This document shows positions 1 to 26,632 of a DNA stretch of 26,632 bases, piece after piece. The DNA is from a virus. The notes under the pieces are model-generated. The model was not told where the DNA came from. It worked only from the letters and a program-made list of their open reading frames with translations, and ran no database searches. Each line of letters starts with the position of its first letter. The stretch's first letter is position 1. The DNA lies in IMG/VR virus record IMGVR_UViG_3300020205_002267, positions 1 to 26,632 of that record. One strand, 5' to 3'. The position numbers and the translations under genes are program-made.

Positions 1-9
1 GGTTAACGA

Positions 10-435
10 TTAACCCTTAATGGCAATCAAACGTGGTTTAAGTGCTTCAGGTATCATACGTGTTATTTTAACACTTAATATACCGTTTGTCAACTCCACT
101 TCGTCCACTTCCATGTGATCTGCTAGTGTCCATGACTTTTCAAAGTCACGAGCGGCCAGTCCACGATGTAGGTATTCTTTAGAGTCGTCTGCTACTTTCT
201 GTCCACGGATGATCAACTGATCCTGATCAATCTCTACAGTGATTTCCGCTTTGTTAAAACCTGCAACTGCAAGTTCTATCTCAAAGTTACTTTCACTATG
301 TTTAACAAGATTAAATGGAGGATAGTTGTTAGTTTGATTTCGATTTTCGGCATCGCTAAAAATACGATCAAAACCAATTAGTGCTCTACTTAGATGGGCA
401 AGAGCCGCCGTGTCGATAGTTCTTAGTTGTGTCAT
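10..435 (-). CDS. ibpA: Small heat-shock protein, Hsp20/IbpA-like
   Basis: This 141-aa protein is a small ATP-independent chaperone that holds unfolding proteins for refolding by DnaK. The N-terminal part contains IGFDRIF, as in bacterial IbpA (IGFDRLF). An alpha-crystallin domain follows (about residues 38-130), with AVAGF, the L-x-I-x-G-like strand LIIRGQK, the GLAARDFEKSW block, NGILSV, and the C-terminal IPEALKPR tail that resembles the IbpA IPEAKKPR region. Length is normal for the family. The start is well supported by AAGGAG 8 nt upstream of the ATG. It lies downstream of dnaK, separated by a leader with two inverted repeats, and no promoter of its own is obvious, so it is probably co-transcribed with dnaK. 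Phage Hsp20 genes are common in T4-like marine phages, but the close IbpA resemblance suggests acquisition from a proteobacterium. Confidence 0.93.
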   Translation of the reverse strand: MTQLRTIDTAALAHLSRALIGFDRIFSDAENRNQTNNYPPFNLVKHSESNFEIELAVAGFNKAEITVEIDQDQLIIRGQKVADDSKEYLHRGLAARDFEKSWTLADHMEVDEVELTNGILSVKITRMIPEALKPRLIAIKG

Positions 436-437
436 TA

Positions 438-462
438 TATTTTCTCCTTAATTAAGCAAGAA
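438..462 (-). promoter_or_regulatory. Leader repeat with ribosome binding site (hsp20 copy)
   Basis: On the minus strand the hsp20 ATG is preceded by TTCTTGCTTAATTAAGGAG and then an AT-rich spacer. Almost the same block (one extra T) stands before dnaK at 2376-2400. The shared part includes the Shine-Dalgarno AAGGAG and about 13 nt upstream of it. Shared control of translation or a duplicated leader are the likely explanations. Confidence 0.7.
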
Positions 463-467
463 TGACT

Positions 468-512
468 GTGGGGCCTCACCCGAGCACCCCACGTTACTGT
501 TTATTAAACAGT
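468..512 (-). promoter_or_regulatory. Two inverted repeats between dnaK and hsp20
   Basis: The first is GTGGGG/CCCCAC (468-473 with 487-492, 13-nt loop). The second is the near-perfect palindrome ACTGTTTAATAAACAGT (496-512), which includes the dnaK stop codon. Neither is followed by a clear U-run, so they are more likely RNA processing or stability hairpins, or a weak attenuator, than a strong terminator. Confidence 0.5.
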
Positions 513-2375
513 TTCTTTAAACTCAGCATTAACAGTTTCTGGTTCACCTGTTTGTGGCTGAGGTTGTGCTTTGGCTTCCATTAATGGCTGTGCCGCGGCA
601 AACAAGTCACTGACTTTCTGCGTGATAGCTTCTTTGTCTGTGCCCTTGACTGCTTCGTCAACTTCTGTAGCGGCCGCTTCGATAGCAGTTACTTGTTCAG
701 CTGTTAACTTGTCTTTATGTTCTTCTAGATCCTTACGGACTTCGTGAACTTGTGCTTCTGCTCCATTACGTGCAGTCACTAGTTCCACAGTCTTCTTATC
801 TTCTTCGGCATTGGCTTCGGCATCTTGTACCATCTGTTGGATCTCTGCATCGCTTAGTCCACTGTTGGCTTTGATAGTGATCTTATTTTCTTTGCCAGTG
901 TTTTTATCCTTGGCACTTACGTTAAGAATACCGTTTGCGTCGATATCAAGTGTGACTTCAATCTGTGGAGCGCCACGGCGAGCAGGTGCAATACCTTCTA
1001 AGTTAAACTCGCCTAGTAGTTTGTTGTACTGTGCAAGTTCACGTTCACCTTGGCTAACTTTAATAGTTACCGCAGGTTGGTTATCTTCTGCTGTTGAAAA
1101 CACTTGACTGTGCTTGGTTGGGATAGTTGTGTTCTTTTGAATCAACTTGGCGAACACTCCGCCCATTGTTTCAATGCCTAATGATAGAGGTGTTACGTCA
1201 AGCAACAGCACGTCATTACGGTCACCTGCTAGCACAGCACCTTGAATGGCCGCACCCGCCGCAACTGCTTCGTCTGGGTTGACATCTTTACGTGGAGCCT
1301 TACCGAATAGTTTCTCTACTGTTTCCTGTACTTTAGGCATACGTGTCATACCACCAACAAGAATAACTTCGTCGATGTCTGCAATGCTAACACCTGCATC
1401 TTTAATAGCAGTTTGGCATGGGCCAACTGAACGCTGAATCAGTTCTTCAACTAGACTTTCTAGTTTACTGCGGCTGATAGTAATGTTCATGTGTTTTGGG
1501 CCACTTGCATCTGCTGTGATGTATGGCAAGTTAACACTAGTACTGGCACTGCTTGACAGTTCAATCTTGGCTTTTTCAGCGGCTTCTTTTAGACGTTGTA
1601 GAGAAAGGATGTCATTCTTAAGATCAACTCCACTTTCTTTCTTGAACTCATCTACTAAAAAGTCCATGATGCGTTGATCAAAGTCTTCACCACCTAGAAA
1701 TGTATCTCCGTTAGTGCTCAGTACTTCGATTTGTTTATCGCCTTCCACATTTGCAATTTCAATGATTGATACGTCGAATGTACCACCACCAAGATCGTAA
1801 ACAGCAATTTTCCTGTCTCTTTTATCAGCTTTATCAACACCATAAGCAAGAGCTGCCGCAGTAGGCTCGTTAATAATACGAAGTACTTCCAAGCCTGCGA
1901 TTTTTCCAGCGTCTTTAGTAGCCTGTCTTTGGCTGTCGTTAAAGTAAGCCGGTACTGTGATAACTGCTTGAGTAACTGTTGTACCAAGATAATCCTCCGC
2001 TGTCTTTTTCATTTTACGTAGCACTTCTGCAGAAATCTGTGGAGGTGCTAGTTTGTCGCCATTTACTTCAACCCATGCATCACCGTTGTCGGCTTTGACA
2101 ATAGAATAAGGCATCAAGTCGATGTCTTTTTGCACAGCCTGTTCATCAAACTTACGTCCAATTAAACGCTTTGCCGCATAGATTGTATTTTTGGGATTTG
2201 TTACTGCTTGACGCTTTGCGCTTGCGCCTACTAGGATTTCGTTGTTAGCGTATGCAACAATACTAGGTGTAGTACGTGCGCCTTCGCTGTTTTCGATTAC
2301 CTTTGTGACTCCATTTTCAATAATGGATACGCATGAATTTGTTGTACCTAAATCGATACCGATGACTTTGCTCAT
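504..2375 (-). CDS. dnaK: Molecular chaperone DnaK (Hsp70)
   Basis: Complete 623-aa Hsp70. The N-terminal ATPase domain (about 1-385) shows [10 protein letters not shown] at residues 6-15, the [17 protein letters not shown] block, [21 protein letters not shown] and LVGGMTRMP. The interdomain linker DVLLLDV leads into the substrate-binding domain with TPLSLGIET and an intact helical lid. The C-terminus ends in EFKETV instead of the usual EEVKD-type tail. It is a true DnaK rather than HscA by its linker and length (about 620-640 aa is normal). The start is supported by TTAAGGAG upstream. DnaK refolds proteins with host DnaJ and GrpE, neither of which is encoded here. Sequence style is betaproteobacterial. 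Full-length DnaK is uncommon in phages, and pairing with Hsp20 suggests control of folding in late infection. Confidence 0.97.
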
Positions 2376-2400
2376 AATATTCTCCTTAAATTAAGCAAGA
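2376..2400 (-). promoter_or_regulatory. Leader repeat with ribosome binding site (dnaK copy)
   Basis: The minus strand reads TCTTGCTTAATTTAAGGAG followed by AATATT and the dnaK ATG. It differs from the hsp20 leader (438-462) by a single extra T before AAGGAG and by the spacer length. Confidence 0.7.
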
Positions 2401-2408
2401 TTTAGTTT

Positions 2409-2452
2409 GGGCGCCATGCCCGTTTGTAGAACCCTCTACGGCATCCTACAAA
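2409..2452 (-). promoter_or_regulatory. 5'-leader hairpins upstream of dnaK
   Basis: Two inverted repeats follow the late-promoter-like motif at 2455-2462. One is TTTGTAG/CTACAAA (arms at 2446-2452 and 2423-2429). The other is GGGC/GCCC (2409-2421). They would lie at the 5' end of a dnaK transcript started at that motif and may stabilise it. No U-run is present. Confidence 0.5.
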
Positions 2453-2454
2453 TT

Positions 2455-2462
2455 TATTTATC
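2455..2462 (-). promoter_or_regulatory. Late-promoter-like motif GATAAATA (dnaK-hsp20)
   Basis: This matches 7 of 8 positions of the T4 late core TATAAATA. It lies directly after the mazG-like stop codon and about 80 nt upstream of the dnaK ATG. A weak TTGAAA element 17 nt upstream could also make it a sigma70-type promoter. Confidence 0.5.
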
Positions 2463-2747
2463 TCAGTGTGTCTCGAGATTTTCAATATTTGACCATAACT
2501 TTAGCTTCTCAATCTTAGCTACTTGTGCGGCTTCAATATTTGTCCAGCTAACAATATCCATACGTTGTAGGATGTCAATCATTGCTAGCATGTCGCCTAG
2601 TTCTTCTTCTAGGTGTTGTCTGTTAGTTTTAGGTTTTCCGGGTTTAAAATTATCAAGTCCAAAACGGCTAATCTTACTAACAGCTTGAATAACTTCTGCA
2701 CATTCTTCTTGGAGAATGTCCATTACTTCTTTTTCTTGATGATTCAT
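2463..2747 (-). CDS. mazG: MazG-like nucleotide pyrophosphohydrolase
   Basis: This 94-aa protein is a short all-alpha MazG-type NTP pyrophosphatase, a family common in marine T4-like phages, where it is thought to hydrolyse noncanonical NTPs or alarmone-like nucleotides. The metal-binding signature is visible as EECAE near the N-terminus and EELGDMLAMID in the middle (E-E-x-x-E and E-x-x-D). The in-frame ATG giving MNHQEKEV was chosen: the 39 codons upstream of it overlap the bS21 gene in another frame. That ATG lies one nucleotide after the bS21 stop (TAA-T-ATG) with only a weak purine-rich site, so translation is probably coupled to bS21. Confidence 0.85.
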   Translation of the reverse strand: MNHQEKEVMDILQEECAEVIQAVSKISRFGLDNFKPGKPKTNRQHLEEELGDMLAMIDILQRMDIVSWTNIEAAQVAKIEKLKLWSNIENLETH

Positions 2748-2748
2748 A

Positions 2749-2991
2749 TTAATACATTTTCTTAGGAAGTGCTTGTTTAGCCAACTCTTTTTGCCAACGA
2801 TTCTTTGCGGCAGATTTTTTACGTTTGCGCTCAGTAGTTGGTTTTTCATAAAATTCACGAGCACGTAGATCGTTTAGTAATCCACTGTCTTGTACTTTCT
2901 TTTTAAACTTACGCAATGCCCGTTCAATAGGCTCTCCGTCTTTTACAAAAACCGTATTACCTATAAACTTATTGTACTGATTCTCTCTCAT
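2749..2991 (-). CDS. rpsU: Ribosomal protein bS21
   Basis: 80-aa homologue of small-subunit ribosomal protein bS21. The core follows the bacterial protein closely: [14 protein letters not shown], then [15 protein letters not shown], then a basic Lys/Arg-rich tail ending in KKMY. Bacterial bS21 is about 70 aa, and this copy has about 13 extra N-terminal residues. bS21 sits near the anti-Shine-Dalgarno end of 16S rRNA and is the ribosomal protein most often reported in phage genomes, where it may replace the host copy and bias initiation. A good AAAGGA site lies 6 nt upstream of the ATG, inside the end of the preceding gene, which it overlaps by 23 nt. Confidence 0.93.
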
Positions 2992-3358
2992 TTGAGTCCT
3001 TTTTTATATTTGGAAAATCAAAAAATCTATTTTGATTTAACAAGTCCCATTGCACCTGCATGTGCTCACACTTATAATATGTATTAGGTAGAGTCAAAAG
3101 GTAGCCTAGAAAGTGGCTAACATTAGACCCGCAGTTATCAATGTCTATGATAATAACGTCAGTCATCCTTGCAGTAATCAGTAACCATTTAATATCCGTT
3201 TCATTACTGAACAAATAGATATTGACTGCATCATCGTGTGTAGCTAGGTAATCTTCTAGAGATTTCTTTAGCTCTGTGCTAGGACATACTAACAACATTG
3301 ATTCTGTTTGATCAAATATCAAATCAGGTGGTGTGATTATTTTTATGCTATTCTGCAT
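2969..3358 (-). CDS. Conserved-looking phage protein, unknown function
   Basis: 129-aa protein that I do not recognise with certainty. Alternating hydrophobic strands ([24 protein letters not shown]) suggest an alpha/beta, possibly Rossmann-like fold. It ends in a charged tail ([11 protein letters not shown]). There is no signal peptide or membrane segment. The ATG has no Shine-Dalgarno sequence and overlaps the end of the -1 frame extension of the upstream membrane-protein gene by 11 nt, which fits translational coupling. Its 3' end overlaps bS21 by 23 nt. Confidence 0.7.
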
Positions 3359-3475
3359 TTAATTTTTTATCTTGGATTCGTTGCCAAAGTGTTCGTTCAC
3401 TTTGCTCGCTATTTTGAACATAGTCTATTCCACTATCTTCTTGACTTGTTGATTGTCTTCCTTGACTATGTAGGT
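3348..3475 (-). other. Start-less -1 frame extension of the 477-aa gene
   Basis: A -1 slip at the A-AAA-AAG site (3476-3482) would replace the last 16 residues of the upstream protein with 42 residues ending in [17 protein letters not shown] and a TAG at 3348-3350, giving a 503-aa product. The frame is blocked by a TAA just before the A-run and contains no ATG, GTG or TTG, so it cannot be a normal separate gene. It fills the otherwise empty gap before the next gene and overlaps that gene by 11 nt, as elsewhere in this block. Confidence 0.55.
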
Positions 3476-3484
3476 CTTTTTTTT
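3418..3484 (-). promoter_or_regulatory. Candidate programmed -1 frameshift signal (A-AAA-AAG plus stem)
   Basis: The zero-frame codons are TCT AAA AAA AAG, containing the dnaX-type heptamer A-AAA-AAG. Four nucleotides later an 8-bp perfect inverted repeat begins (ACATAGTC at 3464-3471 with GACTATGT at 3418-3425), in the position expected for a stimulatory stem. The 3' arm covers the zero-frame stop. An A-run length error or transcriptional slippage would give the same frame change. Confidence 0.55.
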
Positions 3485-4858
3485 AGATTCTTCTACCTGA
3501 GCAAGTATCTGAAGTAGTGCGTCAGTATCTGAAGTCTCTGTATTAACCCATTGGTCGCCGTTAAAGATGTACTCTCTAGATTCTTCAGTTGTCGACAGTT
3601 TTTTAAATTCATCTCCAGCCACTGGATTCTCTGGAAACTCATATCCTTCAAGAAGATTTACTTCTTCGCCGTTGCCGTCTATATATGTTTCGCCTGTGGC
3701 TAGACGCTCTTGTAATGTAGACTCTTTTTCCTTAGCAACTTCAGCTTCTGCGGCTTCAATCATCTTGTTCCATGCGTCGATATCAGCGACTGGCATTGTG
3801 CTGTCTACAGTTTCAACTAGTATTGGATCCGCTTTTGGAAAATCAATTGGATTATCTGTGTTGGTTACGTGGTAACCTGGAAAAGGCCATTCTGCTTTTA
3901 TTTCTGGAAGTAGTTCGCTCTTGGTAATAACTTCTCCATTGGGCAACTCATCCTTGGCGATTTCTTTTATCTGCTCAATTTGTGCATCAGTCAATGGACC
4001 GTCATCTTGCTCGTATGCAGGATCGTTACTAGATTCTGTGACAGTGGTTGACGGGGAGACTATATCAACAACCGGACCTACTGGGCTGTCACCCTCCGCA
4101 TTTTCTTTCCTCCAGCCCCAAGTCATTTGGCTCGCTAACAACATTAGCACAGCAAGTGGGTCGAATACTGCTACAATGACCATGATAACCCATGTCACTG
4201 CTTTTTCTAAAAGATTGGCATCTGGATTATCGCCGTAGATTAGTGCGGCAATATATTTTATAGGCCCAACCTCTGCCTCAACTTTACGGACTTCGGCCGC
4301 GATGGGCGCCCGTTCTTCGTTAAGTGTTGAGATTCTTTTTTGGCTTTCTGCAATGTCTTGAGCGATGCGACTACGTTCTTTCTGCTGGGCTCTTCGAATG
4401 GTAACGGCTTTTTCCGCGCCCTTTTCGTCTTGACTGCGACCCATAACTTGATCCACAGCCTCATCCATCTGTTTGAGTGCTTTGCGATTAGCATCTATGT
4501 TCTCTTTTTCTGTTTTAATTTTTTCATCATATATGGCAATCTTACCTTGAACATCGCCACTGACAATATTTTGATCTAAGTGTGCCTTTGATAGGAATCC
4601 AAAGATACCCATAGAGGTAATAACCATTAATACAACAACGGCTATGCTCATGTAGGCTTTCATTAGCTTTGGTATGCGGGTCCAATATGCTTTTAACCAA
4701 CTTGCGGCCACTAGTTTAGATACTTCTAAAGTAGTACCCATAACGACAATAGGCCAAAATGCGGCCGCAAATATTGACGTTAGTCCTATCACTGAATAAT
4801 AGATTGCTACCGCACTTAATGTTAATCCTGAGAGAGCTAGTAAAATTGAAAATGTCAT
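3425..4858 (-). CDS. Multi-pass membrane protein with coiled coil
   Basis: This 477-aa protein begins with three hydrophobic segments (about residues 3-22, 25-46, 68-90), then a long charged, probably coiled-coil stretch (about 100-195), a fourth hydrophobic region (about 222-246, containing AVFDPLAVLMLLAS), and a long acidic C-terminal half. Near the end the GDEF...YIFNGDQWV pattern resembles short modules seen in phage surface or fibre proteins. The shape suggests an inner-membrane protein acting in membrane remodelling or superinfection control, but no function can be assigned. The ATG has no Shine-Dalgarno site and lies 6 nt after a GATAAATA motif, so a leaderless late transcript is possible. 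The 3' end carries the slippery site described separately. Confidence 0.8.
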   Translation of the reverse strand: MTFSILLALSGLTLSAVAIYYSVIGLTSIFAAAFWPIVVMGTTLEVSKLVAASWLKAYWTRIPKLMKAYMSIAVVVLMVITSMGIFGFLSKAHLDQNIVSGDVQGKIAIYDEKIKTEKENIDANRKALKQMDEAVDQVMGRSQDEKGAEKAVTIRRAQQKERSRIAQDIAESQKRISTLNEERAPIAAEVRKVEAEVGPIKYIAALIYGDNPDANLLEKAVTWVIMVIVAVFDPLAVLMLLASQMTWGWRKENAEGDSPVGPVVDIVSPSTTVTESSNDPAYEQDDGPLTDAQIEQIKEIAKDELPNGEVITKSELLPEIKAEWPFPGYHVTNTDNPIDFPKADPILVETVDSTMPVADIDAWNKMIEAAEAEVAKEKESTLQERLATGETYIDGNGEEVNLLEGYEFPENPVAGDEFKKLSTTEESREYIFNGDQWVNTETSDTDALLQILAQVEESKKKTYIVKEDNQQVKKIVE

Positions 4859-4864
4859 AAGTAG

Positions 4865-4872
4865 TATTTATC
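4865..4872 (-). promoter_or_regulatory. Late-promoter-like motif GATAAATA before membrane protein
   Basis: GATAAATAC lies 6 nt upstream of the ATG at 4858 and overlaps the TAA of the preceding gene. It matches 7 of 8 positions of the T4 late core. With initiation about 6 nt downstream, the mRNA would begin at or next to the ATG. Confidence 0.45.
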
Positions 4873-5308
4873 GCTCACTGAATGTCCAAAACTTACTATC
4901 TATTGTTTTGCAGGCCCATTCAGTGTAGTCCCTTATGGTATTGTCTTTTTCTACTTGTGTAAACAACATGCGACAATATCCGCCTTGTACAGGTTTAGTC
5001 ATTACTACTTTTACACGCCCTGCGGTAGCATTAGACGGGTTAGTCCACTCTGCTACTGCGCCAGTTTCTAAATGGCTTGCCGCAAAAATAACAGTTTTGA
5101 TATGTTGTTTTCGATCTTCACTAGATAATGAGCCACTGGCCTGTTTATATATATTGCCAAGTATAGCAATAAAATTTGCAGGTTCGTTATAGTCAGTTCT
5201 AACGCCAGCAGTTGCACTCAAAGGTATAGTAGTAACAGCATGGGCTGTACTAACGGAAAGTATTAGAGTCAACAACAGTAAACGTGCCATTGTGTTTCTT
5301 ACAAACAT
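4868..5308 (-). CDS. Exported protein, RT0821/17-kDa surface antigen-like
   Basis: 146-aa secreted protein. The start giving MFVRNTMARLL was chosen because GGGAG lies 7 nt upstream. A signal peptide follows (hydrophobic LLLLTLILSVS, cleavage after AHA, about residue 24). The C-terminal half has the pattern W-x-N-P, a GYC block and an EWAC block ending in FWTF, reminiscent of the C-terminal domain of RT0821/Lpp0805-type surface proteins, with two cysteines that could form a periplasmic disulphide. The start overlaps the upstream lipoprotein gene by 59 nt. It belongs to a three-gene block of envelope proteins behind the promoter at 6108-6136. The role is unknown; changing the cell surface is a guess. 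Confidence 0.65.
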   Translation of the reverse strand: MFVRNTMARLLLLTLILSVSTAHAVTTIPLSATAGVRTDYNEPANFIAILGNIYKQASGSLSSEDRKQHIKTVIFAASHLETGAVAEWTNPSNATAGRVKVVMTKPVQGGYCRMLFTQVEKDNTIRDYTEWACKTIDSKFWTFSER

Positions 5309-5579
5309 ACAATTTCTCCCGGACAGTTCGTCCACCTAAATTCATTGTGATATAGCTTTCAGTACAATCTTTGGCGATGCCCATTTTTGCCGGAACATAC
5401 TGTTCTACCGGATCATCTGAGCATTTAACTGTAGTAGTGCTATTAACAGATTCTTTGTTTACAGTCTGCACAGTCTGACTAGTGTAGCAATATTGGTTAC
5501 TGCCTATCCTAGTAGACTGTGGCACACTTGAGCACCCTACTAAAAAGACCACTGCTATTAATGTAATAGCCTTGATCAT
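5250..5579 (-). CDS. Small lipoprotein, unknown function
   Basis: 109-aa predicted lipoprotein. The start ATGATCAAG was chosen because AAGG lies upstream and it falls one nucleotide after the preceding stop (TAA-G-ATG). The signal sequence ends in the lipobox LVGC at about residues 13-16, so the mature protein would begin with a lipidated cysteine followed by SSVPQS. The mature part is about 94 aa with several cysteines and a Thr/Val-rich beta-like sequence. I do not recognise the family. Its 3' end overlaps the next envelope-protein gene by 59 nt, much more than the usual overlap here. Confidence 0.7.
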   Translation of the reverse strand: MIKAITLIAVVFLVGCSSVPQSTRIGSNQYCYTSQTVQTVNKESVNSTTTVKCSDDPVEQYVPAKMGIAKDCTESYITMNLGGRTVREKLYVCKKHNGTFTVVDSNTFR

Positions 5580-5580
5580 C

Positions 5581-6060
5581 TTAGTTACCTTTGGCTTCAG
5601 CAATCAACTGATCAAAGTCATTCTTTTGGATCTTCAAACGTACAAAGGTGTAGTGTTTCCCACTCATTGTAAACTGACCCATATCACGTTGCAAGTGCTT
5701 GCGAATAGCAGTATCTGCAACTTTGTAACTGATCACAGTTTTGGTTGTCTTCTTGTCGTTGATGATAGCAATCTCAGTTTCTGAGTTGACTTTACCGTTA
5801 ATGCGTTTGGCAAAGTTATTCATAGCCACAGCATACATCTGTTCTTCAGCGGCCTGCAAGTAAGCGGATTCGCCTGCGCCACAAGCATACGCATATTCTT
5901 TTTCCCACCAGAACCAACCTTCAGTACCTGCCTGGGCACAGTTTTTGTACCAATCAGGTTGAGCAAACGTTTTGCGTTCCTCAATAGGGGACAACGAAGA
6001 ACATGCAGTCAACGAAACGATGCCTGCTACCAAAAGTGCCTTAGTTAAAATGCCTGTCAT
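5581..6060 (-). CDS. LPP20-like lipoprotein
   Basis: 159-aa predicted outer-membrane lipoprotein. The signal sequence ends in lipobox LTAC (residues 17-20). The mature part has PDWYKNC, a glycine-containing stretch, then an Ala-rich helix (AYLQAAEEQMYAVAMNNFAK) followed by RINGKVNSE. This matches the general layout of LPP20-family lipoproteins (PxW, helix, LAxxI..KVxS). It is the first gene of the envelope block. TGAGG lies 6 nt upstream of the ATG, about 40 nt after the predicted transcription start of a strong sigma70 promoter. Such genes are normally cellular, so transfer from a host is likely. Confidence 0.65.
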   Translation of the reverse strand: MTGILTKALLVAGIVSLTACSSLSPIEERKTFAQPDWYKNCAQAGTEGWFWWEKEYAYACGAGESAYLQAAEEQMYAVAMNNFAKRINGKVNSETEIAIINDKKTTKTVISYKVADTAIRKHLQRDMGQFTMSGKHYTFVRLKIQKNDFDQLIAEAKGN

Positions 6061-6096
6061 ATAAGCCTCATGTGTGTGTTAAAAAATATAGTTTTC

Positions 6097-6110
6097 ACTA
6101 TGTACATAGT
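6097..6110. promoter_or_regulatory. Perfect palindrome at a promoter start, possible operator
   Basis: ACTATGTACATAGT is a perfect 14-bp palindrome that overlaps the -10 element and likely start site of the promoter at 6108-6136. A dimeric repressor or activator site is plausible, but no regulator is identified. Confidence 0.45.
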
Positions 6111-6136
6111 ATAACACCTCCCGAAGGAGGTGTCAA
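6108..6136 (-). promoter_or_regulatory. Sigma70 promoter with UUCG hairpin in its spacer (envelope genes)
   Basis: The minus strand reads TTGACA, 17 nt, TATACT. The spacer is mostly the perfect hairpin ACACCTCC-TTCG-GGAGGTGT (6114-6133), which would also fold in any transcript reading through from the lysis genes. The element could therefore act as both upstream terminator or processing site and downstream promoter. Confidence 0.8.
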
Positions 6137-6156
6137 GTGCTTTTGGCTATTCAAAT

Positions 6157-6480
6157 TTATTTGATAAAGATCAGCGCCATTAAAGTGGCCTGTAGCGCAA
6201 AGCCCAAACCAATAGTAATGATATTGAGCATATCTTTGTTCAAAATGGCTTTGATGAACAGTAATACTAGAGCTGTCCAAACCATAAGAATGATATCCAC
6301 TCCCGGCATTTTGTCAGTTAGCCCTTTCATCACAGCAATCCAAGTTGGGACTGTTGCACAATGCAAAACTAGCACGGCTACCCAACCGATTGCTTCTGCA
6401 CTGATATGGCTAAACTGCTCTGCAAAGAATGTTTTCATTCCTGTTACAAACTTATCAAACTGTACTAAAAACTTTTCCAT
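6157..6480 (-). CDS. Three-TM membrane protein, candidate holin
   Basis: 107-aa protein with three predicted membrane helices: about residues 30-50 (IGWVAVLVLHCATVPTW), 62-80 (IILMVWTALVLLFIKAI) and 85-105 (MLNIITIGLGFALQATLMAL). The ATG giving MEKFLVQF was chosen because GGGA lies about 9 nt upstream; the two codons before it are TTG and ATT. It starts 2 nt after the stop of the SleB-type hydrolase gene. Small size, several TM helices and the position next to the lysin support a holin or lysis accessory role by context only; the sequence carries no diagnostic motif. Confidence 0.6.
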   Translation of the reverse strand: MEKFLVQFDKFVTGMKTFFAEQFSHISAEAIGWVAVLVLHCATVPTWIAVMKGLTDKMPGVDIILMVWTALVLLFIKAILNKDMLNIITIGLGFALQATLMALIFIK

Positions 6481-6482
6481 AA

Positions 6483-7025
6483 TCAAAGATCCCTATAAAA
6501 TATGTGACGACCAATTTGTCCAATCTTTGGTTTGCCCCATCTTGGATTTACATAATCTGCATGATAGTACATGGCATTTTTTAGGATGTCAAGTCTAAAT
6601 CCTTCTAGCAGAACTTTTTTGGCTACTTCATAGCTCTCTTTATAAGCTGGTCCGTTCACTGGTCTTAGTTTGACTGCGCTATCGCAGTACCAACTGAACT
6701 GACAAACTACTTTTTCCATAAAGATGTTCTTTTGGAAGACAACTCCACAAACATCACTTGGAAATCTTGAATCACTGGCACGGTTCATAGTTACCTGTGC
6801 TACAGCTACCTTACCTTCAAAGGGCTCGTGACCCGCTTCATGGTATATATTACGAGCAAGACAGTCTAGCTGACGCTCTCGATCTTTAATAGTGACTACA
6901 TCGTTAGTGACAAATAATGCCGTTTGATCTAACTTAGCCAATTTGGTCTGTGTAATAGTCTGCACAAAAATAGCAGTCAACAACAAACTCAAACCTAGTA
7001 CAAACATACGTATGGATTTTTCCAT
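6483..7025 (-). CDS. SleB-type cell wall hydrolase (lysin)
   Basis: 180-aa protein. A hydrophobic N-terminal segment (about residues 7-25) is a signal peptide or signal anchor. The Hydrolase_2/SleB domain follows: LARNIYHEAGHEPFEGK, with E63 in YHEA as the probable catalytic acid of the lytic transglycosylase-like fold, then VAQVTMNRA, CGVVFQ and CQFSWYCD, the usual family blocks. It would cut peptidoglycan at lysis, and the N-terminal segment suggests export by the Sec route, as for SAR or secreted endolysins. AAGGAG lies 7 nt upstream. The following 3-TM gene may be its holin partner. Confidence 0.88.
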   Translation of the reverse strand: MEKSIRMFVLGLSLLLTAIFVQTITQTKLAKLDQTALFVTNDVVTIKDRERQLDCLARNIYHEAGHEPFEGKVAVAQVTMNRASDSRFPSDVCGVVFQKNIFMEKVVCQFSWYCDSAVKLRPVNGPAYKESYEVAKKVLLEGFRLDILKNAMYYHADYVNPRWGKPKIGQIGRHIFYRDL

Positions 7026-7158
7026 AAGTTTCTCCTTTTAGTTAATGCGCCAAAAGCAATAGCACATAGGAAGTTAAAAAACTATAAAACTTCCTGTTCC
7101 CAAAAAATTCATAACTTTTCTTGGGCGGGTTAAGTAGTTAGCTCAGAATCCCACTGAG
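7026..7158. other. 133-nt intergenic region with 8-bp stem-loop
   Basis: No convincing gene is present. The main structure is AGGAAGTT/AACTTCCT (7068-7075 with 7088-7095, 12-nt loop), which on the minus strand precedes the SleB gene leader. A weak CTCAG/CTGAG repeat follows the upstream stop codon. I found no good promoter. Confidence 0.5.
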
Positions 7159-7554
7159 TTATCTACGCATTTTGCTGATATCAATGGCTTCCTCGTCTGA
7201 GAAAACAGGCACTGCATTGCTTTTATGCATGGTTGCAATACCCTTTACTTTGGTACCAGTATAAACCTTGGCTGGTTTAAGGGTAGCATTACCCAGACCA
7301 GTATCTACACTTTTAATATGGGCAGTAGTATTACGCCCTTGAGGAATAGTTAACGAGTATTTGGTGCTCAATAGCTCTGTTGATGCCATTGCTCGTTTAC
7401 GTTTCTTTTCCTCTAACTCTATACCTTGCCTTTTGAGCAGGTCTTTCCACGATTCATCCAATTGTTCTGCCTTTCGTTTTGCCTCGGCTGAAGCAAACTT
7501 CTTTTTGCCTTTCTTTTTGCCTGTGGTACTTAGCCACGGACCTTCCAAATGCAT
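7159..7554 (-). CDS. Basic phage protein beginning GPWLSTTGKKKGKKK
   Basis: 131-aa lysine-rich protein. The N-terminus (MHLEGPWLSTTGKKKGKKKF, then SAEAKRKAEQLDESWKDL) is a pattern I have seen in many phage hypothetical proteins, but I know no function. The middle is helical and charged; the C-terminal part is Thr-rich with possible strands. The ATG giving MHLEGPW was chosen from this recognised N-terminus. GGAG lies 13 nt upstream, so a TTG two codons earlier, or a GTG further upstream at 7584, are alternatives. It is transcribed from the consensus sigma70 promoter at 7594-7622, so early expression is likely. Confidence 0.75.
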   Translation of the reverse strand: MHLEGPWLSTTGKKKGKKKFASAEAKRKAEQLDESWKDLLKRQGIELEEKKRKRAMASTELLSTKYSLTIPQGRNTTAHIKSVDTGLGNATLKPAKVYTGTKVKGIATMHKSNAVPVFSDEEAIDISKMRR

Positions 7555-7593
7555 ACTCAAAATATTTCTCCAAAAGTTAAACACATAAGCACT

Positions 7594-7622
7594 ATTATAT
7601 AGGCTTTTTACTAACTTGTCAA
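7594..7622 (-). promoter_or_regulatory. Consensus sigma70 promoter
   Basis: TTGACA, 17 nt, TATAAT on the minus strand, in the gap between iscA and the basic 131-aa protein gene. Both hexamers match the consensus fully. Confidence 0.88.
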
Positions 7623-7632
7623 CTTTTTTGGT

Positions 7633-7953
7633 TTAGACGCGAAACGACTCACCACACCCGCAACGATCGCGTTCATTTGGGTTGGCAAATTCAAAACCCT
7701 CATTGAGTCCATTGCGAACCCAATCTACTTCTAGTCCTGATACATAGGCAAGACTCTTTGGATCAACGAATAACTTACAGCCCTTTGATTCAAAACATTC
7801 ATCTTCTGGATTTACGTTATCAACATACTCGAGTACATAAGCCAATCCACTACATCCGGTGGTTCTTACGCCGACTCTCAATCCGAGCCCTTTGCCCCTA
7901 CGCTCTAACTGGCGTTGAACTTTTACTGCCGCGTGATCAGTTAACGATATCAT
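7633..7953 (-). CDS. iscA: Iron-sulphur assembly protein IscA
   Basis: 106-aa A-type iron-sulphur carrier. The three conserved cysteines are present: C34 in TTGCSGLAY and C98/C100 in [19 protein letters not shown] and [10 protein letters not shown] are IscA-type blocks that separate it from ErpA, and the CGCGESFRV end is typical of betaproteobacterial IscA. IscA receives or delivers Fe-S clusters or iron after assembly on IscU. It overlaps the upstream iscU by 17 nt and is the last gene of the cassette that starts at the promoter 9858-9886. No IscS, HscB, HscA or ferredoxin gene is seen, so sulphur and chaperone functions must come from the host. Confidence 0.93.
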
Positions 7954-8332
7954 GCTGTTTGGCCTTATAGTCTGCTACTGCGGCTTTTATTGCGTCTTCG
8001 GCAAGAATTGAACAATGGATCTTAACTGGCGGTAGGGCTAGTTCTTCGGCAATTTCGGAATTTTTAAGCTCACTGGCTTTGTCGATGTGCATACCCTTGA
8101 CCCACTCTGTAACGAGGCTCGAGCTCGCGATAGCCGATCCGCAGCCATACGTTTTAAATTTTGCATCTGTAATAATACCTGTATCATTGTCCACCTTTAT
8201 CTGTAATTTCATTACGTCTCCGCAAGCAGGAGCTCCGACCATACCTGTACCAATGCCGTCTTCATCTTTACCAAATGATCCCACATTACGCGGATTCTCA
8301 TAGTGGTCTATTACTTTATCGCTGTATGCCAT
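7937..8332 (-). CDS. iscU: Iron-sulphur scaffold protein IscU
   Basis: 131-aa scaffold protein on which Fe-S clusters are built. Cluster ligands C37, C64 and C107 (ACGD, YGCGS, HCSIL) and D39 are present, and so is the LPPVK motif (about 100-104) that HscA recognises, so it should work with the host ISC machinery. Length matches bacterial IscU (about 128 aa). The ATG giving [18 protein letters not shown] was chosen because AAGGAAG lies just upstream and bacterial IscU begins this way. It starts 1 nt after the superoxide dismutase stop codon. Sequence style is Burkholderiales-like, which suggests recent host origin. Confidence 0.95.
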
Positions 8333-8333
8333 T

Positions 8334-8894
8334 TTATCTTCCTTGTAATCGGTCATTTACGACTGACCAATCGATAATTCGCCAAATATTTTCTAAATAC
8401 TTGGCTTTATTTTGTTGATAGTCTAATGCCCACGCATGTTCCCATGCATCTATCAATAGAGCAATAGTCATGCCCTTTGTGTATTCGTGATTATGTATTG
8501 TATGTAACTTGCCACCTGGATCCATGTAAATCCAATTTGATCCTTGCGCGGCCATAAATTCTTTTTCTACTGCTTCTTTAAACTTGTCAAAGCTACCATA
8601 GGCCGCATCGATAAGTTCTGCACTATCGCCTGCGGGCTTGTTTGCGGCTCTTGCAGGAGTAAGTCCTGCAAAGAACAAGTTATGCAGTACTGCGCCGCCG
8701 TAGTTAAACTTTGAGTCACCTTCACCTTTATTGTATCTTTCAAAATACTTTGCGGCCAAACCGTCAAAGTGATAGTTAAGAGTTGCTTCACTCATAACAG
8801 GATCTAACTCGTTCTTATCAAACTTTAATTTGCTTTGAACTAGTTCTCTGCCGTCAGCATCCTCTTTAAGATACTTAATAAAGTGCATGGTCAT
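8334..8894 (-). CDS. Superoxide dismutase, Fe/Mn family
   Basis: 186-aa member of the Fe/Mn superoxide dismutase family, which converts superoxide to oxygen and peroxide. The four metal ligands are recognisable: H42 (YHFDGLAAKY), H71 (GGAVLHNLFF), D149 and H153 (DAWEH). The usual tail YLENIWRIIDW is present. The residue four before H71 is Gly, as in the Mn-type, while the NHEY segment carries His where Mn-enzymes have Gln, so metal use cannot be assigned and may be cambialistic. There is no signal peptide, so it is cytoplasmic. Its ATG overlaps the erpA stop (ATGA). Phage-encoded Fe/Mn SOD is unusual, and its place between erpA and iscU suggests protection of iron enzymes. Confidence 0.9.
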   Translation of the reverse strand: MTMHFIKYLKEDADGRELVQSKLKFDKNELDPVMSEATLNYHFDGLAAKYFERYNKGEGDSKFNYGGAVLHNLFFAGLTPARAANKPAGDSAELIDAAYGSFDKFKEAVEKEFMAAQGSNWIYMDPGGKLHTIHNHEYTKGMTIALLIDAWEHAWALDYQQNKAKYLENIWRIIDWSVVNDRLQGR

Positions 8895-9196
8895 ACTGAG
8901 AAGCTACTTCCACATCCGCACTTGGTCTGTGCATTTGGATTATCAATGCTAAAATTCGTACCCATTAGATCTTCAGTAAAGTCTAATGTAGCACCTTGGA
9001 GATACTGTGCGCTCATAGAGTCAACGATGACTTTTCCAAACTCAAAATCATCTTCATTTTTAGTTTGATCAAAGTCAAATGCATAGCTAAATCCGCTACA
9101 ACCACCACCTTGAATAGCTATTCGTAGAAATGGCTCCTCATTTTCCACTAGAAGTTTTTCAATTTCTGCGTTTGCGTTTTCTGTAATTGTAATCAT
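8891..9196 (-). CDS. erpA: Iron-sulphur insertion protein ErpA-like
   Basis: 101-aa A-type carrier. Conserved cysteines are C33 in GGGCSGFSY and C93/C95 in the CGCGSSFSV end, which together with the NEDDFEFG and VDSMSAQYLQG blocks point to ErpA rather than IscA. ErpA delivers clusters to target apoproteins. CGGAG lies upstream of the ATG. It is the second A-type protein in this cassette, so assembly (IscU) and two delivery proteins are encoded together. A late-promoter-like GGTAAATA at 9214-9221 lies 17 nt upstream but overlaps the stop of the preceding small gene. Confidence 0.92.
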   Translation of the reverse strand: MITITENANAEIEKLLVENEEPFLRIAIQGGGCSGFSYAFDFDQTKNEDDFEFGKVIVDSMSAQYLQGATLDFTEDLMGTNFSIDNPNAQTKCGCGSSFSV

Positions 9197-9213
9197 AATA
9201 AGTCTCCGTATTG

Positions 9214-9221
9214 TATTTACC
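9214..9221 (-). promoter_or_regulatory. NTAAATA motif (GGTAAATA) before erpA
   Basis: It contains the TAAATA core of the T4 late promoter, 17 nt before the erpA ATG. The TAA is also the stop codon of the 54-aa gene, so chance is a real alternative. Confidence 0.3.
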
Positions 9222-9381
9222 AGTGTCGAACCACACCTGCAATAATAAACAAGTTGGTAATAACGTAGCAGAGAACGATAGCAGTCCTAATAACTGCTAT
9301 ACGGTCTGCTTCGGCATCTGTTGTGCCTGATTTTTCACCTAGGGCTTTTGCCCAGAGTCGCCAAGTGTGTTTTGTAACCAC
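9217..9381 (-). CDS. 54-aa single-TM phage protein (GTG start)
   Basis: The minus strand has a 55-codon frame starting at a GTG (MVTKHTWRLWAKALGEK), followed by DAEADRIAVIRT and one membrane helix (about residues 30-50, IVLCYVITNLFIIAGVV), ending VRHW. The WRLWAKALGEK start and the R-x-A-x-I-R-T helix entry resemble small membrane proteins I recall from T4-like cyanophages. GGAGG lies 10 nt upstream of the GTG. It overlaps the end of the nucleotidase gene by 43 nt. Function unknown. Confidence 0.75.
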   Translation of the reverse strand: MVTKHTWRLWAKALGEKSGTTDAEADRIAVIRTAIVLCYVITNLFIIAGVVRHW

Positions 9382-9851
9382 GGCTTACACGCCTCCCATG
9401 TGGTGTAGATATGCGATTTTCCGCCTGCGGCAATCCATTCGCTACAGTTGCTATGTCTGTCATCAATTAGGATATCGCCCGGTTTGCAATGACGATATTT
9501 GTCATGACTAAACGGTCCAAAGAATACAGGTATGCCTGGAAAGTGTTTGTTAGCCCACCAGCACTTGTCCCAACTTGCATACTGTCCGCTGTAATCATGT
9601 GGTAATGCTGTTAGGAAGGTAACACGATCTGCTAGTCCTTTTGATACTGCTGATTTACAATAGTCAACTAGTTCGTGGGCACCCGGTTTTAATGGCAAGT
9701 TTGCATAGAAACGCAAGTCTTCTTTGAGCTTATCCCAATCCGCTTGCGGTATGCGTTCGCCTGCACGATCATCCCAACGCATTTTAAGTATTTCTTGTGC
9801 ATGTGGTAACCAATCTGCTACTACATCATCCATGTCTAAATATATTTTCAT
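9339..9851 (-). CDS. 5'(3')-deoxyribonucleotidase-like HAD phosphatase
   Basis: 170-aa HAD-superfamily enzyme. Motif I is D6-M-D8-D-V near the N-terminus; the ALPH segment after FLT matches the motif II region; motif IV is DILIDDR with a following NCSEW and AAGG, as in NT5C-type 5'(3')-deoxyribonucleotidases. These remove phosphate from dNMPs and could adjust nucleotide pools together with the RNR genes downstream. There is no Shine-Dalgarno sequence. The ATG lies 6 nt after a perfect TATAAT, so the mRNA probably starts at the ATG. It heads the transcription unit that continues into the Fe-S/SOD cassette. Confidence 0.85.
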   Translation of the reverse strand: MKIYLDMDDVVADWLPHAQEILKMRWDDRAGERIPQADWDKLKEDLRFYANLPLKPGAHELVDYCKSAVSKGLADRVTFLTALPHDYSGQYASWDKCWWANKHFPGIPVFFGPFSHDKYRHCKPGDILIDDRHSNCSEWIAAGGKSHIYTTWEACKPWLQNTLGDSGQKP

Positions 9852-9857
9852 AACTGT

Positions 9858-9886
9858 ATTATACAGTCTATATTTCTAGATGTCAA
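9858..9886 (-). promoter_or_regulatory. Perfect consensus sigma70 promoter, likely leaderless mRNA
   Basis: TTGACA, 17 nt, TATAAT on the minus strand, directly after the stop codon of the baseplate gene. The nucleotidase ATG begins 7 nt after the -10 hexamer, i.e. about +1. No ribosome binding site fits. The genes from 9851 down to 7633 follow without a visible terminator. Confidence 0.92.
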
Positions 9887-10867
9887 CTATACAACCTTAA
9901 TATTTGCACCGCCGGTGCCCGATGTTGTAACTGCTACATTATATTCTGTCGGTAGTTGCCAACTTCTACCCACATAGACAATTTGTTTTGGCCAAGGTGC
10001 ACCAAAATTTGTTTCGGTTAAGTTATCCGATTGATTACCGCCTAATATCTTTACTGCACCTGTTGTGGGATTATAGCCTCTAAAAAATCCAATGTGGCCA
10101 CCACCGGTTCTTGAAAAAACAACAACGTCATTTAATCTCCACTTAGACGGATCTCCTAATGGTACGGCAGTTCCGTATCCCTTGTATGCCAAACTACTTA
10201 GAGTTTTTAATGAAGGTAAGCAACACATCTTTAATACCCATCCTGCAAATCCTGCACACCAGGGAGTGCTGTCACTGTTGATATTGAATCCTACACTTTT
10301 ATAACAATTGATAATTTTATTATTGCTACCAGTTTCTTTCCACTTACCGGCGCCTGCTTCATAGGCCAATTGATCAAGTGTTCGGCTTAGTTTTAAAAAT
10401 TTATCTGTGGGACTTAAATTATCTTCTGCACAATCAGTTAATGGGGTTGTGTTGGACGCAGGTGGTAAGCCGACTGATGACTCAATTGGTACATCACCCT
10501 TGTTCGAAAGCCCAACTGCGGCAGCGGCGCTGTCAGTTTTAGCTGTAGTTGTGCTAGTAGCAAGTCCGCGGACTTCTGGGATTGTTAGTGTGCGCTTTAC
10601 AGCTTCGTGCGAGTAGTCGCCGCTGTAGGCAAATACATTTAGACTACCGGTAGTTATGTTACCACCGTCTGACATAGCATCACCTACACGAGCAGTTTGT
10701 CGATATTCTGCTTCGACTGTTGTTGATCCTCGTACAACGGTGGCGCCCTTGGCATTAGCCGAACCAATCAATGCCATTGGATGGTTATTGACCAGTACTG
10801 TCTGTGCTCCTTCAACTAATTTTTGATTACTGGCGACATCAACGTCTTGTCTAGCTACACTTGGCAT
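9887..10867 (-). CDS. PAAR-like/NlpC-P60 baseplate spike protein
   Basis: 326-aa two-domain protein. The N-terminal part (about 1-90: VARQDVDVASNQ, HPMALIGSANAKGA) looks like a PAAR-type tip repeat as found on contractile-tail spikes. A low-complexity Ser/Thr/Ala linker follows (about 100-150). The C-terminal part (about 155-310) matches the TIGR02594-type CHAP/NlpC-P60 peptidase layout: PWCAGFAGWVL with C204 as probable nucleophile, GGHIGFF with H258, and LGGNQSDN with N278. It probably sharpens the baseplate spike and opens peptidoglycan at infection. AGGT lies 6 nt upstream, and the ATG is 3 nt after the preceding stop. Confidence 0.8.
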   Translation of the reverse strand: MPSVARQDVDVASNQKLVEGAQTVLVNNHPMALIGSANAKGATVVRGSTTVEAEYRQTARVGDAMSDGGNITTGSLNVFAYSGDYSHEAVKRTLTIPEVRGLATSTTTAKTDSAAAAVGLSNKGDVPIESSVGLPPASNTTPLTDCAEDNLSPTDKFLKLSRTLDQLAYEAGAGKWKETGSNNKIINCYKSVGFNINSDSTPWCAGFAGWVLKMCCLPSLKTLSSLAYKGYGTAVPLGDPSKWRLNDVVVFSRTGGGHIGFFRGYNPTTGAVKILGGNQSDNLTETNFGAPWPKQIVYVGRSWQLPTEYNVAVTTSGTGGANIKVV

Positions 10868-10870
10868 ATG

Positions 10871-11599
10871 TTAACCTAAGGTAGTAGGATTGCCACCTTT
10901 AACATTCAAAGCGGTTTGATTAGTTTTGCGAACAACTTCTTGGGCTTTTTCAACAACGAACAAACTGTTTATAGCCGTTTTCGCTTTTAGATATTGTTTA
11001 GCAATCCATCCGCCAATTTCGGTTTGCACCGCCCAGGCTAATGATACATCATAGGCAGTAGTTATGGCTTTTCCAGCATACTCTGTAATTGATGTTACAA
11101 TAGTAGTTTGTGCATCTATCATTGTTACTTCTTTTAATGTTGATTCAACTTTTGCAATAAAAGCCGCTGGAGTTACTATTGTTGGTGGTTTGCCTGCATC
11201 TGCTAGACTTGCATTAGTAGTCTGTTGTTGGAATTCATTATGTTTAGTTTGATCTAAGTAAGCTAATTTTTGTATAGTTGCTTGCTGGCCTATATGAGTT
11301 GATATTGTAGCTAGTCCAGATCTGGATTTTTCCATTTGACCATTCACATCGCTTATCTGTGTTTCAATTGCTTTGAATCTATCGTCCATTGATTGTAACT
11401 GCTCTAAAATATTTGAAAGTGTGCCTTGAGTTGCACTCATAACTGCAATTGGAGACCCTGGAATTATTAGTCCCGCATTCCCCCATAACAATTCATTAGC
11501 CGCAGTCTGTGCTATAATAGCCGCGGCAGTAGTATCAGTTATAGTAACACTACCAGTACCTCCTGGCGGTAACACTGTTGTTATTGTAGTTATGGACAT
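10871..11599 (-). CDS. Structural protein candidate, Thr/Ala-rich
   Basis: 242-aa protein that I do not recognise. The N-terminal 50 residues are Thr/Ala/Gly-rich. A helical segment follows (about 60-115: NILEQLQSMDDRF, AIETQISDVNGQMEKS), likely a coiled coil, then an Ala/Thr-rich helical C-terminus ending in NVKGGNPTTLG. There is no signal peptide. It stands immediately before the PAAR-like gene and behind the only exact TATAAATA motif of the window, so a late baseplate or tail role is likely. AGGAG lies 7 nt upstream of the ATG. Confidence 0.7.
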   Translation of the reverse strand: MSITTITTVLPPGGTGSVTITDTTAAAIIAQTAANELLWGNAGLIIPGSPIAVMSATQGTLSNILEQLQSMDDRFKAIETQISDVNGQMEKSRSGLATISTHIGQQATIQKLAYLDQTKHNEFQQQTTNASLADAGKPPTIVTPAAFIAKVESTLKEVTMIDAQTTIVTSITEYAGKAITTAYDVSLAWAVQTEIGGWIAKQYLKAKTAINSLFVVEKAQEVVRKTNQTALNVKGGNPTTLG

Positions 11600-11624
11600 G
11601 TATTCTTCTCCTAATCTATATCAA

Positions 11625-11632
11625 TATTTATA
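11625..11632 (-). promoter_or_regulatory. Exact T4-type late promoter TATAAATA
   Basis: An exact match to the T4 late promoter core, 25 nt upstream of the ATG at 11599, with AGGAG between. It would drive the structural gene and the PAAR/peptidase gene. Confidence 0.78.
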
Positions 11633-11918
11633 CCAGTTTTATGCCTGAAGTTTGTTCTAAGAACTGCTTGGCAAATGTAGCATCGGTAACTTCAGCAACG
11701 GTCACAGTACCTTTGGATAGTTTGACTTCTTTGTCGGGATTTACTGTAAACAAGTAAGGCATTAGTCCCGGGCCATTTGGACCCATAGCAATAACCATAG
11801 GACGACTTAGTCTATAATGCATAGGACCATCATCGACTAGCTTGGCTACTAGTTCTTCTCCGCTAGTAAGTTTGAATGTAATAACTTCACCGATTACAAC
11901 GCCTTTATCAATAATCAT
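11628..11918 (-). CDS. Sm-like/beta-barrel small phage protein
   Basis: 96-aa protein. The sequence begins with alternating strands (GEVITFKLTSGEELVAKLVDD, then HYRLSRPMVIAM), an arrangement like small Sm or SH3-type barrels; an MGPNGPGLMPYLF loop and a C-terminal helix (DATFAKQFLEQT) follow. Similar small proteins occur in T4-like marine phages. Function unknown; RNA binding is only a fold-based guess. AAAAGG of the glutaredoxin end serves as ribosome binding site, and the ATG is 1 nt after the glutaredoxin stop (TAA-T-ATG). Confidence 0.6.
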   Translation of the reverse strand: MIIDKGVVIGEVITFKLTSGEELVAKLVDDGPMHYRLSRPMVIAMGPNGPGLMPYLFTVNPDKEVKLSKGTVTVAEVTDATFAKQFLEQTSGIKLV

Positions 11919-11919
11919 A

Positions 11920-12162
11920 TTAACCTTTTAATGTAGTAAAAAATGCTTCGTCTTTGTCTGCAAGTCCTTGAAAGCCGCCCGGCAATAGAACTCCGTCTTT
12001 AAAAATCTGGGGAACGCTACGTAGGCCTTGATCTACAAGGAACTCACGTGCTTCGGGTGCGTCTTCCATCTTAATCACTTTAAATGGAACACCTTTGCTT
12101 TCTAATAGTGCTTTTGCTCTGTCACAAAATGGACAGTTGTTTTTTGAATATACTGTAATCAT
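11920..12162 (-). CDS. grxC: Glutaredoxin
   Basis: 80-aa glutaredoxin with the active site CPFC (C10, C13), SVPQIF (cis-Pro loop) and LPGGFQGL near the C-terminus. It is full length for phage and bacterial glutaredoxins. It is the likely electron donor for the ribonucleotide reductase encoded just upstream, whose NrdA ends with a CEAC tail. It starts 8 nt after the nrdB stop with a weak AGAGA site. Some monothiol glutaredoxins carry Fe-S clusters, but the dithiol site points to the reductase role. Confidence 0.92.
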   Translation of the reverse strand: MITVYSKNNCPFCDRAKALLESKGVPFKVIKMEDAPEAREFLVDQGLRSVPQIFKDGVLLPGGFQGLADKDEAFFTTLKG

Positions 12163-12170
12163 ACTTTCTC

Positions 12171-13271
12171 TTATAATGATGGCAATGCGTCATAGTCTAA
12201 TGTTTCGCTCATTACACCAATGACATAGTTTGTTGATTCTGATTCTTGTAAGGCAGTTTGTTTCTTGCTTGTGTCAACGTGCTTGTTAAACCAAGGAATA
12301 GGAGTTGACTTAGGAGCACTGGCCTGATACTTGATGCCAATCTCTTTTAGTGCGCTAACTGCGGTGTAGTCTACAAAGTCACGAAGGATGTTTGCATTCA
12401 ACCCGATTACTGGACCCATCTTAAACAAGTATGTAGCCCAATCTTTTTCTTCACGAATAACATCCATATATAGTGCATATACTTCTTGTTCACATTCTAT
12501 TTTGGCAGCGGCAAAGCGTGGGTCTTCTTTAACCACTTGATTGATCAAATAAGCTGTCCAACCTTTATGCAGTAGTTCGTCTTGTAAGATCAACTGTATA
12601 ATGTTACCATTGCCCATAAAGATTTTGTTTTCTACCATTGCTAAACTTGTAGCAAACGATACCATGAAGCGGAACGCTTCTAAAGCATAGCTGGCATGTA
12701 GCGCCATGTAGATTGCTTTGATGTGTTCTTTCTCATTAACTGATCCGTCCATTTCTTTCATACAGTTAATTCGATGTAACCTTTCGTAGTGTTCTCCAAC
12801 ACTCGATGCCATGTCTACAATTTCTTTAGTGTCGTGGATAGTGTTGAACACATCCTTTGGTACGTTATAGATGTTACGAATAATATGGCTGTAGCTCTTT
12901 GAGTGAATGTTAGTTTCAAAGAATGTCCAGTTATATATCAATGCTTCTAGTTCAGGCAATGATACCACAGGCATAAAGATTTGGCTTGGGCCGCGTCCTT
13001 GTAAACTATCTAATGCTGTTTGACGTAGCAAGTTACTGGTGAAGATGTGTTTAACAGCATCACTAGCATCTTTGAAGTCGTTACTATCTTTAGTAAGACT
13101 AATCTCTTCTGGTTGCCAAAAGAAGCCACGTGCAGTTGCTTCAAAGTCTGCAATCTTCTTGTACTTAACTTCTTCAAAACGTTGAATAGTAACTGGGCCA
13201 GCTGGGTCCAGAAACATCTTACGATTAAGATAGTCTGTCTTTGTGTTTAAGTTATATTGTTGTTTGCTCAT
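12171..13271 (-). CDS. nrdB: Ribonucleotide reductase class Ia beta subunit
   Basis: 366-aa di-iron/tyrosyl radical subunit. The ligands read D88 (ALDSLQGR), E119 and H123 (FETNIH), E198 (ALEAFRFMVSF), E232 and H235 (DELLH), with radical Tyr at Y127 (SKSYSHI). E119 and H123 are four residues apart, one more than the E-x-x-H of E. coli and T4 NrdB (ETIH), while the flanking spacings are kept. The codons GAA ACT AAC ATT CAC confirm this. AGGA lies upstream, and the ATG directly follows the aldolase-family stop (TAAATG). It acts with NrdA to make dNTPs for phage replication. Confidence 0.96.
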   Translation of the reverse strand: MSKQQYNLNTKTDYLNRKMFLDPAGPVTIQRFEEVKYKKIADFEATARGFFWQPEEISLTKDSNDFKDASDAVKHIFTSNLLRQTALDSLQGRGPSQIFMPVVSLPELEALIYNWTFFETNIHSKSYSHIIRNIYNVPKDVFNTIHDTKEIVDMASSVGEHYERLHRINCMKEMDGSVNEKEHIKAIYMALHASYALEAFRFMVSFATSLAMVENKIFMGNGNIIQLILQDELLHKGWTAYLINQVVKEDPRFAAAKIECEQEVYALYMDVIREEKDWATYLFKMGPVIGLNANILRDFVDYTAVSALKEIGIKYQASAPKSTPIPWFNKHVDTSKKQTALQESESTNYVIGVMSETLDYDALPSL

Positions 13272-13922
13272 TTAATATTTTCCTGATGCAAGTACTATCT
13301 TGCAAATGTGTTCTAGTCTTTCTATGTGTTCGTATGCTCGCCATGGACTTGTGTCAATAGCAACCACCCCGTGTCCTTTGATGCCTACAATATCGTAAGC
13401 AATATTTCCGTCTTTATCTAGCTGTAAATTCTCATGACAACGATCAGCAAGTTCTTGACTAATCGGAGCCACATCTCCTACATTAGGTGCTACCTTAGTA
13501 TATCGATTGAGTTCTGGAAAAGACTCACTGATAGTACTAAGTTCAATACCGGCATGCATGGCCGCAATACAGTAGGTCGGGTGTACATGGACTACAACAC
13601 GGACCTCACCTGTATGCTGACCCATTTCTTTTTGCAATCCAAAGTGTAACGGAAGTTCTCCACTAGGCTTTAGGTTCTTACTAATCTCAGTGTAGTCTAG
13701 TTCTACACTAGCATGATACCTAGTCGGTGGCTGATCGTAGTAGCCTGTTTCAATACCAATCTTCTTGAACTGATCAGGCTGTAGTGTTTGTTTACGTACA
13801 CCGCTGGGCGTGATGTAAAAGTGATCACGGTCATGATGTCGTATGCTGACATTACCATCACGACTAGTGATCCAGTTACGCTTATAAGCGTCTACCATTA
13901 TGTCACAGATTGTTTCTAACAT
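13272..13922 (-). CDS. Class II aldolase/adducin family protein
   Basis: 216-aa member of the class II aldolase family (fuculose-phosphate aldolase, ribulose-phosphate epimerase, MtnB dehydratase). Family blocks are GNVSIR (23-28), TPSGV (38-42), SGELPLH with E89, HVHPTY with zinc ligands H112 and H114, and GIKGHGVVA with H184. Zinc site and catalytic acid appear complete, so it should be active on a small phosphorylated sugar or thioribulose-type substrate. It lies between nrdA and nrdB, starting on the last base of the nrdA stop (TAATG) without its own ribosome binding site, so it is translated with the reductase. The substrate cannot be told from sequence. Confidence 0.85.
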   Translation of the reverse strand: MLETICDIMVDAYKRNWITSRDGNVSIRHHDRDHFYITPSGVRKQTLQPDQFKKIGIETGYYDQPPTRYHASVELDYTEISKNLKPSGELPLHFGLQKEMGQHTGEVRVVVHVHPTYCIAAMHAGIELSTISESFPELNRYTKVAPNVGDVAPISQELADRCHENLQLDKDGNIAYDIVGIKGHGVVAIDTSPWRAYEHIERLEHICKIVLASGKY

Positions 13923-16249
13923 TATAGTTTACAGGCTTCGCAGTCTTCTTCTTCAAAGTCAACTTCAACATAAGTTTGTGCAACACTCTGTACAAGTTCC
14001 TCTTTGGCCTTACTACCTGCTTTATTGATTAGGCTGTAGTAGAATGTTTTCAATCCCCAATAGTGAGCTTGCATTAGATTTTTTGCAATCAATGTGGTTG
14101 GCACCTTACGATCTGCAAAGTGTGCAGGATTGTAAAATGTGTTAGTACTAATACTTTGATCAACGTATGCGGCCAGTACTGCGGCAGTTTTTAAATAACC
14201 GTCACAGTCCTTTTGATCCCACATCATTTGATATTTGCTCTTGAGTTTATGATACTCAGGGACAACTTGGACAAAGGAACCTGCTTTGCTTTCCTTAACT
14301 GAAATAAGCGACATAGGCATTTCAATGCCATTAGTGCTATTAATAACAACACTAGAACTTTCAACAGGGGCAATAGCCATAAGTGTAGCATTTCTAACTC
14401 CATGCAATTTCATATTAACTCGTAATGTTTCCCAATCTAGTTCAGGTGTAAAGTCAGCAAGTTCGTTTGATCCTTTGGCACGTGTCTCCCAAGGAAAGAT
14501 GCCTTGTCCGTAGCGTGTCTTCTCACTATGTAAGCAAGCGCCACGTTCTTTGGCTAGTTCAACTGTTGCTTCTGTTAGATAATAGGCCTGATGTTCCATC
14601 CATGCCTTAACATCTTGTAAGGCATCTTTCTCCCCGTACTTCATGCCACGTTTAGCATGCCAATAGGCCAAGTTAGTAACGCCGATACCCAATGGCTGAA
14701 TCTCATCATTGCTTAGTTTACTCTGTATACTTAAGAAGTCTTGATAGTCAAGTATGTTGCATAGACTACGTTGTAAAATGCGGCAAGCACGGCGCATGTC
14801 TTCCGGATTCCGGAATGCTCCCCAGTTGATAGATCCTAATGTACATAACGCTATGCGACCTTCAGCGTCATCTAGACGTTTGAAAGATTTTGTGGGCAGT
14901 AGGATTTCACAACATAAGTTACTTTGATAGATAGTATGGTACTCTGGGTCGAACGGACCCTGGTTCATCACATTGTCAATGAACACTAGATAGATACGTC
15001 CTGTATCAGTACGTTCTTTCAGTATGCCTGACTTGAATACTTCTTCGGCTGACATTGTCTTTGTACGCAAATCTTTACGCTTTTCGTACTTGACATACAG
15101 CTCTTCAAAACGTTCAGTGTTTTTATAAAATGCTTCATACAAGTCAGGAACTTCGTTTGGATCAAAGAAAGTTATGTTTTCTTTGTTCTTAAATCTTCTC
15201 CAGAAGAAGGCACTAAGCACAACCCCATAATCCATATGACGGACTCGGGTTTCTTCTGTTCCTTGGTTGTTCTTAAGCACAATAAGGTCATCAAACTGAT
15301 GATGCCAAATAGGATAGAATACAGTAGCACTAGCATTACGAATGCCTCCTTGACTGCAACTACGTAGGTCTCCAAACCATTTCTTTAAAAAAGGTATCAT
15401 ACCTGTGTGCATGATCTCCCCACCTCTGATGGGACTACCTAATGGACGTAAGCGACCAATCTCCAAACCAATACCTGCACGTTTGCTAGCATACTTGGCC
15501 ATCATCTCACCTGAAGCAAAGATGCTGTCTAGGTCGTCGTCTGATCTGATGAGGACGCAACTTGAGAACTGCTTGGTAGGAGTCCCCAGGCCAGCAAGTA
15601 CAGGAGTAGCGAGAGTAAATAGACCGTCTGAAGCTGCCTGATAATATTCTTTGATAAATCGCATACGAGCTGTGTTAGGTTCTTCTTTGTGGAAGACTGT
15701 AGCGGCTGCGACAATGTAACGTACTTGAGGTGTTTCATAAATTTCCTTTGTGGCGCGATTACGCACTAGGTACTTTTCGATTAGTTGTTCAATGCTGGCG
15801 TATCCATACTCTTCATCTTTCTCATGATCCAGCATGTCATCCATTTTATTCCAATCTTCTTGTGTATACCATGTTAGTAGTTCTTGAGTATACAATCCGG
15901 TAGCCACATTCTTTTTAACTATTTCATAAAGGTGAGGAGGCTCATAACTGCCATAGACATCTTTACGTAGCATCGACAGTCGTTGTTTGCCTGCTACATA
16001 TTGATAGTTGGTGTGTCCAATATCGGGATTTGATTCTACATCGATTAGGTCCACAATAGCACGTAGAGTTATTTCGTCAATCTCTTGTGTTGTGATACCG
16101 TCATAAAAATGTGGCTGGGCTTTGATTTCGATCATACTCTGACTTACGTCAGCTATACCGCTACAAACCTTTGCAATCTGTGTCTGCCATTTTTCTATTG
16201 TTAGTGGCTCTTTTAGGCCACTTCGTTTTGTTACTGTTATTGTTGTCAT
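13922..16249 (-). CDS. nrdA: Ribonucleotide reductase class Ia alpha subunit
   Basis: 775-aa catalytic subunit. An ATP-cone (about 1-95) is followed by the R1 barrel: FSSCVLI (redox Cys), SNLCCEILLPTK carrying the Asn-Leu-Cys-x-Glu catalytic motif, ALCTLGSINW (second redox Cys), TFYYS (radical-transfer Tyr pair) and the C-terminal CEACKL redox pair. The ATG giving MTTITVTKRSG was chosen because GAGAGA lies just before it; a TTG five codons earlier is weaker. A sigma70 promoter at 16394-16422 inside the upstream gene probably drives nrdA, the aldolase-family gene, nrdB and glutaredoxin as one unit. A retained ATP-cone suggests allosteric activity control. Confidence 0.97.
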   Translation of the reverse strand: MTTITVTKRSGLKEPLTIEKWQTQIAKVCSGIADVSQSMIEIKAQPHFYDGITTQEIDEITLRAIVDLIDVESNPDIGHTNYQYVAGKQRLSMLRKDVYGSYEPPHLYEIVKKNVATGLYTQELLTWYTQEDWNKMDDMLDHEKDEEYGYASIEQLIEKYLVRNRATKEIYETPQVRYIVAAATVFHKEEPNTARMRFIKEYYQAASDGLFTLATPVLAGLGTPTKQFSSCVLIRSDDDLDSIFASGEMMAKYASKRAGIGLEIGRLRPLGSPIRGGEIMHTGMIPFLKKWFGDLRSCSQGGIRNASATVFYPIWHHQFDDLIVLKNNQGTEETRVRHMDYGVVLSAFFWRRFKNKENITFFDPNEVPDLYEAFYKNTERFEELYVKYEKRKDLRTKTMSAEEVFKSGILKERTDTGRIYLVFIDNVMNQGPFDPEYHTIYQSNLCCEILLPTKSFKRLDDAEGRIALCTLGSINWGAFRNPEDMRRACRILQRSLCNILDYQDFLSIQSKLSNDEIQPLGIGVTNLAYWHAKRGMKYGEKDALQDVKAWMEHQAYYLTEATVELAKERGACLHSEKTRYGQGIFPWETRAKGSNELADFTPELDWETLRVNMKLHGVRNATLMAIAPVESSSVVINSTNGIEMPMSLISVKESKAGSFVQVVPEYHKLKSKYQMMWDQKDCDGYLKTAAVLAAYVDQSISTNTFYNPAHFADRKVPTTLIAKNLMQAHYWGLKTFYYSLINKAGSKAKEELVQSVAQTYVEVDFEEEDCEACKL

Positions 16250-16273
16250 TAGTCTCTCTTGCAAAGTGTTGAA

Positions 16274-16281
16274 TATTTAGT
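16274..16281 (-). promoter_or_regulatory. NTAAATA motif (ACTAAATA) before nrdA
   Basis: TAAATA core 24 nt before the nrdA ATG; its TAA is the stop codon of the upstream gene, so it may be chance. Confidence 0.3.
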
Positions 16282-16702
16282 GTGTTGTCGGAAGCTCTAT
16301 GATCTTTTGTATATGTATACTTTTTGGAACTTGGGTTATATGCACACTTTTTTCTAAATCAACACCTAGCACACTATCGTTGATAATACACATATAATAC
16401 AGTCTTGATTGACTTTTGTCAATGCCTACTTTGAATACAGGTTGCCAATCTATAAACCGATCAGTTAATTGTAACGTGTATACAATGGCTAATGTTCGAG
16501 TGTATTCACAATAGGCATTCTCTTCAATCATCTGCCAAGGGCCAGGCCAGGTGGCGAGATCATACGGATCTATGTTGCGACTAGTTTCGGGAGCTTGGTT
16601 CCAAAAGTCTATTGCAGACTGTATTGGATTAGGGTCGTTAGATAATGCTACTCTAAAGTCGTGCCATGCTCTGAGACGATCTTCAAACTTTTTATCAAAC
16701 AT
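16277..16702 (-). CDS. Conserved-looking phage protein (FWNQAP type)
   Basis: 141-aa protein. The N-terminal half (RLRAWHDFRVAL, AIDFWNQAPETS, DPYDLATWPGPWQMIEEN, YCEYTRTLAIVYTLQL) resembles a protein I recall from T4-like cyanophages, next to tail genes, without known function. It is Trp-rich, with no signal peptide or membrane segment. The C-terminal part has alternating strands. The ATG lies 3 nt after the tail-protein stop with only a weak ribosome binding site, so coupling with that gene is likely. It also contains the promoter for the reductase operon. Confidence 0.75.
   Translation of the reverse strand: MFDKKFEDRLRAWHDFRVALSNDPNPIQSAIDFWNQAPETSRNIDPYDLATWPGPWQMIEENAYCEYTRTLAIVYTLQLTDRFIDWQPVFKVGIDKSQSRLYYMCIINDSVLGVDLEKSVHITQVPKSIHIQKIIELPTTH
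16394..16422 (-). promoter_or_regulatory. Intragenic sigma70 promoter for the RNR operon
   Basis: TTGACA, 17 nt, TATTAT on the minus strand inside the 141-aa gene, about 145 nt upstream of nrdA. It would allow early reductase expression independent of the late tail genes. Confidence 0.7.
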
Positions 16703-16705
16703 TGG

Positions 16706-18394
16706 TTAACTTAATATTTCGTACCAATAATTAATATAACCAGATTCAATACCTGTACTGTTTGAATATTTTATATAAACAGTTTCTGCATTGCCGTCTC
16801 CAACTGTTGCAGGCAATACTGGCTGGTCTTGTAGTGTTGCAGTAAATGATAGACTTTCAAATCTTGCAGGATTACCTGTGATATCATACTCGTCAGTTAG
16901 TTTTACAGCATTATTAAATTTGTCAACAGTGATGTATAGTGTACCTTGACGTACTACCATAGTACTCTGACTACGATAGATATAGTGCAAATTAATTCTT
17001 GAACTAACGTTGCCTGGTAAACGAGCAAACGTACTGTTAATTGCACTGGCTTGGACTAACACCTGTAAATTGTATTTGTGATTACTATGAGCTACACCAC
17101 TAATTTCGCTAATGTATCTATAATCACGGAATCCTGTTTTGTTAGTTAATTCTTCACTACGTTGGAAATAATCGTTATCACTAACGTTACTTCCTTGTCC
17201 AAAATGTATTACGCTATATGCGGCTGTTGAACTATTGCCGCCATCGTTGCCTACTTTAAAGTATTTGTTACCTTGTGATAGGTTATTTCTTCCGGCAACA
17301 ATATTAATCCCATGTTCGTTAATTAAATCAAAGCGTGAATTTAAAAACGAATTGCTTCGTGGACCTTCTTGTTGGCCAGGTGCGTATTGATCGATAGATT
17401 GACCAAACAGTACGCCTTGACCTAAATTATAAAATAAACAATTGTCAAAAGTATTTGATATAATGTCAAAGGTACTGTTAACGGCATAGCTGGCATTAAC
17501 AAAATCACAATTGATAAACATATTATCTTTACTAGTGATTACTCCGCTAGTTGCACGTAACTGAACACATGAATCTGCTTCAACTTTAGTACTGTCTATT
17601 AGATCAAATGAGCTTTGAAATTTAACATTGTTAAAATTTGAATCTGTTGTAGAATCTAAAATCATAACAGGAGCCAGTGACTGCGTACTTCTCAATGTCA
17701 TGCCGCTAACTTCTATAAATTTTGGTTGGTTTGAATTGGTCATGTTAACTAGAGTAACATATCCCACAACACCAACAGTTGGACTACCAACTGTTTGAAA
17801 TACAGGGGCATTGGCAGTTTGCACAATAACTGTTTTATCCTTGCCCGCGCCTCTTAATACAGCAAATGGAGGAACTTTTATACTTGCACTAATTTTGTAA
17901 ATCCCGGGCTCGATGTTTATTATAATTCTATTTGATTCAGAAACATGCTCACCTGCTGGAACACCTTTAATGTACAGCTCATCAATTGCACGTTGCAAAG
18001 CCGCAGTATCGTCATTGGTAAATGTGTATATATCTGTTGATACATTATAAGAGCCGCCACCAATTGCTCCAAAACTTCTAGTGCTAACTGTGTCATCTAG
18101 ACGCTGTTGGAATGTACGTTGAACAGGAGTACCAGCAGTGGGACCTGTTTGAATAGTTCCTAGTGTACGTTTGTACTCATACTGTAATGCTAGGTCAAGA
18201 ATGTTATCATGCTCAGTAAGAATCTTAGTATTGCCTACATAGGGCGATCCTTCTTGTATTGATCCGTTACCGATGAACAGTTCTTGACTATCGATAGCCC
18301 AGCCCATCTCTCCGCTGGCTAACTGCGGAACACTTGTTCCTGAATTTTTACGCCCTCTTCGGACTTGTACGCGACTTATTTGGACTACGGCCAT
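16706..18394 (-). CDS. Beta-helix tail fibre/spike protein
   Basis: 562-aa protein. The N-terminal 75 residues (MAVVQISRVQVRRGRKNSG, then LASGEMGWAIDSQELFIGNG) have the layout of virion-attachment domains found at the start of phage fibres. From about residue 110 a pectate-lyase-like segment follows (FTNDDTAALQRAIDEL, IIINIEPGIYKIS, VLRGAGKDKTVIV), then many short repeats with Asn/Ser turns (for example FNNVKFQS, MFINCDF, FDNCLFYN), typical of a right-handed parallel beta-helix. It probably binds or degrades a surface polysaccharide. The ATG giving MAVVQ was preferred over an in-frame GTG three codons earlier because GGAG lies 8 nt upstream. Confidence 0.82.
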   Translation of the reverse strand: MAVVQISRVQVRRGRKNSGTSVPQLASGEMGWAIDSQELFIGNGSIQEGSPYVGNTKILTEHDNILDLALQYEYKRTLGTIQTGPTAGTPVQRTFQQRLDDTVSTRSFGAIGGGSYNVSTDIYTFTNDDTAALQRAIDELYIKGVPAGEHVSESNRIIINIEPGIYKISASIKVPPFAVLRGAGKDKTVIVQTANAPVFQTVGSPTVGVVGYVTLVNMTNSNQPKFIEVSGMTLRSTQSLAPVMILDSTTDSNFNNVKFQSSFDLIDSTKVEADSCVQLRATSGVITSKDNMFINCDFVNASYAVNSTFDIISNTFDNCLFYNLGQGVLFGQSIDQYAPGQQEGPRSNSFLNSRFDLINEHGINIVAGRNNLSQGNKYFKVGNDGGNSSTAAYSVIHFGQGSNVSDNDYFQRSEELTNKTGFRDYRYISEISGVAHSNHKYNLQVLVQASAINSTFARLPGNVSSRINLHYIYRSQSTMVVRQGTLYITVDKFNNAVKLTDEYDITGNPARFESLSFTATLQDQPVLPATVGDGNAETVYIKYSNSTGIESGYINYWYEILS

Positions 18395-18415
18395 TGTAAA
18401 CACTCCATTATAGAG

Positions 18416-18423
18416 TATTTATG
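18416..18423 (-). promoter_or_regulatory. Late-promoter-like motif CATAAATA (tail protein)
   Basis: CATAAATACT lies 21 nt upstream of the tail-protein ATG with GGAG between; 7 of 8 positions match the T4 late core. Confidence 0.65.
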
Positions 18424-18427
18424 CCAT

Positions 18428-19144
18428 TTATGCTAGGCGATAGTACTCTGATACCCGTGTACACCAGCGTTCTGTCCAATAATCAAAATCTGCAGATTCT
18501 AGAATAAACTCCTGATATTGCGGATCCGACCAAACTCCGGGTGTAATTTCTTCTGGCTTAACGCACATTAAAATAACACCTTTACGTATGTTAGTTCCGT
18601 GTACTTCGTTATGAGCCATGGCATATGCAGTTAACTGAATAAAGTAGTCGTCAATAAACTCACGCTTTTTAGGCTTGTTAGTTTGTTTAAAGTCTAGAAT
18701 ACTTTGCTCACCTTTGTGTATGCCCACGCAGTCTGTAGTGCCTGCATACAGTTCCGGAAAATATAAAGGTACTTCACTGCCCCATACTTCGTCAACATGA
18801 ATCATGCCTTCTGCAATAACCTTCTTGGCCATTACTAGGCTTTGTTGTGCATAGGGATTAGTTACTGTGTCTTTTAAAGTTTCACCTTTAATATAGTTTT
18901 CCAAGTAGGTGTGCATCCTAGTACCACGATTAGCCGCTTCAGTGGTAATCTGTTGCGCCTTAGCTTCACCTACAGCTTTACGCCAGTTTGCTAGTGCAAT
19001 ACGGCTTTCTGCTGGTTTTGTTTTGTCTAGGATTGTGGTTACTGACGGAACCTTGTGTCCATCGGGCGTTGCATATAAACGCTTGCCCGATGATTCATCT
19101 CTAGTCAGTTTGGTATAGGTATATCGTTCTTGTAATAATGTCAT
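18428..19144 (-). CDS. RecB-like PD-(D/E)XK nuclease
   Basis: 238-aa exonuclease-like protein. PSVTTILDKTKP near residue 33 and RGTRMHTYLE (H78) are typical of Cas4/RecB-type nucleases in phages. The active site reads AGTTDCVG (D138), then ILDFKQT with D151 and K153, followed by an YFIQLTAYA helix (motif Q-x-x-x-Y-like). It is probably used in recombination or host DNA breakdown. There is no ribosome binding site: the ATG is 5 nt after the -10 element of a sigma70 promoter, so a leaderless early mRNA is likely. It is an early-type gene placed among late structural genes. Confidence 0.85.
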   Translation of the reverse strand: MTLLQERYTYTKLTRDESSGKRLYATPDGHKVPSVTTILDKTKPAESRIALANWRKAVGEAKAQQITTEAANRGTRMHTYLENYIKGETLKDTVTNPYAQQSLVMAKKVIAEGMIHVDEVWGSEVPLYFPELYAGTTDCVGIHKGEQSILDFKQTNKPKKREFIDDYFIQLTAYAMAHNEVHGTNIRKGVILMCVKPEEITPGVWSDPQYQEFILESADFDYWTERWCTRVSEYYRLA

Positions 19145-19149
19145 ATGCT

Positions 19150-19178
19150 ATAATAACATCTAGAACTAAGGGTGTCAA
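19150..19178 (-). promoter_or_regulatory. Sigma70 promoter, likely leaderless (nuclease gene)
   Basis: TTGACA, 17 nt, TATTAT on the minus strand. The -35 overlaps the TGA of the upstream frame. The nuclease ATG follows the -10 by 5 nt. Confidence 0.82.
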
Positions 19179-19501
19179 CCCCTGGCTTTCCTCAAAGCGT
19201 GTTTTGCCATTTGACTTACACCCGAACCATCTAACTTAGCATCACTTGGTGCTGTGTCAGTTTTGGTTACTTTGGTTTTTAGTTCTACACCGTTTTGGTC
19301 AAAGCGTTGAGTAAGGCCTTGTGTAAGTGGATCGCTATCATAGGCCTGTTTGAATGAGTCATATGTAAACTCTTCATCGCCAACATTTTGCATGTAACGA
19401 TTTACCTCATCCCAGGTAAGAACGGCAGGGCGACCTTTTTGATCTGCCCTGCCGATGAGTTGCTTTAATACTAGATTAAGTTGATTAACTTCTTCTGTTA
19501 C
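19175..19501 (-). CDS. -1 frame continuation of the 296-aa protein (108 aa)
   Basis: A reading frame opens exactly at the A9 run that ends the upstream 296-aa gene and continues for 108 codons. The first 36 codons (VTEEVNQLNLVLKQL, GRPAVLTWDEVNRY) contain no ATG, GTG or TTG yet look like normal protein and run straight into MQNVGDEEFTYDSFKQAYDSD. The first ATG is at 19393 with a poor site (GAGG 11 nt upstream), and starting there would cut the TWDEVNRYMQNVG helix. Expression as a -1 frameshift fusion (404 aa in total) is therefore more likely than a separate 72-aa gene. An A-run sequencing error giving a split gene is the main alternative. Confidence 0.65.
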   Translation of the reverse strand, partial: VTEEVNQLNLVLKQLIGRADQKGRPAVLTWDEVNRYMQNVGDEEFTYDSFKQAYDSDPLTQGLTQRFDQNGVELKTKVTKTDTAPSDAKLDGSGVSQMAKHALRKARG

Positions 19502-19510
19502 TTTTTTTTT
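19498..19510 (-). promoter_or_regulatory. Candidate -1 frameshift site A-AAA-AAG before a stop codon
   Basis: Zero-frame codons are CCA AAA AAA AAG TAA: the dnaX-type heptamer directly followed by a stop, a slow codon that favours slippage. The -1 frame reads GTA ACA GAA GAA and stays open for 108 codons. A nine-A run can also cause RNA polymerase slippage. Confidence 0.6.
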
Positions 19511-20388
19511 GGTGCTAGTAAGGTTGCTAGTTTGCGACCATACTCTCGGCTTTCACGTGTCATACGACCAGCGGCTTCTTCACCACCTGCGGCTGTTGCA
19601 TCTGCGGCAAACTCATCAGTTGGTTCGTCGCCCATTCCTTCGCCTGGCATAGCATCGTCTGGATTAGACATGTCTTCTTCGCCGCCGACTTCCATGCCTG
19701 GTTCTGCACCCATCATGTCGCCACCGTTTTCACCTGTTAGTAAGCCTACGCTTTGTGTAAGTGCCTGGCGTGATGATTCTAGTGCTGTGTAGATTGTGGC
19801 CAGTGAAGGTTTCACCACTGACTCAAATTCCATGGCTAAATCAGATCCCATTTCGTCTCTTATAGAGTCTACTAGTTCTAACATTGCTTCGGCCTGCATA
19901 TTTGCTGTGTCTTCCATCCAGCCTGTAATGCGGTCAACCATGTCGCGAGCGGCCATGATTAATTCGGCTTTTTCTTCTTCGCCTTCTGTGATTACATCTT
20001 CTTTTAAGCCTGCCATTTTGGCACGGATCTCTGCCTTCTCTTGTAGCTCTTGAGGAATATCTTCAAATGCGATTAGGCCTTCTTCTACTTTGGCTAGTAC
20101 TAATGATTCCATTTGTGTTAGCTGTGGAGCACTTGCTTCACGCTCTTCAATGGCTGTGTTTAGTACATCTAAGAACATTTTATTCTTAGTAAAGTTTTCG
20201 TTGTTGATAACTGCATCATAGTTAGATGCACTTTCAAACTGACTAACTTTTGTTCGTAGCTTGTTGCGGGCGTCGAGCATTTGCTCTAGCGTAAAGCTGT
20301 CTAAGTTTAGCTTCTGGCCAAACATCTGAGCCGCGCTTTCATTCAAAGCCTTTGCTGTAGGTTTTTGGTGAAATTCTGTAATTCGCAT
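19498..20388 (-). CDS. Helical acidic protein, possible scaffold or internal head protein
   Basis: 296-aa acidic, largely helical protein. The N-terminus MRITEFHQKP is followed by charged helices (LEQMLDARNKLRTKVSQF, IEEREASAPQLTQMESL), and about residues 215-270 form a Gly/Met/Glu/Asp-rich low-complexity linker. It ends LLAPKKK with zero-frame codons AAA AAA AAG TAA. Composition resembles head scaffold or core proteins, and the short N-terminus recalls T4 prohead-targeting peptides, but no family is recognised. AGGAAG lies upstream of the ATG. The slippery site at its stop codon would add 108 residues in a fraction of products. Confidence 0.75.
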   Translation of the reverse strand: MRITEFHQKPTAKALNESAAQMFGQKLNLDSFTLEQMLDARNKLRTKVSQFESASNYDAVINNENFTKNKMFLDVLNTAIEEREASAPQLTQMESLVLAKVEEGLIAFEDIPQELQEKAEIRAKMAGLKEDVITEGEEEKAELIMAARDMVDRITGWMEDTANMQAEAMLELVDSIRDEMGSDLAMEFESVVKPSLATIYTALESSRQALTQSVGLLTGENGGDMMGAEPGMEVGGEEDMSNPDDAMPGEGMGDEPTDEFAADATAAGGEEAAGRMTRESREYGRKLATLLAPKKK

Positions 20389-20419
20389 ATTAGTTCTTCC
20401 TAAATGGTATTGTTAAGTT

Positions 20420-20427
20420 TATTTATC
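20420..20427 (-). promoter_or_regulatory. Late-promoter-like motif GATAAATA (296-aa gene)
   Basis: It lies 31 nt upstream of the ATG at 20388 and includes the stop codon of the upstream gene; 7 of 8 positions match the T4 late core. Confidence 0.5.
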
Positions 20428-20848
20428 TCAGCGATGCATAGAAGATGCCGTCTATTCGGCTCTTGGCATCCTTGACTTGCTCTGTGACTAGTTCCCAGCG
20501 CCAAAGTGCTGTGTCTTTAGTAACATAATCTTTGCTTACTTTCATGGTGTTTTTGTAAAATACTGAATCCATATAGTTTTTTTGAAAACGTTTATCTTCT
20601 TTTTCAATGTCATCAATTCGGGTAGACCACTTCTTATCGTGCAGTTTTGCTATGGCAAATGCTGATACTTTTAAGTAGGTTGTTGCTATTAGTATTTTAC
20701 GGGGCATTTGGAATACATTCCACATGTCATCAGGACCTCTGACGATCATGTAGTTTTTATATTTGGTAGATCGGGCATTGATGGGAACAAACATGCCACT
20801 TCTCACAGCCATGTCATATATCTGTGCTTCTAACTTTTCTGAGTCCAT
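20423..20848 (-). CDS. Unknown phage protein
   Basis: 141-aa basic protein that I do not recognise. It begins MDSEKLEAQIYDMAVRSG, then FVPINARSTKYKNYMIVRGPDDMWNVFQ (read in parts: PINARSTKYKNYMIV, DDMWNVFQMPRK) and a helical Lys-rich second half (DDIEKEDKRFQKNYMDS). This ATG was chosen because it lies 4 nt after the stop of the upstream 67-aa gene; an in-frame ATG 11 codons earlier (20881) would overlap that gene by 29 nt. Neither has a convincing ribosome binding site, so coupling with the upstream gene is likely. Similar gene blocks occur beside head genes in T4-like marine phages. Confidence 0.65.
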   Translation of the reverse strand: MDSEKLEAQIYDMAVRSGMFVPINARSTKYKNYMIVRGPDDMWNVFQMPRKILIATTYLKVSAFAIAKLHDKKWSTRIDDIEKEDKRFQKNYMDSVFYKNTMKVSKDYVTKDTALWRWELVTEQVKDAKSRIDGIFYASLR

Positions 20849-20852
20849 TATT

Positions 20853-21056
20853 TTATGTGTTTGGGTAGATATAGGTTTCATTATTGTTGCCCTGTACTTT
20901 AATTACAAGACTTTTCCTGATTAGGCTCTCGATTATGAAACGCTCGTGTTCTTCAAATGTTTTCATAGACACTAACCCCTTGAGAGTTTCTAGGATAGCA
21001 CGTTCTTCGCGGCTAGTCCAAGTATCAAGGCTTCTAACAAGTTCGTTTAGTTTCAT
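20853..21056 (-). CDS. Small helical protein, winged-helix-like
   Basis: 67-aa protein starting MKLNELVRSLDTWTSREE with helices and a C-terminal beta-hairpin-like SLVIKVQGNNNETYIYP, a layout compatible with a small winged-helix domain. The N-terminus resembles those of its neighbours (see the finding on shared N-termini). The ATG shares its first base with the upstream stop (TAATG) and has no separate ribosome binding site. Function unknown. Confidence 0.65.
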   Translation of the reverse strand: MKLNELVRSLDTWTSREERAILETLKGLVSMKTFEEHERFIIESLIRKSLVIKVQGNNNETYIYPNT

Positions 21057-21400
21057 TATAGTTGTGTTAGTTGTCTGCGTAGATCAGTTAACTGTTTAGT
21101 TACAGCGGTAATCTGATCTTGAATAGCTTTACGCTGTTCTAGGCGTTGCTTTTGTTGTTGTGCCATCATAGCACTTTGTATTTTTGGGTCATTAGATGTT
21201 GCTGGCATAGCCGCTGCCATACCCGCGGCAGTTTGTAAAGCGCCTGTTCCTGCTTTACCTATTGCGCCGCCTACAGCTTGAGCACCTTTTGCCAGTGCGC
21301 CGCCTACCGCAGAGCCTACTCTTGCCGCTCCGGCGGCAACTGCTGGCAGAAACTCATTTAGTTGTTTATCATCTTCGTTTACTATGTCTTGTAATCTCAT
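21056..21400 (-). CDS. Gly/Ala-zipper plus coiled-coil protein
   Basis: 114-aa protein in three parts. A leader-like N-terminus (MRLQDIVNEDDKQLNEFLP) is followed by a Gly/Ala-rich stretch (about 20-68) with repeated small-xxx-small spacing (VGSAVGGALAKGAQAVGGAI), then a Gln/Arg-rich coiled coil (about 78-114). Glycine-zipper stretches of this kind can pack into membranes, so a role in DNA ejection or membrane penetration is possible, but this is inference. Start overlaps the end of the nucleotidyltransferase gene by 4 nt (ATGA). Confidence 0.65.
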   Translation of the reverse strand: MRLQDIVNEDDKQLNEFLPAVAAGAARVGSAVGGALAKGAQAVGGAIGKAGTGALQTAAGMAAAMPATSNDPKIQSAMMAQQQKQRLEQRKAIQDQITAVTKQLTDLRRQLTQL

Positions 21401-22119
21401 TGTCTGCCCTCAATACTTAAATCTTTATCTACGATGTTATTCATATGATCCTGTAGTCTTTCAATCCATTTTTTGTTACGTAGCATTTTGTATACTAGAT
21501 TCTCTGTGCTAAACTCACTTGCGGCACTTTCTAATCCTGACTTACGCATACGTTTGATGTCATCCCACATGTGTTTAGCAATGTCATGATCATCTTGTTT
21601 TAAGACTAACTTTACTCTATCTCTGTAGTTAGTGTATTTACGCTGTACGTCTTCACTGTCTACGTCTATATCGGTTCGTTCTGCTTGTGATACCCACTCG
21701 TCATTTAATACACTATAGATTCCTACGCTGTGATGATCTTGTCCCACATCTTGTGCATATAGTTCTACAGGTATATCCCTAACTGTAATGTCATGTCGAG
21801 CATTGTAGTCATTCTTCTTGGCATCGAGCAACTGCTTGTATTCTTCAGTATCAGGCACTTGCACTATAATGTGTAGATCTATATCACTGTGACTTGTATA
21901 GCTATAAGCCGCATTACTACCACTGATAGTAATGTCAACTACATCTAGTTCAACGCCAATGAACTCTTCAAAGTGTTTGGCTATCTTAAGTAGGCCTTGT
22001 CTAATCTCTGGAATCAGTTGTTGGTTGGCAAATAGTTTGGGATTTAGTTCGTCGTGAAACTGCACAGCATGGTCAATGCTGAACTCGCGTACAATATCAG
22101 TAAACTCTTTTATAAGCAT
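21397..22119 (-). CDS. Pol-beta-type nucleotidyltransferase
   Basis: 240-aa protein with a nucleotidyltransferase domain: ISGSNAAYSYTSHSDIDLHI carries the G67-S68 and D79-x-D81 motif; a third acidic position is probably in PVELYAQD. The C-terminal part is charged and helical. Such enzymes transfer an NMP to protein, RNA or a small molecule; the target here is unknown. The N-terminus MLIKEFTDIVREF resembles those of neighbouring head-region proteins. There is no Shine-Dalgarno site: the ATG lies 4 nt after the GCTAAATA motif. Confidence 0.82.
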   Translation of the reverse strand: MLIKEFTDIVREFSIDHAVQFHDELNPKLFANQQLIPEIRQGLLKIAKHFEEFIGVELDVVDITISGSNAAYSYTSHSDIDLHIIVQVPDTEEYKQLLDAKKNDYNARHDITVRDIPVELYAQDVGQDHHSVGIYSVLNDEWVSQAERTDIDVDSEDVQRKYTNYRDRVKLVLKQDDHDIAKHMWDDIKRMRKSGLESAASEFSTENLVYKMLRNKKWIERLQDHMNNIVDKDLSIEGRQ

Positions 22120-22123
22120 ACTG

Positions 22124-22131
22124 TATTTAGC
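22124..22131 (-). promoter_or_regulatory. NTAAATA motif (GCTAAATA) 4 nt before an ATG
   Basis: GCTAAATACAGT directly precedes the nucleotidyltransferase ATG. If it works as a T4-type late promoter the mRNA would be leaderless. Confidence 0.45.
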
Positions 22132-22154
22132 GTGTTAAAAGGCCTGCGGAGTTT

Positions 22155-22583
22155 TTAAAGTCCTAGGAACTTTAGGACGTGTGGAAAACTAGTTGCGTTT
22201 AACCATCCAGTACCTGCGGCAAATGCCAGTGCTACCATAGCATACATTGTGTATTTGTTTTTGAGCTTTTCTATTTCGCCAATACGTCCTGCAAGTTTGC
22301 TGTGTGCTTCTTGATCTTCTGCGTGTAGCTTATCTGCATGTTCAAAATACTTGCCGCTGTTGGCACGATATTCTTCCTGCATTTTTTCTAGTTTGTCTGC
22401 TAGTAGGTCGCGTGTGTTGTCTAGACAGTCGTGCATTTCCTTAACATCTGCTTTAAGGTCGCTGATCTGTTCTTTGATCGATTCTACTTTAGTTTCAACT
22501 ATGCCTACTCGCTCGGGTAATGCTGATAGTTGAGATACTGCTTCTGTATCTACTCGCGGTTTTTTTGCTGTTGCTGTGGCCAT
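22155..22583 (-). CDS. Coiled-coil protein with C-terminal TM helix
   Basis: 142-aa protein. The short Ala/Lys N-terminus is followed by a long heptad-like region (about 25-110: VGIVETKVESIKEQISDLKA, AGRIGEIEKLKNK) and one hydrophobic helix near the end (about 113-130: MYAMVALAFAAGTGWL). This tail-anchored coiled coil resembles the layout of XhlA-type or holin-associated proteins, but it lies among structural genes; the role is unclear. GGAG lies 13 nt upstream of the ATG, at the far end of useful spacing. Confidence 0.65.
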   Translation of the reverse strand: MATATAKKPRVDTEAVSQLSALPERVGIVETKVESIKEQISDLKADVKEMHDCLDNTRDLLADKLEKMQEEYRANSGKYFEHADKLHAEDQEAHSKLAGRIGEIEKLKNKYTMYAMVALAFAAGTGWLNATSFPHVLKFLGL

Positions 22584-22673
22584 CTTAGGCTCGTCTCCAA
22601 TAAGTTAAGTTCGCTCAGAACTGTGTATATTACTGTGGCCTAGTGATGTGTGATTGATAGTTGCCTATGCTAG

Positions 22674-22681
22674 TATTTAGT
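22674..22681 (-). promoter_or_regulatory. NTAAATA motif (ACTAAATA) in a 97-nt gap
   Basis: ACTAAATACTA directly follows the stop of the 138-aa gene and lies 90 nt upstream of the coiled-coil gene, in a stretch that holds no ORF. Confidence 0.5.
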
Positions 22682-23097
22682 CATTCCAAGTAAACTATGG
22701 TGTTTCGGTATTGACCGGCTTGTGTGTCAAACATAGAGATAGCCAGTTCTGCAGTTTCTGTTAGGCCCACTATCATAGGTACAAAATGTAAGTCTTCAAC
22801 TAGCAGGCCTTCTTCACGGCCTAATGCATCTGTAAAGCCGCCGTCGTATTCTATTTCAAAGTTGAAAGTCCATACTCTGTGAGTATTCTTATAGGCATGG
22901 CCAAACTGATAGTCTTTTAGATTAACTTCATCTACTTGTGGACTAAGTCTATATAACGGATTGACACGTAGTCCTATTACCTGCAATAACATTTGAAAGT
23001 TTTGTTGCTGTTGCCACTCAAGCTCGCGTCCAGGTTCTTTTCTGTATTGTTTGGTTTCAGTGACGTCAAGTAATGTTAGTATAGAGAATCTTTGCAT
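22681..23097 (-). CDS. Probable virion or baseplate-associated protein
   Basis: 138-aa protein that I cannot name. It is rich in beta-type stretches with aromatic residues (RVWTFNFEIEYDGG, DLHFVPMIVGL) and contains SILTLLDVTETKQYR near the N-terminus; the general look matches T4-like structural proteins. No signal peptide. There is no Shine-Dalgarno site: the ATG lies 5 nt after the GTTAAATA motif and downstream of a strong terminator, so it appears to have its own late, possibly leaderless, transcript. Confidence 0.7.
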   Translation of the reverse strand: MQRFSILTLLDVTETKQYRKEPGRELEWQQQQNFQMLLQVIGLRVNPLYRLSPQVDEVNLKDYQFGHAYKNTHRVWTFNFEIEYDGGFTDALGREEGLLVEDLHFVPMIVGLTETAELAISMFDTQAGQYRNTIVYLE

Positions 23098-23102
23098 GAC
23101 AG

Positions 23103-23110
23103 TATTTAAC
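23103..23110 (-). promoter_or_regulatory. NTAAATA motif (GTTAAATA) 5 nt before an ATG
   Basis: GTTAAATACTGTC stands between a rho-independent terminator and the ATG at 23097. Because the terminator blocks upstream transcription, a promoter is needed here, which supports the motif as functional. Confidence 0.6.
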
Positions 23111-23116
23111 AGTCGT

Positions 23117-23143
23117 AAAAAAGCCCACTATAAAAGTGGGCTT
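23117..23143 (-). terminator. Rho-independent terminator after the 116-aa gene
   Basis: On the minus strand AAGCCCACT-TTTAT-AGTGGGCTT forms a perfect 9-bp stem followed by a T-run, 27 nt after the stop codon at 23170. Confidence 0.88.
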
Positions 23144-23169
23144 AGTCTTCCCATCCCAGGGTAAGTCGA

Positions 23170-23520
23170 TTATAGAGCTGGTGCAAATACTGCAATGATA
23201 TCGATAGTTGGTGTACCTGTTAGGGCTTCAACTGTACCATCTGTAAAGTCACCTGTGCCTTGCAAGCGTAGGAATACAACGTCTGTAGTTCCGCTAACAA
23301 AAGCTGAACCGTCTGCTGTACCAAAACCTGCTACTGTAAAAGCAGAGTCACCAGTACCGCCAGCACCGTGTGCTGTAGTAAAATAATCAACATAAGCATT
23401 AAGCTCTGTGTGAGTCATGTTTGTCTTGCTGATTTTAACGATAAGTGTACGACCTGCGTCACTTGTTGCATTGCTAAACTTTTTCCAGTTTACAATGTTT
23501 GCTGAGTCCATTTGTGCCAT
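23170..23520 (-). CDS. Small beta-rich, probably abundant structural protein
   Basis: 116-aa Gly/Thr/Ala-rich protein with low charge, consistent with a beta-structured virion protein (for example head decoration or tail component). It begins MAQMDSANIVNWKKF; the middle has AHGAGGTGDSAFTVAGFG. It forms a single-gene unit with its own late motif, 5'-leader hairpin, strong GAGGAG ribosome binding site and strong terminator, which suggests high expression. I do not recognise the family. Confidence 0.75.
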   Translation of the reverse strand: MAQMDSANIVNWKKFSNATSDAGRTLIVKISKTNMTHTELNAYVDYFTTAHGAGGTGDSAFTVAGFGTADGSAFVSGTTDVVFLRLQGTGDFTDGTVEALTGTPTIDIIAVFAPAL

Positions 23521-23548
23521 AATATTATCTCCTCGTTTATGGTTTTTA

Positions 23549-23565
23549 GACCACCCTCTGTGGTC
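23549..23565 (-). promoter_or_regulatory. 5'-leader hairpin of the 116-aa gene
   Basis: GACCAC/GTGGTC with a 5-nt loop lies between the late motif and the ribosome binding site. Hairpins like this protect mRNA 5' ends of highly expressed phage genes. Confidence 0.5.
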
Positions 23566-23575
23566 CTTGTAATAT

Positions 23576-23583
23576 TATTTAGC
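23576..23583 (-). promoter_or_regulatory. Late-promoter-like motif GCTAAATA (116-aa gene)
   Basis: TAAATA core 55 nt upstream of the ATG at 23520 and upstream of the leader hairpin. Confidence 0.5.
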
Positions 23584-23595
23584 CAAAGACTAAAA

Positions 23596-23865
23596 TTATT
23601 CTTCTAATGGGGGAGTTTTACGGCTTTCTTGTATTTTGAGTACGCCACGCTTAAACTTACGTGCATCTGCTGTACGGATAGCATTTAGGAAACGGCGCTC
23701 TAGTTCGGCGCTTTCTTCTTCGTTAAACTGCTGTTTAATCAAAGCCATAAGATTGATTGCGCTCTCTATGATATTGGCACCACGGTTTTCTATCAATAGC
23801 TCAGTGTTACGGCTATTGCCTAAACTATTGAGTTCCTCTAAGATAGAGCGTGTTCTTCTTTTCAT
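23596..23865 (-). CDS. Conserved-looking small phage protein (MKRRTRSILEEL)
   Basis: 89-aa basic helical protein starting MKRRTRSILEELNSL, with ELLIENRGANIIESAINLM and a basic RKFKRG tail. I recall similar proteins in T4-like cyanophages, without known function; size and charge would fit a nucleic-acid-binding or regulatory protein. The ATG preceded by AGGAA was chosen over an in-frame ATG 16 codons upstream. It is served by a sigma70 promoter (23902-23930) and a late-type motif (23886-23893), so it may be expressed throughout infection. Confidence 0.75.
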   Translation of the reverse strand: MKRRTRSILEELNSLGNSRNTELLIENRGANIIESAINLMALIKQQFNEEESAELERRFLNAIRTADARKFKRGVLKIQESRKTPPLEE

Positions 23866-23885
23866 ATTAGTGTTTCCTGTAGTAT

Positions 23886-23893
23886 TATTTACC
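23886..23893 (-). promoter_or_regulatory. NTAAATA motif (GGTAAATA) upstream of the 89-aa gene
   Basis: It lies 20 nt upstream of the ATG at 23865 and just downstream of a sigma70 promoter, giving a possible early plus late tandem. Confidence 0.45.
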
Positions 23894-23901
23894 CTAAGTG
23901 T

Positions 23902-23930
23902 ATTATACAACATAGTTTGGTTAAAGTCAA
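23902..23930 (-). promoter_or_regulatory. Sigma70 promoter, leftward arm of a divergent pair
   Basis: TTGACT, 17 nt, TATAAT on the minus strand. The -35 is 5 nt away from the -35 of the opposite promoter at 23936-23964. Confidence 0.85.
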
Positions 23931-23935
23931 ATCTG

Positions 23936-23964
23936 TTGACTTTTTGTGCGGTCGCACATATACT
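23936..23964 (+). promoter_or_regulatory. Sigma70 promoter, rightward arm of a divergent pair
   Basis: TTGACT, 17 nt, TATACT on the plus strand. The spacer holds the inverted repeat TGTGCG/CGCACA. It is the start of the plus-strand gene block. Confidence 0.8.
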
Positions 23965-23966
23965 AG

Positions 23967-23974
23967 ACTAAATA
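23967..23974 (+). promoter_or_regulatory. NTAAATA motif (ACTAAATA), plus strand
   Basis: ACTAAATAC lies directly downstream of the rightward sigma70 promoter, at its likely start site, and 47 nt before the ATG at 24022. Confidence 0.35.
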
Positions 23975-24021
23975 CATCAGTAGAAACCATGAGTCTCTAC
24001 ACACACTTACAGAGGACTAAA

Positions 24022-24198
24022 ATGAAATATCTATCAGAAAAGATGCAGACTATCCTAGAACGTTTAAGCGAAATGTTCCCAGGATCTAGCTATCAATCAA
24101 GTCTAGATCACTATCTAGCAGACAAAGGCATTACCGATGCCGCACAGTTGGAAAACTACATCCGACAATTCAATTCTCAAAAGGAATCTTATCTATGA
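24022..24198 (+). CDS. Small protein, 58 aa, unknown
   Basis: 58-aa protein (MKYLSEKMQTILERLSEMF, then HYLADKGITDAAQLENYIRQF). Helical, with no membrane segment. The ATG at 24022 was chosen because AGAGG lies 7 nt upstream; an upstream in-frame ATG at 23989 has no such site. First gene of the rightward block and coupled to the next gene by an ATGA overlap. Confidence 0.75.
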   Translation: MKYLSEKMQTILERLSEMFPGSSYQSSLDHYLADKGITDAAQLENYIRQFNSQKESYL

Positions 24199-24317
24199 AA
24201 AACTTTTTAAACGCACTTTACGAAATCAGTATAAGCATTGGTCAAGCTCGTGCCGCGGCCGCATTGGCTCGCTCAGGCATGTACAACGAAGCCAAAGCGT
24301 TAATGCTATCTAAGTAA
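24195..24317 (+). CDS. Small protein, 40 aa, unknown
   Basis: 40-aa ORF (MKNFLNALYEISISIGQARA, then ALARSGMYNEAKALMLSK) that overlaps the preceding stop as ATGA. It forms two amphipathic helices joined by a SGMYNEA turn, a helical hairpin. Coupled translation and a protein-like sequence support it being real despite its size. Function unknown. Confidence 0.6.
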   Translation: MKNFLNALYEISISIGQARAAAALARSGMYNEAKALMLSK

Positions 24318-24336
24318 ATATTGCGCCGCAAGGTGT

Positions 24337-24344
24337 AATAAATA
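24337..24344 (+). promoter_or_regulatory. NTAAATA motif (AATAAATA) before the cupin gene
   Basis: It lies 21 nt upstream of the cupin ATG with GAAGGAG between; 7 of 8 positions match TATAAATA. Confidence 0.45.
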
Positions 24345-24365
24345 ACACACACAGAAGGAGTAGCA

Positions 24366-24782
24366 ATGACTACAAAGTTTTCACACGTCAAAGGATCTGA
24401 AGTAGAGTTTAAGGGTGGCGGACTTCGCGACTTTTTTCTATACAAGGATCTCGGAGTAGCAGATGCAACTAACGGGCGTGTCCTAGCACACATTACCAAA
24501 GCCAATTTACCCCCAGAGAATTCGGGAGGCACAGGCTGGCATATTCACGTGGCAGAGTTCCAAATCGTTTACATGCTAAAGGGTTGGGCCAAGTTCATGT
24601 ACGAAGATAAAATACACCTAGTCGAAGCAGGCGATTGCGTACAGCAACGTCCTGGCATTGTACACTATTTGTACGACTACAGCCCGGACATGGAGTATTT
24701 GGAAATCATAACTCCAGCAGACTACGGAACAGTGCCGGCTGAAGGTCCTTGCGATATACCCAATCCCACACCTTGGGAGTAA
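24366..24782 (+). CDS. Cupin-domain protein
   Basis: 138-aa single-domain cupin. Motif 1 is GWHIHVAEFQIVYMLKG, giving H59, H61 and E64 as metal ligands; motif 2 is GDCVQQRPGIVH with H100. The metal site is complete, so it may be a metal-dependent enzyme or a small-molecule binding protein; the substrate is unknown. There is no DNA-binding domain. GAAGGAG lies 6 nt upstream. The hydrolase gene follows 3 nt after its stop, so the two are probably one unit. Confidence 0.85.
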   Translation: MTTKFSHVKGSEVEFKGGGLRDFFLYKDLGVADATNGRVLAHITKANLPPENSGGTGWHIHVAEFQIVYMLKGWAKFMYEDKIHLVEAGDCVQQRPGIVHYLYDYSPDMEYLEIITPADYGTVPAEGPCDIPNPTPWE

Positions 24783-24785
24783 GCT

Positions 24786-25361
24786 ATGACCCTAGTTTAC
24801 ATACATGGCGCCAGTGCCACTAGCGAAAGCTTCAACTATGTTAGAAGTAAGTTGGGCAAGGGTGTTGACATCAACTACGACAGTCGAAATGGTTTTGAAA
24901 ACAACCTAAAAGACATGCAGTCAACTTTGAGTAACTACACTGACATAGTGTTCATTGCCCATAGCTTGGGCGGCATCTACAGTTTACACTTAGCCAATAC
25001 AATGCCCATGAGTGTAAAGGGTGCTGTAACCCTAAGCACTCCATATGGTGGTGCTGAAGTAGCAGACTATGCTCAATACTTCTTGCCATTCAGCAGACTG
25101 ATGCGTGACATCGGTCCTAGTTCGTGGGTTATGAAGCAGGCAAGAAATATCAAAATACAGCATCCTTGGACTAACATTGTTACTGTAAAGGGACAAAGTG
25201 CGTTTATGCATGAGCCTAACGATGGTGTAGTTACTATCGCTAGTCAAAAGCATCACGAGGATATGGAACTAGTAGAAGTGGACTATAATCACTATGAGGT
25301 TGTTCTAGCTGAGCCAGTGATTAAAATCATTAAAGAACGAGTAAAAAAGTTCGGAAAGTAG
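24786..25361 (+). CDS. Alpha/beta hydrolase (lipase/PGAP1-like)
   Basis: 191-aa alpha/beta hydrolase. VYIHGASATSES forms the oxyanion region, AHSLGG the nucleophile elbow (S60), EPNDGVVT carries the acid D146, and NHYEVV the catalytic H169. STPYGGAEVA resembles lipases that act on acylated or lipid-linked substrates. There is no signal peptide, so it acts in the cytoplasm. It follows the cupin gene by 3 nt and could modify the same compound; this is inference. Confidence 0.85.
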   Translation: MTLVYIHGASATSESFNYVRSKLGKGVDINYDSRNGFENNLKDMQSTLSNYTDIVFIAHSLGGIYSLHLANTMPMSVKGAVTLSTPYGGAEVADYAQYFLPFSRLMRDIGPSSWVMKQARNIKIQHPWTNIVTVKGQSAFMHEPNDGVVTIASQKHHEDMELVEVDYNHYEVVLAEPVIKIIKERVKKFGK

Positions 25362-25390
25362 TTGCTTTTATTCGTAAAAGCATATATAAT
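25362..25390 (+). promoter_or_regulatory. Sigma70-type promoter overlapping a UUCG hairpin
   Basis: TTGCTT, 17 nt, TATAAT on the plus strand, immediately after the hydrolase stop. The perfect hairpin GCTTTTA-TTCG-TAAAAGC (25364-25381) covers part of the -35 and most of the spacer, as in the promoter at 6108-6136. Confidence 0.65.
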
Positions 25391-25450
25391 AGTAACATAG
25401 AGAAAAAGAAGTATCTATGTTAATACAGACATTACACACAGGAGATTATT

Positions 25451-25717
25451 ATGTCATTCGAAACACCAAAACTACCAGAAGTTAAATTCAACAAAAACGG
25501 ATACGAAATCCGTGCAGACATCCTAGCATTAGCTAAAGATGCTGTCCAAGCAGAGTACAGCTACAAGTTCCAAGGTTGGGAAATGTCAACTGCCAAAGAT
25601 GAAAAGACTGGCAAGTTGATTACTACAGTAGGTATGCCAGAGTTTCCAGGAATCGATAAGGTTCTAGAAGCGGCTGAGAAAATGTACGGCTTTGTTAATC
25701 AAAGCACAAAGAAATAA
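25451..25717 (+). CDS. Conserved-looking small phage protein (KLPEVKFNKNGYEIR)
   Basis: 88-aa protein with MSFETPKLPEVKFNKNGYEI at the start, a middle SYKFQGWEMS and PEFPGIDKVLEAAEKMYGFV at the end. I recall similar proteins in T4-like marine phages, without known function. It has a strong AGGAG site, its own sigma70-type promoter and a strong terminator, so it is likely a highly expressed single-gene unit. Confidence 0.8.
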   Translation: MSFETPKLPEVKFNKNGYEIRADILALAKDAVQAEYSYKFQGWEMSTAKDEKTGKLITTVGMPEFPGIDKVLEAAEKMYGFVNQSTKK

Positions 25718-25755
25718 TATAAAATAATAATACGGGCATAGCCTATACTATAAAA

Positions 25756-25784
25756 GAAAAGCACCTTCGGGTGCTTTTTCTTTG
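25756..25784 (+). terminator. Rho-independent terminator with UUCG loop
   Basis: AAAAGCACC-TTCG-GGTGCTTTT forms a perfect 9-bp stem followed by TTCTTT, about 40 nt after the stop at 25717. Confidence 0.92.
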
Positions 25785-25862
25785 GCCCTATGTAAACTTA
25801 TTTGCGGGCTAAGGCGTTGTATATATAGCAGATGAATTTCTGCCTTAACCTAAGGAAATATT

Positions 25863-26075
25863 ATGAAAGCACTTATCGCAACTATCGTATCAGCATTTGC
25901 ATTGACAGCATTTGCCGCAGAGCCAGCCAAGGCCCCTGCAACTCCAGCACCTGCCGCATCAGCGCCAGCTAAGGCAGAAGTTAAGAAGGACGAAAAGAAG
26001 CCTGCAAAAAGCGAACCTGCTAAGAAAGAGCCAGCTAAAACAGACGCCAAAGCCGCTACACCAGCCGCTAAGTAA
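25863..26075 (+). CDS. Exported Ala/Pro/Lys-rich protein
   Basis: 70-aa protein: signal peptide (MKALIATIVSAFALTAFA, cleavage after AFA) and a mature part of repeated PAKA/PAK units with alternating Lys and Glu, without predicted fold. Such small exported proteins are common in Burkholderiales and resemble acid-shock-like or cell-wall-linked proteins. AAGGA lies upstream of the ATG. It is probably host-derived; what it does for a phage is unknown. Confidence 0.78.
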   Translation: MKALIATIVSAFALTAFAAEPAKAPATPAPAASAPAKAEVKKDEKKPAKSEPAKKEPAKTDAKAATPAAK

Positions 26076-26076
26076 A

Positions 26077-26250
26077 CTCGACCTAGAAGACAGTGATCTC
26101 ATTGTTGATGATGAGATCACATTTGGTCGTAATCTAAAGGCTCGCGATTTTGGTAGGGTTATCGAAGATGACTTATCAGACTATGTAAAGTTTAGATTAT
26201 GGCTAGCTAGACAACTAGCTATGAGAGCATATGATAAAGCCCACGCATAA
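26077..26250 (+). CDS. Phage protein C-terminal frame without a start codon
   Basis: A 57-codon frame (LDLEDSDLIVDDEITFGRNL, then RDFGRVIEDDLSDYVKFRLW and LARQLAMRAYDKAHA) that looks clearly coding and resembles a small T4-like phage protein I recall. It has no usable ATG, GTG or TTG at its start. The only rare-start candidate is ATT at 26101, next to a 10-bp hairpin. The frame is +1 relative to the preceding exported-protein gene, whose stop lies just upstream. It may be a gene start lost to a sequence error, a rare ATT start, or a recoded extension. The listed start is the first codon after the upstream stop, not a true initiation site. Confidence 0.6.
   Translation, partial: LDLEDSDLIVDDEITFGRNLKARDFGRVIEDDLSDYVKFRLWLARQLAMRAYDKAHA
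26093..26120 (+). promoter_or_regulatory. 10-bp perfect hairpin at the start-less frame
   Basis: GTGATCTCAT/ATGAGATCAC (26093-26102 with 26111-26120) encloses an 8-nt loop, and the only rare-start codon (ATT, 26101) lies at its edge. Confidence 0.55.
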
Positions 26251-26265
26251 GTGGGCTTTTTCTTT
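26236..26265 (+). terminator. Rho-independent terminator between convergent genes
   Basis: AAAGCCCAC-GCATAA-GTGGGCTTT followed by TTCTTT. The stop codon of the preceding frame lies in the loop. The minus-strand copy could also end the nuclease gene. Confidence 0.88.
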
Positions 26266-26284
26266 GAACAACGTCTTTGTAAAA

Positions 26285-26632
26285 TTAGTTACACCAACTT
26301 TGTTTAGCGTCACCGTAGTATTCACGAGCCAAGCCGTTAGTAATAAGTCCTTGACGAATGCTTTGTCCGTTTACCAGGATATCTCCCAATATACGGCCAC
26401 CAAACTTATCCCATCCGTAGATAATAACTTGATGCTTTGGGTGGGATTGTAAGGCTTGAGTTGTAAATTTACTCGCCAGTTGCGCCCGCTGGTCTTCTTG
26501 TGGACATTGAGCTCTGTGTCCTTTTTCCGGTGTGTCGACTCCGTAGATTCTAACAGCAAGTTCGGGCTTGAGCGGTAGTGGTAGAAAGGGGGCGGCGATT
26601 ACAATAGTATCGCCATCACTCACTCTAATAAC
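26285..26632 (-). CDS. Micrococcal-type nuclease (SNase), 5' end cut by window
   Basis: The frame enters from the window end, so the N-terminus (and any signal peptide) is missing; the GTG within VIRVSDGDT is internal. The SNase domain is clear: DGDT (metal ligand Asp), RIYGVDTPEKG with catalytic Arg and Glu and second Asp, and DKFGGRILGDILVNG with the second catalytic Arg. LITNGLAREYYG follows. It cuts DNA or RNA with calcium and is often exported. At least 115 residues are present. Confidence 0.9.
   Translation of the reverse strand, partial: VIRVSDGDTIVIAAPFLPLPLKPELAVRIYGVDTPEKGHRAQCPQEDQRAQLASKFTTQALQSHPKHQVIIYGWDKFGGRILGDILVNGQSIRQGLITNGLAREYYGDAKQSWCN

Follow-up and report, generated by a model that had tools for sequence, protein, structure and literature searches.

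Why would a phage carry a superoxide dismutase (SOD) gene in the midst of genes for iron–sulphur (Fe–S) cluster assembly? The question is raised by a 26,632-base virus record from IMG/VR (the window, by which we mean the whole stretch of DNA analyzed), in which the minus strand of positions 7633–9196 holds four tightly packed genes, transcribed in the order erpA-like, sod, iscU and iscA. The original prediction for this locus, made from the DNA letters alone, was that the four genes combine the supply of iron cofactors with their protection during infection. Comparisons among viral contigs, described below, confirmed the unit as a real and widespread operon of uncultured phages, mostly from environmental DNA, and led us to the view that it probably makes, moves and protects Fe–S clusters mainly for radical-SAM enzymes of the phage itself.

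Four genes for a scaffold, two carriers and a superoxide dismutase

All four gene identities originally assigned (IscA, IscU, SOD and ErpA) held up. Three of the proteins passed the cut-offs of their NCBIfam models, namely IscU (TIGR01999, 218.7 bits against a cut-off of 192.4), IscA (TIGR02011, 153.3 against 150.6) and the ErpA-like carrier (ErpA equivalog NF010147, 122.2 against 117), and the structural model of the fourth has the Fe/Mn-SOD fold. IscU residues C45, D47, C72 and C115, which we take to be the active-site cysteines and aspartate, were invariant in 14 of 14 aligned rows, as was LPPVK, the chaperone motif that the phage IscU had been said to keep. Cysteines C34, C98 and C100 were invariant in 15 of 15 aligned carriers, presumably representing the C-x(about 63)-CGC cysteine motif of A-type carriers.

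Overlaps of 4 and 17 bases join the erpA-like gene to sod and iscU to iscA, respectively. Because relatives of IscU open with MAYS or similar in the alignment, and because AAGGAAG lies before the ATG at 8332 in the window DNA, this ATG, and not the opening of the longer ORF at 8356, is most likely the start of iscU, which places a single base between the sod stop and the iscU start. The description of the locus as an overlapping unit therefore stands for two of its junctions and likely fails for sod–iscU. A promoter scan of the region returned four sites, with 4.7 expected from shuffles, and thus gave no support for a promoter inside the unit; the only site matching at 12 of 12 positions lies beyond iscA and may mark the end of the unit while serving the next gene. 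The genes of the unit are predicted to be co-transcribed.

Table 1. Features of the unit and its surroundings (window coordinates)
Feature	Position	Strand	Evidence or remark
DnaK, phage-borne (context)	504–2375	−	PF00012 5e-257; NCBIfam DnaK
Sigma-70 promoter-like site	7594–7622	−	12-of-12 match; just 3′ of iscA, faces gene 7159–7584
iscA-type, A-type carrier	7633–7953	−	PF01521 1.1e-17; TIGR02011
iscU, scaffold	7937–8332 (longer ORF opens at 8356)	−	PF01592 1.2e-54; TIGR01999
sod, Fe/Mn-family superoxide dismutase, phage lineage	8334–8894	−	PF02777 6e-22
erpA-like, A-type carrier, first gene of unit	8891–9196	−	PF01521 7.6e-18; NF010147
Glutaredoxin (context)	11920–12162	−	PF00462 7.2e-18
nrdB, class II aldolase-like, nrdA (context)	12171–16264	−	PF00268 3.3e-41; PF00596 4.9e-28; PHROG 84

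The unit sits among phage genes in two unlike backbones

Elsewhere in the window are genes whose products match baseplate hub/tail lysozyme, a virion structural protein, an exonuclease and, weakly (1.7e-4), a tail spike, together with both ribonucleotide reductase subunits, glutaredoxin, MazG, DnaK and Hsp20. The window's own virus is represented more fully by another IMG/VR contig, 72,407 bases long (the 72-kb contig, bearing locus L002), on which all 19 of the searched window proteins were found at 100% identity. In the window's backbone (backbone I), nrdA, aldolase, nrdB and grx genes come before the unit and genes for a cell-wall hydrolase, DnaK and Hsp20 after it, with the nrdB/aldolase-like/nrdA block keeping its order in close relatives. 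In a second backbone the cassette is preceded by PTPS, KdsA-like, glycosyltransferase-like and UvdE genes (KdsA and glycosyltransferase being named by eye) and followed by a gene for a 2468-amino-acid protein.

The set thus recurs among phage genes on several contigs, as a virus-borne auxiliary set would. Of 12 records searched for a large terminase, four had one, namely three cassette contigs (353, 278 and 199 kb long) and the genome holding locus L171, described below; the terminase model tested had no match on the 72-kb contig. Recurrence in so many contigs makes chance or chimerism unlikely and, with the terminases on other cassette contigs, disposes of the concern attached to the original prediction, that the window might be a chimera with host DNA; the phage setting of the cassette was borne out. 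Two database records were set aside in this work: 'Acinetobacter phage MD-2021a', considered as a phage precedent, has its iscU within an ordinary bacterial isc operon and so serves as a bacterial comparison only, and MW462191 (a freshwater 'Bacteriophage sp.') has its SOD among bacterial-looking genes and was left out of the counts.

sod and iscU recur together, with sod always upstream

We scanned the viral contigs of IMG/VR for relatives of the SOD and of IscU, taking the best 80 of 91 loci for the former and the best 80 of at least 598 for the latter. Once the window (L001) and second copies (L082, L108, L120 and L150) had been left out, 153 distinct loci remained, among which a virus recovered from several samples can still appear as near-copies. 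Both sod and iscU were found in 86 of these (L002 included), corresponding to 58 unique SOD proteins or 33 clusters at 90% identity, and in all 86 sod lay upstream. When the loci were sorted by pattern, with 'iscA' and 'erpA' denoting the best match to the window's two carriers and many loci being cut by contig ends, 67 of the 153 read sod-iscU-iscA, 9 had the window's order of erpA-sod-iscU-iscA, 4 were sod-iscU-erpA-iscA, 3 were sod-erpA-iscU-iscA, 2 had a split iscU hit and 1 was erpA-sod-iscU. The remaining patterns were iscU-iscA without sod (34), iscU alone (13), sod alone (9), sod-erpA (6) and others (5). The core of the unit is sod-iscU-iscA, and the four-gene set is found in a minority of loci. 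Searching viral contigs for iscU, erpA and sod together, as had been proposed, yielded all four genes in 16 of the 153 loci. The claim of novelty attached to the combination therefore needs dividing: far from unique, the association is common among these phages, but we found no earlier account of the operon link in the literature covered.

Viewed from the two scans separately, iscU was present in 64 of the best 80 SOD loci (of 91) and SOD in 29 of the best 80 IscU loci (of at least 598), with SOD not seen in the other 51, many of which are cut contigs. Because these 51 loci, and 39 of 41 SufB loci over the stretches fetched (see below), are without SOD, the SOD is an optional member of such sets. 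With iscU starts set at M-x-YS, which left six of 83 neighboring pairs unreadable in the iscU frame, 42 of the 77 readable pairs had a sod–iscU gap no larger than 2 bases or overlapped, 30 had 88–132 bases between the genes and 5 had more; the gaps of 88–132 bases imply that a single transcript is not required everywhere.

The same SOD lineage is paired with SUF genes

In some loci the SOD keeps company with genes of the SUF system. Locus L033 is a SUF–ISC hybrid with the order sufC-sufD-sufS-sod-erpA-iscU-iscA; by clustering, L024 has the same gene set and L025 has part of it on its contig. The SufC-, SufD- and SufS-like proteins of L033 fit these families best while all falling below the NCBIfam cut-offs (SufC, for example, scoring 203.0 bits against 212.8), and are therefore divergent or short members. 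A SufS-like desulfurase gene was found in three relatives of the cassette. In L265, which has the second backbone, SUF replaces ISC to give UvdE-sod-sufB-C-D-S-E-T-carrier. In L171, sod lies directly before the SufB gene, which is followed by genes for SufC, a class-V aminotransferase (the first piece of which was tested, the second, in another frame, being recognized by eye), SufE, a Grx4-type glutaredoxin, a DUF59/SufT-type protein and a carrier; the SOD frame of this locus matches positions 64–185 only. L171 is on an 89.5-kb contig (G025:C2) that was binned in a Methylophilaceae genome and is probably a phage or prophage because it carries a large terminase.

A scan with the SufB of L171 retrieved 40 viral loci, making 41 with L171 itself. 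Hits to sufB, sufC and sufS came together in 26 of the 41 (some at less than 30% identity); within the stretches fetched, IscU was found in none and SOD in two (L265 and L171), leaving 39 without it. From L265, L171 and the L033-type loci it follows that one SOD lineage pairs with either ISC or SUF, most SUF loci being without SOD. This repeated pairing with ISC or, more rarely, SUF lends strength to the originally proposed combination of supply with protection.

The SOD belongs to a phage lineage with a changed active site

The C-terminal domain of the SOD scored over the cut-off of its Pfam model, and its N-terminal domain (PF00081) scored 24.9 bits against a cut-off of 27, which is a score threshold and not a functional residue; none of the NCBIfam SOD model cut-offs was passed. 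An AlphaFold model (31 sequences, mean pLDDT 90.1) aligned with 9twc_A at a VIA-align Z of 24.5 (rmsd 1.7, 169 aligned). A structure search placed 265 of 608 chains at Z of 8 or more, the best 50 of which were all Fe/Mn SODs at Z of about 24, and the best match in the viral structure library was the SOD of an uncultured Caudovirales phage, 49% identical. The model has a four-residue loop between its first two helices.

Residues H42, H71, D149 and H153, assigned by eye from the alignment as the three histidine and one aspartate metal ligands, were invariant in 68 of 68 unique sequences, as were Y50, L46 and L147. In the alignment to the Bacteroides fragilis SOD, L46 occupies the place of the second histidine of the HXXXHH motif, so that the window SOD reads H42-x-x-x-L46-A47 (HxxxLA) and departs from the HXXXHH of SodFM1–5. 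According to the available text of PMC10172142, the SodFM subfamilies are defined by HXXXHH and a water-coordinating Gln or His, with SodFM4 lacking the last His of the motif, and a C-terminal His is linked to Fe preference in 9 of 13 enzymes; the words 'virus', 'viral' and 'phage' occur nowhere in the main text of that paper. The phage SODs have an invariant N135-H136 near the C-terminal water-coordinating place, judged by eye in a gapped part of the alignment. The phage enzyme is expected to be active, and might perhaps use Fe or mixed metal.

In a quick tree, a single branch (SH-aLRT 100) split 44 phage SOD rows from 37 cellular rows, with two jumbo-phage SODs on very long branches in unsure places. 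The cellular SODs of this tree (for which 80 of 129 relatives were kept) are a biased sample because they were picked by phage-like peptide patterns. In 274 genomes of the class to which G025 belongs, excluding G025's phage contig, a phage SOD profile reached at most 110.7 bits, as compared with 148.3 bits on that phage contig (a partial match) and 275.9 bits for the SOD of L265 when that alignment was used in a local search. Neither these genomes nor the pattern-picked cellular SODs contained a close cellular relative. Pseudomonas phage Callisto and Vibrio phage 2.275.O each encode a distant SOD with no annotated Fe–S assembly gene within 5 kb.

Phage IscU, by comparison, is up to 85% identical to cellular IscU (143 genomes), and phage and cell rows are mixed in the IscU tree, in which 2 of 47 inner branches were starred; this tree is too poorly resolved for a donor to be named. 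The phylogeny that had been suggested for finding the donor thus produced none, for IscU or for SOD. Because the SOD is far from cellular SODs, whereas IscU comes so close to cellular IscU, the SOD looks like an old phage lineage and the Fe–S genes like more recent acquisitions shared with cells.

All four genes are under purifying selection

Between the window's virus (L002) and its relatives L003, L004 and L005, dN/dS was 0.00–0.02 for erpA, 0.06–0.09 for sod, 0.04–0.07 for iscU and 0.02–0.04 for iscA, which places all four genes under purifying selection (iscU ratios with L061, L064 and L066, in which the iscU frame was misassigned, and pairs with undefined or saturated dS were left out). 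In the same comparisons dS was 0.23–0.41 in erpA and sod and 0.84–1.60 in iscU and iscA, yet between L003 and L005 it was uniform, at 0.15–0.34 in all four genes. The higher dS of iscU and iscA in the L002 pairs therefore suggests that recombination has replaced this half of the unit in the lineage of the window.

The phage set would rely on a host desulfurase

The original prediction held that IscS and HscB/HscA are absent and that the phage set would plug into the host ISC system. On the 72-kb contig, which is an incomplete genome, we found no match to the class-V aminotransferase family (PF00266, the IscS/SufS kind) and none to the J-domain (PF00226). The HSP70 of the window scored over the NCBIfam cut-off for DnaK and below that for HscA, which rules out HscA. 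As far as these families show, the absence of the partners thus stood, with the amendment that an HSP70 is present, and a complete ISC system (IscS, HscB/HscA and ferredoxin together with IscU) was not found on this contig as checked with PF00266, PF00226 and HSP70. The phage DnaK could conceivably act as a chaperone for IscU. Among 24 chosen cassette or iscU contigs, some of which may be fragments, HSP70 was over the cut-off in 8, J-domains were found in 11 and a class-V aminotransferase was over the cut-off in 1, so that most such phages would need the desulfurase of the host. Having no desulfurase of its own, the window's set would indeed plug into the host system, its parts presumably working with host IscS and chaperones.

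Radical-SAM genes abound on cassette contigs

Which proteins might receive the clusters? In the 2.85 Mb of the 24 chosen cassette or iscU contigs there were 164 radical-SAM matches, spread over 18 contigs, comprising 14 of 19 sod-bearing contigs, which are kin with 16 different SODs, and 4 of 5 iscU contigs without sod; the six contigs lacking a match are all shorter than 90 kb. Similarly, 14 of 16 chosen SUF contigs had matches (99 in 2.25 Mb), L265's contig having none, and two contigs with sod–carrier loci had 12 in 0.16 Mb. Nine chosen named control phages together had 8 in 2.30 Mb, distributed over four phages, with five in KVP40 alone; three other named phages, C48C1, Callisto and Vibrio phage 2.275.O, had one, none and none. 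A Mann–Whitney test comparing the 24 contigs with the 12 named phages gave p = 0.0008, a value that is indicative only, because the cassette contigs are related and the controls hand-picked, with one of them, C48C1, encoding an IscU and so not being a clean control. The 72-kb contig has eight radical-SAM matches at 51–67 kb, outside the window. Ten ORFs of that stretch were put to Pfam, of which six matched radical-SAM, one matched PF13884 (chaperone of endosialidase) and three had no match; all six of the eight radical-SAM matches examined in this way were thus confirmed. Phage-borne clients for the clusters therefore exist.

Discussion

The reading that we favor, and consider somewhat probable, can be outlined as follows. 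The phage IscU would draw sulphur from the host desulfurase and assemble clusters, the IscA- and ErpA-type carriers would pass them to target proteins, and the SOD would clear superoxide, which otherwise strips [4Fe–4S] clusters. The main customers would be the phage's own Fe–S enzymes, above all radical-SAM enzymes, working in a cell in which supply is limited, and host enzymes would benefit too.

The same cassette might instead sustain host respiration and host Fe–S enzymes and ease oxidative stress, without being tied to phage enzymes in particular, as earlier authors have read phage Fe–S genes and phage SODs in the available text of their reports (PMC8940887, PMC6802176, PMC12542629). We regard general host support as possible although rather unlikely; the closeness of IscU to cellular IscU and the six short contigs without a radical-SAM match agree with it, but radical-SAM genes are numerous on most tested contigs with a cassette or SUF genes, and most control phages have few. 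Quite improbable, in our estimation, is that sod and isc genes simply gathered in one hotspot while serving unrelated ends. Such independence would account for the SODs of Callisto and 2.275.O, which have no Fe–S neighbors, for the 34 loci with iscU and a carrier but no sod, and for the unequal dS across the unit, which implies that its parts were exchanged separately; it is at odds with a gene order that is constant over 33 SOD clusters, with sod–iscU junctions that leave no more than 2 bases between the genes in 42 of 77 loci and with the pairing of this one SOD lineage with SUF genes as well.

A phage IscU and its carriers could also bind host IscS, iron or IscR and thereby upset the Fe–S balance or defence of the host without supplying anything. 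A unit that has no desulfurase and retains LPPVK in its IscU would suit interference of this kind, but the phage proteins retain their cluster-binding cysteines, the unit has two carriers and a SufS-like gene occurs in three relatives, all of which fit supply better than blockade and leave interference very improbable. The likelihood of host contamination or a chimeric contig is next to negligible: IscU and DnaK are host-like and the 72-kb contig has no match to the terminase model tested, yet the region recurs amid phage genes on many contigs, terminase is found on the 353-, 278- and 199-kb cassette contigs, and none of the cellular samples yielded a close relative of the SOD lineage.

Supply and protection of clusters for phage enzymes thus remains our preferred reading, and it permits a bolder version that we consider speculative and unlikely as it stands. 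The virus-only SOD lineage may have become a working part of phage Fe–S assembly, kept within the operon or at its head while ISC and SUF were swapped around it, with an altered active site (Leu in place of the motif's second His and, in the model, a shortened helical hairpin) that may suit it to guarding or feeding the scaffold, as in an oxygen-proof cofactor factory for phage radical-SAM enzymes.

More broadly, our results suggest that large aquatic phages carry linked Fe–S sets and not just single borrowed genes, and that some of these sets are near-whole SUF operons, in places with a built-in protective enzyme. One prediction is that the success of such phages in oxygenated water would depend on the supply of cofactors to phage enzymes. 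The phage SOD forms a deep SOD branch, and the unit offers a natural, simple case of the old idea that superoxide defence and Fe–S assembly belong together.

Relation to known systems

Fe–S auxiliary genes (IscU and A-type carriers) and SODs were already known in phages, each separately, as the available text of PMC5332604, PMC6802176 and PMC12542629 makes clear. Among marine viral genomes, Nishimura et al. (2017; PMC5332604) reported A-type carriers (14) and IscU (6), with 12 radical-SAM genes in one genome. In the text available, those genomes share IscU, A-type carriers, glutaredoxin and many radical-SAM genes with the phages studied here and belong to large T4-like phages; the word 'superoxide' does not occur in the main text, and no SUF operon is described there. 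The phages of the HMO-2011 type have iscU and erpA in common with the window but are another phage group, and the available text of PMC9038755 mentions no SOD. Elsewhere, nifU or sufE have been noted in viromes (PMC8940887, PMC7785012), SODs have been listed among the oxidative-stress genes of freshwater phages (PMC6802176), and for a Microcystis bloom nifU and Fe/Mn SOD have been named separately among the viral genes (PMC12542629). The last two reports share the SOD with our unit, and the bloom study has both kinds of gene in one virome; as far as their available text goes, the genes are not given as one operon. Across the literature on iscU, SOD and phages that we covered, in which searches combining all three subjects yielded no paper, SOD and Fe–S assembly genes were not found as one phage operon. 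As far as that literature extends, what is new is that one phage SOD lineage shares operons with both ISC and SUF genes, and how widely it does so.

As compared with SodFM1–5 in the available text of PMC10172142, the phage SOD has the fold and the four metal ligands in common, and its C-terminal histidine may correspond to the one that coordinates water in most SodFM3/4 enzymes; it differs in its HxxxLA motif, its four-residue helix–helix loop (in the model) and its separate branch. In the bacterial ISC operon, for which the annotation of L160 gives iscR-iscS-iscU-iscA-hscB-hscA-fdx, there are also iscS and hscB; searches of the 72-kb contig with PF00266 and PF00226 matched neither kind of gene. 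The phage unit shares with that operon the succession of iscU and then iscA, to which it adds an SOD and ErpA.

Probable recombination and a promoter-like site at the cassette

Within the cassette (window 7633-9196, minus strand), synonymous divergence from L003-L005, the relatives of the 72-kb contig L002 that holds the window region, goes up where sod meets iscU, which points to recombination within the cassette. The predicted full-consensus site that follows iscA may be a strong early promoter.

Features of the window and of related phage loci
Feature	Location	Strand	Remark
TTGACA-17-TATAAT, full consensus	window 7594-7622	-	between iscA and next gene
DnaK, phage-borne	window 504-2375		adjoins Hsp20
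Hsp20, phage-borne	window 10-435		adjoins DnaK
carrier-iscU-carrier-carrier	L104 1710-3038		phage locus
P-loop kinase-like gene	L094 10892-11698		between iscU and carrier; APS-kinase Pfam match

Variant cassettes and neighbouring genes

The cassette's parts also occur in other combinations. Seven near-alike phage loci (L067-L073) carry the SOD (55-56% identical), and iscU, when looked for in these seven, was not found. In L071 the SOD is followed by an ORF (1832-2110) that we named thioredoxin-like by eye. At the L104 locus a single IscU is flanked by three A-type carriers, and no SOD was found there. ORFs related to the P-loop kinase-like gene of L094 lie within 4 kb on either side of the cassette in L083, L102, L124 and L134.

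The DnaK-Hsp20 pair is likewise present in the longer relatives that share the window's gene order (backbone I). On phage contigs found by a scan with the SufB of L171 (L251-L290), taken together with L171 itself, sufB frequently has an Hsp20-like match upstream, and 26 of the 41 loci have sufB, sufC and sufS matches together, making near-complete SUF operons.

Elsewhere on L002 (contig G001), eight radical-SAM matches cluster at 51-67 kb; L165, L311 and L312 are listed alongside it for this cluster.

Among named phages, Pseudomonas phage Callisto (L162) and Vibrio phage 2.275.O (L161) carry a distant relative of the cassette SOD, which in Callisto is adjoined by ibpB and clpS.
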